Shown one piece after another: positions 1 through 64,000 of a stretch of 64,000 nt of DNA. The DNA is taken from positions 310,001 to 374,000 of the forward strand of contig NZ_PVTE01000003.1 of assembly GCF_003002825.1 (NCBI RefSeq), given 5' to 3'. The notes under the pieces are model-generated. The model saw nothing but the letters and a program-made list of their open reading frames with translations, made no database searches and was not told the origin of the DNA. The first letter of the stretch is position 1; each line of letters starts with the position of its first letter. Origin of the DNA: Spirosoma oryzae. GTDB lineage: Bacteria; Bacteroidota; Bacteroidia; Cytophagales; Spirosomataceae. The position numbers and the translations under genes were made by a program.

Positions 1-211
1 GCTGACGCAGATGCCGTGGACGCAGCTGGTCAATCAGAATGGGCAGACCTGGCGGAAACTGCCGGAAGCCGAGCGGCCTACTGATGCCGACGGCGCCATT
101 ACGCTGATGCTGGAGAAGCCCTCGGTCATTCGCCGGCCCCTGATCGAACAAAACGGGCGGGTCGTTGCGTTGGGTTTTTCAGGGGAGCAGTATACGGAGG
201 CTTTCCTGTAA
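1..211 (+). CDS. YffB/ArsC-Spx family reductase-like protein, C-terminal part
   Basis: The reading frame is open from the left edge, so only about the last 69 residues are present. The tail carries WRKLPEAER, then KPSVIRRPLIE and GFSGEQYTEAF. This matches the C-terminal half of the ArsC/Spx/YffB thioredoxin-fold family, where an [IV][KR]RP[LV] segment and a closing GFS..Y..F are typical, and it looks closest to YffB-type proteins. The catalytic N-terminal cysteine region lies outside the window, so true arsenate reductase activity cannot be judged. The stop codon TAA sits at 209-211. The next gene starts 13 bases later on the same strand, so the two may be cotranscribed. Confidence 0.75.
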   Translation, partial: LTQMPWTQLVNQNGQTWRKLPEAERPTDADGAITLMLEKPSVIRRPLIEQNGRVVALGFSGEQYTEAFL

Positions 212-224
212 CTTCCTCCTCGAC

Positions 225-608
225 ATGACCAAACGATTGCTGGATTCGCCGGAGGCCATTCGGCTGCTGGTGGATTCGTTCTACGAAAAAATACAGGTCG
301 ACCCGCTGCTGGCACCAATCTTTACCGACGTCGCGCAGGTCGACTGGGCGCATCACCTGCCCAAGATGTACGCCTTCTGGGAAAACATCATTCTGGGTAA
401 CAACGTCTACCACGGTCATCCCTTCCGCCCGCACCTGCTTGTCAACCAGAAGCACACCTTGCGGGTCGAGCATTTCGAGCGGTGGCTTCAGCTGTTCACC
501 CAGACCCTGACCGAGCGTTTCGAAGGCCAGACCGCCGACGATGTCCGGCTACGCGCCACGCAGATCGCCGTCGTCTGGAATCAGAAGCTGGCCTATTTGA
601 ATGGGTAG
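225..608 (+). CDS. Group III truncated haemoglobin
   Basis: A 127-residue protein of the truncated globin family. It opens MTKRLLDSPEAIRLLVDSFY and contains PLLAPIF and a KMYAFWENIILG segment, a pattern typical of group III (TrHbP) globins, with a histidine-rich HGHPFRPH stretch around the expected haem pocket. Such proteins bind haem and are linked to oxygen or nitric oxide chemistry in the cytoplasm; the ligand here is not known. The ATG at 225 is preferred over upstream in-frame starts that overlap the previous gene, because homologues begin at this point. It follows the YffB-like gene by 13 bases. Downstream lies a copy of the TTTACGG palindrome that separates it from the convergent DUF4197 gene. 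Confidence 0.85.
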   Translation: MTKRLLDSPEAIRLLVDSFYEKIQVDPLLAPIFTDVAQVDWAHHLPKMYAFWENIILGNNVYHGHPFRPHLLVNQKHTLRVEHFERWLQLFTQTLTERFEGQTADDVRLRATQIAVVWNQKLAYLNG

Positions 609-684
609 TCAGTTTACGGTATGCAGTTTACAGTTTGGTCTACTTATGCGACGCAGGCCGTAAACTGAATACCGTAAACCGAAA
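609..684. repeat. TTTACGG-type intergenic inverted repeat, copy 1
   Basis: The left arm around 611-633 reads AGTTTACGGTATGCAGTTTA and the right arm around 658-682 is roughly its reverse complement, with TAAACTGAATACCGTAAACC. It lies exactly between two convergent genes. Related elements occur near 2808, 20537, 55515, 61066 and 62633, all between genes. An RNA copy would fold into an imperfect hairpin and could act as a bidirectional terminator. Confidence 0.75.
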
Positions 685-1449
685 TTATTGTCGCCCGAAC
701 ACCCGTTTCAGCAACTCCGTAACGCGGGCGGCCGGGTTTTCGCGGATCTTTTTCTCTTCCTGGGCGACCAGCAAAAACAGCCCGTCGACGGCTTTGTTAG
801 TGGCGTACTGCGTCAGGTCGGGGTTAACTTTCTGCACGAATGGCAGGCGGTTATAGGTGTTTACCAGATCGCCGTAGTAGCGGGTAGCGCTGTTCAGCTT
901 GAGTGTACTATCGACGATGGGTGTGAATTGCGACACTAGTTCCTGACCCGACGTCCGGCGAAGATAGGCCGTAGCCGCCGTATCGGACCCGCGCAGAATA
1001 CCCACCGCATCCTGAATGCTCATCGACGTGATGGCTTTGACGAATACGGGCTTTGCTTTCTTGGCAGCATCTTCGGCGGCCCGGTTCAGCGACAGTTCGA
1101 ACTTGTCGACCTGCGCGCCCAGGCCAATCTGCCGGAGCCGGGTCGCTACTTTCTGCGCTTCGGGCGGGAACGCCAGCCGAATCAGCGCGTTACCGAAAAA
1201 GCCATTCGTTGCCGATGCCTGATCGGCCCCTTTGCTGATACCGATGCGTAAGGCCTCTTTCAGCCCCGACGCGATTTCGTTGCTGCTCAACCCACCGATT
1301 GACGCTGAACTTCCGCCCGTAACCTGATCAAGTATCTGTCCGAAGATACCGCGCTTGGCCGGTTGCTGTGTTTTCGACGAATCCTGGGCCAGCGCGGGCG
1401 TTACGAAAAGCGGGGTCAGGCAAACAGCCAGACAAATCATCTTGTTCAT
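685..1449 (-). CDS. DUF4197 domain-containing secreted protein
   Basis: A 254-residue protein with a Sec signal peptide (MNKMICLAVCLTPLFVTPALA, cleavage near residue 21) and then a DUF4197 domain over most of the rest. Family hallmarks are GLSSNEIASGLKEALRIG, a F..NALIRLAFP segment and a C-terminal VDGLFLLVAQEE helix followed by R.NP..R.T.LLK..F. The function of the family is unknown; it is exported, presumably periplasmic. It is divergent from cinA and convergent with the globin gene, so it is probably monocistronic. Confidence 0.85.
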   Translation of the reverse strand: MNKMICLAVCLTPLFVTPALAQDSSKTQQPAKRGIFGQILDQVTGGSSASIGGLSSNEIASGLKEALRIGISKGADQASATNGFFGNALIRLAFPPEAQKVATRLRQIGLGAQVDKFELSLNRAAEDAAKKAKPVFVKAITSMSIQDAVGILRGSDTAATAYLRRTSGQELVSQFTPIVDSTLKLNSATRYYGDLVNTYNRLPFVQKVNPDLTQYATNKAVDGLFLLVAQEEKKIRENPAARVTELLKRVFGRQ

Positions 1450-1467
1450 GTACTTAGGTGTTTTGTG

Positions 1468-1475
1468 TACTTTTG
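1468..1475 (+). promoter_or_regulatory. Candidate Bacteroidota -7 promoter element for cinA
   Basis: The octamer TACTTTTG matches the Bacteroidota -7 consensus TAnnTTTG. A possible -33 TTG lies at 1442-1444. The element is about 80 bases upstream of the cinA start on the same strand. Confidence 0.5.
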
Positions 1476-1556
1476 ACCGCCCAACCGGCGGAACGTTTAA
1501 TCTATTTTTCGTCAGTTGACCGACTTCGTTAAGTCGGCAGCGGCACTCTATATAGT

Positions 1557-2807
1557 ATGACCAACTCCATCAGCGCCGAAGTAGTTACCATCGGCGACGA
1601 AATTCTCTTCGGTCAGATTACCGATACCAACACCCAGTGGATCGGCACCGAACTGACAAACATCGGCATCCGGGTCGTTCGTAAGTCGTCGGTTGGCGAT
1701 CAGGCAAGCGCTATTCTGGCTGTTCTCCGCGAAGCGCACGACCGAGCTAACGTCATCATCATCACGGGCGGACTGGGGCCGACGAAAGACGACATCACCA
1801 AGAAAACGCTCTGCGATTATTTTGGGGTAGGTATGGTCCGCAACGAAACGGCCCTGGCTGTCGTGACCGGTTTTTTTGAGAAACGGGGTCGCCCCATGAC
1901 GGATCTGAACCGGGGCCAGGCCGACCTGCCTGCCAATGCCGTGTATATCCAGAACGACTGGGGAACGGCTCCCGGCATGTGGTTTGAGCACGACGGCCGG
2001 GTGTATGTATCGTTGCCAGGTGTTCCATTCGAGATGAAAAATCTGATGACGCACCGGATTCTGCCGAAGCTACAGGCGCATTTTAACCCGCCGATCATCA
2101 AGCACAAGATGATCCTGACGGCGGGCATTGGCGAGTCGTTTCTGGCCGAGCGAATCGAAGCCTGGGAAGACGCGCTCCCCCCGCACATTCGGCTGGCGTA
2201 CCTGCCCAGTTTCGGTGGGGTGAGGCTTCGGCTTACCGCAACCGGCACCGACGATGCCTTGCTAAGTCGCGAACTCAATCAGCAGGTAGCCAGCGTTCTG
2301 CCAATCATTGAGCAGTACGTCTATGGCTACGATGACGACACGCTGGAACGTATCGTTGGTCAGTTGCTGAACGCCAAACAATGGACGCTCGGTATAGCCG
2401 AGAGTTGCACCGGAGGGGCTGTCTCGGCCCGGATCACCAGTGTGCCCGGCTCGTCGGCTTATTTTCAGGGAAGCGTTGTCAGCTACAGCAACGATGTCAA
2501 GGTCAGCCAGCTCGGGGTATCGCCCGACACGCTGGCAACCGTTGGGGCCGTTAGCGAAGAAACGATCCGACAAATGGCCGAGGGCGTAGGCAAGGCGCTA
2601 AACACCGACGTTGGTATCGCGACCAGCGGCATTGCCGGCCCCGACGGCGGCACACCCGACAAACCCGTCGGCACCATCTGGATTGCGGTGGCGACACCAG
2701 CCGAAACCCGTACCCGTCTGCTGACGCTGAGTCAGTACCGCGACCAAAATATTCAGCTAACGACTACCTATCTGTTAAACCTCCTGCGCGAGCAGTTGGA
2801 AAAATAG
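1557..2807 (+). CDS. cinA: CinA family protein, nicotinamide-nucleotide amidase
   Basis: A full-length 416-residue CinA. The N-terminal half is a MoaB/MogA-like molybdopterin-binding domain (EVVTIGDEILFGQITDTN near residues 7-24, then ITGGLGPTKDD near 70-80). The C-terminal amidase domain begins around residue 275 with IAESCTGG and continues through SYSNDVKVSQLGV, GAVSEETI and TSGIAGPDGGTPDKPVGT. The C-terminal domain of this family deamidates nicotinamide mononucleotide to nicotinate mononucleotide in pyridine-nucleotide salvage, and the N-terminal domain of related proteins is an ADP-ribose pyrophosphatase. It is followed by a TTTACGG palindrome and the E2 gene on the same strand. No obvious defects. 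Confidence 0.93.
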   Translation: MTNSISAEVVTIGDEILFGQITDTNTQWIGTELTNIGIRVVRKSSVGDQASAILAVLREAHDRANVIIITGGLGPTKDDITKKTLCDYFGVGMVRNETALAVVTGFFEKRGRPMTDLNRGQADLPANAVYIQNDWGTAPGMWFEHDGRVYVSLPGVPFEMKNLMTHRILPKLQAHFNPPIIKHKMILTAGIGESFLAERIEAWEDALPPHIRLAYLPSFGGVRLRLTATGTDDALLSRELNQQVASVLPIIEQYVYGYDDDTLERIVGQLLNAKQWTLGIAESCTGGAVSARITSVPGSSAYFQGSVVSYSNDVKVSQLGVSPDTLATVGAVSEETIRQMAEGVGKALNTDVGIATSGIAGPDGGTPDKPVGTIWIAVATPAETRTRLLTLSQYRDQNIQLTTTYLLNLLREQLEK

Positions 2808-2880
2808 TATACCGTTTTCGGTATACGGTTTAAAGAACTAGCGACCGAAAACCGTATACTGAAAACCGAAAACCCTTCAT
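2808..2880. repeat. TTTACGG-type intergenic inverted repeat, copy 2
   Basis: The left arm near 2809-2832 reads TACCGTTTTCGGTATACGGT and the right arm near 2845-2874 carries CCGAAAACCGTATACTGAAA. It sits between cinA and the E2 gene, both on the plus strand, and ends just before the E2 start at 2883. It has the same building blocks as the copies near 609 and 20537. Confidence 0.75.
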
Positions 2881-2882
2881 CT

Positions 2883-4361
2883 ATGCTTACTGAAATGGTG
2901 ATGCCCAAAATGGGCGAGAGTATTATGGAATGTACGGTTATTTCGTGGCTGAAACAGCCCGGTGACCGGATCGAAGTCGATGAATCGCTGCTGGAAGTGG
3001 CTACGGACAAGGTAGATACAGAAGTACCAGCCTCCTATAACGGCATTCTGCGCGAACTGCTCGTCAACGATGGCGATGTGGTAGCCGTCGGCGCCCCAAT
3101 TGCGCGTATCGAAGTCAGTGAGGGAGCAGCCGTCGACAAAACTCCCCCCGCCGATCAGCCCGAATCACCGGATCAAGCGCCGGTCGGTATTGGCGACGTT
3201 GCCAAACCGGACGTAGACAACGGCCCTGATCCCACCCAGCCCGTAGCGGCCGGACCAACCAGCGAATCAATGGATGAGATAGCCGAGTCAGCGCGGGAAA
3301 TGGAAGCGTCTATTTCGGCCATGAGCAGCCGGCCATCCCCGGTAGAAAAAGCGGTAGCTGCTTCCCCTACCCGCCTGGCCGACGACGCCCCCCTGTTTAC
3401 CGACCGGTTTTATTCGCCGTTGGTGCTGAACATTGCCCGGGAAGAAAACGTATCGCGCGATGAACTCGATCGGATTCCGGGATCGGGCGCAGAAAACCGG
3501 GTGACGAAAAAAGATATTCTGGCGTATGTGCTGGAACGGGCCGAAGGGCCGGCCCCGGCGGCTACGCCCAAGCCAGCCGCTGATTCGAGATCGGCCCAAG
3601 CCCCCACAGCACCCAAACCGACTCCCACCCCGGCAGTCAATGGTTCAGTGAGCGGCCAGAATGACCTGATTCAGATGGACCGGATGCGGAAGATGATTGC
3701 GCAACGAATGATCGAATCGAAGCAAACGTCGCCCCACGTCAGCTCGTTTGTCGAAGCCGATCTGACAAACGTTGTCGAGTGGCGCAATCGGGTCAAAGAC
3801 TCGTTTAAAAAGCAGACGGGCGAAAACATCACGTACACGCCTATTCTGGTCGACGCGGTGGTAAAGGCGATTCGTGACTTCCCGATGATCAACGTATCGG
3901 TTGAAGGCGATAGCATCCGGGTCAAGAAAGCCATCAACATCGGTTTGGCTGTGGCGCTACCGAATGGCAACCTGATCGTGCCAGTTATCCATGATGCAGG
4001 TCAGTACAACCTGATTGGTCTGACTACGAAAGTCAACGATCTGACCAAGCGTGCCCGAGAAAACAAGCTTACCGCCGACGATCTGGCGGGGGGTACGTAC
4101 ACAATTTCCAACATCGGTACGTTCGGTAACCTGATGGGCACACCGATCATCGTACAACCCCAGGTGGCGATCATGGCGTTTGGCGCTATCGTCAAGAAAC
4201 CGGCCGTTATCGAAACTCCACAGGGTGATTTTATCGGTATCCGGCAACTAATGTTTCTCTCGCACTCCTACGATCACCGCGTCGTCGACGGGTCGCTGGG
4301 TGGTCAGTTCGTCCGCCGGGTCGCCGATTATCTGGAGCAATTCAACCCTGAATCATTCTGA
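2883..4361 (+). CDS. Dihydrolipoamide acyltransferase (E2) of a 2-oxoacid dehydrogenase complex
   Basis: A 492-residue E2 core subunit with three recognisable parts. The N-terminal lipoyl domain spans about residues 1-80, with the lipoylated lysine at K43 in EVATDKVDTEVPA. A Pro/Ala-rich linker leads to a peripheral-subunit (E3-binding) domain near 178-217, with SPLVLNIAREENVS and GAENRVTKKDI. The C-terminal acyltransferase domain (about 262-492) carries the active-site DHRVVDG at 464-470. The enzyme transfers an acyl group from lipoamide to CoA. A single lipoyl domain and the sequence style fit branched-chain or 2-oxoglutarate E2s rather than pyruvate E2, but the substrate cannot be fixed from sequence, and E1 and E3 genes are not nearby. 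Its TGA stop (4359-4361) is also the first three bases of a downstream repeat unit. Confidence 0.9.
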   Translation: MLTEMVMPKMGESIMECTVISWLKQPGDRIEVDESLLEVATDKVDTEVPASYNGILRELLVNDGDVVAVGAPIARIEVSEGAAVDKTPPADQPESPDQAPVGIGDVAKPDVDNGPDPTQPVAAGPTSESMDEIAESAREMEASISAMSSRPSPVEKAVAASPTRLADDAPLFTDRFYSPLVLNIAREENVSRDELDRIPGSGAENRVTKKDILAYVLERAEGPAPAATPKPAADSRSAQAPTAPKPTPTPAVNGSVSGQNDLIQMDRMRKMIAQRMIESKQTSPHVSSFVEADLTNVVEWRNRVKDSFKKQTGENITYTPILVDAVVKAIRDFPMINVSVEGDSIRVKKAINIGLAVALPNGNLIVPVIHDAGQYNLIGLTTKVNDLTKRARENKLTADDLAGGTYTISNIGTFGNLMGTPIIVQPQVAIMAFGAIVKKPAVIETPQGDFIGIRQLMFLSHSYDHRVVDGSLGGQFVRRVADYLEQFNPESF

Positions 4362-4564
4362 ACTGTGATTATCGCGGATTGATTTGATTGCGCTGATTGA
4401 ATAATCACGGTTAATCAGTGTAATCAGCGAGAAGAATCATAGCCCATCAGTGTAATCAGCGACAATCACAGTTCAAGACTACGATTCGCGTGATTGATAT
4501 GATTGCGTTGATTTCAGCGAGAATAATCACAGCCCATCAGCGAAATCAGACGAATCACAGTTCA
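4359..4564. repeat. TGAACTGTGATT...AATCACAGTTCA repeat array, left (2 units)
   Basis: Two units, about 4359-4475 and 4476-4564. Unit 1 begins TGAACTGTGATT and both units end AATCACAGTTCA, which is its reverse complement. The interior is built from degenerate ATCAGCG/TGATTGA-like motifs. The first unit overlaps the stop codon of the E2 gene. Three more units lie on the other side of the nucleotidase gene (5167-5447). Confidence 0.8.
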
Positions 4565-4597
4565 AGACTCAAGACAATCATCACTACAACTCAAACT

Positions 4598-5125
4598 ATG
4601 AAACAACGTATTGCCATCGATATGGACGACGTCATGGCCGACACACACGCCAAATTTGTTCGTTTGTATCTGGAAGGCGAAACAGCCCGCTACACGCTGG
4701 AGGAGCTGAAAGAAAAATCGTTTCACGAACTATTCGACGAAGACGAGTACGCAGCGATTTCGAACCGGGTCTACGAGGTCGGCTTCTTCCGCGACATTCC
4801 CGTTATGGACGGCGCGCAGGACGTTATCGCGGATTTGATGACCAAGTATGACATATTCATCGCCACAGCTGCCCAGGAGTTCCCAAACTCCCTCCGCGAG
4901 AAATGGGATTGGCTTCAGGAGCATTTCCCGGCCATTTCCTGGCGTAACTACGTGTTCCTGGGCGACAAGAGCGTGCTGAACACAGCGTACCTAATCGATG
5001 ACTTACCGCGCAACCTCCGTACGTTCGACGGTGAAGGACTTCTGTTCGACGCGCTGCATAACCGCGACGACACCGAGTTTAGACGCATGCGCTCGTGGCA
5101 GGACATCGCTAAAGCACTGCTGTAG
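4598..5125 (+). CDS. 5'(3')-deoxyribonucleotidase-like HAD hydrolase
   Basis: A 175-residue HAD-superfamily protein. Motif I is DMDDVMADT at residues 8-16, with nucleophile D8 and acid/base D10; motif II is likely the Thr/Ala pair in IFIATAA; motif III/IV is FLGDKS followed by LIDDLPRNL. This layout matches the bacterial 5'(3')-deoxyribonucleotidase (NT5C) family, which dephosphorylates deoxynucleoside monophosphates in the cytoplasm. The start at ATG 4598 is chosen because the open frame upstream (from 4490) is made of intergenic repeat sequence. The gene is isolated, with repeat arrays on both sides. Confidence 0.85.
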   Translation: MKQRIAIDMDDVMADTHAKFVRLYLEGETARYTLEELKEKSFHELFDEDEYAAISNRVYEVGFFRDIPVMDGAQDVIADLMTKYDIFIATAAQEFPNSLREKWDWLQEHFPAISWRNYVFLGDKSVLNTAYLIDDLPRNLRTFDGEGLLFDALHNRDDTEFRRMRSWQDIAKALL

Positions 5126-5166
5126 GTCTGTGTCCTGAACCGCCGGGCGGCCCCGTGTGATTGTCT

Positions 5167-5447
5167 TGAACTGTGATTATCGCTGATTACGCTGATAGAC
5201 TATGATTCTTCTCGCTGAAATCAACGCAATCAAATCAATCAGACGGATCATAGTTCAGACAATCTTGAACTGTGATTATCGCTGATTACGCTGATAGACT
5301 ATGATTCTTCAATCAGGCAAATCAATTGATCACGCGAATCACAGTTCAGACAATCTTGAACTGTAATTATCGCTGATCGCACTGATTAACTGCGATTTTT
5401 CTCCCGGAAATCAACGCAATCAAATCAATCAAAAAAATCACAGTTCA
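5167..5447. repeat. TGAACTGTGATT...AATCACAGTTCA repeat array, right (3 units)
   Basis: Three tandem units at about 5167-5265, 5266-5356 and 5357-5447. Each opens TTGAACTGT[GA]ATTATCGC and closes with ATCA[CT]AGTTCA, so each unit is an imperfect palindrome of 91-99 bases. Interior stretches such as ATCAACGCAATCAAATCAAT recur. This, with the terminator after it, fills the stretch between the nucleotidase and desaturase genes; no gene is visible there. Confidence 0.8.
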
Positions 5448-5451
5448 AAAC

Positions 5452-5487
5452 AAAATGGGGTACCTGATTAATCAGGCACCCCATTTT
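5452..5487. terminator. Bidirectional hairpin terminator between nucleotidase and desaturase genes
   Basis: AAAATGGGG and CCCCATTTT form the outer stem, with an inner CCTGATTAATCAGG palindrome. The A-run on one side and T-run on the other suit termination in both directions between these convergent genes. Confidence 0.75.
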
Positions 5488-5514
5488 CATATGCGTTGTA
5501 CGTTGTATCAGCGG

Positions 5515-6324
5515 TTACGCTTCGACTTTTTCTTCGACGCGCCGATCATGACCTACTTCCTGCTGTGCTTTTTTCGCTTCAGCCGATGGACGCAGGCGGA
5601 CAATATGCAGTTTGTGTAGCAGCGTGATCACCGGATAGGTCGGGTCGAATTCGAACCACTTCGCACCGAAGTTAGCCGCATTGGGACGCTTGTGGTGGTT
5701 GTTCTGGAACAGCTCACCCATCATCACCACATCGAGAATCAGCGAGTTTTTCGATTGATCCTGGTTGTCGAAGTTCGAGTAACCGTATTTGTGACCACTC
5801 CAGTTGATGATCGCACCGTGCACGGGTCCCATCACGAAGTGAACCGGCAGCAGGAAGAAGAACGCCCAGTGCATGTCCAGATAAATGAACGCGAAAATGT
5901 AGAACAGGCTGTAAACAACGCCCCAGGCAGCACGCGAAAACCACGAATCCCCCACTTTCTCGATGAACGACCATTCGGGGTAATTACGGTCGAACTGACG
6001 TTCGACAACCTGCCGACGGTGCAGTACGGCGTTGTAAATATCTTTCGTCTTCCACATCATCGTGAAGATGTTTTTCGTGTGGTGGGGCGAATGCGGATCA
6101 CGCTCGGTATCGCTGAAGGCGTGGTGCATCCGGTGCAGTACCGCATACGCCCGTGGGCTCAGGTATGACGATCCCTGGGAGATGTAGGTTAAGGCGTAAA
6201 AGAAGCGCTCCCAGAATTTGCTCATCGAAAACATCTTGTGCGCCGAATAGCGGTGCAAGAAGAATGTCTGACAGAACAGCGACAGGTACCAGTGAGCAAC
6301 AAAAGCGATTAAAACGTAAATCAC
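5515..6324 (-). CDS. Membrane fatty acid (acyl-CoA type) desaturase
   Basis: A 269-residue integral membrane di-iron desaturase. The three histidine boxes are visible: HRYSAH at 24-29, HRMHH at 64-68 and NNHHKRP at 208-214. Hydrophobic segments lie near residues 1-20, 133-150 and 152-175. The family inserts a cis double bond into acyl chains and adjusts membrane fluidity. The arrangement matches stearoyl-CoA delta-9-like desaturases, but regiospecificity cannot be read from sequence. The C-terminus is a charged, coiled tail rich in Glu and Lys. It is transcribed alone: a candidate promoter lies just upstream and a strong hairpin downstream. Confidence 0.9.
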   Translation of the reverse strand: MIYVLIAFVAHWYLSLFCQTFFLHRYSAHKMFSMSKFWERFFYALTYISQGSSYLSPRAYAVLHRMHHAFSDTERDPHSPHHTKNIFTMMWKTKDIYNAVLHRRQVVERQFDRNYPEWSFIEKVGDSWFSRAAWGVVYSLFYIFAFIYLDMHWAFFFLLPVHFVMGPVHGAIINWSGHKYGYSNFDNQDQSKNSLILDVVMMGELFQNNHHKRPNAANFGAKWFEFDPTYPVITLLHKLHIVRLRPSAEAKKAQQEVGHDRRVEEKVEA

Positions 6325-6375
6325 GAGAACGATTGGTTATAGTGGCTAAGCACGGAGCAACTATGAATACTCCTA

Positions 6376-6383
6376 CAAAACTA
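6376..6383 (-). promoter_or_regulatory. Candidate -7 promoter element for the desaturase gene
   Basis: Read on the minus strand the octamer is TAGTTTTG, a full match to TAnnTTTG. It lies 52 bases upstream of the desaturase ATG. No clear -33 element was seen. Confidence 0.45.
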
Positions 6384-6430
6384 ACGTAATTTTAGGCTAT
6401 TTAGACTCGTTCCTAAAAATAATACTGTAG

Positions 6431-7093
6431 TCAATTTACAGTGGTAGCGTACTGTAACAGGTTGGCACCCATGCGCAACGCCTGTTGCCGAATGGGCTCC
6501 GGGTCATTGTAAACGCTCTGATCCTCCCAGCCGTTCCCCAGATCGCATTCGTAGCTGTAAAAGCAGACCAGCCGCCCCTGATAAATAAGGCCGAACCCCT
6601 GCGGAGATTTACCGTCATGCTCATGCACCTTAGGCAACCCGGTCGCAAATTTGAACCGCTGCTGGTAGACGGGGTGATTGAACGGCAGCTCGACAAAGTT
6701 AAGTTCGGGAAAGACCTTTTTCATTTCCCGCCGGATGAATTTATCCATGCCATAGTTGTCGTCGACATGCAGAAAACCGCCCGACATCAGGTACCGGCGC
6801 ATGTTCTGTACATCGGCATCGCTGAACGTTACGTTGCCGTGACCAGTCATGTGCACAAAGGGGTAACTAAACAGGTCAGGACTGCCGGGCTCGACAATGT
6901 CTTCCTCCGGGAAAATGTTCATCCGCAGGTTGGCATTGGCGAATTTAATCAGGTTGGGCAGCGATGTTTTGTTGGCGTACCAGTCGCCCCCGCCGTTGTA
7001 TTTCAGCTTAGCGATCTTATACGCGTACTGCTGCCCATACGACAACTGAAGCACGGCCGTCAGACCAAGCAGGGTGAACAGTATTCGTTTCAT
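6431..7093 (-). CDS. DUF4159 domain-containing exported protein
   Basis: A 220-residue protein with a signal peptide (MKRILFTLLGLTAVLQLSYG) followed by a DUF4159 domain covering the rest. Typical family features include YNGGGDWYAN, FVHMTGHGN, the GGFLHVDDNYGMD segment and a YSYECDLGNGWED stretch near the end. The fold is thought to be related to glutamine-amidotransferase-like (ThuA) domains; no activity is established. Its ATG overlaps the stop of rsmE in an ATGA arrangement, which implies translational coupling. In many bacteria DUF4159 is found with MoxR and VWA proteins, and here it closes a moxR / VWA / rsmE run. Confidence 0.88.
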   Translation of the reverse strand: MKRILFTLLGLTAVLQLSYGQQYAYKIAKLKYNGGGDWYANKTSLPNLIKFANANLRMNIFPEEDIVEPGSPDLFSYPFVHMTGHGNVTFSDADVQNMRRYLMSGGFLHVDDNYGMDKFIRREMKKVFPELNFVELPFNHPVYQQRFKFATGLPKVHEHDGKSPQGFGLIYQGRLVCFYSYECDLGNGWEDQSVYNDPEPIRQQALRMGANLLQYATTVN

Positions 7094-7788
7094 TGGTTCA
7101 AAAAGTTGAGGTACTGACAGGCGGTCAGCGCGGCTGTTTCGGTACGCAGTCGCGTATTACCCAGCGTCACCATACGAAAACCAGCATCGAGTGCCTGTTG
7201 TAATTCATTAGTTGAGAAATCTCCCTCCGGTCCGATCAGCACGGCATAGTGCCCTCCCGGCATAGCCACTTTTGCCAGGCCAACGGGCGGTTCGTTGTCG
7301 GGCAGATGCGCGATAAACCGCTGCTCCTCGCTTACGCTCTTCAGCAATTCGCCGAACGAAACCGGTTCGTCGAGCTGCGGCAGGTACGTTTGCAGGGACT
7401 GCTTCATGGCAGCTACCGCAATTTTTTCCAGCCGGTCAGTCTTCAGATGACGTCGTTCGGAGTGCTGCCCGAAAAAGAAACTGATCCGCTCGATGCCGAC
7501 CTCCACTGCCTTCTCCACGAACCATTCGATACGATCCGGGCTTTTGGTTGGCGCTACGCATACACGCACCGAGAACGGGCGGGCAGCTGCCGCCTGAACA
7601 GATAAAACCCGGAACGTACACCGACGCGGATCAGTCGCAGTAATAACGGCAGAATACGCGTTTCCTTGCCCATCCGTGACAGTTATCGGATCGCCGTTGT
7701 TCAGGCGAAGTGTCTTGACGGCATGACGCGATTCGTCTTCGGGCAGGAAGAGCGCGTCGGGTAATTCGGGCTGATAAAACAAATGCAT
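7090..7788 (-). CDS. rsmE: 16S rRNA (uracil-1498-N3)-methyltransferase
   Basis: A 232-residue SPOUT-class methyltransferase. The N-terminal PUA-like part starts MHLFYQPEL and includes ESRHAVKTLRL. The C-terminal knot domain carries LIGPEGDFSTNEL and LGNTRLRTETAALTA, the SAM-binding trefoil-knot signature of RsmE. It methylates U1498 of 16S rRNA in the 30S subunit. The ATG at 7788 is preferred over an in-frame start at 7830, which would add a non-homologous MMGRSPDRRTFAER extension and overlap the VWA gene. The stop overlaps the next gene by ATGA. Confidence 0.93.
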   Translation of the reverse strand: MHLFYQPELPDALFLPEDESRHAVKTLRLNNGDPITVTDGQGNAYSAVITATDPRRCTFRVLSVQAAAARPFSVRVCVAPTKSPDRIEWFVEKAVEVGIERISFFFGQHSERRHLKTDRLEKIAVAAMKQSLQTYLPQLDEPVSFGELLKSVSEEQRFIAHLPDNEPPVGLAKVAMPGGHYAVLIGPEGDFSTNELQQALDAGFRMVTLGNTRLRTETAALTACQYLNFLNQ

Positions 7789-7819
7789 ACGTTCGGCAAA
7801 GGTACGTCTGTCGGGCGAC

Positions 7820-9007
7820 CTACCCATCAAACACCACTTTGGGATTTTTCAGACTCTTCATAGCCAGTGTCAGCCCGCTGATCGTTAGCGGAAACATGCG
7901 ATTGCCCGACCAGTCGCGAATCAGCTGCGTACTTTTTGCGTATCGCCAGTGCCCGACCGGAGTCGGGTTGAGCCAGACCAGGTTCGGAAACTGCTGCCGG
8001 AAGCGATCGAGCCATACCAGTCCGGCTTCTTCGTTGTAGTGTTCGACACTACCCCTCGGTATCGTTAGCTCGAAGGGCGACATGCTCGCATCGCCCACAA
8101 AAATTACGTTGTAATCGCGTTTGTATTTAGCAAGCACCTCGTAGGTCGACACCCGGTCGCGACGGCGGGTGTTGTCGCGCCAGAGTGTTTCGTAAACGCA
8201 GTTGTGGAAATAGAAAAATTCCAGCTGCTGAAACTGGTAGCGGGCTGCAGAAAACAGATGGGAACACAATTCGATATGGTCGTCCATCGACCCGCCTACG
8301 TCGAGTAGCATCAGTACTTTAATCCGATTTTTCCGGGCGGGCTGCGTCCGTATGTCCAACAGGCCCGCATTGCGGCTCGTCTGATCAATGGTGCCGTTTA
8401 TGTCGAGTTCCGTACCCCTTCCCTCGCGCGTCAGGGTGCGGAGTTGTCGGAGCGCCATTTTCAGATTGCGCGTGTTCAGTTCGAGCGTGTCGTCCAGATT
8501 CCGATAATCGCGCTGCTCCCAGACCTTTATAGCGCCCTGCTGCTGACCGGGCTGCGGCTCGTCATCGGCTACTGCCTGGTCACGTTGCCCGGCAGCGCCC
8601 GGAGCTGGCTTCTCCTGATTGGTGAATTCGGTCTGTTCGTCGGCTGCTGCGAGCTGCCGACGCAGTTCATTCCAGAGTTCATCACCCCCCCCCGCACTCC
8701 CCAACAGTTGCTGTTCATCGGGATAAGGCGAGCTCTCGAAAAGCTGAACAAACCAGTCGGGTGGCGTGTCCGGTAAGAACAACGACACGGTGATTTTCTC
8801 GCGGTCGGCGACGTACTGCTGAAACAATCGATCGAAAAGGTCGAGTTGTTGCTCATGCTTGATAAGAATTGTCTTACTCAGCGCGTAAAACGCGTCGATA
8901 CTTACGCCACCAACCGAACTCCGCAGCGCAGCCAGCAGAGTCAGGTATTCCGGTATGGTCACCGGAATAGCGTGCTGACGCAACAGCAGAAAAAAATCTA
9001 GAAACAT
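7820..9007 (-). CDS. CoxE-like VWA-domain protein
   Basis: A 395-residue protein. Residues 1-120 form a helical region typical of CoxE-like proteins (PVTIPEYLTLLAALRSSVGG), followed by a Gln/Pro-rich linker (about 125-160) and a von Willebrand A domain whose metal site reads LLDVGGSMDDH with D236. The MIDAS is DxGGS rather than DxSxS, as in this CoxE-like subfamily. Such proteins act with a MoxR-type AAA ATPase, thought to remodel or activate client proteins; the client is unknown. The partner ATPase gene lies directly upstream (moxR, 83 bases away), and rsmE follows 31 bases downstream. Confidence 0.85.
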   Translation of the reverse strand: MFLDFFLLLRQHAIPVTIPEYLTLLAALRSSVGGVSIDAFYALSKTILIKHEQQLDLFDRLFQQYVADREKITVSLFLPDTPPDWFVQLFESSPYPDEQQLLGSAGGGDELWNELRRQLAAADEQTEFTNQEKPAPGAAGQRDQAVADDEPQPGQQQGAIKVWEQRDYRNLDDTLELNTRNLKMALRQLRTLTREGRGTELDINGTIDQTSRNAGLLDIRTQPARKNRIKVLMLLDVGGSMDDHIELCSHLFSAARYQFQQLEFFYFHNCVYETLWRDNTRRRDRVSTYEVLAKYKRDYNVIFVGDASMSPFELTIPRGSVEHYNEEAGLVWLDRFRQQFPNLVWLNPTPVGHWRYAKSTQLIRDWSGNRMFPLTISGLTLAMKSLKNPKVVFDG

Positions 9008-9090
9008 GGCTCGTTTAGGTTAATCAGCTGAGTCATACGCTGTACAACTCCCTAAAAAAGCCGCAAAACACTTGCCAGATTGATGCCAGC

Positions 9091-9957
9091 TTAGTAGGGT
9101 CGTGTCCCCTTGTGTTTGAGCGCCAGCATCAGGTTGGTATCCTGCTCATTTTTCAATAGTGCCCCCAGGTAGGGCGGCATCTCATTGAGTGCTTCCAGAT
9201 CGATCAGATCCTCTTCAGTAACGCCAGCCGCGAGCAGCAGCCGAATCCAGTCGAGCAACTCACTGGTCGATGGTTTTTTGCGGAGTGCCTTGATGTCGCG
9301 GATACCGTAAAACACAGACATCGCCCGCAACAGCAGGTTATGAGGCAGTTTCGGGTAATGCGTTGTCACGATCCGCTGCATGGTAGCCCGGTCGGGAAAG
9401 CGGATGAAGTGGAAAAAGCAACGACGCAGAAACGCGTCGGGTAATTCTTTTTCGTTGTTGGAGGTGATGATAACGATCGGGCGATGCCGCGCAGCGATCG
9501 TTTGCTGTAATTCATAACAGTAGAACTCCATTCGGTCGAGTTCCTGCAACAGGTCGTTGGGAAACTCAATATCGGCCTTGTCGATCTCATCGATCAGCAG
9601 CACCACCTGCTCGTCGGCCGTAAAGGCTTCCCAGATTTTACCTTTCCGGATGTAATTGGCCAGGTTGTTTACCCGGTCAGTCGATTCGGCAGTTGCCCCG
9701 ACGGCCAGTTGAGAATCCCGCAGCCGCGAAATGGCATCGTACTCGTATAGCCCCTGCTGCGCCGTCGTCGTCGATTTAACGTGCCAGGTATGCAACGGCT
9801 TCTTCAGCGCCTGGGCGACTTCGAAGGCCAACAGCGTTTTCCCGGTGCCAGGTTCACCCTTGATCAGCAATGGTTTTTGTAACTCGATAGCTGCGTTAAC
9901 CGCGATACTTAGCTCATGTGTAGCTACGTACGAACTGGTTCCCGTAAACGATTGCAT
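9091..9957 (-). CDS. MoxR-family AAA+ ATPase
   Basis: A 288-residue AAA+ ATPase. Walker A is GEPGTGKT at residues 34-41, Walker B is VVLLIDEIDKAD at 118-129, sensor 1 is IITSNNE, and an arginine-finger region follows as DAFLRRCFFHF. The MoxR family works as a chaperone-like ATPase together with VWA proteins. The CoxE-like VWA gene is immediately downstream on the same strand, the usual pairing. The C-terminal lid ends PYLGALLKNEQD. An inverted repeat occupies the 83 bases upstream. Confidence 0.9.
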   Translation of the reverse strand: MQSFTGTSSYVATHELSIAVNAAIELQKPLLIKGEPGTGKTLLAFEVAQALKKPLHTWHVKSTTTAQQGLYEYDAISRLRDSQLAVGATAESTDRVNNLANYIRKGKIWEAFTADEQVVLLIDEIDKADIEFPNDLLQELDRMEFYCYELQQTIAARHRPIVIITSNNEKELPDAFLRRCFFHFIRFPDRATMQRIVTTHYPKLPHNLLLRAMSVFYGIRDIKALRKKPSTSELLDWIRLLLAAGVTEEDLIDLEALNEMPPYLGALLKNEQDTNLMLALKHKGTRPY

Positions 9958-9970
9958 GGTGGTTAACGCT

Positions 9971-10015
9971 TATAGTTTGTAGTCCTGGACTTGTCGCCGA
10001 AAACTACAAACTATA
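9971..10015. repeat. Inverted repeat between the orphan acidic gene and moxR
   Basis: TATAGTTTGTAGT (9971-9983) and ACTACAAACTATA (10003-10015) are perfect 13-base complements around a 19-base loop. It may be a distant relative of the TTTACGG palindromes, since both have A/T-rich arms starting near a stop or start codon. It lies 5' of moxR and 3' of the upstream gene and may terminate or stabilise transcripts. Confidence 0.65.
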
Positions 10016-10040
10016 AAGCAAAAACCACTATTAATAAACG

Positions 10041-10601
10041 CTATTCATCATCCTCGCTTGTGAACGAATACAGCGTTGTGTCCAGCGCCAGCGTATTCGC
10101 TTTGAACTGCTGAATAAAGTTTTCAATCACCTCGTCGGAAATGTCTTCGGTGTTCAGACACACGTCCAGGGCAACACCATAATCGGAGTCGGTATCGATT
10201 TCGATATGTTCCTGTACCTTAACGGTTTCCGTGTCTTCGATCTCACCGATAATCTCCGTCAGCGCCGTTTCCGCTTCTTCTTCGCGGTCAGGCGCGATTT
10301 TGTAACCAGCCTCGCGCTCTTCGGGTGGCGTGTAGTCGGGGTAGGTCTTCTGTACCTCTTCGACAGCCATTTCGTACACCAGACTGCTGTGGTGCAGCCG
10401 CAGGGTATACACTAGCGCGTCGTAGATAACCTCCTGTCCCTGATACTGTCCCGGAAACTGAATGTGTACGCACTCACCGGATTCCAGTACGTCCAGATCG
10501 TTGTCATCCACATACACAAACGACTTACCTGCCGCCTGACACTCTTCTTTGAGTGCGTCGATTTCCTCGGGATCAAATCCCTCGTTCTTGTAGTTTGCCA
10601 T
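10041..10601 (-). CDS. Acidic protein of unknown function
   Basis: I do not recognise this 186-residue protein. It is strongly acidic throughout (for example YVDDNDLDVLESGE, EIEDTETV, and the C-terminus FTSEDDE) and has no signal peptide or membrane segment, so it should be cytoplasmic. The secondary-structure pattern looks like mixed alpha/beta. The open frame, clean start after AT-rich sequence and sensible amino-acid use support a real gene. It lies between the GSIII gene and moxR on the same strand with 95- and 83-base gaps that both hold inverted repeats, so it may be its own unit. Confidence 0.7.
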   Translation of the reverse strand: MANYKNEGFDPEEIDALKEECQAAGKSFVYVDDNDLDVLESGECVHIQFPGQYQGQEVIYDALVYTLRLHHSSLVYEMAVEEVQKTYPDYTPPEEREAGYKIAPDREEEAETALTEIIGEIEDTETVKVQEHIEIDTDSDYGVALDVCLNTEDISDEVIENFIQQFKANTLALDTTLYSFTSEDDE

Positions 10602-10650
10602 ACGTCAAAAATAGAAGAAAACATTAGTTTGTTCACGCAACCAGACCAAC

Positions 10651-10675
10651 GGTGCGTTTCCGACTCAAACGCACC
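10651..10675 (-). terminator. Hairpin downstream of the GSIII gene
   Basis: GGTGCGTTT (10651-10659) and AAACGCACC (10667-10675) are perfect complements around a 7-base loop, 22 bases after the glutamine synthetase III stop. There is no T-run, so this is a weak terminator candidate. Confidence 0.45.
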
Positions 10676-10696
10676 TGCCTACCAATCAAGTGCTAT

Positions 10697-12886
10697 CTAC
10701 TTCACAAACAGCAGTTCACGGTATTTAACCAATGGCCAGTCTTCATCATCAACGATCTGTTCGAGTTTGTCGACTTCGTAGCGGATCGTCTCGAAATGTC
10801 CTTTTACGTCGTTCGCGTACAGCCGGGCGCGCTCGGTCGTATCGGTCACGTTGTTGGCGCGTTTGCGGGCATCGATCATCGACTCAGTCTGTTTCTTGAT
10901 CACGATAACCCGCGCCGAAATATCCCGCAGAATATCCTTGATCGGTTCGGCTTCGGCTGTCATACCAAGTTCAACCAGGTTCCGGGCCGTTTCAGCCAGT
11001 TTATGCTGGTATTTGAGCGCGGTCGACACGACGTGGTTCATGGCCAGGTCGCCCATCACCCGCGACTCGATCTGCACCGTTTTGATGTACTTCTCCAGTT
11101 CGATCTCGTACCGTGATTCGACTTCGGCGTGGTTCATGATACCCATCCGCTCGAAGAGGGCCAGCGAGTTTGGCTGCATGTAGATACCGAGCGCGTCGGG
11201 TGTCGAAGCAATGTTACTCAGGCCCCGCGTTTTGGCTTCAGCCACCCACTCGTCGGAATAGCCATTTCCTTCGAATAGAATCCGTTTGCTGGCTGTGTAG
11301 TACTCTTTCAGGATCTCGACGATAGCGAGTTCTTTCTTTTCGCCCCGCCCCAACCGCGTATCCAGATCATACTTGAACTTTGTCAGCTGGTCGGCGACGA
11401 TCCCATTTAACACGGTCATTGTCGAGGCTGAATTGGCTGAGCTGCCCACGGCCCGGAATTCAAACTTGTTACCCGTAAAGGCGAAAGGCGACGTCCGGTT
11501 GCGGTCGGTGTTGTCGCGCAGCAGATTGGGAATCCGGTTCAGGCCCAGCTTGTAATACACATTATCGCCTTTGCTGATCGAAATTTCGTTCTTGGTTTCC
11601 AGATCTTCCAGCGTTTTCGTCAGCGTTTCGCCCAGGAAAATCGAGACGATAGCCGGTGGTGCTTCGTTGGCCCCCAGCCGGTATTCGTTGCCCGCCGATG
11701 CAATGGTGGCCCGTAGCAGATCGGCGTTGTCGTGAACGGCTTTAATCACGTTTACGAGGAACGTCAGGAAGCGCAGAATCTCTTTTGGCTTGCTTGTCGG
11801 TGCCAGCAGGTTGACCCCCGTGTTGGTCCCCATCGACCAGTTGTTGTGCTTGCCACTACCGTTGATACCCGAAAACGGCTTTTCGTGGAACAGCACTTTC
11901 AGGTTATGCTTCTCCGCCACCTTTTCCATCAGATCCATCAACAGCGCGTTGTGATCGATGGCCAGATTTACTTCCTCGAAAGTCGGGGCCACTTCAAACT
12001 GCCCCGGTGCTACTTCATTGTGCCGCGTCCGGACGGGCATACCCAGCTTCATCGACTCAAACTCAAAGTCGACCATGAATGCGTTGACGCGGGGCGGAAT
12101 CGAGCCGAAGTAGTGGTCGTCCAGCTGCTGTCCCCGCGCGGGCTGATGCCCGAATACCGTCCGGCCAGCCAGCACCAGATCAGGCCGTGCATAGAACAGG
12201 GCCCGGTCGACAACGAAGTACTCCTGCTCCGGCCCGAGCGTGGGCGTCACCTTCGTAATGCTGCGGTCGAAATACTGACAAACGGCCGTGGCAGCCCGGT
12301 CGAGCGCATTGAGCGACTTGAGCAGGGGTGTTTTGTAATCGAGTGCTTCGCCGGTATAGCTGATAAAAACCGATGGAATGCAGAGCGTTTTACCACCCGC
12401 GCCGTTGTCCATCAAAAACGCCGGTGAGCTGGGGTCCCAGCCGGTATACCCACGTGCTTCGAAGGTATTGCGCAGGCCACCGTTCGGAAACGATGATGCA
12501 TCGGGTTCCTGCTGTACCAGCGCACTGCCTTTGAATTTTTCCATTGCCTTACCGTCGGCCGAAATGTCGAAGAAGGCATCGTGTTTCTCAGCCGTTTCAC
12601 CGGTGAGCGGCTGAAACCAGTGCGTATAGTGCGTAGCGCCTTTCGACACCGCCCACGACTTCATGGCACCGGCTACTTCGTCGGCAATGGCGCGGTCGAT
12701 AGGGCCGTTGGTATAAATGGCTTCGGTCACTTTCAGGTAGGCTTCGGGCGACAGCAACCCCCGCATCACTTCACTGCTGAACGTGTTGGTACCAAAAAAA
12801 TCGCCGACCCGTTCGGAGGGTGGCGTGACAATTATGGCCTGACGGCTCTGCGCAATCTCAAGCGCTTTAAAACGAAAATTAGACAT
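10697..12886 (-). CDS. glnN: Glutamine synthetase type III
   Basis: A 729-residue glutamine synthetase with the length and signatures of the GSIII (GlnN) family, typical of Bacteroidota and cyanobacteria: an N-terminal domain with VGDFFGTNTFS, an ATP-dependent catalytic core with GPEQEYFVVD, FHEKPFSGINGSGKHNNWS and NEYRLGANEAPPA, and a long C-terminal helical region. It makes glutamine from glutamate, ammonia and ATP in the cytoplasm. It has its own candidate promoter, and a terminator for the next glutamine synthetase lies between the two, so both enzymes seem separately transcribed. Confidence 0.95.
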   Translation of the reverse strand: MSNFRFKALEIAQSRQAIIVTPPSERVGDFFGTNTFSSEVMRGLLSPEAYLKVTEAIYTNGPIDRAIADEVAGAMKSWAVSKGATHYTHWFQPLTGETAEKHDAFFDISADGKAMEKFKGSALVQQEPDASSFPNGGLRNTFEARGYTGWDPSSPAFLMDNGAGGKTLCIPSVFISYTGEALDYKTPLLKSLNALDRAATAVCQYFDRSITKVTPTLGPEQEYFVVDRALFYARPDLVLAGRTVFGHQPARGQQLDDHYFGSIPPRVNAFMVDFEFESMKLGMPVRTRHNEVAPGQFEVAPTFEEVNLAIDHNALLMDLMEKVAEKHNLKVLFHEKPFSGINGSGKHNNWSMGTNTGVNLLAPTSKPKEILRFLTFLVNVIKAVHDNADLLRATIASAGNEYRLGANEAPPAIVSIFLGETLTKTLEDLETKNEISISKGDNVYYKLGLNRIPNLLRDNTDRNRTSPFAFTGNKFEFRAVGSSANSASTMTVLNGIVADQLTKFKYDLDTRLGRGEKKELAIVEILKEYYTASKRILFEGNGYSDEWVAEAKTRGLSNIASTPDALGIYMQPNSLALFERMGIMNHAEVESRYEIELEKYIKTVQIESRVMGDLAMNHVVSTALKYQHKLAETARNLVELGMTAEAEPIKDILRDISARVIVIKKQTESMIDARKRANNVTDTTERARLYANDVKGHFETIRYEVDKLEQIVDDEDWPLVKYRELLFVK

Positions 12887-12914
12887 ACAGTGGGTGTAGG
12901 TAAAAATGCGTGAT

Positions 12915-12946
12915 CAAACTTACGCGACAGCCGGTTGCTTTTCCAA
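12915..12946 (-). promoter_or_regulatory. Candidate promoter of the GSIII gene
   Basis: On the minus strand TTG (12944-12946), a 21-base spacer and TAAGTTTG (12915-12922) fit the Bacteroidota -33/-7 pattern. The -7 box lies about 28 bases upstream of the ATG at 12886. Confidence 0.6.
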
Positions 12947-12956
12947 CGGCTCCACG

Positions 12957-12986
12957 AAAAAAGCCCGGTTCCTGACGAAACCGGGC
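12957..12986 (-). terminator. Rho-independent terminator of the GSII gene
   Basis: On the minus strand GCCCGGTTT, a short loop and AACCGGGC are followed by TTTTTT. It lies 24 bases past the stop of the type II glutamine synthetase gene. Confidence 0.85.
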
Positions 12987-13010
12987 TTCTCACTAAAAGA
13001 TAGTAGCAAA

Positions 13011-14048
13011 CTAAGCCGTTTCCAGCACGTCAGCCGACTTAACGGTCTTGATGATAACAGCCGCTACTTTGTATGGATCGGCAGCCGAGTTCGGGCGACG
13101 ATCTTCCAACCAGCCTTTCCAGCCGCGCTCTACCGTAGCGATAGGGATACGGATCGATGCACCCCGGTCAGATACGCCGTACGAGAACTGCGTGATCGAC
13201 TGGGTTTCGTGCTTACCGGTCAGACGCAGGTGGTTATCAGCCCCGTATACGTCGATATGTTCTTTGATAACTTCAGGCGAGCTACCGAACGATTCGCAGA
13301 TTTTCGAATACACTTCTTTGCTACCCGCCGTACGAAGCGTCGAGTTCGAGAAGTTTGCGTGCATACCCGAACCGTTCCAGTCGGTGTCGCCCAGGGGCTT
13401 GCAATGCCAGTTGATCGATACGTTGTATTTCTCACCGATACGCTCCAGGAGGTAACGGGCTACCCAGATTTGGTCACCGGCAGCCTGTGCGCCTTTGGCG
13501 AAGATCTGGAACTCCCACTGACCCGTCGCTACCTCAGCGTTGATACCTTCAACGTTCAGACCTGCGTCCAGACAAGCGTCGAGGTGTTCTTCTACGATGT
13601 AGCGGCCGTAGGCGTTCTGTGCGCCAACCGAGCAGTAGTATGGACCCTGACCGCGCGTTGGGAACCCTTCAGCCGGGAAGCCCAGTGGCTTGTCGATAGC
13701 CATGTCCCACAGGAAATACTCCTGTTCGAAACCAAACCAGAAATCGTTATCGTCGTCCTGAATCGTTGCCCGACCGTTTGATTCGTGCGCTGTTCCATCG
13801 GCGTTCAGTACTTCGCACATAACGAGGTACCCGTTTTTACGCTGGGGATCAGGGCAGATGAAAACGGGCTTCAGCAGACAGTCTGATGAGCCACCCGGTG
13901 CCTGTTCGGTCGATGAACCGTCGAACGACCACATCGGGCAATCGTCCAGATTACCGGAGAAATCGTCTTCAATTTTCGTCTTAGAACGGAGGCTTTGAGT
14001 GGGCTTATAACCATCAAGCCAAATGTATTCCAGCTTCGACTTTGCCAT
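13011..14048 (-). CDS. Glutamine synthetase type II (eukaryotic type)
   Basis: A 345-residue glutamine synthetase of the GSII group, the short type best known from eukaryotes and some bacteria. It shows EYIWLDGY, WSFDGSSTEQAPGGSSD (beta-grasp domain), FGFEQEYF, the ATP-grasp-like NGSGMHANFS segment, HETQSITQFSYGVSDRGASIRIP and a C-terminal RRPNSAADPY. Key metal and substrate residues (E in EQEY, EGINAEV, H in HANFS) are present, so it should be active. It catalyses the same reaction as the GSIII gene just downstream. A TATATTTG -7 box lies upstream and a strong terminator downstream. Confidence 0.95.
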   Translation of the reverse strand: MAKSKLEYIWLDGYKPTQSLRSKTKIEDDFSGNLDDCPMWSFDGSSTEQAPGGSSDCLLKPVFICPDPQRKNGYLVMCEVLNADGTAHESNGRATIQDDDNDFWFGFEQEYFLWDMAIDKPLGFPAEGFPTRGQGPYYCSVGAQNAYGRYIVEEHLDACLDAGLNVEGINAEVATGQWEFQIFAKGAQAAGDQIWVARYLLERIGEKYNVSINWHCKPLGDTDWNGSGMHANFSNSTLRTAGSKEVYSKICESFGSSPEVIKEHIDVYGADNHLRLTGKHETQSITQFSYGVSDRGASIRIPIATVERGWKGWLEDRRPNSAADPYKVAAVIIKTVKSADVLETA

Positions 14049-14097
14049 GAGTACAGGTGGATTATTTTTTAATTGGGCTACACAATAGAATGTCCGG

Positions 14098-14105
14098 CAA
14101 ATATA
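14098..14105 (-). promoter_or_regulatory. Candidate -7 element of the GSII gene
   Basis: Minus-strand TATATTTG matches TAnnTTTG 50 bases before the ATG. Apart from this and the mtaB -7 box, I see only AT-rich sequence in the 356-base gap between this gene and the mtaB open frame. Confidence 0.5.
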
Positions 14106-14407
14106 CGCGGCAATAACAGAATTAATAAAGGTGCTTTTGACTGATTACCTTATTTACTACTGATTTTACGGAAAAATTATAATTTTAATTCGTAATATAC
14201 CTTACTACGCCGTATTTTAACTGGATACTCATCTCTATGCATACGCAGGCCAATCTTCAGTGATCGGCATCAGCCCGGGCCCTATAACCCTCATTTTTAG
14301 GGCTAAACACCAGTCAGAACGGCACAATTGACCTGTATCCGACTGATAATCAAACCGCCAGAAAAGCCAGACAATGCCGGGGCGGAACCCGTCACCGCTA
14401 TTTTTTG

Positions 14408-14415
14408 TACTTTTG
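14408..14415 (+). promoter_or_regulatory. Candidate -7 promoter element for mtaB
   Basis: TACTTTTG matches TAnnTTTG exactly and lies 20 bases before the GTG start of mtaB. The same octamer precedes cinA. Confidence 0.5.
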
Positions 14416-14434
14416 CCAGACAGTACAATCGATC

Positions 14435-15778
14435 GTGAAAAAAGTAGCTTTCTATACACTCGGCTGTAAACTCAACTTCTCCGAGACCTCAACGCTGGCC
14501 CGACTGATGGAACAGCAGGGTTTTGAGCGGGTAGAGTTCAATCAGCGGCCCGACGTCTTTATCATCAACACCTGCTCCGTTACCGACAATGCCGACAAGA
14601 AATGCCGGAAGATTGTCCGGGAAGCGCAGAAAATCAACCCGGACGGTTACGTGGCCATCCTGGGCTGCTACGCGCAGCTGAAACCGCAGGAAATTGCCGG
14701 TATACCGGGCGTCGACGCAGTGCTGGGTGCATCGGAAAAGTTTCGGCTGCACGAGCTGATGCCAACCTTCGTAAAAGTACCGAGCGGCCAGCCGGCGCAG
14801 GTGTTCAACTCCCCGATCGAACACGCGATCGAATACCACGCCAGCTATTCGCTCAACGACCGTACGCGGACATTTCTGAAGGTTCAGGACGGCTGCGATT
14901 ATCCCTGCGCCTACTGTACGATTCCGCTGGCACGGGGCAAAAGCCGCTCCGACACCATAGCCAACGTAGTGCGCTCAGCGCAGGAAATTGCAAGTCGCGG
15001 ACGGTCGGCCGCTGCCGTGAAGGAAATCGTATTGACGGGGGTCAACATCGGCGACTTCGGTCTGATCGACGGGCAACGGCAGACAACATTCCTGGCGCTG
15101 ATTCAAGCATTGGATGAGGTCGAGGGTATCGAGCGCTTCCGCATTTCGAGCATCGAACCAAACCTGCTGACTGATGAGATTATCGCCTTTGTGGCGCAGT
15201 CGAAACGGTTTGTGCCGCACTTCCACATACCACTCCAATCGGGTTCCAATCAGGTGCTGAGCCTGATGCGTCGGCGCTACAAACGCGAACTCTACGCCGA
15301 TCGCGTGGCAAAAATAAAGGCACTTATGCCCGACGCCTGCATCGGTGTCGACGTGATTGTCGGTCACCCCGGCGAAACCAACGACGCTTTCCTGGATACG
15401 TACACGTTTTTGAACGAACTGCCGGTGTCGTACCTGCATGTGTTCACCTATTCGGAGCGGCCAAATACAACGGCGCTGGGCATCAAACCCGTCGTGCCGG
15501 GATCGGTACGGGCCGAACGGTCGAAGATGCTGCATATTTTGTCCGACAAAAAACGGCGGGCGTTCTACGAATCGCAGGTGGGTCGGGCGGCTACTGTGCT
15601 GTTTGAAGAAGACGTAGCCGACGGTCAGATGCAAGGCTTTACCGAAAACTACGTCCGCGTCGTAGCCACCTACGATCCGCTGCTGATCAATGAACTGAAG
15701 CCAGTACAGCTTACAGGTTTGACGCCCGACGGGCTGATGAACGTCAGCGAACTGGCTGAGGTCGTAGCGGCCCATTGA
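14435..15778 (+). CDS. mtaB: tRNA threonylcarbamoyladenosine C2-methylthiotransferase MtaB
   Basis: A 447-residue radical-SAM methylthiotransferase. Three N-terminal cluster cysteines are C11 (TLGCKLN), C47 (NTCSVT) and C78 (GCYAQ); the radical-SAM CxxxCxxC is C154, C158 and C161 in DGCDYPCAYC; a TRAM-like region closes the protein. MtaB adds a methylthio group to t6A at position 37 of tRNAs reading ANN codons. The start is GTG at 14435, since VKKVAFYTLGC is where the family begins. Upstream in-frame starts would reach back across the candidate promoter. Confidence 0.92.
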   Translation: MKKVAFYTLGCKLNFSETSTLARLMEQQGFERVEFNQRPDVFIINTCSVTDNADKKCRKIVREAQKINPDGYVAILGCYAQLKPQEIAGIPGVDAVLGASEKFRLHELMPTFVKVPSGQPAQVFNSPIEHAIEYHASYSLNDRTRTFLKVQDGCDYPCAYCTIPLARGKSRSDTIANVVRSAQEIASRGRSAAAVKEIVLTGVNIGDFGLIDGQRQTTFLALIQALDEVEGIERFRISSIEPNLLTDEIIAFVAQSKRFVPHFHIPLQSGSNQVLSLMRRRYKRELYADRVAKIKALMPDACIGVDVIVGHPGETNDAFLDTYTFLNELPVSYLHVFTYSERPNTTALGIKPVVPGSVRAERSKMLHILSDKKRRAFYESQVGRAATVLFEEDVADGQMQGFTENYVRVVATYDPLLINELKPVQLTGLTPDGLMNVSELAEVVAAH

Positions 15779-15782
15779 TAAA

Positions 15783-15820
15783 CAGCGCAGCGGGCACCGT
15801 TACCGATACCCGCTGCGCTG
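15783..15820. terminator. Hairpin terminator between mtaB and a lipoprotein gene
   Basis: CAGCGCAGCGGG (15783-15794) and CCCGCTGCGCTG (15809-15820) are perfect 12-base complements. It starts 5 bases after the mtaB stop, between convergent genes. No T-run follows directly. Confidence 0.7.
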
Positions 15821-15838
15821 TCACTAATACGGTTTTGA

Positions 15839-16432
15839 TCAATAGGAATCGATTCCGATCAAACTGACGATCGTGCCGAGTGCCCCGAATAAGGTTACGA
15901 CAAGACCGATGAAAATAAGCGGTCCCGTACTTAGCGTCATCAGCAGTATCCCCGCAATCAATACAGCGATGCTGAGGATCAGCTTTCCTTTCATGATCAT
16001 CGGCTTTTGCGGCTGATTGGGGGCCAACTGCCGGCTGATCTGTTTGTTTACTTTCCGCAGCACCAGCCGCTCCATACCGGTCAGTTTACGCGGAGTAGTG
16101 GTTTCCGTTAAACGCCGGGTTTCAGCGGTCGACACCAGCCGCGTTCCCGCCTGACTTACGCGGTTATCCAGCGACTTGCTGACCGGCAGCTGATCGGTTT
16201 GCCAGACATAGGCATTCGCGGGGTCAACTTCTGTGCGCGACGGGGCAATTGTCTGACTCGACTCACCCAGTGGTTGAACGGGTTTGGTCATCGTCACGGT
16301 CTGTCCGCCCAATCGGGATGCGGGCTGAACGGGACCACGGTGGAAATAAGCCACTGGACGGCTACAGGATGCTAACAGGGCGACGGCGAGTACGGTACTG
16401 CCCAGCGATCGGGTAAAGAAGCGAGTCATCAC
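15839..16432 (-). CDS. Putative lipoprotein with C-terminal membrane segments
   Basis: A 197-residue protein. The N-terminus has a lipoprotein signal: a hydrophobic stretch then LLASC, with the lipobox Cys near residue 23. The middle is Thr/Ser/Pro-rich. After MIMKGKLILS come two closely spaced hydrophobic stretches, ILSIAVLIAGILLMTLS and GPLIFIGLVVTLFGALGTIVSLIG, a pair common in short Bacteroidota membrane proteins. I do not recognise a named family. It is convergent with mtaB. Confidence 0.7.
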   Translation of the reverse strand: MMTRFFTRSLGSTVLAVALLASCSRPVAYFHRGPVQPASRLGGQTVTMTKPVQPLGESSQTIAPSRTEVDPANAYVWQTDQLPVSKSLDNRVSQAGTRLVSTAETRRLTETTTPRKLTGMERLVLRKVNKQISRQLAPNQPQKPMIMKGKLILSIAVLIAGILLMTLSTGPLIFIGLVVTLFGALGTIVSLIGIDSY

Positions 16433-16708
16433 ATTGAGGTTTTAAAGAAACTGATCGGGCGTTGATCTGCTGTGACGCGAACGTACCCACGGCCTAAAAG
16501 TAGGCGAATTGATACCAGCCTTTTGACACAGCCAACGTTTCTAATCACTTCTTAACCGTTCTATAAGTAGTCTATAATCAGTACTTTTACAGAAAAAGTA
16601 AACCTATACAGGAGTTTTCGCGCTATTTATCACTGCTTTGTTCCCTATTTAGTTTGTGCCAAACTGGCAATTCATAGTTCAGCCCTCTTTACTAACGACT
16701 ATCACCGT

Positions 16709-17740
16709 ATGCCGATACGTTTATCTACCGTAGCTATTGTTTTGTTTTTCGGTCTCCAAGGGCTTTGGGGGTGTCAGCCATCCGATCCGGTAGCCACCGG
16801 TATACCAGTAGATAGTACCCCTGAGGTCAATAGCTATGCCTGTAAATTTTATAAGAAAAGCATAAAGATGTCGGGGGTAGGCGAATTTGGCGAATCTACA
16901 GGTGCGTCCGAAGATTTCTCGATAGTCTCTTTTTTCGATACCGTTTATACCAGAGCAAGCGTCGTCAATTCGTATAAACACACATTCGACAGCCAGAAAT
17001 TTCTTACGAAACGAACGGCGTCTAACTACCACCAGCTAATCAGCAGCAACCCTATAAACGGCCAGTCGGAAATCATCTATCAGTACACGGCCGGAAAACT
17101 TACCAGCGCCATAACGTCGTCGACGGTAAGTACCGGTACGGTATATACCAGCTCACAGCGATACACCTATGACGCCAACGGGCAAGTGACGCAGTACGTC
17201 AGTACGGGTACTAATGGCGCTACCGACACACAGACCTTTGAGGGGGGTATCTTACGATCCTACCGAATTGTCGACGGCCAGGGGGATGTCCATGACCGCA
17301 CACCATATATCAACAGCCAGGGGCTTGTCACGCAGGTCGACTTTACAAAAGGAGTCTACTTTTCCCGGTTTGCATACGATCCGGCCGGTAATCCCATCCG
17401 GGTCGAAGAGTGGCGACAGGGGAAACTGGACGCGTACACAACCAATGAATACGGGGCTAAAAGCAACCAGAAGAGCGCAACGTTTGCGCACAAAGGGCAC
17501 CCTGTATTACCCGACGCATTCTGGTCTGGCGCTAATCATATGGTAAAATCTACCTATTACAGTTCTGCCAGCGGCTACAGTCAGCCTATCAAGCGGAGTG
17601 TGTCTGATTATGCGTATACGTTCGATGAGCGTGGGCTGGTAGCCAAGTGCATAAAAACTACGCGCTGGTTTTCCTTAACTGGCAGCGTATATCAGACAGA
17701 CACCACTGAAGAAGTATACGGGTATCGACCATGCCAATAG
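16709..17740 (+). CDS. Lipoprotein with degenerate YD-type repeats
   Basis: A 343-residue exported lipoprotein: a signal peptide ends at FGLQGLWGC (lipobox Cys near 22). The mature part has repeated motifs such as YTYDANGQVTQYV, FAYDPAGNPIRVEEW and YTFDERGLVAKC, spaced along the second half, which resemble YD repeats of RHS/wall-associated proteins but are much shorter. Surface or outer-membrane location is likely. Function unknown. It stands alone, with an inverted repeat after its stop. Confidence 0.75.
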   Translation: MPIRLSTVAIVLFFGLQGLWGCQPSDPVATGIPVDSTPEVNSYACKFYKKSIKMSGVGEFGESTGASEDFSIVSFFDTVYTRASVVNSYKHTFDSQKFLTKRTASNYHQLISSNPINGQSEIIYQYTAGKLTSAITSSTVSTGTVYTSSQRYTYDANGQVTQYVSTGTNGATDTQTFEGGILRSYRIVDGQGDVHDRTPYINSQGLVTQVDFTKGVYFSRFAYDPAGNPIRVEEWRQGKLDAYTTNEYGAKSNQKSATFAHKGHPVLPDAFWSGANHMVKSTYYSSASGYSQPIKRSVSDYAYTFDERGLVAKCIKTTRWFSLTGSVYQTDTTEEVYGYRPCQ

Positions 17741-17783
17741 ATACGATGACTGACACACCGCGTCCTGCCAGGCTAAATTCACC

Positions 17784-17829
17784 CTGACAGGCACTTTGCA
17801 GAGCGGGTATCTTGTAAAGTGCCTGTCAG
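17784..17829. terminator. Inverted repeat between the YD-lipoprotein and GH63-like genes
   Basis: CTGACAGGCACTTT (17784-17797) and AAAGTGCCTGTCAG (17816-17829) are perfect 14-base complements around an 18-base loop, placed between two convergent genes. Confidence 0.65.
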
Positions 17830-17877
17830 ACACGTATTCGCTGCTTTACTGACAATCAAAAGCGCAGCCGTACTTGC

Positions 17878-20535
17878 TTATGTATGCCCGGTCGTCCCGG
17901 CATATTTCCGGTGAATGAGCCCCGCCACCAGCCCTGTCCAGCCAGTTTGGTGACTGGCACCTACCCCACGCCCGTTGTCGCCGTCGAAATACTCGTAGAA
18001 CAGTACATGATCGCAGAAGTTGGGGTCCTGATTTTTAGCGTACTGCTTCAGCACGGCCCGCTGCCCGTTGGCGTCGCGTGTAAACAGTGAGATAAGTCGG
18101 TTTGCGATTTCGTCGGCAGCCGTGCGCAAACTGATCTGCTTGCCCGACCCGACCGGGTATTCGACCGTAAAGCCGTCGCCGAAGTAGTGGTAAAACGTAT
18201 CCAGGCTTAGCACCATCAGGTAATTGGTCGGCATCCAGACGGGGCCGCGCCAGTTGCTGTTCCCGCCAAACAGGTCGCTGTTGCTCTCGGCGGGCGCGTA
18301 GTCAAGGCGGAAGGTGGTTCCATCGAGCGTGAAGGTGTATGGATTATCGCGGTACGCCTGCGACACCGCCCGAACGCCGTGTGGACTAAGAAATTCCTTC
18401 TCGTCCAGCATCCAGCGGAGCAGCGACTTCAACCGAAAACCGCGCAGCAGGCTCAGCAGGCGGGTTTCGTCGGCCCCCTTCTCCGTATACCGTGACACCT
18501 GATTGTAGAGGTCGGGGCGGTGACTGCGGAACCATTCCATCCGGGCCAGAAACGACGGGTTCTGCCGCAACAGATCATCATCCAGCACGTCGACGGCGAA
18601 CAGCGGAATCAGCCCGACCAGCGTTCGGACTTGCATCTTCTCGACGCTTCCGTCCGACATGCGCAGTTGATCGTAGAAGAAGCGGTCCTGCTCATCCCAC
18701 AGGCCTACGCCATCCTGTCCGATATGGGTCATGGCGCTGGCGATGTAGAGAAAATGGTCGAAGAATTTGGTAGCCATCTCGCCGTACACATCGTCGTGGC
18801 GGGCCAGTTCGAGGGCGATCCGCATCATGTTCAGCGCGTACATCGCCATCCAGCTCGTTCCATCGGCCTGTTCCAGATGGCTCCCGTTAGGCAATACGGC
18901 ATTGCGGTCAAACACACCGATGTTGTCCAGTCCCAAAAAGCCGCCTTCGAAAATGTTGTTGCCCATTTCGTCTTTACGGTTCACCCACCAGGTGAAGTTG
19001 AGCATCAGCTTGTGAAAGATGGCACGGAGGAAGCCATGATCGGCTTCGCCGGTTGGGTGCACCTCGCGGCACAGCATAAAGACGTGCAAAGCCGCCCACG
19101 CCTGTACGGGCGGATTGACGTCGGAGAAATTCCACTCATAGGCGGGGAGCTGCCCGTTGGGATGCATGTACCATTCGTTGGTCAGCAGCATCAGTTGCTG
19201 TTTCGCCAACTCCGGATCGATCAGCGCCAGTGTCACGCAGTGAAACGACCAGTCCCAGGCGGCATACCAGGGGTACTCCCACTTGTCGGGCATGGAAATC
19301 ACCCCCGCGTTGATCAGTTGCAGCCAGGTATGGTTGCGCCCGTACTTCCGCTCCGGTGGTGGTGGGGGTTGCGTTGGATCGCCGGCCAGCCAGCGCGATA
19401 CGTCGTAATAGTAGAACTGTTTGCTCCAGAGCATCCCAGCAAAAGCCTGTCGCTGTACGTGCTTCTCGTCGTCGGTTGCGTTGGCGGGTTGCACAGCTGC
19501 GTAGAACAGATCAGCTTCTTTTTTTCGCTGGGCGACCAGGCCATCGAAGTCCCGAAAAGGTTCCGGCACCAGTGTGTGTACGTCGGTCGTCAGCGCGAGT
19601 CGCAACCGGACAACGGCCTGTCTACCAGCCTCGACTGTCAGTTGATAGCGGGCTGCCGCCTTTGTTCCCGTTTGTTCAGGATTAACCGTACCGGCTCCGT
19701 GAACGACATGGTCGTTGATGCCATCTTTAGGGTATGGTGTCCCATCGTGTGCGTTGTACAGCCGCGCCCGGTTCGACTCGTTTTCGCAGAACAACCAGTC
19801 AGGCTGTCCGTCGGCGTAGAGTGCGTAGTTGCCCAGTTGCTGATGCGTTGCCCGTAAAAAACCGTCCTGCCGCAGGCTAATCGTGGGGCGCTGACTCGTC
19901 ACTCCATCGGAATCGTCGCCCCAGCGCCAGGTATTACGAAACCAGAGTGTTGGCAGCACGGTCAGGCTGGCACGCTCCGGTCCCCGGTTATGCACCGTCA
20001 CGGTCATCAGTACATCCTGGGGCCCCGCTTTGGCGTACTCGACAAACACGTCGAAGTAACGATCCTCATCGAACAGACCCGTGTCGAGTAGTTCATACTC
20101 CGGTTCCAGGCGCGTACGCCGACGGTTTTCGGCTAGCAGTTGCTCGTAGGGGTAAGCCGCCTGCGGGTATTTGTACAGCATTCGCTGGTACGAATGCGTG
20201 GGGGTATTGTCGAGGTAATAGTATAACTCCTTGACGTCCTCGCCGTGGTTACCCTCGCCATTGGTCAGGCCGAAATAGCGTTCTTTCAGAATCGGGTCCT
20301 GCCCGTTCCAGAGCGCCAGTCCCAGACACAGTGTCTGATGATCGTCGCAGAAACCCGCGATGCCATCTTCGCCCCAACGGTAAGTATAGCTACGGGCCAT
20401 ATCGTGCGTGGTGAACCCCCAGGCGTCACCATTGGCGCTATAGTCTTCACGAACGGTTCCCCACTGCCGGTCCGACACGTAGGGGCCCCACTGCCGCCAC
20501 GCCGGATCGTCAAGCCGTTTTTGTTCAATAGTCAT
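17878..20535 (-). CDS. GH63-like (MGH1-type) glycoside hydrolase
   Basis: An 885-residue protein without a visible signal peptide, so likely cytoplasmic. It reads through WGPYVSDRQWGTVREDYS and GDAWGFTTHDMARSYTYRWGEDG near the start, and the (alpha/alpha)6-barrel part has NHTWLQLINAG, WEYPWYAAWDWSFH and GGNSNWRGPVWMPTNYL. These are the marks of GH63-related glucosidase/MGH1-type hydrolases, including glucosyl- or mannosylglycerate hydrolases. Candidate catalytic acids lie in AWDWSFH and in the C-terminal EYFDGDNGRG segment. The substrate is uncertain. The neighbouring SDR is annotated like glucose 1-dehydrogenases, which would fit oxidation of a released glucose, but that is inference. Confidence 0.8.
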   Translation of the reverse strand: MTIEQKRLDDPAWRQWGPYVSDRQWGTVREDYSANGDAWGFTTHDMARSYTYRWGEDGIAGFCDDHQTLCLGLALWNGQDPILKERYFGLTNGEGNHGEDVKELYYYLDNTPTHSYQRMLYKYPQAAYPYEQLLAENRRRTRLEPEYELLDTGLFDEDRYFDVFVEYAKAGPQDVLMTVTVHNRGPERASLTVLPTLWFRNTWRWGDDSDGVTSQRPTISLRQDGFLRATHQQLGNYALYADGQPDWLFCENESNRARLYNAHDGTPYPKDGINDHVVHGAGTVNPEQTGTKAAARYQLTVEAGRQAVVRLRLALTTDVHTLVPEPFRDFDGLVAQRKKEADLFYAAVQPANATDDEKHVQRQAFAGMLWSKQFYYYDVSRWLAGDPTQPPPPPERKYGRNHTWLQLINAGVISMPDKWEYPWYAAWDWSFHCVTLALIDPELAKQQLMLLTNEWYMHPNGQLPAYEWNFSDVNPPVQAWAALHVFMLCREVHPTGEADHGFLRAIFHKLMLNFTWWVNRKDEMGNNIFEGGFLGLDNIGVFDRNAVLPNGSHLEQADGTSWMAMYALNMMRIALELARHDDVYGEMATKFFDHFLYIASAMTHIGQDGVGLWDEQDRFFYDQLRMSDGSVEKMQVRTLVGLIPLFAVDVLDDDLLRQNPSFLARMEWFRSHRPDLYNQVSRYTEKGADETRLLSLLRGFRLKSLLRWMLDEKEFLSPHGVRAVSQAYRDNPYTFTLDGTTFRLDYAPAESNSDLFGGNSNWRGPVWMPTNYLMVLSLDTFYHYFGDGFTVEYPVGSGKQISLRTAADEIANRLISLFTRDANGQRAVLKQYAKNQDPNFCDHVLFYEYFDGDNGRGVGASHQTGWTGLVAGLIHRKYAGTTGHT

Positions 20536-20536
20536 G

Positions 20537-20630
20537 CGGTAAACCGTTTACGGTACACAGTATCCGGTTTACCGTAGATAGCCTGCGCCAGCCACCGTAA
20601 ACCGAATACTGTATACCGTAAACCACTAGT
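20537..20630. repeat. TTTACGG-type intergenic inverted repeat, copy 3
   Basis: The left arm (about 20537-20572) contains GGTAAACCGTTTACGGTACA and the right arm (about 20597-20626) contains ACCGTAAACCGAATACTGTA. It fills the gap between the SDR and GH63-like genes, both on the minus strand. Confidence 0.75.
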
Positions 20631-20632
20631 AT

Positions 20633-21442
20633 TTATCCATTATCCGAAAAACTCTCCAGCACGGTCATGCCGCCGTCGATGAAGATACTGGCCCCCGTAA
20701 TGTAGTCAGACTGGTCTGATGCCAGGAAGACGGCCAGGTTACCGATATCCTGCGGTTTGCCGATGCGATTATAGGGGATCAGCGTCATCAGACTGTTATA
20801 AGCCTGTGTCGTACTCCAGGCGTCTTTATTGATTGGTGTCTGAATGGCACCGGGGCAAATGCTGTTTACGCGAATCTGCCGGTCGCCGTATTCCTGCGCC
20901 AGCGACTGCATCAGCATTTTAATAGCCCCTTTCGAGGCTGCGTAGTTGACGTGCCCCGCCCAGGGGATTTGCTCGTGGACTGAACTCATGCAGATGATCT
21001 TACCCGTCGCGCTCGACACCTCCGGCCGGGGACCCCGACGCAGAAACTCGCGAATAGCGGCACGGGCACACAGAAACTGCCCGGTCAGGTTAACATCGAT
21101 AACCGTGTTCCACTGCTCAAGTGTCATGTCTTCGAACTTGGCATCCCGCTGCAAACCGGCATTGTTGACCAGGATATCGAGCGTTCCAAACTGAGCCACG
21201 ATGTCGGCAAACAGCTTGGTTACTTCGTCTTCTTTACTGACATCGCACTGGGCGATAATTCCTTTTCCACCGGCCGACGTAATCTCGTCGAGCACAGCCT
21301 GAGCGGCCTCTTTCGTGCCCGCCACCGGGTAGTTAACAATTACTGTAGCGCCAGCGGCCGCCAATGATTTCGACACGCCCGCACCGATGCCGCTACTTGC
21401 TCCCGTAATCAGCGCAATCTGCCCGTCCAGTACTTTATCCAT
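20633..21442 (-). CDS. SDR-family oxidoreductase, glucose 1-dehydrogenase-like
   Basis: A 269-residue classical short-chain dehydrogenase. The cofactor motif TGASSGIG lies at residues 13-20, NNAG at 93-96, and the catalytic Ser near 153 with Y167 and K171 (YAASK). The C-terminal ITGASIFIDGGMT is typical. The sequence is close in style to NAD(P)-dependent glucose 1-dehydrogenases (note the insertion before the catalytic Ser and the INKDAW loop), but SDR substrates are hard to call. It lies upstream of the GH63-like gene on the same strand with a 97-base gap. Confidence 0.82.
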   Translation of the reverse strand: MDKVLDGQIALITGASSGIGAGVSKSLAAAGATVIVNYPVAGTKEAAQAVLDEITSAGGKGIIAQCDVSKEDEVTKLFADIVAQFGTLDILVNNAGLQRDAKFEDMTLEQWNTVIDVNLTGQFLCARAAIREFLRRGPRPEVSSATGKIICMSSVHEQIPWAGHVNYAASKGAIKMLMQSLAQEYGDRQIRVNSICPGAIQTPINKDAWSTTQAYNSLMTLIPYNRIGKPQDIGNLAVFLASDQSDYITGASIFIDGGMTVLESFSDNG

Positions 21443-21953
21443 CTGTATTTATCCGTTAGTGACTACGTACTACCTACTGTTTTTGGCCTGCTTTGTTCAC
21501 TACACGTTCTAACGCCAGGCTTATATCGGAGCCTATTTTACAGGTTGATTCCGATTCGCCAACCACGACAGCGAGGGAATTAATAGTGTTTCAACTGATT
21601 TACCATCGCCCGAACCGCCCTTCCCTCCCCACGAATCAGCCAATAAAACCTACCCACTCATACAGGATCAACGCATCCCTGAAAACCCACTTTTTCAAAT
21701 TTTGCATTTTTCTGTGTTTTGTTTTGCTACGAAAAATACAAAGTCCTAAAAGTTAGAAATATTGGAAAAATACAATACATGCGCTATTCCAAGGGACTTA
21801 TTGACTTTTTTTAATAAATGCCCTACAATGCCAATACTGAATATAAGGAAAGAAAGAACTTTCGCTAAAAGCCTGACCGTCAGGGATTGTTGACTTGCAT
21901 CGAATCCGCCTTACCGCACACCTTTGTCACGGTAAAACAAAACTTTCAGACCA
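21443..21953. other. Gene-free AT-rich stretch
   Basis: About 510 bases between divergent genes. No convincing coding frame and no strong inverted repeat were seen; base composition is notably more AT-rich near 21690-21850. The last 60 bases contain TTGACTTGC and CACCTTTG, which may be the promoter of the downstream secreted-protein gene. Confidence 0.5.
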
Positions 21954-22556
21954 ATGAAACAGATCCGTTTATCAATCGCTGTACTATTATCAGTACTTAG
22001 TGTAGCTGGCGCAGGAGTCGCCAAAGCTGACACCGGTTCGCTTGTTGAAGGGGTGAAAATTGCTAAGGCCGACCAAAAGAAAGTCCGCATATATACACAA
22101 GCCAACGCCCCCGTCGATGTAACGATTGCCGATGCTGATGGCAACGTGCTTTACAAAGGTGCCCTTTCTGGCAAAAAGCATTCCGCTTCGTTCGACCTCA
22201 ACAGTCTGCCCGACGGTCAGTACTACCTGACAGCTGGTAACAAATCGTGGTGGCTATCGCAGGGCCTGAACATCAAGGACAACGCCCTGAACATCGAAGA
22301 TCGTAACCTGCAACAAGTGGTTCAGCCAACGATCACGACCTACAACAACAACAAAGTTGAGGTTGTCATGCCCGCTAAAAACGTAGACGACGCAAATGTT
22401 GCCATCTACGATGCGCAGAACGTACTGGTACACACGGGTTCATTCTCGGGTCCGGTTGGTCGCTTCGACCTGTCTGCCCTGCCCGATGGCTCGTACACGT
22501 TCGTTGTCGGTCCTGAGCAGAAGCAGTTCGTAACCCGCGTTGGCATCAAACACTAA
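21954..22556 (+). CDS. Secreted protein with two beta-sandwich-like repeats
   Basis: A 200-residue protein. It starts with a signal peptide (MKQIRLSIAVLLSVLSVAGAG). The mature part is an internal duplication: each half has an IYTQANAPVDVTIADADGNV or VAIYDAQNVLV strand, a short G[AS]-turn, and a F[DN]L..LPDG[QS]Y.. strand (SFDLNSLPDGQYYLTAG and RFDLSALPDGSYTFVVG). This looks like Por-secretion-tail or DUF3244-like beta-sandwiches. Function unknown. A strong terminator follows. Confidence 0.75.
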   Translation: MKQIRLSIAVLLSVLSVAGAGVAKADTGSLVEGVKIAKADQKKVRIYTQANAPVDVTIADADGNVLYKGALSGKKHSASFDLNSLPDGQYYLTAGNKSWWLSQGLNIKDNALNIEDRNLQQVVQPTITTYNNNKVEVVMPAKNVDDANVAIYDAQNVLVHTGSFSGPVGRFDLSALPDGSYTFVVGPEQKQFVTRVGIKH

Positions 22557-22623
22557 TCGGCAATCGATTGCACCAGCCCGGCAACGGGTTCACTACACAG
22601 GAATCTGTACCCACCGGTACACA

Positions 22624-22662
22624 AACGCCCCCACTTTCGATTCGAAAACGGGGGCGTTTTTG
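22624..22662 (+). terminator. Rho-independent terminator after the secreted-protein gene
   Basis: AACGCCCCC and GGGGGCGTT flank a 17-base loop and run into TTTT on the plus strand. On the minus strand it would also serve the converging aldehyde dehydrogenase gene. Confidence 0.85.
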
Positions 22663-22691
22663 CTTTACAAGCGGCTCATGTTGCAACGTGC

Positions 22692-24122
22692 TCAAAAGTG
22701 CCGGACCAGGAAATCGATGGCGTTTTTAACGCGGTCGGTATAAGGTGGGTACAGGAATTTCAGCGTTCCAAACTGCCGCTTCAGGATACCCCGCTGATTG
22801 GAAAACTCCTGGAAGCTGAAAAACCCGTTCGACTTACCCAGCCCGCTGTTGTTGACGCCCCCAAACGGTAGTTCGACGTGCCCGAAGTGAAGCAGTACGT
22901 CATTCACGACGGTATCGCCGGCCGACGTTCGGTCGATGATATACTGCGTATGTTGCCGATTACGGCTGTGGATATACAACGCCAGCGGCTTTTCGCGCTG
23001 ATTCACAATGCGCAGCGCGTCGTCTAGTGTCCGATATGTCAGCACGGGCAGCACAGGTCCGAAGATTTCATCCTGCATGATGCGCATGTCGTCGGTGACG
23101 TTTTCCAGGAAAGTCGGTTCGATGAAGTTGTCAGCTTCGTTCGTCTGTCCACCCAGCGTAATCGTTGCCCCCTTCGTCAAGGCATCCTCAATCAGGTTTT
23201 TTATGCGTCGGAAATGGCTACGGTTCACGATCCGGGCGTAACTGTCCGACGCAGCTACCGGCTGTCCATCCGGGCTGTACATGCGGTCGAGCGTCTTTTT
23301 CATCGCGTCCATCAATGGTACTTTCACCGACGCATGCACCAACAAGTAATCCGGCGCGATGCAGGTTTGGCCGTTATTCAGGCACTTACCCCACACCAGT
23401 TGCCCGGCGGCCTGTTGCAGATCGGCCGACTCGTCGACGATAGCGGGCGATTTTCCACCCAGTTCAAGCGTTACCGACGCCAGGTGTTTGGCCGCTGCCG
23501 TCATGACGATACGCCCCACGGCTGGACTTCCCGTAAAAAAAATGTGGTTAAACGGCAGGTCGAGCAGAGCGGTCGATACGGCAGCGTCGCCCTCGAACAC
23601 GGTCACTTCGTCGGGTGGGAACAACTCGGCAATCATCCCGCTGATTAGCGCAGCCGTATGCGGGGTCAGCTCGGAGGGCTTGATAATTACCACATTGCCA
23701 GCCGCCAGTGCCGATACCAGCGGGCGCATGCTCAACACGAACGGGTAGTTCCAGGGGGCAATAATCAGCACATTTCCTTTCGGCTCGTGATGAATCCGGC
23801 TCGTCGTTCCGATCATGCTCAGGGGCGTTGGCACCCGTTGCGGTTTCATCCAGCGTTTCAGGTTGCTGACCGTATGCCGGATCTCGGCGTTCAACGCCAT
23901 CAGTTCACCCAGCATCACCTCCGCCGACGGTTTGCGAAAATCAGCGTACATGGCCTGCTTGATGTCGGTCTCATGCGCTACCACCCAGCGTTGAATGCGC
24001 CGGATACGCTCAATCCGTTCAGCAGCTGTCGTCAGTGCCATTCGGGGAGCGTTCCGGCGCTGTGCGTCGAACGCAGCTGTAAACGGTTCAAGATAATCCG
24101 TTGACGTAGGGGTCGTTAGCAT
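22692..24122 (-). CDS. Aldehyde dehydrogenase (class 3-like)
   Basis: A 476-residue NAD(P)-dependent aldehyde dehydrogenase. Motifs: WNYPF and KPSELTPHTAAL in the cofactor fold, FTGSPAVGRIVM, the catalytic glutamate in LELGGKSPAIV and the catalytic cysteine in NNGQTCIAPDY. The C-terminal GNVNNSGLG-like FGGVNNSGLGKSNG is also present. The length and short N-terminus match the class 3/YwdH-like group that oxidises fatty or aromatic aldehydes. A divergent XRE regulator gene lies upstream. Confidence 0.92.
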   Translation of the reverse strand: MLTTPTSTDYLEPFTAAFDAQRRNAPRMALTTAAERIERIRRIQRWVVAHETDIKQAMYADFRKPSAEVMLGELMALNAEIRHTVSNLKRWMKPQRVPTPLSMIGTTSRIHHEPKGNVLIIAPWNYPFVLSMRPLVSALAAGNVVIIKPSELTPHTAALISGMIAELFPPDEVTVFEGDAAVSTALLDLPFNHIFFTGSPAVGRIVMTAAAKHLASVTLELGGKSPAIVDESADLQQAAGQLVWGKCLNNGQTCIAPDYLLVHASVKVPLMDAMKKTLDRMYSPDGQPVAASDSYARIVNRSHFRRIKNLIEDALTKGATITLGGQTNEADNFIEPTFLENVTDDMRIMQDEIFGPVLPVLTYRTLDDALRIVNQREKPLALYIHSRNRQHTQYIIDRTSAGDTVVNDVLLHFGHVELPFGGVNNSGLGKSNGFFSFQEFSNQRGILKRQFGTLKFLYPPYTDRVKNAIDFLVRHF

Positions 24123-24194
24123 AATCGGTCAGTCAAGCCGGACGAACCCGGCTCAGCTGGTTAAATGTAACAAAAACGCGACGAATTTGCCCAT

Positions 24195-24228
24195 TTTGCA
24201 AATTCATTGGCGAAACAACTATCTTTAG
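24195..24228 (+). promoter_or_regulatory. Candidate promoter of the XRE regulator gene
   Basis: TTTG (24195-24198), a 21-base spacer and TATCTTTA (24220-24227) fit the Bacteroidota -33/-7 pattern with one mismatch, about 27 bases before the ATG at 24255. Confidence 0.45.
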
Positions 24229-24254
24229 CAAAACTTTAGTAAACCCGCTACCGA

Positions 24255-25406
24255 ATGTCTCTCGTCAGCGAAAACATCCGCTATCTGCGTAAACTGAATG
24301 GGTTGACGCAGGAGCAATTTTCCCGAAAAATAAACATAAAGCGCTCGCTGCTGGGGGCTTACGAAGAAGGTCGGGCCAACCCCAACCAGCAAAACATGAC
24401 GGCCATTGCTAAAGCGTTCAATACTACCATTGAGCTGCTGACCCGGCAAGACCTGCGTAAGCTGCGCGAAACACCCAACCTGAGCATCCCACTTGGCCAG
24501 CCAAATCGGCACAGCGAACCGGCTGTTCGCGTCGACGGGTCAAGTATTCGCTCGGATGGTAAAATCGATGCCGATTCCGACCCGTTTCAGCACCCCGATT
24601 TCCCCGATATCTTCGGCGATTCGGCCGACGATGCGCCCAAGACACCCATGCCACAGCCCTTGGCCAAGGTGCTGAATAAATATTACCAGGACACGCCCAT
24701 CCGCGAAACCCGTACGGCCCCGGCTCCGCCCATCATCACGCCACCCATGCGACCGGCAGACGGACAGGCCAATGTGTCTTTTCAGGCCGCACCAGCAATG
24801 GCACCGGCAGACCCCTTGTTTGGTCGGTCGGAGTCCCGCCCGGCTCCGGCACCACAGGCACGGCCGGCAGAACTACCGACCTTCAACCGCAATTACGAAA
24901 CACCAGCCGTCTCCGCCCCCACCATTCCGGTCGGATCGGGCGTCGCTATTCCGGTCGTGATGCAGGGGCAGTTTACCGAGTACCAGCAGCGGCATCAGCA
25001 GGCCGAATTCGTTCATCAACTGCCGGTCATGACACTACCTAACCTGATCGACGGTCATTACCGGGCGTTCGAAGCGGGTGCTGATTTCACGTTTCCCGGT
25101 GCCCTGCTCGTCGGTCAGTTCGTCCGCAACTGGTTCGACATTGCCGATGGCAAATTCTACGTGCTGCTGACGGCGCACCAGGGCATTTGCAGCCGCCGGG
25201 TGTATAACCAGGTAAAGATCAAAGGCTCACTGCTGCTCACCGCCGACCGGGCCGACATTCCCAATGTCGAGGTTGGCCTGAAGGACGTACTGGAAGTGTG
25301 GGATATCTGCGCCTTCGTTAGTCAGCAGTTGCCGCCACCCATGCCCAGTACCGACCGACTCCGGCAGCTCGTCGATGAACTACGGCTGGAAGTCGGGCGC
25401 TTCTAG
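24255..25406 (+). CDS. XRE-family regulator with S24-like C-terminal domain
   Basis: A 383-residue protein. Residues about 6-65 are a helix-turn-helix of the XRE type (IRYLRKLNGLTQEQFSRKI, then AYEEGRANPNQQ). A 190-residue Pro/Ala-rich, low-complexity linker follows. From about residue 265 the tail resembles the LexA/CI peptidase S24 fold: GHYRAFEAGADFTFPGALLV, a DGKFYVLLT strand, and DVLEVWDICAFV. The usual catalytic Ser (GDSM) reads GADF and the Lys position reads SRRV, so self-cleavage is unlikely. It is divergent from the aldehyde dehydrogenase gene. Confidence 0.8.
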   Translation: MSLVSENIRYLRKLNGLTQEQFSRKINIKRSLLGAYEEGRANPNQQNMTAIAKAFNTTIELLTRQDLRKLRETPNLSIPLGQPNRHSEPAVRVDGSSIRSDGKIDADSDPFQHPDFPDIFGDSADDAPKTPMPQPLAKVLNKYYQDTPIRETRTAPAPPIITPPMRPADGQANVSFQAAPAMAPADPLFGRSESRPAPAPQARPAELPTFNRNYETPAVSAPTIPVGSGVAIPVVMQGQFTEYQQRHQQAEFVHQLPVMTLPNLIDGHYRAFEAGADFTFPGALLVGQFVRNWFDIADGKFYVLLTAHQGICSRRVYNQVKIKGSLLLTADRADIPNVEVGLKDVLEVWDICAFVSQQLPPPMPSTDRLRQLVDELRLEVGRF

Positions 25407-25756
25407 CGCGATGCATCCGGGGAAGTAAACGGCGGGGGAACCTTTACTTACGCAGTAACCGTTCTTACCTCGATGGTGTCGTTTTATACGGACCAGCTCG
25501 TTCAGTGCCCATTTATTTATATACACTTGTAAAAAAAACAGCGTTAATACTTGTCCCGTTGCCGCTCCGACACGAGATTTGTACTGCTCTGTAGAAATAC
25601 TATAGTTTGATTGGAAACAGTGGTCAGCGTGTACGATTGATCACAGAACCGGTCTTCCTTCCTCTTTTGAACGGGGTCCTGGTGTGGCTGCTCTTGCGGC
25701 TGACGTCAGGACCCTTACCCGTTTCTAGCGGGGTAGTTTGTAGCTTTGCCGCACCT
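25407..25756. other. Gene-free stretch upstream of truA
   Basis: About 350 bases after the XRE gene. An in-frame extension of truA starting at 25607 exists but lacks homology-like features. I see no clear repeat or RNA gene. The only recognisable site is a -7 box just before the truA start. Confidence 0.5.
25741..25748 (+). promoter_or_regulatory. Candidate -7 element of truA, very close to the start codon
   Basis: TAGCTTTG matches TAnnTTTG exactly and ends 8 bases before the truA ATG. If used, transcription would begin within a few bases of the start codon, leaving almost no leader. Confidence 0.4.
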
Positions 25757-26530
25757 ATGCGTTATTTTCTTGAACTGGCCTACCGGGGTACGCACTACCA
25801 CGGCTGGCAACGACAGCCTAACGGGATCAGTGTGCAGGAAGTGCTGGAAAACGCCCTGAGCACAATACTGCGCGAACCCACGGCGCTGGTCGGCAGTGGC
25901 CGGACGGATACGGGCGTGCACGCGGGGCAGCAATTCGCGCACTTCGACACCGACCTGACGTTACCGGACACACTCATCCGCTCACTGAACGGCATGACGC
26001 CCTCCGATATCGCCGTCTACGACTGTTTTCCGGTTGCGCCCGACGATCATGCCCGCTTTACGGCTACGTACCGATATTACCAATACCAGCTTTGTCGGCG
26101 GAAAGACCCCTTCCGGGCCGACCTGGCGTATCAGTTTGTGTTCCCGCTGGATGTTCCCCGTATGAACGAAGCCGCTGCTCTGCTGCTGAAACATACCGAC
26201 TTCGAAAGTTTCAGCAAAGTAAAGACTGACGTCAAGACGTTTAACTGCCGTATCGATGTTGCGTACTGGGAGCAACACCCGAACGGCGATCTGACGTTTC
26301 ATGTTCGGGCCGACCGTTTTCTGCGGGGTATGGTGCGGGCGCTCGTCGGCACCTTACTGGCTGTAGGACAGGGCCGTCTGTCGGTCGCGGACTTCGGCAG
26401 CATTATCGACGCTCGCGACCGGAAGCGGGCGGGCCGGGCCGCACCGGCGGAGGGCCTCTCGCTGGTGGGCGTGGGCTACCCCGACAGTGTCTTTACTCAG
26501 CGAACCACCGGACCCGCTCAGGCGTTCTGA
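25757..26530 (+). CDS. truA: tRNA pseudouridine(38-40) synthase
   Basis: A 257-residue TruA. The family start MRYFLELAYRGTHYHGWQRQ is at ATG 25757; the catalytic aspartate is D51 in GSGRTDTGVHA. Further signatures are FTATYRYYQYQLC, the FESFSKV segment and a C-terminal RADRFLRGMVRALVGTLL. It converts uridines 38-40 of the tRNA anticodon arm to pseudouridine. The upstream in-frame extension to 25607 is rejected. The next gene follows 58 bases downstream. Confidence 0.93.
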   Translation: MRYFLELAYRGTHYHGWQRQPNGISVQEVLENALSTILREPTALVGSGRTDTGVHAGQQFAHFDTDLTLPDTLIRSLNGMTPSDIAVYDCFPVAPDDHARFTATYRYYQYQLCRRKDPFRADLAYQFVFPLDVPRMNEAAALLLKHTDFESFSKVKTDVKTFNCRIDVAYWEQHPNGDLTFHVRADRFLRGMVRALVGTLLAVGQGRLSVADFGSIIDARDRKRAGRAAPAEGLSLVGVGYPDSVFTQRTTGPAQAF

Positions 26531-26588
26531 TACTAACTAACATACGCTGAATCGTGGCCGTCGCTGCGGTTCCCAAACGAGCCTTCTT

Positions 26589-27218
26589 TTGAAAATCGGA
26601 ACAATTATTCTGGCAGCGGGCGATGCGTCGCGCATGGGCGGCAATATTAAGCAACTGCTTGTGTATAAAGGACAAACGCTGGTTCGGCGCACCGTCGAAA
26701 CGGCGATAGCACTGCAAAGCGGACCCGTTGTCGTGGTGTTGGGTGCCAACCGCGATCAGATCGCGACGGAACTCCGCACGCTACCTGTTACCCTGGTCGA
26801 CAATTCCGCCTGGCCAACCGGGCAAGCGTCGTCGCTTAAAACGGGGCTGGCTGCGCTCTACCTGACCCATAAGGATATCGACGCCGTACTGGTGCTGCAC
26901 ATCGATCAGCCGATGGTGTCGCTGGGTTTGCTCCTGCACATGCGCGAAGTGTGGCAGGACGAGGACAAAGGAATCGTGGCCTGCCGCTACGACACGCAAC
27001 TAAGCGTACCGGCCCTGTTCGATCGGAAATACATCGACGAACTGCTGCAACAGAAAGACGACAAGGGCGTGAAGTGGGTGATCGGGCGGCACCGCGACGA
27101 TTGTACGGAAGTCCCCTTTCAGGCGGGCGCCGTCGACCTCGACTCCCCACGCGACATCGAACTGTTCCGGCAGGCATATCTGGCCGCGTCGTCAGGCGAA
27201 CTACTCTCCGACGAATAA
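26589..27218 (+). CDS. MobA-like nucleotidyltransferase
   Basis: A 209-residue NTP transferase. The nucleotide-binding signature is LAAGDASRMGGNIKQLL at residues 8-24; later come VVVVLGAN, DNSAWPTGQASSLKTGL and VLHIDQPMVS, where the D of HIDQP should bind metal. This pattern fits the MocA/MobA-like group (molybdenum cofactor cytidylyl- or guanylyltransferase-like, PF12804), although no molybdoenzyme is in the window. The gene begins with TTG at 26589, giving MKIGTIILAAG, where homologues start. It probably forms a unit with truA. Confidence 0.85.
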   Translation: MKIGTIILAAGDASRMGGNIKQLLVYKGQTLVRRTVETAIALQSGPVVVVLGANRDQIATELRTLPVTLVDNSAWPTGQASSLKTGLAALYLTHKDIDAVLVLHIDQPMVSLGLLLHMREVWQDEDKGIVACRYDTQLSVPALFDRKYIDELLQQKDDKGVKWVIGRHRDDCTEVPFQAGAVDLDSPRDIELFRQAYLAASSGELLSDE

Positions 27219-27769
27219 GGTCAGCCTGCGTTACCGGTCAATTACGGTACATGGTATGAATTCCCAAACACGCATCGAAACGCTGACGTGTTTGGGGATT
27301 CGCCATTTTACAAAGGTATATTTCTGCAAGCTACGCTTTCGATTAACCTGTTATCCCAAGCGAAGAAATAAGCACCGGTCGACAGTTTTAACCATACTAC
27401 CCGCCCTCTGAATGGCAGGGCTGTTAAGTTCTTGATTTGATACTATCAGAAGCCAAATTCCCTTCGGTTCATCTACCCCCCAGCCCCCTGAAGGGGGAGC
27501 GTTCCGCGAAGAAATTTCTCCCCCTTTAGGGGGCTGGGGGGTAAACAGGCTAGAACTTAACTGCCCTGAAGGGGGAGAAATTAGCACACAAACTTCTCCC
27601 CCTTCAGGGGGCGGGGGGTAAATGGGACAGAACTTAACAGTCCTTGGCCAACATCGTACAAGTAGACGGAGCAACGGGTCGAACTTATGGTTGTCGTGTC
27701 GGCTTCCGATCACGCGCAGGCCTGTACACAGACAGCCTGCTGCTATCAACGTTATTTTCGCTACCCGTA
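27219..27769. other. Intergenic stretch with a MITE-like block
   Basis: About 550 bases with no supported gene. It contains a 220-bp inverted-repeat block (27421-27640) listed separately and the region just before the GH2 gene. The open frame extending from 27644 is not believed, because it starts in repeat-edge sequence and the signal peptide starts at 27770. Confidence 0.6.
27421..27640. repeat. MITE-like 220-bp block with 12-bp terminal inverted repeats
   Basis: CTGTTAAGTTCT (27421-27432) and AGAACTTAACAG (27629-27640) are perfect inverted complements. Between them lie nested G/C palindromes: ACCCCCCAGCCCCCT (27475-27489) with AGGGGGCTGGGGGGT (27528-27542), and a second CTGAAGGGGGAG...CTCCCCCTTCAG pair near 27566-27606. 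An internal TAGAACTTAACTG near 27551 repeats the terminal motif. No transposase gene is present. CCCCCT/AGGGGG-based palindromes of this kind are often dispersed in Bacteroidota genomes. Confidence 0.65.
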
Positions 27770-29608
27770 ATGATTCGACGTCTCCGCCTTGATTTTCTTA
27801 CTCAGCAGCTACTCTTTCTGATCGTACTGGTGTCACCGGTTAAAAAGGGCTGTGCCCAACGCGCTGCCTTGCCAACCCGCTGGACCAAAGAAGCCCTGAC
27901 GGCCCCTGTTCCGTTGAATGAGTACCCACGCCCGCAACTGCGTCGGCAGCAGTGGTTATGCCTGAATGGGCTGTGGAACTATCAGGGTGGCCCAACGATA
28001 GCTTCCGCCAGGCAGCCGACGCAGGCAGTGCCCTTCCCCGCAACCGCTGAGCGTATCCGTGTTCCCTACTGCCCGGAGTCGGTGCTGTCCGGCATTCAGC
28101 GCAAGCAGGAAATCAACATGTGGTACCAACGCACTTTTACGCTCCCACAGGACTGGCGGGGCAAGCATGTCTTATTGCACTTCGAAGCCGTCGACTACCA
28201 GTCGACGGTCTTTGTCAACGGGCAGAAAGTGGGAAGCCATGCCGGTGGGTATGATCCGTTTAGTTTCGACATCACAGCCGCGCTAAAACTCGGCGCGAAT
28301 AGTCTGATCGTAGCTGCCTACGACGCCAACGACGGGCGAACCCCATCGGGCAAAAACGGCCCGCGCGGGGACTACACCTTCACGTCCGGCATCTGGCAAT
28401 CCGTCTGGCTGGAACCGGTCAGCGAGCAGCATATCAACGGCATCCGGCTACTGCCTGATCTGGCTGGGAAGCGACTCCGCATCGATGTCGATGCAACCAC
28501 AGCGACTCCGGTGCAGGTAGCGGTTTTTGCCGACAAGAAACTGGTGACCCGCGCGCAGGGGCAGGCCGGCACGGCGTTCTACATCCCGATCGCCAACCCG
28601 AAAGCCTGGTCACCGGATTCGCCGTTCCTCTATGATCTGACCATTTCGCTGCAATCCGCCGACGGTCAACCCGTCGATCAGGTAAGCAGCTACGTTGGGA
28701 TGCGGGACGTCAGCCTGGGCAAAGTCGACGGCGTGGTCCGGCCACTGCTGAACGGCAAATTTGTGATGCAACTGGGCTTGCTCGATCAGGGCTACTGGCC
28801 CGATGGTATCCTGACGGCACCCACCGAAGCGGCCCTGAAATCGGATATGGAGTTCACCAAAAAGGCGGGCTATAACCTGATTCGCAAGCACATGAAAACC
28901 GAACCCCAGCGGTTTTACTACTGGGCCGACAAGTTGGGCCTGCTGGTATGGCAGGACATGCCGGCGCTCTGGTACCCCGACGAAGACACGCTGGTCAACC
29001 GGGGAGCCTTCCGGCGCGAACTCAAAACACTAATCGACACTCATTATAACTCACCTTCGATTATCGCCTGGGTGCCGTTCAACGAAAACTGGGGTGCTTT
29101 CGACGTGCGTACCATTACCAACTGGGTCAAACAGTATGACCCCTCCCGACTCGTGAACGGTAACTCGGGCTTCAACAATAACCCTTCCTACCAGACCGCT
29201 TACGGCGACCCTAAAAACGGTGATTTTGTCGATACGCACATTTACGTCGGTCCCAACAAAGCCTCGGTGCCGGACAGCCTGCGAGCCGCTTCGCTGGGCG
29301 AATTCGGGGGCGTTGGCTTATTCGTGCGGGGGCATATGTGGCCCGTTGAGAACAACGCCTATGCCTACGAGCCAACGCAGTCGGCCCTGACGGATCGCTA
29401 CGTTTTCTTACTGGATCAGGTCGAGCAATTAATGCGCTACCGGGGGCTTAGCGTGGCGATTTACACCCAGACGACGGATGTAGAGCACGAGGTCAACGGG
29501 CTGCTAACGTACGACCGGGCGGTAGAGAAGATGAACGTAAACCGGGTTCGTCAGGTCAACCAGGCCGTCATCAACGCTGGTCGTCAGCTAAACCCGCCAG
29601 CAAAGTAA
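27770..29608 (+). CDS. Glycoside hydrolase family 2 enzyme
   Basis: A 612-residue GH2-type protein with a signal peptide (MIRRLRLDFLTQQLLFLIVL, ending near GCAQ, residue 30), so exported. It has a jelly-roll sugar-binding domain (about 60-210, LNGLWNYQG and GGYDPFSFDIT), an immunoglobulin-like domain and a TIM barrel. The barrel has RKHMKTEP and the acid/base WVPFNENWG, followed by a likely nucleophile in LGEFGG. GH2 enzymes act on beta-galactosides, beta-mannosides or beta-glucuronides; which one applies is not decidable. The ATG at 27770 is chosen for the signal peptide. It stands between two palindromic blocks and lies on the plus strand. Confidence 0.85.
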   Translation: MIRRLRLDFLTQQLLFLIVLVSPVKKGCAQRAALPTRWTKEALTAPVPLNEYPRPQLRRQQWLCLNGLWNYQGGPTIASARQPTQAVPFPATAERIRVPYCPESVLSGIQRKQEINMWYQRTFTLPQDWRGKHVLLHFEAVDYQSTVFVNGQKVGSHAGGYDPFSFDITAALKLGANSLIVAAYDANDGRTPSGKNGPRGDYTFTSGIWQSVWLEPVSEQHINGIRLLPDLAGKRLRIDVDATTATPVQVAVFADKKLVTRAQGQAGTAFYIPIANPKAWSPDSPFLYDLTISLQSADGQPVDQVSSYVGMRDVSLGKVDGVVRPLLNGKFVMQLGLLDQGYWPDGILTAPTEAALKSDMEFTKKAGYNLIRKHMKTEPQRFYYWADKLGLLVWQDMPALWYPDEDTLVNRGAFRRELKTLIDTHYNSPSIIAWVPFNENWGAFDVRTITNWVKQYDPSRLVNGNSGFNNNPSYQTAYGDPKNGDFVDTHIYVGPNKASVPDSLRAASLGEFGGVGLFVRGHMWPVENNAYAYEPTQSALTDRYVFLLDQVEQLMRYRGLSVAIYTQTTDVEHEVNGLLTYDRAVEKMNVNRVRQVNQAVINAGRQLNPPAK

Positions 29609-29752
29609 ACCGCCGGTGCCCAGCATCATTCGTCGTAAACAGAACGCACGGTTTATGACTTAGGTAGTCAGGTACATCCATTCGGTAAGCCCAGCGAATG
29701 CAGGACTCTTGTCGGAATTTTGCGTAGATGAGTCCGCGATGCTATTTGCAGA

Positions 29753-29834
29753 CTCTGTCACCCCTAAATCCCCTAAAGGGGACTTTATCTACGTGCGAGT
29801 AAAGTCCCCTTTAGGGGATTTAGGGGTGACAGAG
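29753..29834. repeat. Long perfect palindrome (35-base arms)
   Basis: The arms 29753-29787 and 29800-29834 are exact reverse complements around a 12-base loop (TCTACGTGCGAG). The outer arm begins CTCTGTCACCCCTAAATCCC. It lies 145 bases after the GH2 gene and 65 bases before the PRISE gene. Given its length and perfection, it would form an extremely stable RNA hairpin or DNA cruciform. Confidence 0.9.
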
Positions 29835-29899
29835 CTTAGTTAACCCGCACCAATTAAAATACTATAAGAGTAGACGAACTCAACGTATCCGTTCAAATC

Positions 29900-30967
29900 A
29901 TGCAGAAAAAAGCACTTGTCGTTGGGGTCAGCGGCATCACGGGCGGTAATCTGGCCGAAACACTACTTGCCCACGATTGGACAGTATACGGGCTGGCCCG
30001 TACGCCCGGCACCGGTCCGGACGGACTCATTCCCGTTGCCGCCGATTTATTAAACTTGGATAGTCTGAACACGGCTCTGGCTGCGGTTAGCCCTACCCAT
30101 GTGTTTATCACCAGTTGGATGCGCAACGATACCGAAGCGGAGAACATTCGGGTCAACAGCCTGATGGTCCGTAATCTGTTGACGGCTGTTTCACCGAAGA
30201 AAACCGTGCAGCATGTGGCGCTGGTCACCGGCCTGAAGCACTACCTGGGGCCGTTCGAGGCTTACGCAAAGGCGGGTACGCTGCCCCTGACACCTGTCCG
30301 GGAAGAGCATCCCCGGCTGACCATCGAAAACTTTTACTACGCACAGGAAGACGAGGTCTATGCGGCTGCCGAACGCGACGGTTTCACCTGGAGCATTCAT
30401 CGGCCGCATACGGTCATCGGCAAAGCGGTAGGTAACATGATGAACATGGGCACGACCCTGGCGGTCTACGCGTCGATCTGCAAGGAAACCGGACGGTCGT
30501 TTCAGTTTCCCGGTTCGGCCGCGCAGTGGAATGGAATTTCGGACGTGACCGACGCTCGGCTTCTGGCCCAGCACATGCTGTGGGCGGCTACGACGGAAGC
30601 AGCTCACAATCAGGCTTTCAATGTGGCCAACGGCGACGTGTTCCGCTGGAACTGGCTCTGGCTGCAACTGGCCAACTGGTTCGGTATCGAAGCCAGGGGG
30701 TTCGACGGGGCCATTCGCCCGCTGGAAGCCGAGCTGGCGCACGACGGTGCGTTGTGGGCAGCCATAGCCGCCAAATACGGATTGACCGAACCGGACCTGA
30801 ACCGACTGGCGTCGGCCTGGCACACCGATCTGGATTTAAGCCGCCCCATCGAAGTCATGACGGATATGGCGAAAAGCCGCAAGCTGGGCTTTACCGGCTA
30901 CCAGGACACGCGCGACTCGTTTGTCGACCTGTTTACCCGGCTTCGGGCGGAGCGCTTGATTCCGTAA
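29900..30967 (+). CDS. PRISE-type SDR reductase (progesterone 5-beta-reductase/iridoid synthase-like)
   Basis: A 355-residue atypical short-chain dehydrogenase. The nucleotide motif is VVGVSGITGGNL near residues 7-18; other family marks are LVTGLKHYLGPFEAY and the NFYYAQED segment in place of the usual YxxxK, typical of the PRISE family (NFYYxxED). The C-terminal half has GDVFRWNWLW and the family-typical FGI. These enzymes reduce activated C=C bonds of enones with NADPH; the native substrate in bacteria is unknown. The gene follows a long palindrome and appears alone. Confidence 0.85.
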   Translation: MQKKALVVGVSGITGGNLAETLLAHDWTVYGLARTPGTGPDGLIPVAADLLNLDSLNTALAAVSPTHVFITSWMRNDTEAENIRVNSLMVRNLLTAVSPKKTVQHVALVTGLKHYLGPFEAYAKAGTLPLTPVREEHPRLTIENFYYAQEDEVYAAAERDGFTWSIHRPHTVIGKAVGNMMNMGTTLAVYASICKETGRSFQFPGSAAQWNGISDVTDARLLAQHMLWAATTEAAHNQAFNVANGDVFRWNWLWLQLANWFGIEARGFDGAIRPLEAELAHDGALWAAIAAKYGLTEPDLNRLASAWHTDLDLSRPIEVMTDMAKSRKLGFTGYQDTRDSFVDLFTRLRAERLIP

Positions 30968-31034
30968 GGGCCGTATAGCCGGCCTATTCGCCAGGTGTAA
31001 GCCCGGCTTTGCACTTGACCACTTGCACCGCAGC

Positions 31035-32042
31035 TCACGGCAACCGAACCACCAGTTGCGGGTTCAGCACGACGCGTTGAAAATCGTCCGCCGATGCGCC
31101 ACTCGACGGGTCGTTCAGGGACAGCAGAATCTCGACGGCTTTGTGGCCGATCTGATACGGGTGCTGCTCGACGGAGGCCAGGGGCGACTGATCCATGTAG
31201 GCCGTCAGCGGCAGGTTGGCGAAGCTGACGAACGAAATATCCTCGTTGATCCGTAGTCCCTGCCGGCGACAGACCTGCATGGCGTCGAGGGCCACGTAAT
31301 CGTTGAAGGCCAGCACAGCGTCCGGGCGATGGGCTGATTCGATCAGTTGCGTCATCTTTCGACTGGTGTCGTCGGTTGTCAGGTCGACCCGCTTGACGAG
31401 GGCGTTTTCGACGGGCAGCTTCTCTTCGATCAACGCCCGAATGTAGCCTCGGTACCGGTCTTCGCTGGCGACCAGCGGATACGGGCCGTTCAACAGCGCA
31501 ATCCGCCGGAATCCCTGCCCCGACAGCCACTTCGTCGCGTCGTAGGCCCCTTTCTCCATATCGCAGCCCACCTGATGGGTGTTGATGTGGGGCGGAATCC
31601 GATCGAACAGTACAAGCGGGACGCCCCGGTCGATCAGGTGCTGAATATGTCCGAACTGCTGCGACTCTTTCGCCACCGACAGCATTACCCCGTCGACCTG
31701 GTTGCGGGTCAGCATCGATAGTATCTGCTGCTCCCGTTCGTAGGAGTCGTGCGACTGATACAGCGCCACGCTGTAGTGATGCTGAAACGCCAGTTCCTCG
31801 ACACCATTAACGACTTCCGAGAAGAAATTCTCCCGAATCTCCGGCAGCACCATGGCGAAGACGCTCGTTTTCCCGCTGCGCAGGTTGCGTGCTGTCTGGC
31901 TGGGCGTGTAGTGCAACTGAGCCGCCAGTTCACGCACGGCATCGCGCGTTTTCTGCCCGATGCGCGGGTTGTCCTGTAGCGCCCTCGACACCGTCGACGG
32001 CGACACCTTTAATTGACGGGCAATTGCTTTGATGGTTGTCAT
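31035..32042 (-). CDS. LacI-family transcriptional regulator
   Basis: A 335-residue regulator. The helix-turn-helix is at residues 1-50 (MTTIKAIARQLKVSPSTVSRAL, then hinge-helix region YTPSQTARNLRSGKTSV), followed by a periplasmic-binding-protein-like sensor domain with FDRIPP and DYVALDAMQVCRRQGL. It probably binds a sugar and controls the adjoining carbohydrate genes. The ATG at 32042 is used; the frame extends upstream to 32135 but the extension is not typical of the family. It is divergent from the GH109 gene and its likely operator lies between them. Confidence 0.9.
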   Translation of the reverse strand: MTTIKAIARQLKVSPSTVSRALQDNPRIGQKTRDAVRELAAQLHYTPSQTARNLRSGKTSVFAMVLPEIRENFFSEVVNGVEELAFQHHYSVALYQSHDSYEREQQILSMLTRNQVDGVMLSVAKESQQFGHIQHLIDRGVPLVLFDRIPPHINTHQVGCDMEKGAYDATKWLSGQGFRRIALLNGPYPLVASEDRYRGYIRALIEEKLPVENALVKRVDLTTDDTSRKMTQLIESAHRPDAVLAFNDYVALDAMQVCRRQGLRINEDISFVSFANLPLTAYMDQSPLASVEQHPYQIGHKAVEILLSLNDPSSGASADDFQRVVLNPQLVVRLP

Positions 32043-32120
32043 TTCTTTTATAAGACGAGCCAGTCTCCTCTTTAAGCTACGCAAAATACGGCAAATGGCG
32101 AAATTAGTTTCGGTTTTAGA

Positions 32121-32152
32121 CAAACGTTTGCGCACGGCAGGACAATCGTTTG
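32121..32152. promoter_or_regulatory. Candidate LacI-family operator pair
   Basis: CAAACGTTTG (32121-32130) is a perfect 10-base palindrome and CAATCGTTTG (32143-32152) is a close second copy. Their centres are 22 bases apart, about two helical turns. Centres with CG flanked by A/T match LacI-family operator preferences. Both lie between the divergent LacI-family and GH109 genes. Confidence 0.55.
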
Positions 32153-32222
32153 CACACAGTGAGCGGCACGATTTTACGAAGAATGGGTCGGTTCCAGCCT
32201 TTACGAGCGTCGCCTACGGACC

Positions 32223-32230
32223 TACTTTTA
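32223..32230 (+). promoter_or_regulatory. Candidate -7 element of the GH109-like gene
   Basis: TACTTTTA is one base off TAnnTTTG, 67 bases before the ATG, with a weak TTTA at the -33 distance. Low confidence. Confidence 0.3.
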
Positions 32231-32296
32231 AGTATTCGTTAATCACCTGTACCAGGCCAGATCAACCGCTCGGCTAGTCCAACCCTACGAACGCTC

Positions 32297-33670
32297 ATGA
32301 CCCCTACTACCCGTCGTTCTTTTCTAAAAACAGCCGCTGTCGGCAGTGCAGCCGCATCGCTCCTGCCGTCTTTCGTCACGTCAACCCTGGCCCACGATCA
32401 GCCACCGATGCTCGCTACGGTCCGGCTGGCCTTTATCGGACTTGGCCTGCGCGGGCGAAGTCATTTGCAACAGGCCCTGTACCGCCCGGACGTTGAGGTA
32501 GTTGCCCTGTGCGACATTTCCGACGACGCCATCGCCCGTGCCAATGCAATGATTGCAAAGGCCGGTCGAAAAGCACCCGCCACCTACAGCAAAGGCGATA
32601 AAGCGTTCGAACAGATGCTGAAACGCGACGACATCGACGGTGTGGTGATTGCTACGCCCTGGGAATGGCACGTACCGATGGCCGTGGCGACGATGAAAGC
32701 GGGTAAATACGCCGGACTGGAAGTATCGGCTACGGTTACGCTCAAGGAATCCTGGGATCTGGTCGACACCTACGAGAAGACCAAATCGCACTGCATGATT
32801 CTGGAAAACGTCTGCTACCGACGCGACGTGATGGCCATTCTCAACATGGTTCGTCAGGGAATGTTCGGCGAGATGACCTACGCCCACTGCGGCTATGAAC
32901 ACGACTTGCGCAACATCAAATTCAACGACGGCAAGGGCCACGGTGTCGGCGCGGAATTCGGCAAAGGTGCTTTCTCGGAAGCCAGCTGGCGCACGCAGCA
33001 CTCCGTCGACCGCAACGGCGACCTCTACCCAACGCACGGGCTGGGGCCGGTCGCTCACTGGCTTAACATCAACCGGGGCAATCAGTTTGTGCGGCTCACC
33101 AGCATGGCTACCAAAAGCCGGGGGCTGCACAAGTACGTCGTCGATCATGGTGGCGAAAACCACCCCAATGCCAAGGTCAATTTCAAACTCGGCGACGTCG
33201 TCACGACGATGGTTGAATGCGCCAACGGGGAAAACATCGTGATTATCCACGACACCAACTCGCCCCGCCCCTACTCGCTGGGCTTCAGGGCGCAGGGTAC
33301 CGAAGGCATCTGGATGGACGACAATGATATGATCTATCTGGAGGGAAAAAGTCCCAAGCCGCATACGTGGGAACCGTTTGCACCTTATCAGGAAAAATAC
33401 GACCACCCGCTCTGGAAGCAGCACGCGCAGACGGCCCAGAACGCCGGTCACGGAGGCATCGATTTCTTTGTGCTGCGTGGCTTTATCGAAGCGATCAAAA
33501 ACCAGACAGCGCCACCGATGGACGTGTACGATGCTGCGGCCTGGAGCGCCATCAGCCCCCTGTCGGAAGAAAGCATCGCCAAAGGCAGCAAGCCCGTCGA
33601 CATCCCCGATTTCACGCGCGGCAAGTGGAAAACCAATAAGCCGATCTTTGGCCTGAACGACGTCTATTAG
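32297..33670 (+). CDS. GH109-like alpha-N-acetylgalactosaminidase (Gfo/Idh/MocA family)
   Basis: A 457-residue protein. The start has a twin-arginine-like signal (RRSFLKTAAVGSAAASLLPS), then a Gfo/Idh/MocA Rossmann domain (FIGLGLRGRSHLQQAL, residue 45 on) and a C-terminal alpha/beta domain with HCGYEHDLRNIKFNDGKGHG, WRTQHSVDRNGDLYPTHG, SLGFRAQGTEGIWMD and YDHPLWKQ. This matches the NAD-dependent GH109 family, which cleaves alpha-GalNAc by a redox-elimination route. Exported via Tat after folding with cofactor would suit an NAD-bound enzyme. It lies between the LacI-family gene and SusC/SusD genes, so it should act on the same glycan. Confidence 0.85.
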   Translation: MTPTTRRSFLKTAAVGSAAASLLPSFVTSTLAHDQPPMLATVRLAFIGLGLRGRSHLQQALYRPDVEVVALCDISDDAIARANAMIAKAGRKAPATYSKGDKAFEQMLKRDDIDGVVIATPWEWHVPMAVATMKAGKYAGLEVSATVTLKESWDLVDTYEKTKSHCMILENVCYRRDVMAILNMVRQGMFGEMTYAHCGYEHDLRNIKFNDGKGHGVGAEFGKGAFSEASWRTQHSVDRNGDLYPTHGLGPVAHWLNINRGNQFVRLTSMATKSRGLHKYVVDHGGENHPNAKVNFKLGDVVTTMVECANGENIVIIHDTNSPRPYSLGFRAQGTEGIWMDDNDMIYLEGKSPKPHTWEPFAPYQEKYDHPLWKQHAQTAQNAGHGGIDFFVLRGFIEAIKNQTAPPMDVYDAAAWSAISPLSEESIAKGSKPVDIPDFTRGKWKTNKPIFGLNDVY

Positions 33671-33737
33671 TCGCTGCCACTTCGCACTAATTCGGTAAGC
33701 AGCAAGGCGAATCCACGCCTTGCCTGCGATAGCTATG

Positions 33738-33782
33738 CCCAGCGTGGATTCGCCCAGCGTGGACTCGCCCAGCGTGGATTCG
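33738..33782. repeat. Three 15-base tandem repeats
   Basis: Unit CCCAGCGTGGATTCG, in copies at 33738-33752, 33753-33767 (one base changed) and 33768-33782. An inverted relative (GGCGAATCCACGC) lies at 33707-33719, so the block can pair with its upstream copy. It lies between the GH109 and SusC genes. Confidence 0.85.
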
Positions 33783-33819
33783 TCTATGTCCTCATGGCAT
33801 AACCCATGTAACAGTTATC

Positions 33820-33856
33820 CCCCGGTCTGCCACCGTGGCGCGGTGGCAGACCGGGG
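33820..33856. terminator. Strong hairpin upstream of the first SusC gene
   Basis: CCCCGGTCTGCCACCG (33820-33835) and CGGTGGCAGACCGGGG (33841-33856) are perfect 16-base complements around a 5-base loop. It lies between the GH109 and SusC genes on the same strand, 57 bases before the SusC ATG. No T-run follows, so it may be an attenuator or mRNA-processing hairpin rather than a terminator. Confidence 0.6.
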
Positions 33857-33912
33857 AGTCAGTATCCAGCTACCCAACAGTTTATTTCTCTCCTGTATAA
33901 ACCGACACCACT

Positions 33913-36891
33913 ATGAATCAAACTTGTCTACAAGCAGTATCCATCGGTAGCGCGTCAGCACGTTGGTTGTGGCTGGCCATGTTGCTGTTCGTCACCCTGA
34001 CCGGGCGGGCACAAGCCCCGATTTCCGTCAGCGGGCAGGTTACCGATGCCGAAAACGGACTAGGTATCCCCGGCGTCAACGTCGTCGTCAAGGGACAAAC
34101 GCGCGGCACCACGACGGATGGCAACGGCCGCTATCAGTTATCCGTCAGCGATGCCAGCGCCGTGCTGGTGTACAGCTCGGTCGGGTACGTATCGCAGGAC
34201 GTAACGGTGGGCAATCAGACGTCGATCAGCATCCGGCTGGTCAGCGACAACAAAAGCCTGAACGAAGTGGTGGTCATGGGCTATACGACGACGACCCAGA
34301 AGAACCTGACCGGCTCCGCCCAGGCGATATCGGCCAAAGAGCTGAAAGACGTGACGACGAACAACCTGGGGCAGCTATTACAGGGTAAAGCGGCCGGGGT
34401 CTTCGTGGGAAACACATCGGGCGACCCCCGGTCAGCACCCAAAGTACTTATCCGGGGCGTCGGTACGCTGACGGCCAGTTCGAACCCGCTGTACGTAGTC
34501 GACGGCGTCATCGGCGGTATCCCGAACCCCAGCGACATCGAAACGATCACGGTGCTGAAAGATGCGTCGGCCACGGCCCTGTACGGCGCACGGGCGTCCA
34601 ACGGGGTTATCGTCGTGACTACAAAACGGGGTACGTCCGGCAAACCGCAAATCACAGCCCGATTCAACAAAGGTGTCGGCTACCTGAGCCTGGGCAATTT
34701 CGGGCTGTTGAATGGGACGCAGTTGTATGACCTGCAACGGGCTGTTTTCCAGCGCGACCGCCCCACCGCCGACGTCAACACCTACCTGCCCACGCCCGAG
34801 ACCAATGCCAACACCAACTGGTTCGATCAGGCGTTCCACCCGGCGGGCAACACCCTGGCCGAACTCAGCGCAGCCGGTGGCAGCGACAAAACCCGCTTTT
34901 TTCTGAGCGGTAACTACTATCAGGAAGACGGCATTCTGCGGGGCACCGGCCTGAATCGATTCGGGCTACGACTCAACTTCAGCCACAGCCTGAGCGAGAA
35001 ACTGCGGATCAGCCTGAACACCGCCGGGACCGTGACGCGGGGGTACGACAACAGCAACGGCTCGCTGTACGGCGCGTATACCTACCTGCCCTACGACGAT
35101 CCGTATTACAACGGCGCGCCCTATAACCCCATCACGGGGGCCAAGCGGTGGTACGGTCGCGACAACGCAAACTTCATTTATAACCAGCAGTTCAACACGT
35201 TCAAGGAGAACACGCTGGCTGGCGACGCGTTGCTGAAAATCGAGTACGACCTGCTGCCCTGGCTCTCTTTTTCGACGACCAACCGGGCGCAGACCACCAT
35301 CTACGGCAGCGAGAGCAACCAGGATTTGCGGGGCAACGCGGCTGCCGACGTGCTGGGCCGACTCACCGACTTTAGCAGCAACACCTACAATCTGCTGACC
35401 TCGAATCTGTTCAAGTTCCGGCGTAGCTTCGGCAACGGCCACAGCCTCGACGGACTGGCGGGCTACGAATACCAGACGTATTACTACGAATCGCTCGGCG
35501 CAACGGGTAAGGGCATTTTCTCCGGGCTGAACATCCTGGACGCTACCTCGCAGCCCGAAAGCATCAACGGTACCAAGACCGACAATGCGTTTCAGTCGTA
35601 CCTGTTTCAGGCCAACTATGGCTACAACGAAAAGTACCTCGTCACGACCTCGTTCCGGCGCGACGGCTCGTCAAAGTTCGGCCGCGACCGAAAATACGGC
35701 AACTTCTACGCCGTGGGCCTGACCTGGATTGCGTCCAACGAAGCCTTCCTGCGCAACAACGCGACGATCAACAACCTGAAAGTCCGGCTCAGCTACGGCA
35801 CCACGGGCAACGCCGACGGGATCAGCGACTATGCCGCGCAGGGCCTGTACAGCCTGACGGGGCAGTACGCGGGCGTCCCATCGGCCATGCCGACCCGCAT
35901 CGAAAACCCCAACCTGTCGTGGGAAATATCCAGAAACACCAATATCGGCGTCGACGCGACGCTCTGGAATCGGCTCAACGTATCCGTCGATGCGTATAAC
36001 CGCCTGACCGACAACCTCCTGTTCAACCGGCCGTTGCAGGGCACCAGCGGCTACGCCTTTATCACCGAGAACGTTGGTGCGGTGCGGAATCAGGGGCTGG
36101 AAGTAGTACTGTCGGGCGATCTTGTGCAAAACAACGCGTTTGCCTGGCGTGCCGAGGTCAACGCCGGTCTCAACCGCAACAAGGTGACGGCGTTGTACGG
36201 CGACCGGACGTTCGTCGCCAATGGGCAGCGTCCGTTTGCGCTCGACATGCCCCTCAACAGCTGGTACCTCCGGCGCTGGGAAGGCGTCGATCCGGCGACC
36301 GGCGACCCGCTCTGGCAGAAGCTCAACGCCGACGGCAGCGCCACGACGACCAACAACTACAACGAGGCCACATTGCAGTTTATCGGCAGCAACGCCAACC
36401 CGAAACTGTTCGGCGGTATCCGGCAGGTGCTGAGCTGGAAGGGCTTCGAGCTGAACGGATTCTTTACCTACGCGGCCGGGGTCACGCTCTACAACGGCGA
36501 CCGGAACCTGTTCGACAACGACGGTGCCTACGATCGCTACAACCTGATGGCGCTGCAACCCAGCTGGAGCCGTTGGGAAAAGCCCGGTGACATCGCCACG
36601 CATCCAAAGTACGTCATCGGTGGCAACAAGAATGCGCAGCGCCCCTCGTCACGTTTTCTCGAAAATGGCAATTACCTGCGTCTGCGCAACGTCACGCTCA
36701 GCTATGATCTGCCGAAGACCCTGATTAGCCGAGCCAAACTGAGCAACGTACGGCTGTCAGCCTCCGCCGATAACCTGTTTACCATCACGAAATTCTCCGG
36801 CATCGATCCCGACGTATCGGAGACCGGCGATGTCGGTACAAAGTATCCGTTCAGCCGAAAGTTCGTTTTTGGTGTTCAACTCAACTTCTAA
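33913..36891 (+). CDS. SusC/RagA-family TonB-dependent glycan transporter
   Basis: A 992-residue outer-membrane transporter. A signal peptide (to about residue 36, LTGRAQA) is followed by a carboxypeptidase-regulatory-like beta-sandwich (SGQVTDAENGLGIPGVNVVVKG, about 41-125), a TonB plug domain (about 130-245) with the SusC signature VLKDASATALYGARASNGV, and a beta-barrel to the C-terminal FVFGVQLNF. It has no STN domain, so it is not expected to signal to an anti-sigma factor. It imports oligosaccharides with the SusD partner 13 bases downstream. Family membership is clear; the substrate is inferred from neighbours. Confidence 0.96.
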   Translation: MNQTCLQAVSIGSASARWLWLAMLLFVTLTGRAQAPISVSGQVTDAENGLGIPGVNVVVKGQTRGTTTDGNGRYQLSVSDASAVLVYSSVGYVSQDVTVGNQTSISIRLVSDNKSLNEVVVMGYTTTTQKNLTGSAQAISAKELKDVTTNNLGQLLQGKAAGVFVGNTSGDPRSAPKVLIRGVGTLTASSNPLYVVDGVIGGIPNPSDIETITVLKDASATALYGARASNGVIVVTTKRGTSGKPQITARFNKGVGYLSLGNFGLLNGTQLYDLQRAVFQRDRPTADVNTYLPTPETNANTNWFDQAFHPAGNTLAELSAAGGSDKTRFFLSGNYYQEDGILRGTGLNRFGLRLNFSHSLSEKLRISLNTAGTVTRGYDNSNGSLYGAYTYLPYDDPYYNGAPYNPITGAKRWYGRDNANFIYNQQFNTFKENTLAGDALLKIEYDLLPWLSFSTTNRAQTTIYGSESNQDLRGNAAADVLGRLTDFSSNTYNLLTSNLFKFRRSFGNGHSLDGLAGYEYQTYYYESLGATGKGIFSGLNILDATSQPESINGTKTDNAFQSYLFQANYGYNEKYLVTTSFRRDGSSKFGRDRKYGNFYAVGLTWIASNEAFLRNNATINNLKVRLSYGTTGNADGISDYAAQGLYSLTGQYAGVPSAMPTRIENPNLSWEISRNTNIGVDATLWNRLNVSVDAYNRLTDNLLFNRPLQGTSGYAFITENVGAVRNQGLEVVLSGDLVQNNAFAWRAEVNAGLNRNKVTALYGDRTFVANGQRPFALDMPLNSWYLRRWEGVDPATGDPLWQKLNADGSATTTNNYNEATLQFIGSNANPKLFGGIRQVLSWKGFELNGFFTYAAGVTLYNGDRNLFDNDGAYDRYNLMALQPSWSRWEKPGDIATHPKYVIGGNKNAQRPSSRFLENGNYLRLRNVTLSYDLPKTLISRAKLSNVRLSASADNLFTITKFSGIDPDVSETGDVGTKYPFSRKFVFGVQLNF

Positions 36892-36904
36892 GCCGCCCCT
36901 GTCC

Positions 36905-38356
36905 ATGAAACCGTTCTTTTTTCGCGCTACCGTATTGAGTCTGACCCTGCTGGCGTCGGCCTGTAGCATCGACAAAACGCCGTACAACGGCCTGCCCGAA
37001 GACGCCATCCTGCAAAACGCACAGGGCCTGCGAGCCGCCACGGATGGCAACTACGCGTTCATCAAAGACGCCGACTACACCCGGAATCTGTTTATTATGA
37101 ACGAGTATCCGGGCGACAACATCACGCTGAGCGGCACCACCACCGACCCACTCTTTCTGACCTATACCTACCGCCATACCACCGATCAGGGCAATACGCT
37201 GGCGATCTACCGAAAAGGCTATCAGGCCATTATCGGCTGCAACAAGGTCATCAGCGCCATTCAGGAAGGCAGCTCGAAAGAGCTGGATCAGTTGCTGGGC
37301 GAAAACCTGTTTATACGGGCGATGGTCCACTTCGATCTGGTCCGGTTGTTTGGCCGCCCGTATACGCAAAGCCCCGAAACGAATCTGGGCATCCCGATCA
37401 AGACCGATACCAAAGCCGACGATAACGCCAGCCGGGCCACGGTGAAAGAGGTGTACGCCTTCGTTGTCAGCGAGCTACAGCGGTCGGCCAAGCTGATGAC
37501 CACGGTGCGCACCAACAGCTACGCCAGTCCGGCAGCGGCCAATGCCCTGCTCTCGCGGGTATATCTGTACATGAACGACAACGCCAACGCCATTACCTAC
37601 GCCAATCTGGTCATTGCCGACGGTCGCTATACGCTCGCCACCCCGACGCAGGTGGGCGATTTTTACACGATCGACAACGAGCAGAACCGGGAAATCATCT
37701 ACGCCATCAAGCACACGCTGAAAGACGATCGCACCTGGAGTTCACTGGGGTCGATGTATTACACCTCGCCGGGGGGCGTGGGCTATGGCGAGGTCTACGC
37801 GTCGCAGGCCTATCAGGACCTCGTCAACACGTTCACGAACGATAAGCGCCGGTCGTTCCTGGTCCGAAAACTAACCTCGACGGGTGCCCAGGAGCGCCGG
37901 AACAACATCGATAAGGTATACATCACCAAGTTCTCGAATCAGGGCGGTTTGCCTACCTTGAGTTCACCCGTCGTGCTGCGGCTGGCGGAAGTATACCTCA
38001 ACCGGGCCGAAGCGTACGCCAAAACCGGCGAAGCCACCAAAGCCATCGCCGACGTCAACCTGATCCGGCAGCGGGCCGGCCTGACAGGCTCCGAACTGTA
38101 TGCTACTTCCGACCTGAAAGGACTACCGTCGGTACTCGACGTCGTACTCCAGGAACGGCGAATCGAGCTGGCCTTTGAAGGGCACCGCCCGTACGACCTG
38201 TTCCGCAACAACCGGAGTCTGGTGCGGAATTATCCGGGTTTCCACAACACGACCGATGGTCAGCAAACCGTCCCCGCCACCGACAAGCAGGTCGTTCACC
38301 TGATCCCCGAATCGGAGATCGTGCTGAATAAGAACCTACAGCAGAATCCGTTGTGA
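36905..38356 (+). CDS. SusD/RagB-family surface glycan-binding lipoprotein
   Basis: A 483-residue lipoprotein with lipobox LLASAC (Cys near residue 20) and the TPR-rich SusD fold. Typical pieces include ENLFIRAMVHFDLVRLFG, an ALLSRVYLYMND segment, and the C-terminal ERRIELAFEGHRPYDLFR with IPESEIVLNKNLQQNP. It caps the SusC pore and binds glycan at the cell surface. The ATG at 36905 is selected since the upstream open frame overlaps the SusC end and lacks a signal peptide. It starts 13 bases after SusC stop. Confidence 0.95.
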   Translation: MKPFFFRATVLSLTLLASACSIDKTPYNGLPEDAILQNAQGLRAATDGNYAFIKDADYTRNLFIMNEYPGDNITLSGTTTDPLFLTYTYRHTTDQGNTLAIYRKGYQAIIGCNKVISAIQEGSSKELDQLLGENLFIRAMVHFDLVRLFGRPYTQSPETNLGIPIKTDTKADDNASRATVKEVYAFVVSELQRSAKLMTTVRTNSYASPAAANALLSRVYLYMNDNANAITYANLVIADGRYTLATPTQVGDFYTIDNEQNREIIYAIKHTLKDDRTWSSLGSMYYTSPGGVGYGEVYASQAYQDLVNTFTNDKRRSFLVRKLTSTGAQERRNNIDKVYITKFSNQGGLPTLSSPVVLRLAEVYLNRAEAYAKTGEATKAIADVNLIRQRAGLTGSELYATSDLKGLPSVLDVVLQERRIELAFEGHRPYDLFRNNRSLVRNYPGFHNTTDGQQTVPATDKQVVHLIPESEIVLNKNLQQNPL

Positions 38357-38361
38357 TGGTT

Positions 38362-38430
38362 AGCATGGTTGATGACTTGTAGTGGTGTCAGGTCCCCGAC
38401 CTGACACCACTACAAGTCATCAACCATGCT
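38362..38430. repeat. Long perfect palindrome (32-base arms) plus shorter second copy
   Basis: Arms 38362-38393 and 38399-38430 are exact complements around CCCCG. The inner part TGTCAGGT / ACCTGACA recurs at 38443-38465 with the same loop, as a shorter copy. The element starts 6 bases after the SusD stop and precedes the DUF3472 gene. It probably acts as a terminator or RNA stabiliser. Confidence 0.9.
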
Positions 38431-38575
38431 TCGCCCGGAAACGTGTCAGGTCCCCGACCTGACACCACTGCACACTAAATTAAATCACTTCGTGCAGGCG
38501 GGGAAGGTGTATGCGACATACTCGACCGCCCCTATCCGTCAACCAACTCACTCCTAAACGTTCGTTCACAATCCC

Positions 38576-39895
38576 ATGACCCTACTCAACTGGCTGTGTT
38601 TATTCAGCGTAAGTCTGCTTGCCTGCCGATCGGCATCCGCACCACCGCAGGAACCGATTCGGCACGGGGCCAACGCGGTCCGTATACCGGTCGGTGGCAA
38701 TAGCTGGATAACAACGTCGTCGCAGGGGCCCGCAACAGCCGCAATCACGAAAGAAGGGGTAAAAAACTGGACCGCTCAGGCCGACACGCTCACCACCTAC
38801 GTTCGGCTGGCCAAGCCGGGTACGCTGACGCTGTCGGCCATGCTGCGCGTGCCCACCGGCACAAGCCGACTGCGCATACTCGTCGCCAGTCAGGCCAAAG
38901 ACGTGACGGTTTCAGGAGCTACACCGGCAGATCAGCCTTTGGGTCAATGGTCGATTGCGCAGGCGGGTTACGTGGCCATCCGCATCGTGGGTGTCAGCAA
39001 AACCGGTTCTACCTACGCAGAAATCACGGATATCGGTATTCGTGGTGAACCCGTCGACGACAGCGCGGCCTTTGTCCGCTCCGACGAAGGTAACTTTTTC
39101 TACTGGGGTCGGCGGGGGCCGTCGGTTCATCTGCGCTACCCCATCCCGGAAGGCGTCGAGGCCGAGTGGTTTTACAATGAAATTACGGTTCCCCGAGGCA
39201 GCGACGTCATCGGCTCGTATTACATGGCCAACGGCTTCGGCGAAGGCTATTTCGGGATGCAGGTCAACTCCGCGACGGAGCGCCGGGTGCTGTTTTCTGT
39301 CTGGAGCCCTTATCAGACCGACGACCCATCCAGCATTCCCGCCGAGCAGCGCATTCGGCTTGACCGGAAAGGGGCCAACGTAACAACCAACGACTTCGGC
39401 AATGAGGGGTCGGGCGGACAGAGTTACCTGCGCTACAACTGGGTGGCCGGACAAACCTATCAGTTTTTGCTGCGCGGTCATCCCGTAGCGGATGGCTATA
39501 CGGCTTACACCGCTTATTTCAAGGCCGCCAACGAATCCAGCTGGCAATTGATCGCCAGTTTTCGGCGACCCAAAACGACGACTTATTTAAAGTCGCTGTA
39601 CTCGTTTCTGGAAAACTTCATCCCGGAAACGGGTAACCGGACGCGGGAAGTCAACTTTTCGAATCAATGGATACGCGCGACGGATGGTACCTGGCACGAA
39701 CTGACCAACGCCCAGTTTACAGCCGATAATACGGCCCGAAAAGGGTATCGGATGGATTATGCCGGTGGGTCCGACGGACAGCGGTTTTTCCTGCGCAACT
39801 GCGGCTTTTTCAGCGCGTATACGCTCATCGGCACATCCTTCTCCCGATCCCACCAGCCGAAAGCGCCGGCTATCGATATCAACGCGTTGCCTTAA
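38576..39895 (+). CDS. DUF3472 (with DUF5077-like N-terminus) lipoprotein
   Basis: A 439-residue exported protein. The N-terminal MTLLNWLCLFSVSLLAC is a lipoprotein signal (Cys near 17). Residues about 30-160 resemble DUF5077 (GGNSWITTSSQG, KPGTLTLSAMLRVP), and from about 180 a DUF3472 domain follows (GRRGPSVHLRYP, YYMANGFGEGYFGMQVNS, SVWSPYQTDDP, and a FSNQWIRATDGTWHELTNA end). The combination is known from Bacteroidota PULs but has no assigned enzyme activity; the beta-rich folds suggest carbohydrate binding. It belongs to the locus by position and orientation. Confidence 0.85.
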   Translation: MTLLNWLCLFSVSLLACRSASAPPQEPIRHGANAVRIPVGGNSWITTSSQGPATAAITKEGVKNWTAQADTLTTYVRLAKPGTLTLSAMLRVPTGTSRLRILVASQAKDVTVSGATPADQPLGQWSIAQAGYVAIRIVGVSKTGSTYAEITDIGIRGEPVDDSAAFVRSDEGNFFYWGRRGPSVHLRYPIPEGVEAEWFYNEITVPRGSDVIGSYYMANGFGEGYFGMQVNSATERRVLFSVWSPYQTDDPSSIPAEQRIRLDRKGANVTTNDFGNEGSGGQSYLRYNWVAGQTYQFLLRGHPVADGYTAYTAYFKAANESSWQLIASFRRPKTTTYLKSLYSFLENFIPETGNRTREVNFSNQWIRATDGTWHELTNAQFTADNTARKGYRMDYAGGSDGQRFFLRNCGFFSAYTLIGTSFSRSHQPKAPAIDINALP

Positions 39896-39928
39896 CCTGA
39901 GCCAACCAACGGGCTCACTCTCGACAGT

Positions 39929-41050
39929 ATGACAAACCACAGAATTACGGCGTCCACCCCCGGTCGAATCTGCCTGTTCGGCGAACATCAGGACTACCTG
40001 GGCTTGCCCGTCATTGCCGCAGCGATCTCCTGTCGCATTCAGCTGACGGCCGGGCGTAGCAGTCGCCCACTTATCAACCTCAACCTGCCCGACATAAATA
40101 GCCGGGAGCAGTTTAGCCTGAGAAGTCAGCCCCTTGCCTACGCCCGCGACCGCGACTATTTCCGCAGCGCCGTTAACGTACTGCTGCGGAACGGATTCCG
40201 GTTTAGCAACGGTATCGACGGGGAGGTTCGGGGTACGATTCCCATCAATGCGGGTACGTCCAGCTCGTCGGCGCTGCTGGTTTCCTGGCTCAACATACTC
40301 AGCCAACTGGCCGACAATCCGCAGCCTTTACCGGCCATGCGGCTGGCCGAACTGGCTTATCAGGCAGAGGTGCTGGAGTTTGGCGAGCCCGGCGGTATGA
40401 TGGATCATTACTCCACGGCCGTTGGTGGCGTCATTTATCTGGAGTCACAACCCGCGATCCGGCTGGAAACCTACCATCCGCCCCTCGGCACGTTCGTACT
40501 TGGCAACTCGCGGGAACCCAAAGACACCATCGGCATCCTGGGCCGGGTAAAACACGGTATGCTGCGACTGGCCAGTCAGCTGACAGCGCAGGACCCGGCC
40601 TTTTCGCTCCACACGACCCCGGCTGAGCACAGTTCGTCGTATAAAAACCAGCTCACCAGCGACGAATACGTCCTGCTACAGGGCACACTGGCCAACCGGG
40701 ACATTCTCCGCCGGGCGCTGACGATGCTTCGTTCCGCCGACCCGGCCTCCTTCGACAATGCGGCATTTGGGCAGTTGCTGACCGATCATCACCGGTACCT
40801 GCGCGACGCTCAGCGGATTTCCACGCCCAAGATCGACCGGATGCTCGACGCAGCTTTAGGAGCGGGGGCACTGGGGGGCAAAATCAACGGTTCCGGTGGC
40901 GGTGGCTGCATGTTTGCCTACGCCCCCAACAAGGCTGAACAGGTTGCCGAAGCCATCGAACGCGCTGGTGGGCAGGCCTACATCGTCTCCGTCGACACCG
41001 GAACCACGCTCCGGGCGCATACCCCGCCCCTGCGCGAACCGATGTATTAA
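39929..41050 (+). CDS. GHMP-family sugar kinase (galactokinase-like)
   Basis: A 373-residue cytoplasmic kinase with three GHMP motifs: GRICLFGEHQDYLG near residues 12-25, PINAGTSSSSALLVSWL near 100-116 (phosphate-binding loop), and the C-terminal GKINGSGGGGCMFAY near 317-331. GHMP kinases phosphorylate sugars or isoprenoid precursors; the E/D pair in GEHQDY is galactokinase-like. Directly after the DUF3472 gene (33-base gap), it would phosphorylate the sugar released by GH109, such as GalNAc or galactose, but the substrate is not shown by sequence. Confidence 0.82.
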   Translation: MTNHRITASTPGRICLFGEHQDYLGLPVIAAAISCRIQLTAGRSSRPLINLNLPDINSREQFSLRSQPLAYARDRDYFRSAVNVLLRNGFRFSNGIDGEVRGTIPINAGTSSSSALLVSWLNILSQLADNPQPLPAMRLAELAYQAEVLEFGEPGGMMDHYSTAVGGVIYLESQPAIRLETYHPPLGTFVLGNSREPKDTIGILGRVKHGMLRLASQLTAQDPAFSLHTTPAEHSSSYKNQLTSDEYVLLQGTLANRDILRRALTMLRSADPASFDNAAFGQLLTDHHRYLRDAQRISTPKIDRMLDAALGAGALGGKINGSGGGGCMFAYAPNKAEQVAEAIERAGGQAYIVSVDTGTTLRAHTPPLREPMY

Positions 41051-41221
41051 CTGCTGAACTCTAGTCAGTTGAGCAGTTGCCTAGTCACGATTTACAACAA
41101 ACATAGACTTACAGAAGCGTTGCCCGATGATAACTGTGCTACTCCGGCTACGTTCCAAAGGAAAGCCATTTAGTAATGCATGGCGGTGTTGAATCGAGTA
41201 GGTTGCGCCACAACCACTGCG

Positions 41222-41830
41222 CTACGTAGTCATCGTGAAGCGTTCGTAGATAGTTGTTATGATCACCTCTTTCACACCGGTCCGTGTATAGACACGTCGT
41301 TTGTTACGCAACCGCAACCGATCTTTTTCTTCAACAAAAACTGACTCAGGTTTAACCCACCGAATCTTGCTGGCTTTGTCATTGGCGGTTACCAGGATCT
41401 GGCTTAGATCAGGCGTGAATGAGAACGAATAAGGCACTCCCTGTTGCGCATAATGCACGGATCGAGTTGCATTATAACTCAGTGTATCGAACCCGTTCCA
41501 TTGCTGATCAAGCCCAGTATAGCTATTGACGTATTGTTCAGGCCAGAACTGCGTAAATAGAAATACCGAACGGTCAGTGTATTTAACGCGCAACTCTAAA
41601 AAGGCGTCATAGTTAGTCAATTCCACAATCTCCTTGAGCAAATTAGTCGACGAGGCCCCGTCAAAATTAATGTCAAGTGGTTCACTACTGGTTGAGCTGA
41701 CTACTCGGTATTTACCATGGAAGCGTTGATAAAGCGCTTCCACGTCCTCTTGAGGATTGACTGCTGGCTTGTTGTTACATCCAATAAGGCCCAGGCTTAC
41801 CACTAATCCTAAAGTGAAGAAAGTTTTCAT
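41222..41830 (-). CDS. Hypothetical lipoprotein
   Basis: A 202-residue lipoprotein: signal MKTFFTLGLVVSLGLIGCNN with lipobox Cys near residue 18. I recognise no family. It has a beta-rich look with FLELRVKYTDRSVFLFTQFW and a C-terminal KEVIITTIYERF. Gene-free sequence separates it from the GHMP kinase, with which it converges. Confidence 0.6.
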   Translation of the reverse strand: MKTFFTLGLVVSLGLIGCNNKPAVNPQEDVEALYQRFHGKYRVVSSTSSEPLDINFDGASSTNLLKEIVELTNYDAFLELRVKYTDRSVFLFTQFWPEQYVNSYTGLDQQWNGFDTLSYNATRSVHYAQQGVPYSFSFTPDLSQILVTANDKASKIRWVKPESVFVEEKDRLRLRNKRRVYTRTGVKEVIITTIYERFTMTT

Positions 41831-41920
41831 ACGTTGTTTTTTAGTCTAATTTATTCATTTATCCAATCAATTGAGCTTGATCTATTCTATGTAGTCGCTA
41901 TGTATCATTAAAAGCTCTTC

Positions 41921-42367
41921 TCACTGCCGGGTTATCCTCATGGTGCGCAAAAAAATGCACCCCGACACCGGGCATAGGGTATCCCGGCTTACAAGCGTTA
42001 GCGCGTTACCCGGTACTGCTCCTTCGAACCGATGGGTATACATACGTGGTACCCCGTCACAGGTTGCATTGGTCGTTTGGTTCAGACGGACGGTGTTATC
42101 CGTTATGATGCCAGTCAACCGATCAGTTGATTTATTCTGACCATGCGTTCGCGTGATTGTGGCTGTAACGGCACTGCTGGTTACCGTAAACGTGGCTGTA
42201 GTGCTGGGCGTTGTTCCCACCCAACGGCAAGGACCGATTTGCTGGGTTTAGTAGTCTCCAGTCCAATTTCCGCTCAAATCATTGTTCATAATCGGAGCCG
42301 GATCAGATTTACAGCTTGCCAGACTGCACCAGAGTAAGCCGACGCGTAGTAGCGTAGCGTGGTTCAT
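41921..42367 (-). pseudogene. Small lipoprotein gene interrupted by an in-frame TAA
   Basis: The reading frame begins with ATG at 42365-42367 and gives a lipoprotein start, MNHATLLRVGLLWCSLASCK, with the lipobox Cys at residue 19, then LSGNWTGDY. An in-frame TAA follows at 42248-42250 (codon 40). The frame then continues without another stop as TQQIGPCRWVGTTPSTTATF, and runs on to TLVSRDTLCPVSGCIFLRTMRITRQ at 41921. The halves join naturally into one about 147-residue protein of the type LSG.W.G.Y..Q found in Bacteroidota surface lipoproteins. A single nonsense change is the simplest reading; a sequencing error is possible. Confidence 0.75.
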
Positions 42368-42423
42368 AGGATTAGTTGATTATGGTGTGGTAATGAACGA
42401 TAAGCATCCTTTTCAGGCCGGCA

Positions 42424-44709
42424 TCACAGATTCCACCAGTACGTCCATTTGATGACCAGCGCCCGGTTCTTCACCGACAGGAAGCCCGGCACGTCCTGCC
42501 CAAACTGCGCCGAGCCCGCCAGGTAGTTGTCGGTGTACACGATGAACAGGTCGGAAGCGGGTTTGTAGCGCCACTGTAGCCGGGCGTTGACGTTCATGTT
42601 CTGCTGCTGCTCGTTGTACTGCACGAAGGTGGTGGCATACAGGGTGTTACTCAGCGTCAGGTCGAAGCGCGGCCCCACCAGCCAGAACGTGGTACGTCCC
42701 CAGGGCTGCGGCAGATTGATCGCGTTGTAGCTGGCACTAACCGCCAGACTCACGTACGGCTGAAAGCGGTACCCTGCATCAGCGGTTACGTTTAGTCGGG
42801 TACCGTTGGCATAGTACCCGCCGTAGCGCGTTGCCAGCCCGTAGGTAAACAACCGCTGGGGTTGCGAATCGAAGTCGGTGCCCCAGGCCGTCCAGCGGTG
42901 TTCGGTCCCCGTCGCCAGCGTCGGTCGGCCGGAGTTGGTTGGGTCGAAGGGTTGCAGCAGCCGGACGTAATCGGTGGCCGCCCAGGCGGTGAAAACGCTT
43001 TTAGAGCGAAACGTCACCGTATACGATAGCACACTTTCGTTATCGCTTTGCCGCCCGGCCGGGTCGAAGAAGTAGGTACTGTTGGCCGTTGGCCCGTGAC
43101 TCAGCACCGACCCACCGACGGGTAAAAAGGTGTAGCCCAGTGTACCGATTCCGCGTTCATACCCCCGCCTTGGCACGTAGCCCGCTTCGGCCGTGTAGTT
43201 CTGACCGACCGCTTCCAGTTGCGCCCCGATCAGCCATCGCCGGCTGAAGTATTGCAGGTTAGCGGCATACACGGCATTATCGCCCTGCGTCGACGCAGCG
43301 GTGGTGCTGCCGGGTGTGGGCGGTGCGTTGAAGGAGCGGATATACAGGGCTTTCCCCGACCACAGGTTATTGGCCGACGCCAGGTTGTACTCGATACCCA
43401 GATTGCGGTTGTACTGACTATACACGGGAACCCCGGACGGCGTCCCACCGGAACCGGGTTGCACGGTGGGTTCCTGGTAGCCGATCGATTCTTTGTTGAC
43501 AAACAGCATACCTATGTTGGAGCGGGCAAATACACGCCGTTGCAGGGCCAGTACCGCAAAATTCTGGACGGGTAAGCCCGTTTCGGGTACCGCGCCGGTC
43601 TGCATGTCCAGCACGCCCAGCCGCCAGTCTTTATTGAGTTTTCCGCTCAGTCGCGCGCCAAACCGAATCGGTACGCCACCCAGCCCGATACGCCGACTGA
43701 AAAACGGCCGGATGGTTGAATAACCGAAGTTGGCAAACTGATCGCCGTTCTCCAGAAAAAACTGCCGCCGTTCGGGGAAAAATAGTTCGTACCGATCCAG
43801 ATTCGTCACCTGCTGATCGACGTCGACCTGCGAAAAATCCGGGTTTACCGTCAGGTCCAGGTTCAGCGATGAGGTCAGCGCTACTTTCGCGTCAAGCCCG
43901 GCGCTGAAGCGGCTGCTGGTCGGTGCCGTCGTCTGGTAATCGTGGGCCATACCACCCAGCACATACGGAATCAGCGAGATATTCGGGCCGGGCTGCGGTG
44001 GCGGCTGATCCCAGACCAGCGTACCGGTCAGGGCCAGCGATGCCGTCGGAAACTGGCGTTGAATGGGCGTCCACGACGACTTCTCCGTTGTCTTCAGATC
44101 GAGCCGGCTGAAGTTGATTCCCCAGCGGGAGATACCTTTTTTGTAGCGCAGCGTTTTGAACGGAATCGCCAGCTCGACCACGTAGCGATCGGGGTAGTTA
44201 CGCACGACCGATGTCCACTTGTTGTCCCAGCTCAGGTTGGCTTTACCGCCTTCGTAGAGCAGCCCGTCCCACTGCGCCCCGGCCGCATTGACCCCAAACG
44301 TGAACCCGTTGGTCTGATCGTCGAAGGTGTCGATGAAGAAGATAAAATTGTCGTTTTTACCGAACGACCAGTCGCGCCGTAACGACTCAACAATGTACGG
44401 GACAGCCGAAGCCGCGTTCGGTACGGTACCCAGTAGGCAAACCGCACTCAGGTAGACGGCCTGATCGTCGTAGGTCATCCGCACCTCCGTCCGCACATTC
44501 GCCCGACTGGTATCGGCCGGCAACACCATCCAGAAATTGGTCGCTACGTCAGCCGTCTGCCAGACGGGTTCATCGAGTGTTCCATCAACGACAACCGGCG
44601 ACGTAGCCCGGCTGATACGGAGCTGGTAGCCTTCATTCTTTTTCTGGGCCATGCCCACTGACTGCCCGATCAGCAGCCAGATTACCACCACACGCAGGTA
44701 AACGTTCAC
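42424..44709 (-). CDS. DUF5916 / CBM9-like outer-membrane protein
   Basis: About 761 residues from a GTG at 44709, giving a signal peptide (VNVYLRVVVIWLLIGQSVGMAQ). The N-terminal domain is a carbohydrate-binding module family 9-like fold (VVVDGTLDEPVWQTAD, WDNKWTSVVRNY), then the DUF5916 region (ELFFPERRQFFLENGDQFAN and a barrel-like C-terminal half ending KWTYWWNL). DUF5916 proteins are predicted outer-membrane beta-barrels of unknown role, often near glycan systems. A TTG at 44793 would add a weakly hydrophobic extension without a signal, so the GTG is favoured. It converges on no gene and is divergent from the sigma factor gene. Confidence 0.8.
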   Translation of the reverse strand: MNVYLRVVVIWLLIGQSVGMAQKKNEGYQLRISRATSPVVVDGTLDEPVWQTADVATNFWMVLPADTSRANVRTEVRMTYDDQAVYLSAVCLLGTVPNAASAVPYIVESLRRDWSFGKNDNFIFFIDTFDDQTNGFTFGVNAAGAQWDGLLYEGGKANLSWDNKWTSVVRNYPDRYVVELAIPFKTLRYKKGISRWGINFSRLDLKTTEKSSWTPIQRQFPTASLALTGTLVWDQPPPQPGPNISLIPYVLGGMAHDYQTTAPTSSRFSAGLDAKVALTSSLNLDLTVNPDFSQVDVDQQVTNLDRYELFFPERRQFFLENGDQFANFGYSTIRPFFSRRIGLGGVPIRFGARLSGKLNKDWRLGVLDMQTGAVPETGLPVQNFAVLALQRRVFARSNIGMLFVNKESIGYQEPTVQPGSGGTPSGVPVYSQYNRNLGIEYNLASANNLWSGKALYIRSFNAPPTPGSTTAASTQGDNAVYAANLQYFSRRWLIGAQLEAVGQNYTAEAGYVPRRGYERGIGTLGYTFLPVGGSVLSHGPTANSTYFFDPAGRQSDNESVLSYTVTFRSKSVFTAWAATDYVRLLQPFDPTNSGRPTLATGTEHRWTAWGTDFDSQPQRLFTYGLATRYGGYYANGTRLNVTADAGYRFQPYVSLAVSASYNAINLPQPWGRTTFWLVGPRFDLTLSNTLYATTFVQYNEQQQNMNVNARLQWRYKPASDLFIVYTDNYLAGSAQFGQDVPGFLSVKNRALVIKWTYWWNL

Positions 44710-45041
44710 CAAACAAGTCCGACTAGATACAGCCGGAAAAGCCTGTTTTTGCCCGTAGCTACTACTGTGCGAACACGTGTTTTTACCTGGCAACTAACTT
44801 ACCCTAGCTATCAACTAGATAACGACAATATCGGGCCTCATCCGTGGCCATCCCCTAATTGATACATTCTGGTATAAACTGGCAACAAACCAAGCCTGAC
44901 GAATACGCGACACCCACTGTCTCTACGGTCTGCACAGCGACGATTACCCCTTATCCGGCTTAAGCGGCCATGTTAACCTTTTCATTATTTTGTGTTTATT
45001 TTGCACCTCGTCAAGTACAACTACGTACTAAACCCATATCC
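44710..45041. other. Gene-free divergent promoter region
   Basis: About 330 bases between the DUF5916 gene and the sigma factor gene. Only weak promoter-like sequence is visible, such as TTTTGTGTTTATTTTG near 44989-45004 upstream of the sigma gene. Confidence 0.4.
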
Positions 45042-45623
45042 ATGGCTGATTATCTGACCAACGATCCTGACTTATGGAACGCCTTCCGGCGGGGCAATGA
45101 GCAGGCGTTTGCGCAGATATACCGGCATTACGTCAAGGTGCTGTACCGCTACGGGCTGAAGATCACCCCCGATACGGCGCTCATCGAAGACTGCATACAG
45201 GATTTATTTATCGAACTATGGGATAGCCGGGCCCGGCTGAGCGAGACGGATTCGATCAAGTTTTACCTGTTCCGGGTGATGCGTCGAAAGATGTACAAGC
45301 GCCTTACGCAGCAATCTGCCACGCCATACGCGTCGCTGGACGTAGCCGATGCGCTCACGGTCGATTCGTTTGAAAGCATTTTGATCCACGATCAGGAAGC
45401 GGCTACTTATAAAGATCGGCTTCACCAGGCTCTGACCCTGTTGCCGGTTCGTCAGCGGGAAGCGATCAACCTGCGTTTTTTCCACGGCTTCAGCTACGAA
45501 CAGGTAGCTGACATTATGGACATCAACCTGCAATCGGTCCATAATACCATTCAGAAAGCCATGAAATTGTTGCGCGCCCACCTGGCTACCTTCGTGCTGC
45601 TTGCGCTGACGAGTCTTTTTTAA
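45042..45623 (+). CDS. ECF-type RNA polymerase sigma factor
   Basis: A 193-residue sigma-70 factor. It has the region 2 core (DLWNAFRRGNEQAFAQIYRHYVKVLYRYG, then LIEDCIQDLFIELWDSRARL and VMRRKMYKRL) and region 4 HTH (LLPVRQREAINLRFFHGFSYEQVADIMD). This is the Bacteroidota FecI-like expansion family that drives SusC/SusD operons. The ATG at 45042 (MADYLTND) is used; the open frame continues upstream to 44970. It is followed by a FecR gene 90 bases downstream. Confidence 0.93.
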   Translation: MADYLTNDPDLWNAFRRGNEQAFAQIYRHYVKVLYRYGLKITPDTALIEDCIQDLFIELWDSRARLSETDSIKFYLFRVMRRKMYKRLTQQSATPYASLDVADALTVDSFESILIHDQEAATYKDRLHQALTLLPVRQREAINLRFFHGFSYEQVADIMDINLQSVHNTIQKAMKLLRAHLATFVLLALTSLF

Positions 45624-45713
45624 CTTTTTCAATAAAAACTTTCGTTTTGTGGGGTAGTGAATGACAAATAGGCGCATTAGCTAGGTGACGGGCTTACCCA
45701 GTTGACCGAATCA

Positions 45714-46742
45714 ATGAACTATTTATCCTTCGAGCCGGAAGATTTTGCCGCCGACGCCTTCTTTATCCGCTGGGTCCGTGAGCCCGACGAGGAAACGGAG
45801 ACGTACTGGCAGGACTGGCTACAGACGTACCCCTACAAGGTGCAGGATGTAGCCCTGGCTCGCCAGCTTGTTCTGCTACTGGCGACGGATACCGATGCGG
45901 ACCCGAGCGAGTCGGCCATCCGGACGATGTGGCAGCGCATTCAGGATCGTAAGCAAAGCGATCCGGTTATCATCGAGCACCCCGCCCGGCGATCCTGGTT
46001 CTTGGGTATCAGCCGGGTTGCCGCCGTCGTCGCCCTGCTGGTACTGGCCGCCGGCGGGTTTTATGGCTGGCAACGGCGCATGGTAACGTACGAAACGGCG
46101 TACGGCGAATCCCAGCGTATCAAACTCCCCGATGGCTCGTTCGTTGATCTAAACGCGCATTCGATCCTGACGATGCGTGCCAACTGGCCAGACGGGGCTA
46201 GCCGGGAAGTGTGGCTCGACGGGGAAGCGTTTTTTACTGTTTCCAAGAAACAGCAACAGGGTAGACCCATCAAGTTCACTGTTCACACAAGCGATCTCGA
46301 CATTAACGTAAAAGGGACGCAGTTCGACGTAAGCACCCGGAAGCAACAAACCAAAGTTGTGCTGAGCGAAGGCAGTATCCAACTGCGCCTGAACGAACGA
46401 TCGGGCAACCAATCGCTCCAGATGAAACCCGGTGACGCCGTCGTTTTTTCGAAAGAAAAGCAACGACTGGCCGTCGATCATCTGGCCAATCCGCAAGCCA
46501 GTCATTCGTGGATCAGCAGCCGCTGGACGCTGGACGATACCAGTTTGGGGGAAGTAGCCACCATGATTGAGGAAACGTACGGTGTACCAGTCTCGTTTGC
46601 AGACGATGCACTGATGAAGCTAACGGTAACGGGTATAATCCCGACCAACAGTCTACCCGATTTACTGAATACGCTGGAAAGCATCCTGTTCATTAAAATC
46701 GATCGGCAATCCAATCGGCTGATCGTCCGCGCCATGCCTTAA
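45714..46742 (+). CDS. FecR-family anti-sigma factor
   Basis: A 342-residue single-pass membrane regulator. The N-terminal cytoplasmic domain precedes one membrane segment (AAVVALLVLAAGGFYGW, near residues 101-117). The periplasmic part has the FecR domain (ETAYGESQRIKLPDGSFVDLNAHS, then EVWLDGEAFFTVSK) and a C-terminal DUF4974-like domain (WTLDDTSLGEVATMIEETYGV). It holds the upstream sigma factor until a signal from the STN domain of the next SusC protein is received. Confidence 0.93.
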   Translation: MNYLSFEPEDFAADAFFIRWVREPDEETETYWQDWLQTYPYKVQDVALARQLVLLLATDTDADPSESAIRTMWQRIQDRKQSDPVIIEHPARRSWFLGISRVAAVVALLVLAAGGFYGWQRRMVTYETAYGESQRIKLPDGSFVDLNAHSILTMRANWPDGASREVWLDGEAFFTVSKKQQQGRPIKFTVHTSDLDINVKGTQFDVSTRKQQTKVVLSEGSIQLRLNERSGNQSLQMKPGDAVVFSKEKQRLAVDHLANPQASHSWISSRWTLDDTSLGEVATMIEETYGVPVSFADDALMKLTVTGIIPTNSLPDLLNTLESILFIKIDRQSNRLIVRAMP

Positions 46743-46783
46743 CGATAGCATCCCCCAATATATATACCCCTTAATCAAGTAAC

Positions 46784-49700
46784 ATGAAAAAGACTTACTT
46801 CTTCATGGGTGGCTTGTTGTGCCTGGTCACAACGCTGACTCCTGAACCCTGCCTGTCGCAAACACTGGCTATGGCCCGGATTCAGCAAGCAACACCCCCT
46901 ACGTCCCGCAGCGACTACCGAACGGTGTATCAGATTCTGAAAGAACTGGAAACGAAGCATTCCATCTTCTTCATGTTTCACAACGACAAGATCAAAACCA
47001 TGCAGATTCGCTTTCAGCCGTTACCGGCTGAGAGCATCCAAAAAACGCTGGACCGGGTACTGAAAGCCAACGGTCTCAATTACAAGCAACACGGAAACAT
47101 CTTCGCCATTTTCCCGACGAACGAGAGCGGCAAAAGCATTCGGCAGTTCAAACAGAAAGTAACGGCTATTCCGGCCGGTGACCTTGATCAAACGGGTAGT
47201 ACCGCCACTGACCCGATCTCGGCTTCACTCCCGATTGCGACTGGCCAACAGCAGGCCGATATTACCATAACAGGGGTGGTGAAAAGTGAAACCGGAGAAG
47301 GCTTGCCGGGCGTTAGCGTCGTCATTAAGAACACGACCCGGGGAGCGACAACCGACGCCGATGGAAAATACAGCCTGGCCGTTCCCGAAGGCGCAGCGAC
47401 GACACTGGTTTTTTCGTTTGTCGGCTATCTGAGTCAGGAGGTAACAGTGGGCAACCGGCGCTCTGTCGATATTCAGCTCGTTCCCGACCAGAAATCGCTG
47501 GAGGAAGTGGTTGTCGTTGGCTTCGGCACGCAGAAGAAAGTAAACCTGACCGGCTCCGTATCAACCGTTTCGGCCAAAGAAATTGAAAACCGGCCCATTA
47601 CGCAGGCATCGCAGGCCCTGGCGGGTCTGGTGACCGGCGTGGTCGTATCGCAGGGACTTGGTCAACCGGGTAACGATGCTGCTGCGATTACGATCCGGGG
47701 TATCGGGTCGTACGGTGCGGGGGGCGGGCCGTTGATTCTGGTCGATGGGCTGGCTACGTCGATCAACGACGTTGACCCCAACAACATCAAAAGCGTTTCG
47801 GTGCTGAAAGATGCGGCCTCGGCGTCGATCTACGGAAGCCGGGCCGCCAATGGCGTCATCCTGATCGAAACAAAGCGGGGCCAAAGTGGCAAACTCCAGG
47901 TCACGTACAACGGATACGTCGGCTGGCAACGACCAACCGCACTGCCTGATTTTGTCGAATCCTGGGAATATGCGCAACTACGAAACGAGGCCAACGCCAA
48001 CGTCGGGCTTGCGCCATCGTATACAGATGCGGAAATCGAGAAGTTTCGGAACCAGTCTGACCCGGACAACTACCCCAATGTACCCCATTTCAGGAATCTG
48101 ATGAATTCGGGTAATGGGTTGCAGACGTCGCATTCGCTCAACTTTTCGGGCGGCACCGAACGGAACCGCTACCTACTATCGACAAGCTACCTGTCGCAAA
48201 ACGGAATCGTGGCGAAGAACGGCTATTCCCGCTACAACTTCCTGCTGAACAACGATAGTCAGCTCAGCGACAAGATCATGCTTAAAGTTAGTCTGCAAGG
48301 CTATACGTCCGAAAATCACTCCCCGCAGCAGTACGACAGTGGCATGAACAGCATGATCAACTTCGCCGTGCGGCAGGGACCAATCTACGCAGGCCGAAAG
48401 TCGGACGGAACATACGGATATCAGGACAACTACAGCCCGGAAGCCTGGCTGTCCAGCACCTCGTTTTACAAAGGCACGAACAAGTATTTTCTGGGTAGTG
48501 GCGAGCTGAGCTGGACAATTCTGCCGGGCCTGGTCCTGAGCGGGAAAGCGGGCTACAACTACTGGGGCTATTACAACAAAAGCTACGCGTCCGATTTTCG
48601 GTTCGACGCCAATAAATACGTCGGTCCCAATATGCTAACGGTAACCTCAGGGCAAGGCTCGCTGGTTACGCTTCAGTCGCTGCTGACGTACGCGAAGTCG
48701 ATCGGTCAGCATTCGTTCAATACGCTGGTCGGGGTGTCGCAGGAGGAAAACGTGGATTCGTACATTTCAGGCTTCCGCAAAGATTTCCCAACCTCGCTAT
48801 TGTACGAATTAAACGCCGGATCAGCCACCGGCATGAGCGCTTCCGGGTCATCGTCTTCCTGGGGCATACGATCGGTATTTGGCCGGATTAACTACGCGTT
48901 CGGCGAACGGTATCTGCTGGAAGCCAACATCCGTGCCGACGGTACGTCCCGTTTTCCGGCGCGGGGCCGCTGGGGGTACTTCCCTTCCTTTTCGGCCGGC
49001 TGGCGTCTTTCAGAGGAGGACTTCCTGCGTCAGGTCACCTGGCTGGATAACTTAAAGGTACGGGCCTCCTGGGGAATCCTGGGGAATCAGAACGTCGGGA
49101 CGTACCCCTACCAAAACCTGGTGAGCCTGGGGCAGAATTATACCTTTGGCGGCACGCTGGCTACCGGCGCAGCCACGACCCGACTCAGCAATGCGGACAT
49201 CACCTGGGAACAAACCGCCATCACCGACATCGGTCTTGATGTGAGTTTGTGGAAAGGCAAATTGAGCGCCGTCCTCGACGTATTCGACAAGAAAACCTCC
49301 GGTGTCCTGTACAACATAGCGACGTCAGCCACCCTGGGCCTGGGTACGTCGGCGGTGAACATCGGTAGTGTCCGCAATACCGGTTTTGAAGCCCAGGTGA
49401 CGTATCAGACCAAAACAGGCGGGGTCAACTGGAGCGTGTCGCCTAACTTCTCGTACATTAAAAACCGCGTGACTGAGCTGGCCAACGGCTTACAACAAAA
49501 CATCAACAGCGGACTGTTTGTGGGGCAGCCCATCGGGGTCATCTACGGCTATACGGCCGATGGCCTGTTTACCACTACCGACGAAATTCGGCAGTATCCC
49601 ACTCAGCCCTATGCTGCGCAGCCGGGTTTTGTCCGCTATAAGGACATCAGCGGCCCCAATGGCGTCCCCGACGGCAAAGTCGATGCGACCTACGACCGGC

Positions 49701-50215
49701 AGGTTATCGGCAACACTGTTCCGAAATTCACGTTCGGTGCGAACCTGACCGCCCGCTACAAAGGCTTCGACTTCATGGCACTGGTGCAGGGGCTGGCCGG
49801 CTACCAGAAACAGATCGGTTCGTACTCAGCCTTTGCCTTCTACAACGGCGGGCAGATTCAGCGCTGGCAGGTCGAAAATCGCTGGACAGCCAGCAATCCC
49901 GACCCTAACGCACAGTATCCGAAGCTGACGAGTCTGCAGATGGGCAGCGGCACCATCCAGACGTCGACTTACTGGAACCGCGACGCCAGTTTTGCCCGGC
50001 TCAAAAACCTGCAGATTGGCTATACCGTGCCCGCAGACGTTCTCCAGAAGTGGAAAATCAACCGGTTGAGAGTCTATTTCAGTGGCCAGAACCTGTTCTC
50101 GATCAACAGTTTTTATCGGGGCTGGGATCCGGAGATGTCAAACAGTACCGGCGACGGTAGCCAGTTCTACCCAATTACAAAAGTCTACACGTTTGGCCTC
50201 AACCTCACGCTTTAA
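46784..50215 (+). CDS. SusC/RagA transporter with N-terminal STN signalling domain
   Basis: A 1143-residue outer-membrane transporter. After a signal peptide comes an STN domain (about residues 48-115: YQILKELETKHSIFF, LPAESIQKTLDRVL) that contacts FecR, a carboxypeptidase-regulatory-like domain from about 163 (ITGVVKSETGEGLPGVSVV), a plug domain with SVLKDAASASIYGSRAANGVI, and a beta-barrel ending YTFGLNLTL. Its sugar is unknown but the GH29 neighbour suggests fucosylated glycans. SusD follows 36 bases downstream. Confidence 0.96.
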   Translation: MKKTYFFMGGLLCLVTTLTPEPCLSQTLAMARIQQATPPTSRSDYRTVYQILKELETKHSIFFMFHNDKIKTMQIRFQPLPAESIQKTLDRVLKANGLNYKQHGNIFAIFPTNESGKSIRQFKQKVTAIPAGDLDQTGSTATDPISASLPIATGQQQADITITGVVKSETGEGLPGVSVVIKNTTRGATTDADGKYSLAVPEGAATTLVFSFVGYLSQEVTVGNRRSVDIQLVPDQKSLEEVVVVGFGTQKKVNLTGSVSTVSAKEIENRPITQASQALAGLVTGVVVSQGLGQPGNDAAAITIRGIGSYGAGGGPLILVDGLATSINDVDPNNIKSVSVLKDAASASIYGSRAANGVILIETKRGQSGKLQVTYNGYVGWQRPTALPDFVESWEYAQLRNEANANVGLAPSYTDAEIEKFRNQSDPDNYPNVPHFRNLMNSGNGLQTSHSLNFSGGTERNRYLLSTSYLSQNGIVAKNGYSRYNFLLNNDSQLSDKIMLKVSLQGYTSENHSPQQYDSGMNSMINFAVRQGPIYAGRKSDGTYGYQDNYSPEAWLSSTSFYKGTNKYFLGSGELSWTILPGLVLSGKAGYNYWGYYNKSYASDFRFDANKYVGPNMLTVTSGQGSLVTLQSLLTYAKSIGQHSFNTLVGVSQEENVDSYISGFRKDFPTSLLYELNAGSATGMSASGSSSSWGIRSVFGRINYAFGERYLLEANIRADGTSRFPARGRWGYFPSFSAGWRLSEEDFLRQVTWLDNLKVRASWGILGNQNVGTYPYQNLVSLGQNYTFGGTLATGAATTRLSNADITWEQTAITDIGLDVSLWKGKLSAVLDVFDKKTSGVLYNIATSATLGLGTSAVNIGSVRNTGFEAQVTYQTKTGGVNWSVSPNFSYIKNRVTELANGLQQNINSGLFVGQPIGVIYGYTADGLFTTTDEIRQYPTQPYAAQPGFVRYKDISGPNGVPDGKVDATYDRQVIGNTVPKFTFGANLTARYKGFDFMALVQGLAGYQKQIGSYSAFAFYNGGQIQRWQVENRWTASNPDPNAQYPKLTSLQMGSGTIQTSTYWNRDASFARLKNLQIGYTVPADVLQKWKINRLRVYFSGQNLFSINSFYRGWDPEMSNSTGDGSQFYPITKVYTFGLNLTL

Positions 50216-50251
50216 TACCAGGCAATTCATTCTTATTCAGGATCTGATCTC

Positions 50252-51886
50252 ATGAAAAATAGCGTATCTCTTTTTGCAAAACGGGCGGCTAAGGCAACTC
50301 TCGTTTTGCTTCTTACGTCGACGCTACCGAGCTGTAGTGATGAACTCTTCGACAAACAGCCCCTCGATGCCGTTTCCGATGCGACCTTCTGGAAAACCGA
50401 AAAAGATGCCTCGCTGGCGCTGGTGGGTTGTTACGATTTTGGCTCCTACTGGGCAACGGGCGATTTCTTCGGTGGCATGTCCATGATTTATCTGGACATG
50501 ATGGCGGGCTACGGCTCCGAGAAAGAGCTGATTCCCGACGTCGTTACCAATGGCACGCTGAATTCAGCTTATTGGCTGACCTCCGCCTTCTGGGGGAATT
50601 CCTACCGAACCATTGCGCGCTGCAACAATTTTCTCACCCAGATCAACACCATCAACATCAGCGAAAGCAACAAGGCGGTGATGATTGCCGAGGTGAAAAC
50701 GATTCGGGCTTATCTGTACATGAACCTGGCGCTGTATTACGGCGACGTGCCCATGCCGACCAAGGTACTAACCATACCGGAGGCCAATACCATCAAACGC
50801 AGCCCCAAAGCAGATGTCTGGGCGTTCGCTGAAAACGATCTGAAAAGCAGTTTCGCGAATCTTCCGGCTACACGTCCAACGTCCGAACGGGGTCGGATTA
50901 CGGCAGGTGCTGCACTGGCTATTCTGGGTCGGCTGCAAATGGCGCAGAAAAAATGGAGCGACGCAGCCGCGACCTACAAACGAATCATGGACAGTAATGT
51001 CTACACGATCGATCAGAACGGGTTTGCGCAGTTATTCCGGCAAACCGGTGAAAATAGCCGCGAGGTGGTTTTCGCCCACGAATACCTGGAGGATTTTGTC
51101 GGCACGGTTATGCTGCAATACCTCTACCCCGAGACTTACGGCGGGTGGCACCAGTTTTCGCCTTACAACGAGTTGGTACAAGCCTACGAATGCACGGATG
51201 GAAAAACGGTTGACGAGTCGCCCCTCTACAATGCGAACGATCCGTATGCAAACCGCGACCCCCGACTCGATTATACGATCATGATTCCGGGACGGACGTC
51301 GTTCAAAGGCGTTCGCTATGAAGCCAGCCCGACCTCTACGTCACCCGACCGCATTACCCGCTACAACTGGAGCGGCTACTGCATCAACAAGTTTATGGAC
51401 CCCACATTCTCGGGGAGTCTGATGAACTACGGTGGTAACTTCCCGTTGATTCGCTATCCTGAAGTATTGCTGAGCTACCTCGAATCGAAATTAGAAGCAG
51501 GCGACGCCATCGATCAGGCGCTGCTGGACGCGACTATCAATCAGGTACGCGGCCGTACGTCGGTAGCGATGCCCGCCGTGAAAACCACCGACGCTGCCAG
51601 TCTGCGGACGATTCTACGCCGGGAGCGAAAGGTAGAGTTCGCATTCGAAGGGTTGCACTATTACGACATTCAGCGCTGGGGCACGGCTGCGACCGAACTG
51701 AACCGGCAGTTTACGGGTATGAAGCTGACAAACTCCCCGGCTACGTACAAGGACTTTCCGGTGGATAGTCAGGGCTTTTACATCTATCAGAAACGGAATT
51801 TCGTTGCCGGCAGAAATGAGTTGTGGCCCGTTCCGCAGTCGGAAATCGACATCAATCCCGGCCTGACGCAAAACAAAGGATACTAG
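50252..51886 (+). CDS. SusD/RagB-family lipoprotein
   Basis: A 544-residue lipoprotein partner of the STN-type SusC. The lipobox is LLTSTLPSC (Cys near residue 28). SusD marks are EVKTIRAYLYMNLALYYGDVP, AALAILGRLQMAQKKW, a C-terminal REVVFAHEYLE region, and the late ERKVEFAFEGLHYYDIQRWG followed by PVPQSEIDINPGLTQN. Acts at the outer-membrane surface as a glycan-binding lid. Confidence 0.95.
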   Translation: MKNSVSLFAKRAAKATLVLLLTSTLPSCSDELFDKQPLDAVSDATFWKTEKDASLALVGCYDFGSYWATGDFFGGMSMIYLDMMAGYGSEKELIPDVVTNGTLNSAYWLTSAFWGNSYRTIARCNNFLTQINTINISESNKAVMIAEVKTIRAYLYMNLALYYGDVPMPTKVLTIPEANTIKRSPKADVWAFAENDLKSSFANLPATRPTSERGRITAGAALAILGRLQMAQKKWSDAAATYKRIMDSNVYTIDQNGFAQLFRQTGENSREVVFAHEYLEDFVGTVMLQYLYPETYGGWHQFSPYNELVQAYECTDGKTVDESPLYNANDPYANRDPRLDYTIMIPGRTSFKGVRYEASPTSTSPDRITRYNWSGYCINKFMDPTFSGSLMNYGGNFPLIRYPEVLLSYLESKLEAGDAIDQALLDATINQVRGRTSVAMPAVKTTDAASLRTILRRERKVEFAFEGLHYYDIQRWGTAATELNRQFTGMKLTNSPATYKDFPVDSQGFYIYQKRNFVAGRNELWPVPQSEIDINPGLTQNKGY

Positions 51887-51904
51887 CTCGTCAACCGAGT
51901 AGTC

Positions 51905-51952
51905 GTAAGCCAGCAGACTTGCCCCCTTCCGGGTGTCCGTCTGCTGGCTTAC
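51905..51952. terminator. Inverted repeat after the second SusD gene
   Basis: GTAAGCCAGCAGAC (51905-51918) and GTCTGCTGGCTTAC (51939-51952) are perfect 14-base complements around a 20-base loop, 18 bases after the SusD stop. No T-run follows. Confidence 0.6.
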
Positions 51953-52019
51953 ATATGCATACAGTCGTTAGTCTCGTTAGCAGGTAACAGAACGATTATC
52001 ATCTAAACCCACTCAATCT

Positions 52020-53675
52020 GTGGAAAGAAGAACCTTGCTCAAGCAATTGGGCCTTACGATTTCCGGCCTTAGCCTGGCTGGTCGCTCACAGGCCGCTCCT
52101 TTTTTTGCGCCATCGGCCACCGACGAGAAAATACAGAAAGGCAAGTTTGAACCCACCTGGGAGTCCCTGCAAACCTATCAGGTACCCGACTGGTACCGCA
52201 ACGCCAAATTCGGCATCTGGGCGCACTGGGGTCCGCAGTGTCAGCCTGAGGCTGGAGACTGGTATGCCCGGGGTATGTACGAAGAAGGCAGCCGTCAGTA
52301 CAAAATTCACCAGGAGAAATACGGCCATCCATCCAAATTTGGCTTCAAGGATGTGATCAACGAGTGGAAAGCGGATCAGTGGAACCCGGACGAACTGGTG
52401 AGCTTGTATAAAGGCGTGGGTGCCAAGTACTTTTTCGCCATGGCCAACCACCACGACAACCTGGATCTCTATAACAGTAAATACCAGAAAAACTGGAATT
52501 CAACCAAGGTAGGGCCGAAGAAAGACATTATCGGGGGGTGGGCCAAAGCCGCCAAGAAGCAGGGGTTGCCCTTCGGCGTCAGCGTTCACGCGGCCCACGC
52601 CTGGCGGTGGTTCGAAACGGCGCAACGCAGCGACAAGAACGGTCCGTTGGCCGGTGTACCCTATGATGGCAACCTGACCAAAGCCGACGGGAAAGGGCTG
52701 TGGTGGGAAGGACTCGATCCGCAGGAATTATACGCCCAACGGCATCCGCTCAGCCAGAACAGCGCCGATAACGGATCAATTCACGGGCAATGGCACTGGG
52801 GAAATGGTGTGTATCCACCCACCAAAGCGTACATGGAAAACTTCGTCAACCGAACCATCGACCTGATCAATCAGTATGACCCGGATCTGATCTACTTCGA
52901 CGACTCGCAGCTTCCTTTCTGGCCGATCAGCGACGCAGGCATACGCATTGCCGCGCACCACTACAACCATAGCATCAAAAAACACGGGGAGCTACGCGCT
53001 ATCCTGAATGGCAAGATCCTGGACGAAAACCAGCGCAAGGCGATGGTCTGGGACATCGAACGCGGGCAGGCCAACGACGTATTGCCCTTCGTGTGGCAGT
53101 CGGACACCTGCATCGGCGACTGGCATTACAACCGGGCAGTATACGATCGAAAGGGCTACAAAACGCCCCAGATGGTTGTGCAGACGCTGGTCGACGTGGT
53201 CAGCAAAAACGGCAATTACCTGCTAAACATCCCCGTACGAGGCAACGGATCGATCGACGAGCAGGAGCGCGCAATTGTCGAGAGCATTGGCCGCTGGATG
53301 AATGCCAACAGCGAAAGCATTTACGACACCCGCCCCTGGACCGTATACGGCGAAGGCCCCTCGACCGAAAATCAGGCAAAGTTAACCGGACAGGGCTTCA
53401 ACGAGGGTAAGACGAAGTTCACCGCAGCCGACATTCGCTTCAACACAAAAGGCGATGTATTATACGCTACGGTGATGAATGCACCCACCGATGGGAAAAC
53501 AACGATCAAATCGTTGGCCCAGGGAAGCGCCAACTATTCAAGGACAGTCAACAAAGTGGAGTGGCTCAGTCAGAAGCAGTCCCTCCCCTTCGAGCGGACG
53601 GCGGCAGGGCTAGTCGTGCAATTCCCACCAAACCGACCGGCCGACTCCTTTGTCGACGTACTGAAAATCGTCTAG
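52020..53675 (+). CDS. GH29 alpha-L-fucosidase
   Basis: A 551-residue exported hydrolase; the start is GTG at 52020, giving a twin-arginine-like leader VERRTLLKQLGLTISGLSLA. The GH29 catalytic barrel has FGIWAHWGPQ, KYFFAMANHHDNLDLY, HAAHAWRWFE, and DLIYFDDSQLPFW, which likely holds the nucleophile Asp. The C-terminal beta-domain ends near RPADSFVDVLKIV. It cleaves terminal alpha-L-fucose and closes the sigma/FecR/SusCD locus. Confidence 0.92.
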   Translation: MERRTLLKQLGLTISGLSLAGRSQAAPFFAPSATDEKIQKGKFEPTWESLQTYQVPDWYRNAKFGIWAHWGPQCQPEAGDWYARGMYEEGSRQYKIHQEKYGHPSKFGFKDVINEWKADQWNPDELVSLYKGVGAKYFFAMANHHDNLDLYNSKYQKNWNSTKVGPKKDIIGGWAKAAKKQGLPFGVSVHAAHAWRWFETAQRSDKNGPLAGVPYDGNLTKADGKGLWWEGLDPQELYAQRHPLSQNSADNGSIHGQWHWGNGVYPPTKAYMENFVNRTIDLINQYDPDLIYFDDSQLPFWPISDAGIRIAAHHYNHSIKKHGELRAILNGKILDENQRKAMVWDIERGQANDVLPFVWQSDTCIGDWHYNRAVYDRKGYKTPQMVVQTLVDVVSKNGNYLLNIPVRGNGSIDEQERAIVESIGRWMNANSESIYDTRPWTVYGEGPSTENQAKLTGQGFNEGKTKFTAADIRFNTKGDVLYATVMNAPTDGKTTIKSLAQGSANYSRTVNKVEWLSQKQSLPFERTAAGLVVQFPPNRPADSFVDVLKIV

Positions 53676-53682
53676 TAAATCA

Positions 53683-53732
53683 GAACGGGTTTGCCGGACA
53701 CTGTCTCTACTTGTTGCCTGGCAAACCCGTTC
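53683..53732 (+). terminator. Terminator-like inverted repeat after the GH29 gene
   Basis: GAACGGGTTTGCC (53683-53695) and GGCAAACCCGTTC (53720-53732) are perfect 13-base complements, 7 bases past the stop codon. Confidence 0.65.
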
Positions 53733-53830
53733 CCACAAAGCAGTTTGTTTTACCAAACACAGCCAAACAATACAATTAGCTAAAAACAACAAAAGGCGCC
53801 GATAATCAGCGCCTTTATTGTTTTCCCTTG

Positions 53831-53914
53831 TACCGGGAGCCGGACTCGAACCGGCATGTCCTTGCAGACAATGGTGTTTGAGACCATCGCGTCTACCGAT
53901 TCCGCCATCCCGGC
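53831..53914 (-). tRNA. tRNA-Leu (CAA)
   Basis: An 84-base cloverleaf on the minus strand. The acceptor is GCCGGGA / TCCCGGT with a G-U first pair and an A discriminator; the anticodon loop CTCAAAC gives CAA, reading UUG. The long variable arm is typical of class II leucine tRNAs and the T-arm is GGTTCGAGTCC. No CCA is encoded. Confidence 0.93.
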
Positions 53915-54025
53915 GCAAAATCAGTCCAGAATTGCCCTACGGGCCGTTCTGAACGCGAACGTGGGTGCAAACGTAGGCAAAAAAGGGTAAAAGCGAAAAC
54001 CCGGACGCAGAAAAAGAAAAAATCT

Positions 54026-55264
54026 TTATTCATACCGCAGTGCTTCGATCGGATCAAGGCGCGATGCCCGCACGGCGGGGTACAGACCGGCAAACAAACC
54101 GACGCTGACGCACACCACCAGCCCAAGCCCCATCCAAAGCCAGGGCACCACGAAACTCCCCTTCCCCTGACTCATCAGCAGCGCAATCAGATTACCCACG
54201 GTCAGCCCCAGGATAACCCCGCCGATACCACCCAGCAGACAGATTACGATGGCCTCGATCAGAAACTGCTCGCGGATACGCTTCGGCGTGGCCCCCAGCG
54301 ACTTGCGGATGCCAATTTCACGGGTGCGCTCCGTTACCGAGACAAGCATGATGTTGAGCAGGGCAATCGATGCGCCCAGCAGGGTGATGAAACCAATCCC
54401 AAAGCCACCGATACGCAGGTAGCCGGTGATGTTATCGGTTTCGCGGGCCAGTTCATCCGCCCGCTCGATCTCGAACGAGTCGGGTTGCCCGAGCGGGTCG
54501 TGCCGCACCTGCCGCATCACCCCGCGCGCTTCGCCAATGGCTTCGTCCTGGTCGGCGGCATTCGGTACCGATGCGGTGATGTCGAACGCCATTTTAGCGG
54601 CTCCGGCCACAGCGCGGGCATTGTCGAGGGGAATCAAAATGATCCGGTTATCACTTCCGCCGGTGAACCCGCCCTTTTCGTCGATGACGCCAACAATTTT
54701 GTATTGCACGCCCGACACCCGGATAACCTGATTGAGTGGGTTCATTTTACCTTGAAACAAGGTTTTCGCTACCTCGCTACCGATCACGGCCACATTGAGC
54801 GCATACGTCAGGTCGTTTGTATTCAGGTTACGGCCAGTGCTTAGGTTGTATCCTTTCACGGCCAGATACGCATCATCGCCCCCCATCAACTGCATGTTTG
54901 GATTACTTTTCTTAGACCCAAACTTGACCTGTGCCGCATCCGTAACGAGGCTCGACACGGCAATTGTCGCGCCGAGCGGAAACCGTTGTTTGAACGCGTT
55001 CGCTTCCGCGTATGAGATTGGCTTATCCTGCTTCCGGATACGGCCGCTACGCCGGGATACCTCTTGCCGCGCTATAATACTAAACGTGTTGGCACCCAGC
55101 CCGGCAAAACTGTCATCGACTGACTGTTGTAATCCGTCGATGGCCGTCAGGATACCGACCAGCGACGTGATGCCGATAGCGATGATTAGAGCCGTCAGCA
55201 CCGTGCGCAGCCGGTTCCCGGCAATGGAGCGTAAGCCCTCGCGGATGTTCTCGATAAGGTTCAT
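54026..55264 (-). CDS. MacB/FtsX-type ABC transporter permease
   Basis: A 412-residue permease. It begins MNLIENIREGLRSIAGNRLRTVLTALIIAIGI with the first membrane segment, followed by a MacB-like periplasmic domain (about 50-270) and a C-terminal FtsX-type bundle with FGIGFITLLGASIALLNIMLVSVTERTREIGIRKSLGA and the last helix GLGLVVCVSVGLFAGLYPAVRASRLDPIEALRYE. It would work with an ATPase not in the window, exporting peptides, lipoproteins or drugs. ATG 55264 is used; a GTG at 55279 is an alternative. Confidence 0.9.
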   Translation of the reverse strand: MNLIENIREGLRSIAGNRLRTVLTALIIAIGITSLVGILTAIDGLQQSVDDSFAGLGANTFSIIARQEVSRRSGRIRKQDKPISYAEANAFKQRFPLGATIAVSSLVTDAAQVKFGSKKSNPNMQLMGGDDAYLAVKGYNLSTGRNLNTNDLTYALNVAVIGSEVAKTLFQGKMNPLNQVIRVSGVQYKIVGVIDEKGGFTGGSDNRIILIPLDNARAVAGAAKMAFDITASVPNAADQDEAIGEARGVMRQVRHDPLGQPDSFEIERADELARETDNITGYLRIGGFGIGFITLLGASIALLNIMLVSVTERTREIGIRKSLGATPKRIREQFLIEAIVICLLGGIGGVILGLTVGNLIALLMSQGKGSFVVPWLWMGLGLVVCVSVGLFAGLYPAVRASRLDPIEALRYE

Positions 55265-55608
55265 GCGTATTGCAGACACGGTCCTCAGACCAACCCGACG
55301 ACGATCGTGTCGATTACAAAGCTAGCACAGATGACCGGGGTTGGTGCTGCTGCTGGCACACTGTATGGCCGGTGGTGGATAGATCGGATAAACGGCCGAG
55401 GGAGTCGACGGTGTTGCAGGCGACGAATCGATCGTACACCTCAAAATTACGTCGATTATGCCAGGTATTTCTGTTGAACAGTCCACGCAGGCCTGGATCG
55501 TCACGCCCTTCCTGGCATAAGTTTCGGTTTTCAGTTTACGGATTCGCTTCGCTGCTTACTGGCGGCAGGTTGCAATCGTAAACCGAAGACTGTATACCGA
55601 AAACTGCT
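55265..55608. other. Gene-free stretch between the permease and cupin genes
   Basis: About 340 bases. The last 95 hold a TTTACGG-type repeat (listed separately). A 60-residue minus-strand frame at 55322-55504 was seen but is not supported. Confidence 0.5.
55515..55607. repeat. TTTACGG-type intergenic inverted repeat, copy 4
   Basis: The left arm near 55523-55545 (TTTCGGTTTTCAGTTTACGG) and right arm near 55577-55604 (GTAAACCGAAGACTGTATAC) share the family building blocks. It lies directly 3' of the cupin gene. Confidence 0.75.
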
Positions 55609-55938
55609 TTATGACCGATAAAAAATAGCCAGCCAGATCGTGTCCATGTCGGGGTGCGTCCACGAAACGCGGTGCCGGACATGAGCCGGGATGTTGATGT
55701 ACATACCCGCCGTCAGGTGAACCGGCCCGGCCTGTCCCTCCAATTGCAACCGGGCTTCTCCCTGCACGACCATCACCCATTCGGCTTCATCCTGATCGTA
55801 CCAGAACTCGTCGGGCGACGCATGCCCCCGCGATACAATCCGCTCGACGCGAAACGATTGTCCGGCGAACAGATCGTCAACCAGTTCGTCGGGCAGTGTA
55901 GCCGGAATCGACGCCAGTAAATTACCGCTGCTTATCAT
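55609..55938 (-). CDS. Small cupin-domain protein
   Basis: A 109-residue single-domain cupin. The two cupin motifs are readable: SRGHASPDEFWYDQDEAEWVMVVQGEARL and the later GMYINIPAHVRHRVSWT. The metal ligands (H, E and H) are in place. Such proteins often act as metal-dependent enzymes or sugar binders; the role here is unknown. The ATG at 55938 starts 4 bases after the stop of the upstream barrel gene, so the two are probably coupled; a TTG at 55956 is an alternative. Confidence 0.8.
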   Translation of the reverse strand: MISSGNLLASIPATLPDELVDDLFAGQSFRVERIVSRGHASPDEFWYDQDEAEWVMVVQGEARLQLEGQAGPVHLTAGMYINIPAHVRHRVSWTHPDMDTIWLAIFYRS

Positions 55939-55942
55939 CAGG

Positions 55943-57139
55943 CTATGGTTTTCCAATTAGCAGGTTATACGCGACGTAAGGCATGATATTGACGTGCTTG
56001 CCGTTGACCCGATATTCGCCGATATTGACATAGCCGAGCAGCCCCAGATCAAAGGCATGCCGGGGACGATCGATGCGCAGAGCCGCCGATAGGGCCGTCC
56101 TCCAGTAGCTGTCCGGACGAAACCCGATACTCCCCAGCCGGATCTGATTATCACTGAGTAAGGTCAGTCCGCGCGACAGTTTCTGTACCATACCGATTGT
56201 GAGAAACTCCTGGTTGGGAATACTATAGGTGTTGTAAGACGGTGCAGCCGACGAGTACGGATCGTAGTAGTAGGTGTACTGAATCTGAGCGCGGGTTCCT
56301 ACGAACGTATATCCCAGCGTTACGTTATTCTGCGAACTACCCAATGTCAACAGGCCGCGAAACGTACCTTCCCCCCGTCCCTGCGAAAAGCCGTAGGGTT
56401 GCCGGTACGAAGCTATCACGGCCAGATGCACGTTCTGGTCCAGTGTCGCGTTCAGCCGGGTGTTGATACTGGTGTTGTTCTGCACGTAAACAGCTCCACC
56501 AGTAACGTATTGAGGACCCACCAGTAGGTATGGAATCGGCGAAACGAAGTTGGCACCCACACTCCAGAACTTAGTAATACCATACGTAAACTCGTTCAGT
56601 AATAGCCATGTGTTTCGGTAGTAAAAGCGGCCCTTCTCCGGATTATAAGCCGTTTGTCCGGTTAGCATCCAGGTGGGAAAGCGGTTTCGGTATTTGTTGA
56701 CCGGGACGGCTGTCAGCGTCGATACCGAGTCGGCTTTAAGCAGCAGTTCGGGCTCGAAATAAGTCAGTTTCCCATTGCGCTTGCGAACCGTAATCATCGT
56801 GCTGTCGCGCTTCACAAATGTCCCTTCGACCTGCGTACCGTCGCGAAAAACAAACACCTGATAGCTACCATTGGCGGGTTCGGCACTCCGCATTTCTTCC
56901 GGCTGTTTGTCGCTGACGCTGACGACCTGGTCGGCTTCCACAAAACTCATATCCCCGCCCCGCCGACGGACGCTGATGATCGAACTGTCCTGCCGCAGAA
57001 TACGGCCTTTCAGCACGGTGCCGTCGCGCATCAGTAGAAACGACTCCCGGCGCTGCGTATCCTGTGGCGTGATGGTAAACGATTGCGCTGCGCCAACATA
57101 GACACTCAGCATGAGCAGACAGAAAAGAACTGTTTTCAT
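55943..57139 (-). CDS. Putative outer-membrane beta-barrel with a duplicated N-terminal repeat
   Basis: A 398-residue protein with a signal peptide (MKTVLFCLLMLSVYVGAAQ). Residues about 32-75 (RDGTVLKGRILRQDSSIISVRR) and 90-130 (RDGTQVEGTFVKRDSTMITVRK) are two copies of a short beta-hairpin-like unit. The rest, from about residue 150, has alternating aromatic/hydrophobic strands (GRFYYRNTWLLLNEFTYGITKFWSVGANF, AQIQYTYYYDPYSS) and a terminal YVAYNLLIGKP, suggesting an outer-membrane barrel. No named family. It is divergent from the aminotransferase gene. Confidence 0.7.
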   Translation of the reverse strand: MKTVLFCLLMLSVYVGAAQSFTITPQDTQRRESFLLMRDGTVLKGRILRQDSSIISVRRRGGDMSFVEADQVVSVSDKQPEEMRSAEPANGSYQVFVFRDGTQVEGTFVKRDSTMITVRKRNGKLTYFEPELLLKADSVSTLTAVPVNKYRNRFPTWMLTGQTAYNPEKGRFYYRNTWLLLNEFTYGITKFWSVGANFVSPIPYLLVGPQYVTGGAVYVQNNTSINTRLNATLDQNVHLAVIASYRQPYGFSQGRGEGTFRGLLTLGSSQNNVTLGYTFVGTRAQIQYTYYYDPYSSAAPSYNTYSIPNQEFLTIGMVQKLSRGLTLLSDNQIRLGSIGFRPDSYWRTALSAALRIDRPRHAFDLGLLGYVNIGEYRVNGKHVNIMPYVAYNLLIGKP

Positions 57140-57182
57140 GGTTGACGGTGTTAGAAACAGATCGTAAAGTAGTTTTTTCATC

Positions 57183-58412
57183 ATGCAGGTTCTAACGCAG
57201 CGGCAATTATTTTTCGAACACGTAGCACAGACCTCCGATTTCCCGCTGGCGTTGGAAATCGACCGGGCCGAAGGCGTTTATATTTATTCGACGGCGGGTC
57301 CCGACGGGCAGCAACGGCGGTATATGGACCTGATTTCCGGCATCGGCGTCAGCAACGTTGGCCACCGCCACCCGCAGGTACTGGCGGCTATTCAGACCCA
57401 GCTCGATAAATACCTGCATCTGATGGTGTACGGCGAATACGTCCAGACGCCCCAGACGCAGCTGGCCCACGCCATTGCCGGAACACTGCCGCATCCGCTC
57501 AGCACCGTATATTTTACCAATTCCGGTACCGAAGCGGTTGAAGGGGCGATGAAGCTGGCGAAACGGTACACCGGCCGCTCCGAACTGGTTAGCTGCGTGA
57601 ATGCCTACCACGGCGCGACACAGGGTGCGCTTTCTCTCTCGGGCGACGAACACTTCAAACGTAGCTTTCGCCCGCTGTTGCCCGCCACCCGCCACATTCG
57701 GTTCAACAACTGGGACGACCTCAGCCAGATTACAACGGCCACGGCCGGGGTCGTGATGGAAGTAGTCGGGGGCGAAGCGGGCGTACGCGTGCCTGACCCA
57801 GCTTATTTGCAGGCTGTGCGGACCCGGTGTACGGAAGTCGGAGCGCTGCTGATCTTCGACGAAATTCAAACGGGTTTCGGCCGGACCGGCACGTTCTGGG
57901 CTTTTCAGGGGGCCGGTCTGGATGGACTCGACGTGATACCCGACATACTGCTGTGCGCCAAAGGCATGGGTGGCGGAATGCCGATTGGTGCCTTTATCAG
58001 TTCGGCCGACATCATGCGCGTACTGCGCACAAACCCAATTCTGGGTCATATCACTACGTTTGGCGGTCACCCGGTATCCTGCGCGGCTTCGCTGGCGACG
58101 TTGCGCGTCATTCAACAGGAAAGGCTGTACGAGCAGGCCGAAGCCAAAGGGCAGTTATTCCGACAATTGCTGGTTCACCCGGCGATCCGCGCCATCCGGG
58201 GTAAAGGGCTGATGCTAGCGGTCGAATTCGATTCGTTCGACGTACTGAAACCCATCATCGACCGGGCCATCGAACTCGGCGTCATCACCGACTGGTTTCT
58301 ATTCTGCGACAACTCAATGCGCATCGCCCCCCCGCTTATCATCACCGACGAGCAAATCCGCGACGCCTGCGCCGTGATTTTACAGGCGATTGGGGAAGTA
58401 ACAAGTGCATAA
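57183..58412 (+). CDS. Class III PLP-dependent aminotransferase
   Basis: A 409-residue aminotransferase of the acetylornithine/ornithine group. Motifs: YFTNSGTEAVEGAMKLAKRYTGR, the YHGATQGALSLS loop, LLIFDEIQTGFGRTG with the PLP-binding Asp and the Lys in CAKGMGGGMPIGAF. The amine donor is uncertain; genes of related arginine or lysine pathways are not nearby. Its ATG is only 43 bases from the divergent barrel gene start. Confidence 0.9.
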   Translation: MQVLTQRQLFFEHVAQTSDFPLALEIDRAEGVYIYSTAGPDGQQRRYMDLISGIGVSNVGHRHPQVLAAIQTQLDKYLHLMVYGEYVQTPQTQLAHAIAGTLPHPLSTVYFTNSGTEAVEGAMKLAKRYTGRSELVSCVNAYHGATQGALSLSGDEHFKRSFRPLLPATRHIRFNNWDDLSQITTATAGVVMEVVGGEAGVRVPDPAYLQAVRTRCTEVGALLIFDEIQTGFGRTGTFWAFQGAGLDGLDVIPDILLCAKGMGGGMPIGAFISSADIMRVLRTNPILGHITTFGGHPVSCAASLATLRVIQQERLYEQAEAKGQLFRQLLVHPAIRAIRGKGLMLAVEFDSFDVLKPIIDRAIELGVITDWFLFCDNSMRIAPPLIITDEQIRDACAVILQAIGEVTSA

Positions 58413-58418
58413 AAGCAC

Positions 58419-58781
58419 TCACGCGATCGCTCGCGTCTGGGTAAGGTTGAGCGGAGATTCGCAGTATCCGTAATAAGAATTATCGAAGTTACACTTGGCA
58501 TGACGTTCGTACTCGTCGGCCGAGTCGTACACGCGGACCCGGTCTATGTATCTACGCTGTTCAGTAGTCAATCGAGCAAACAGTACATCTATAATCGTAT
58601 CAGATTTATCAGTACAATCGGACGAATTAGGTACAGAAGGCGAACTGACACCCAGAATATACGAGTGCTCGATCATGCCAGGATATGCAGGTGCTAATCC
58701 AAACCTGTCTACGACAAGCCCGTTCTGGCGTTCCTCTTTAAAGGCTTTATCTAGCGTGTCGAGTAGTGCTTGAATATCCAT
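58419..58781 (-). CDS. Uncharacterised partner of a HEPN-domain protein
   Basis: A 120-residue protein that I do not recognise as a named family. It has a FGLAPAYPGMIEHSYILGVSSP segment, a following DTIIDVLFARLTTEQRRYIDRVRVYDS and a Cys-containing end (KCNFDNSYYGYCES). It lacks the G-S-x10-D-x-D motif of MNT nucleotidyltransferases. It overlaps the HEPN gene by 31 bases, which suggests the pair is translated together. Convergent with the aminotransferase, 6 bases apart. Confidence 0.65.
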   Translation of the reverse strand: MDIQALLDTLDKAFKEERQNGLVVDRFGLAPAYPGMIEHSYILGVSSPSVPNSSDCTDKSDTIIDVLFARLTTEQRRYIDRVRVYDSADEYERHAKCNFDNSYYGYCESPLNLTQTRAIA

Positions 58782-59215
58782 TGCATTACATGTTCGGATG
58801 CATTTATAAAACTAATCACCGTTTGCTTACTACAGGATAATGGCTCATAACGACGCTGCTCACTCCATTCTGCTACTTTCGACCAGTCTTTAAAGAGACT
58901 TTCGTCAGTATCTTTCTCTTTTTGTAAGTCTGTAAATAAAACGGCAAAAACCAATAGGGTTGGTAAATGGTGTGTCTGCAACGCTCGCGTAACTTCCGAC
59001 ATACCCGGTCCGCCAACAAATACCTCCACGCCCAATCGCTTACAAATAAGTGCTTTCAGCGCAAACTCGACGGCGTAGCCAGCAATGTAATAAGCCCCCT
59101 GGTTGTAGCCATTCCGGTATAATAGCTTCGCTTCGTTCAAACGATCTTCAGCTAATGTCTTGAGTTGTTCGCCTTTAATCAAACTGAATGGTGTGCTAGT
59201 TAACGACCAAAACAA
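58751..59215 (-). CDS. HEPN-domain protein
   Basis: A 154-residue protein with the typical HEPN start LKTLAEDRLNEAKLLYRNG and YYIAGYAVEFALKALICKRLG, an all-alpha fold. The R-x4-H motif (RALQTH in VTRALQTHHLPTLL) fits the RNase active site of HEPN toxins. The frame opens with TTG at 59215; a TTG at 59182 is an alternative. Such proteins are often toxin components paired with small partners; here the partner overlaps at the 3' end. Confidence 0.75.
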   Translation of the reverse strand: MFWSLTSTPFSLIKGEQLKTLAEDRLNEAKLLYRNGYNQGAYYIAGYAVEFALKALICKRLGVEVFVGGPGMSEVTRALQTHHLPTLLVFAVLFTDLQKEKDTDESLFKDWSKVAEWSEQRRYEPLSCSKQTVISFINASEHVMQWIFKHYSTR

Positions 59216-59267
59216 GCGAAAGATTTGTCAGTCAGCAAGTATGTCTGTCATCCTGATATAAGCTTTC

Positions 59268-59384
59268 TTACGGAAACAGCACGGTAAGCGTGCCGACGAG
59301 GAGGGCGAGACCGAACAGGATCAGCAGGCCGATTAGAAAGGGGCGACCGGGGCCACCAGCGTTGGGCGATTTGGAAACAGGCAT
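59268..59384 (-). CDS. 38-residue single-pass membrane protein
   Basis: A minus-strand frame from ATG 59384 to TAA 59268-59270. It reads a short polar, Gly/Pro-rich head (MPVSKSPNAGGPGRP) and one membrane helix (FLIGLLILFGLALLVGTLTVLF). It starts 12 bases after the M28 peptidase stop and probably shares its transcript. The amino-acid pattern of polar head plus clean helix is what one expects of a real small membrane protein. Confidence 0.6.
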   Translation of the reverse strand: MPVSKSPNAGGPGRPFLIGLLILFGLALLVGTLTVLFP

Positions 59385-59395
59385 AAGCAGAATTA

Positions 59396-61060
59396 TTAGG
59401 GGCGGCTGGCGGCTGCCGGGCCGAATTTAGTACCAAAGAAATCACCAGTGTTCCAGACCGGACGAGCGTCGGCCTGGGCGGTGAGATAACCAATCAGAAA
59501 CTGGAGTTGTGCATGGCGTCCGGCGGCTGTCCAGTCGAAGGGCTGGTTCATGTCGTCCTGTGGTGTATGATAAATCGTAGCCCGCCACGCGAGGTTCAGT
59601 TTCGTACCATCGCGATCATCACCGGTAGTCGAGCCGCTTTTAATGTAAATAGCCGGAACACCCTGCCGCACAAAACTAAAATGGTCAGAGCGCATAAACA
59701 CCGCCTGCTCGGGGATCGGGTCAGGCGCAATCTTGACGCCGACAAAGCGCGCAGCCGTGTTTACCGACCGGCCCATACTCGAATGCTGAGCCCCGTAGGG
59801 TACGATGTCGAGCAGCGGGTGGAAGAAAAACGGCATGTCGAGCGTCAGGTTAGCGATGATCCTGTCTTTCGGCACGGTCGGGTTGGTCGCGAAATAATCG
59901 GAGCCGAGCAGGCCCATCTCCTCCCCCGTCACCCCCACGAACAGAATCGACCGGCGCGGGGCCGTGGGCAGCGACGCCAGCAAGCGGGCGGTTTCGAGAT
60001 TGATCGCCGTTCCCGACGCGTTGTCGTGTGCGCCGTTGAAAATGGAGTCGCCTTTTACCGGCTGACCAACCCCCAGGTGATCGAGGTGGGATACGTAAAC
60101 GACGTATTCGTTTTTCAGCGCGGGGTCAGAGCCGGGCAATACCGCGACTACGTTTTCCCCAATCAGCCCGTCGTTTTGTTCGGTTTCCGTATGGGCGTTA
60201 ACCGACAGCGGCAGCGGAACCGGCGTAATGGCTCCTTTGCGGGTCTGCGTGATTGCATCCAGAAAGGGCACTGACGCGCCATCGAACAGCAGTCGGGCGG
60301 TCGAATCGCTCAGTGACCCAACGACGCGCAGTTCCGGGAACGTACGCTGCGCTTTCCCCCTGGCGTCGGTCCAACGATACGTTGCCTGCCGGGCGCGGGG
60401 CGAAGCGGCCATGATGCGCGACCCAACGTCCGATGGTAGGCTAAACGTCAGCAAGCCAACAGCGCCGTGCGTTGCCGCCAGTTCTGCCTTGGCCGACCCA
60501 AAATAGGCCCGTTCGTTCGAAGGGAAGCTGGCCGGTGCGCCGTTGACACACACGACAATCTTACCCCGTACGTCCACGCCCTTGTAATCGTCGTGTCCCA
60601 GTTCAGGCGCTTCGATGCCGTAGCCCATAAACACCAGTGGTGCCGACACATCGCTTGTTTCGTTACCAAAATTGGGGCTTAGTATATACTGCTTGCCGTA
60701 GGTCATGGGCAGTTCCCGCCCGTTTCGCACGAAGGTCAGTCGGCTGCGGTCTTCACGGACCTGCGCCCGGCGTAACGGCACGGCCTGCCGGTACGTACCT
60801 TTCTCGCCCGCCGGTTTAAAGCCGAAGCCTTTCAGTTGCTGCTCTACGTATCGGGCCGCCATCGCATAGCCTTCCGAGCCAGGTTTCCGTCCTTTCAGCT
60901 TGTCGTCGGACAGGTAGCGCATGTGCATTTCGATATTCCTGGGCTGTACCGACCGGGCTGTTTTCTGGATAGCGACGGGTAAACTATCGGTGGCTGTCTG
61001 CGCCTGTAGCTGACTGATGGACAGCGCAGTAATAAGAAGCAAAATGGATGGTTTGCGCAC
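59396..61060 (-). CDS. M28-family metallopeptidase
   Basis: A 554-residue exported peptidase. The signal is VRKPSILLLITALSISQLQAQ. A protease-associated (PA) domain lies about 100-260, and the M28 catalytic domain has YVSHLDHLG, GAHDNASGTAINLE, GEEMGLLGS, LDMPFF and a late YHTPQDD. The metal ligands His, Asp, Glu, Asp and His are present, so it is likely an active zinc aminopeptidase. The GTG at 61060 is chosen; an ATG at 61108 would begin inside a TTTACGG-type repeat arm and push the signal peptide inward. Confidence 0.88.
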   Translation of the reverse strand: MRKPSILLLITALSISQLQAQTATDSLPVAIQKTARSVQPRNIEMHMRYLSDDKLKGRKPGSEGYAMAARYVEQQLKGFGFKPAGEKGTYRQAVPLRRAQVREDRSRLTFVRNGRELPMTYGKQYILSPNFGNETSDVSAPLVFMGYGIEAPELGHDDYKGVDVRGKIVVCVNGAPASFPSNERAYFGSAKAELAATHGAVGLLTFSLPSDVGSRIMAASPRARQATYRWTDARGKAQRTFPELRVVGSLSDSTARLLFDGASVPFLDAITQTRKGAITPVPLPLSVNAHTETEQNDGLIGENVVAVLPGSDPALKNEYVVYVSHLDHLGVGQPVKGDSIFNGAHDNASGTAINLETARLLASLPTAPRRSILFVGVTGEEMGLLGSDYFATNPTVPKDRIIANLTLDMPFFFHPLLDIVPYGAQHSSMGRSVNTAARFVGVKIAPDPIPEQAVFMRSDHFSFVRQGVPAIYIKSGSTTGDDRDGTKLNLAWRATIYHTPQDDMNQPFDWTAAGRHAQLQFLIGYLTAQADARPVWNTGDFFGTKFGPAAASRP

Positions 61061-61065
61061 GTTGA

Positions 61066-61187
61066 GAAACGGGTTTTCGGTATACGATTTTCGGTACAGG
61101 GCTATCATTTTTCAGTACAGCAATACATGGAGACGGTTTATCGCTGCATTACCGTAAACTAAAAACCGAAAACCATATACCGAAACT
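61066..61187. repeat. TTTACGG-type intergenic inverted repeat, copy 5
   Basis: The left arm (about 61070-61098) has GGGTTTTCGGTATACGATTT and the right arm (about 61150-61187) has ACCGTAAACTAAAAACCGAA. The arms are more separated than in other copies. It lies between the M28 peptidase and the flavoprotein genes. Confidence 0.7.
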
Positions 61188-62632
61188 TACCCCTGCGCCA
61201 GCGCGAACGGAACGGGCTTGTCGAATACATCGGCAAGGGCGACGCGGGCCGCGTGGTAGCCACACATGCCGTGTACACCACCCCCTGGTGGCGTCGAGGA
61301 AGAACAAATATACAACCCATCCGCCGAGGTTTTATAGGGCGACAGGCTGATGACGGGTCGGGTGAAGAGCTGGCTAATGTCGATCATACCGCCGTTGATG
61401 TCGCCCCCGATGTAGTTGGGGTTGTACGTTTCCATCTGCACCGTGTTCATCGTGTGGCGCGCCAGAATACGGTCGCGGAAGCCGGGCGCAAACCGCTCGA
61501 TCTGCCGTTCGATCACGTCCGTCTGATCAACCGTCGAGCCATTGGGTACGTGGCAGTAGGCCCAGGCGGTATGCTTTCCGGCCGGAGCCCGCGTATTATC
61601 GAACAGGCTTTGCTGCGCCAGCAGGACATACGGTTTATCGGGATGCTTACCATCCGCAACGGCCTGTTCAGCCGCCGTGATCTCGTCGAGCGTACCGCCG
61701 AGGTGAATTGTTCCGGCCTGCCGGCAATCGGTATTGGTAAACGGAATCGGGCCGTCGAGCGCCCAATCGACTTTAAAGACACCGAAGCCGTAGCGGTAGT
61801 TTTCCAGTTGTCGGCGGTAAAGGCCCGAAAAGCGATCACCAGCGATCTGGAGGATTTGCTTCGGTGTCAGGTCGAAGAGAACAGCCCGCGCCGGCGGAAT
61901 ATCCTGCATTGAGCGTACCATCCGGTCGGTCTCGATTGTCCCGCCGATGGACTGAAAATAGCCTGCCAGCGCGTTGGCGATCTGCTGTGAACCACCCACC
62001 GGCACCGGCCAATTGTGCAGATGCCCGGCCGCCATCAGTACCAGCGCGATCGCCGAAGTCGTCAGATTCGTCAGTGGCTGAATGGCGTGCGCAGCCATCC
62101 CGGCAAACAGCGCCTGCGCTTCTTCGGTCTGAAACCGTTTTGTCAGCAACGTAACCGGCGGCAGGGCACTCAGCCCGAAACTCGCCATGTCGACCGGGTG
62201 CTTTGGCCAGCGCAACGGCCCCAGTACGTCGCTCGCCATCGTCGGCCAGTCGTTCACAATCGGCCCCATCAGGCTGGCATAGGTCTTCCCGTCTTCGCCC
62301 AACCCGGTAGCCGTATCGGTCACCGATCCGCATAAAACAGCCGCCCGCCCGCCATCAAGGGGATGCGCAGCCGCAACGGGTGGACTGGTAAATGTCAGGC
62401 CGAAGTCAGCCAGTGGCAACGTCTGAAAAAAGGGTGAACCGACTCCCAGCGGATGGATGGCCGAGCAGACGTCGTGGTGAAAACCAGGCATCGTCAGTTC
62501 AGCCGTGCGCATGCCGCCCCCGACGGTCGGCTTTCCTTCCAGCAGCAGTACCCCCAGCCCGGCGCGTTGCAGCGTAATGGCCGCGCTCAGCCCATTCGGT
62601 CCCGACCCGACGACAACGGCATCGTAGTGCAT
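61187..62632 (-). CDS. Phytoene-dehydrogenase-like FAD oxidoreductase
   Basis: A 481-residue flavoprotein. The FAD motif is VVVGSGPNGLSAAITLQRAG at residues 6-25, and a C-terminal FAD-contact region DGLYICSSSTPPGGGVHGMCGYHAA follows. It belongs to the CrtI/PYROXD2-like group (carotenoid desaturase or ketolase relatives), including a GSQQIANALAGYFQSIGG segment. No other carotenoid genes are nearby, so a carotenoid role is only possible. Between two TTTACGG-type repeats. Confidence 0.82.
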   Translation of the reverse strand: MHYDAVVVGSGPNGLSAAITLQRAGLGVLLLEGKPTVGGGMRTAELTMPGFHHDVCSAIHPLGVGSPFFQTLPLADFGLTFTSPPVAAAHPLDGGRAAVLCGSVTDTATGLGEDGKTYASLMGPIVNDWPTMASDVLGPLRWPKHPVDMASFGLSALPPVTLLTKRFQTEEAQALFAGMAAHAIQPLTNLTTSAIALVLMAAGHLHNWPVPVGGSQQIANALAGYFQSIGGTIETDRMVRSMQDIPPARAVLFDLTPKQILQIAGDRFSGLYRRQLENYRYGFGVFKVDWALDGPIPFTNTDCRQAGTIHLGGTLDEITAAEQAVADGKHPDKPYVLLAQQSLFDNTRAPAGKHTAWAYCHVPNGSTVDQTDVIERQIERFAPGFRDRILARHTMNTVQMETYNPNYIGGDINGGMIDISQLFTRPVISLSPYKTSADGLYICSSSTPPGGGVHGMCGYHAARVALADVFDKPVPFALAQG

Positions 62633-62725
62633 AAGTTTTCGGTTTACGGTTTACAGTATTTGGTTTACGGTTGGCCACCGTGTAACGGACCACCGTAAAC
62701 CGAATACTATAAACCGTAAACCCAC
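62633..62725. repeat. TTTACGG-type intergenic inverted repeat, copy 6
   Basis: The left arm (about 62636-62673) has TTTTCGGTTTACGGTTTACA and the right arm (about 62691-62721) has ACCGTAAACCGAATACTATA. It fills the gap between the carboxylase and flavoprotein genes on the minus strand. Confidence 0.75.
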
Positions 62726-62728
62726 CTA

Positions 62729-64000
<1,272 letters not shown>

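Follow-up and report, generated by a model that had tools for sequence, protein, structure and literature searches.

The described systems closest to the element reported here are REPINs and MITEs. REPINs are inverted pairs of a short palindromic unit around a spacer, intergenic and dispersed, occurring also as singlets and tandem arrays, and MITEs are small and gene-free, with terminal inverted repeats, a target duplication and a like-ended IS in the same genome. Among the REPs, short palindromic repeats lying downstream of genes and tagged with GTAG or CGTC, the CGTC-tagged group is described in the available part of PMC3733652 as having no dedicated transposase and as occurring in Bacteroidetes among other phyla. 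It is also known that some IS elements, among them ISPsy8, ISPpu9/10 and ISRm22, always insert at one point within REPs (available part of PMC1525189). For template switching between inverted repeats, the available sections of PMC8604942 and PMC8794818 report arm homogenisation and spacer inversion as the products.

The window, a stretch of 64,000 nucleotides of Spirosoma oryzae DNA, contains at 29753-29834 a palindrome whose arms (29753-29787 and 29800-29834) pair at 35/35 nucleotides, or 100% complementarity, around a 12-nt loop. The first-pass annotation had described an exact palindrome with 35-base arms and a 12-base loop between genes, and both the pairing and the intergenic position hold. 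It is the longest perfect inverted repeat among those listed for the window, and it is not due to chance, because its computed folding energy as single-stranded DNA is -41.2 kcal/mol, whereas shuffled sequences average -8.74 (z = -16.2). A second perfect palindrome with 33-bp arms and a 3-nt loop is found at 38362-38430, followed by a further copy of GTGTCAGGTCCCCGACCTGACACCACT (stretch 38362-38472). The named relatives of the neighbouring gene belong to Spirosomataceae, the closest being a MAG with 93% protein identity. From sequence comparison, the palindrome is read as the central part of a MITE-like insertion of 171 bp, which belongs to a REPIN-like family and is new in detail, with the following features:

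27644 to 29608, plus strand: upstream gene for a protein of glycosyl hydrolase family 2, its start codon being uncertain
29694 to 29702, no strand: 9-bp target duplication, left copy, GCGAATGCA; the empty site of the closest relative (L078) has one copy, with the same letters
29703 to 29873, no strand: MITE-like element, 171 bp, absent from L078
29703 to 29722, plus strand: left terminal inverted repeat, decayed, GGACTCTTGTCGGAATTTTG, matching the family end CTACTCTTGTAGGGGTTTTG
29753 to 29787, plus strand: left palindrome arm, 35 bp, from the inverted-repeat listing of the window
29770 to 29781, plus strand: inner palindrome CCCCTAAAGGGG, empty here, a site type occupied by IS/MITE ends elsewhere in the genome
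29788 to 29799, no strand: spacer (loop), 12 nt, inverted between orthologous copies elsewhere
29800 to 29834, minus strand: right arm of the palindrome, 35 bp, fully complementary to the left arm, from the same listing
29806 to 29817, minus strand: second inner palindrome CCCCTAAAGGGG, also empty
29854 to 29873, minus strand: right terminal inverted repeat, decayed, CTACTCTTATAGTATTTTAA on the minus strand
29874 to 29882, no strand: right copy of the target duplication, ACGAACTCA, 6/9 identical to the left copy
29900 to 30967, plus strand: downstream gene, PRISE-like / NAD-dependent epimerase family protein

A comparison between strains, which the first-pass annotation had proposed for expansion or loss, could be made with one relative. 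In L078, the same stretch in genome G162, the flanking genes share about 88% DNA identity with those of the window and the element is missing: from GCGAATGCA to the next start codon there are 206 bases in the window versus 26 in L078, a difference of exactly 180, that is, 171 + 9. With this one relative compared, insertion here as opposed to a precise loss in the relative is not certain. G162 is a fragmented MAG with just two core places, and neither has flanks matching those of our genome, so no orthologous filled copy is available there for comparison. The ends of the focal element have decayed. CTTGTCGGAATTTTG is matched by the left terminal repeat with 3 mismatches, the two terminal repeats agree at 12/18 positions (counted by eye), and the target duplication, at just 6/9, weighs against the reading as a MITE-like insertion. 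Better-preserved copies (L017/L060, L003 and L235) carry the family end CTACTCTTGTAGGGGTTTTG; terminal inverted repeats are clean in these and in L025, and the target duplication, by eye, is 8/9 in L017, 10/10 in L235 and 9 in L025. The sister copy L017/L060 reads CTACTCTTGTAGGGGTTT...AAGAGTAG between GTTGAGAGA and GTTGAGAGG, and L235, from another genome, reads CTAATCTTG...CATTAG between CCCTTGAACT repeats. The 171 bp contain no ORF of at least 80 aa, and the element has the terminal inverted repeats, the target site duplication and the lack of an internal transposase gene of MITEs. Unlike in MITEs, the central palindrome is far more widely conserved than the terminal repeats and is also found without them.

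The genome-wide search for the arm sequence that the first-pass annotation had suggested found the core dispersed. A search of the genome (6.57 Mb, 75 contigs) with the 82-bp palindrome as query yielded 118 matches at E up to 10, both strands included. At E up to 1e-3, and after merging within 300 bp, the matches make at least 35 distinct core places, of which 14 carry the full doublet; the figure of 35 is a lower bound from 40 scored places among 49 first-look candidates. The repeat unit consists of CCCCTAAATCCCCTRAAGGGGACTT, a spacer and the reverse complement of CCCCTAAATCCCCTRAAGGGGACTT, and single half-units are also present. The core was matched in 35/150 genomes of the family Spirosomataceae, a count that includes 10/17 other genomes of the genus, and at four places in a Spirosoma plasmid record. 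In another genome (G104:C9, locus L358), half-palindromes about 106 bp apart suggest a tandem array. No description of this repeat was found in the literature searched, a search that most subscription papers fall outside. A Y/R pattern in the loops, first thought odd, proved to be an artefact of pooling both orientations of a symmetric element. Other palindromic repeats are also found in the window, including imperfect inverted repeats of GTTTACGGT/GTATACCG-like units (604-682, 2807-2873, 20534-20623, 61072-61185 and 62641-62722) and, at 27420-27650, two nested copies of a different palindromic element with core TACCCCCCAGCCCCCTRAAGGGGGAG and ends GGGCTGTTAAGTTCT, one copy apparently inserted in the CCCCTGAAGGGG of the other.

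Here it is proposed, at a probability of roughly 70%, that the element is a non-autonomous MITE-like insertion of an inverted-doublet family, whose ends have decayed and whose arms are kept by template switching. It would have arrived by transposition with a 9-bp target duplication, moved most likely in trans by an IS with the same terminal repeats, and its ends and target duplication would have decayed after insertion. Replication would occasionally switch template between the arms, so that one arm is copied from the other; such copying could repair changes or spread them to both arms, and some of these events would flip the spacer.

Changes in the arms were examined in 77 copies with distinct flanks from this and other genomes (88 cores, 78 past a stricter cut, 77 kept), with 2000 shuffles of the right arms. 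There were 24 paired changes, 72 one-arm changes and 1 position different in both arms; the 24 paired changes compare with a shuffle mean of 6.2 and a maximum of 13 in 2000, statistics that ignore kinship, related copies being non-independent and the shuffles carrying no correction for relatedness. A single G/A column holds 17/24 of the paired changes, and outside it 7 are paired versus 64 in one arm. The copies are best BLAST hits and hence skewed toward the consensus. Beyond the 25-bp units, at least 6 further complementary bases, specific to the copy, extend the arms in 10/77 copies (shuffle mean 0.5, maximum 4). Copying between the arms, or conversion in a wide sense, is the best-supported account of how they are kept alike as judged from these alignments, and such homogenisation seems to act but to be partial, far from complete, because one-arm changes, which speak against it, are commoner than paired ones and the arms are perfect over 25 bp in 42/77 copies. 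At L331 (G096), a site orthologous to L336, CCCCGACGGGG stands in place of the inner CCCTAAAGGG, and the opposite arm shows a change that nearly matches.

The 88 cores were also searched for locus pairs in which both flanks are alike. Six orthologous pairs have alignable spacers, three of them inverted (L183/L185, L188/L196 and L326/L335, with inverted scores of 7, 10 and 9 versus direct scores of -1.5, 1 and -3.5) and three direct (L270/L336, L331/L336 and L245/L248). Flanks of the inverted-spacer pairs are 93-97% identical, and the spacer orientation scores were reached by at most 4 of 5000 shuffles. Four pairs were left out unscored (L183/L193, L185/L193, L189/L249 and L003/L012), two had loops that could not be aligned (L188/L198 and L196/L198), and same-locus or repeated rows were dropped (L185/L185, L256/L256 and the second rows of L183/L185 and L185/L193). 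Within our own genome, the spacer of L003 is exactly reversed relative to seven sibling copies, L020-L026, with the same left and right flanks. The family therefore combines paired changes with spacer inversion between relatives, and it resembles the template-switch cases in the available sections of PMC8604942 and PMC8794818 in that the arms are made alike and the spacer is inverted between relatives with perfect arms. It differs from them in that those cases, as far as these sections go, concern yeast coding genes and RNA genes, whereas here the repeats are dispersed in bacteria, and in that the loop inversions given there are mostly 2-8 nt, versus spacers of 11-16 nt here. Recombination between the arms is a possible alternative, which would give the same spacer inversion. 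We infer that the likeness of the arms is due to template switching, and neither to arm-to-arm recombination nor to selection on an RNA hairpin.

A host-useful RNA hairpin, acting as a bidirectional transcription end or as a 3' stabiliser of mRNA, would keep the arms complementary through selection on pairing, and we consider this unlikely. Its appeal comes from placement, which was scored by simple ORF calling for 41 copies whose loci are longer than 2 kb. Among the 38 copies with both neighbours called, 12 lie between convergent and 26 between co-directional genes, and none (0/38) between divergent genes (the other 3/41 comprise 1 called inside an ORF and 2 without a neighbour); for 19/26 of the co-directional copies, the stop upstream is nearer than the start downstream (p 0.014). 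The absence of divergent placement fits either a 3' hairpin role or the loss of copies that hit promoters, and the same placement would result if promoter-region insertions simply get lost. The predicted RNA fold of the element is very stable (-87.8 kcal/mol), but no T-run follows the full stem on either strand, and the search for a G+C-rich stem with a T run gave as its sole terminator-like match a small inner hairpin at 29769-29782. For the focal copy itself the order is the opposite, with 66 bp to the downstream start and 144 bp to the upstream stop, and selection on pairing does not call for spacer inversion or for copy-specific arm extension. Sub-threshold Rfam matches to microRNA precursors on both strands (best 57.6 bits versus a gathering score of 94) were rejected, because any long perfect hairpin yields such matches.

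It is quite improbable that a RAYT tyrosine transposase mobilises the repeat as a REPIN/REP element and, by needing the hairpin, keeps it. The architecture agrees with this reading: a short palindromic unit paired in inverted orientation around a variable spacer, dispersed in many intergenic copies, with single half-units (including the array in G104:C9) and a placement behind genes that is typical of REPs. However, the core was absent from all loci with a Y1 transposase (0/30 loci in 13 genomes, searched over about 1.5 kb to either side and allowing as many as 5 mismatches in each 25-nt half), and two repeat-rich genomes, G140 and G098, have no Y1_Tnp match; because of these results the repeat does not appear to behave as a RAYT-linked REPIN. 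The only Y1-transposase gene of our own genome (L009 960-2050, contig C40) is flanked by a different palindrome, of TAGCCCAGACGTCCACGTCTGGTAGCC form, and the two may be a separate REP/RAYT pair. By eye, the core copies show neither a GTAG nor a CGTC tag as a conserved end, which would set them apart from both tagged groups as described in the available part of PMC3733652, although the lack of a dedicated transposase is shared with the CGTC group. Other differences from REPINs are the longer, near-perfect arms and the embedding of the doublet in a larger unit with terminal repeats and target duplication, the focal inserted unit being 171 bp and not the doublet alone.

That the palindrome is simply young and has had no time yet to diverge is about as doubtful. 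It is missing from the closest relative compared, yet mismatched pairs number 0/35 in the arms versus 9/27 in the terminal repeats plus target duplication (counted by eye; Fisher one-sided p 2.3e-4), a contrast that would be weaker if the terminal repeats already differed at insertion. At the divergence of the adjoining spacer (13/97), the chance of 0/35 is 0.6%, and the focal copy has four differences from the genus query consensus, each present in both arms. The first-pass annotation had held the perfection to be recent, under selection or due to gene conversion. Its conversion part, taken in a wide sense, gains from the paired arm changes and the spacer inversions, and plain recency is not the best account, because the ends have decayed and the arms have not. 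Of the cruciform it had thought possible, with a block to replication or transcription, the analysis covers the folding energies of the strand. An assembly artefact is next to negligible: repeats of this type do break contigs in this assembly, but the palindrome lies deep in contig C3 (339753-339834 of 378364), the 171-bp element with its unique flanks is short enough for read-through, the same core occurs on further contigs and in further genomes, and relatives of the element are present in single-contig genomes.

As to what moves the element, we infer that an IS sharing its terminal repeats is the most likely source of transposase. In our genome, contigs break off within longer elements that have the end GGCTAATCTTGTAGGGGTTTT, and a search for the IS end pattern gave 11 matches, all at contig ends. 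Long element ends of two kinds, both carrying the terminal repeat of the focal element, are truncated where the contigs end, their interior and transposase being absent from the assembly; all 16/16 distinct ends lie in CCCTRAAGG-type palindromes only. For the related MITE, 22/23 ends are in a palindrome of this type, the L060/L017 copy being the one that is not. The PF01609 profile had five matches in our genome, none linked to the terminal-repeat ends of the element, and no transposase ORF was recognised by eye in the four similar-ended loci read in other genomes. Contigs C3, C5, C10, C20, C26, C27, C28, C32, C34, C39, C42, C43, C45, C48, C53 and C55 end about 88 bp within the same IS ends, and therefore this IS family causes much of the fragmentation of the assembly. 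The focal element carries two such palindromes, or pads, both empty. Elsewhere, core copies are interrupted at the pad by an element of another kind, whose end is (G)GGCTGTTAAGTTCT; this holds for 7/20 left-half rows, drawn from 22 loci with broken copies, and two of the 7 were counted by eye among rows scripted as 'other'. IS copies that always lie at one point in a palindromic repeat resemble ISPsy8, ISPpu9/10 and ISRm22, and the difference from these REP-targeting IS, as presented in the available part of PMC1525189, is that here a non-autonomous relative with the same ends bears two target palindromes; a non-autonomous member carrying two pads in itself is new here. A tentative extension, which we regard as possible but rather less than even, is that the pads are self-propagating: the IS/MITE group would insert only in the CCCCTRAAGGGG palindrome, its non-autonomous members would carry two each, and an element with ends CAGGGCTGTTAAGTTCT would nest mutually with them.

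These observations add a REPIN-like repeat family without a tie to the usual transposase, and they make template switching in bacteria countable in nature, as dozens of near-identical palindromes at orthologous sites allow spacer orientation and arm pairing to be scored between strains. They also show dispersed palindromes serving as sites set aside for the insertion of IS elements, which bring the same site along. If the pads do propagate themselves, every insertion would destroy one target and bring two, and two kinds of element, the focal one and the CAGGGCTGTTAAGTTCT-ended one, would occupy each other's pads behind genes. Template switching between the arms would then keep the pads palindromic and usable, and the palindrome would be maintained by mobile elements for themselves and not by the host.
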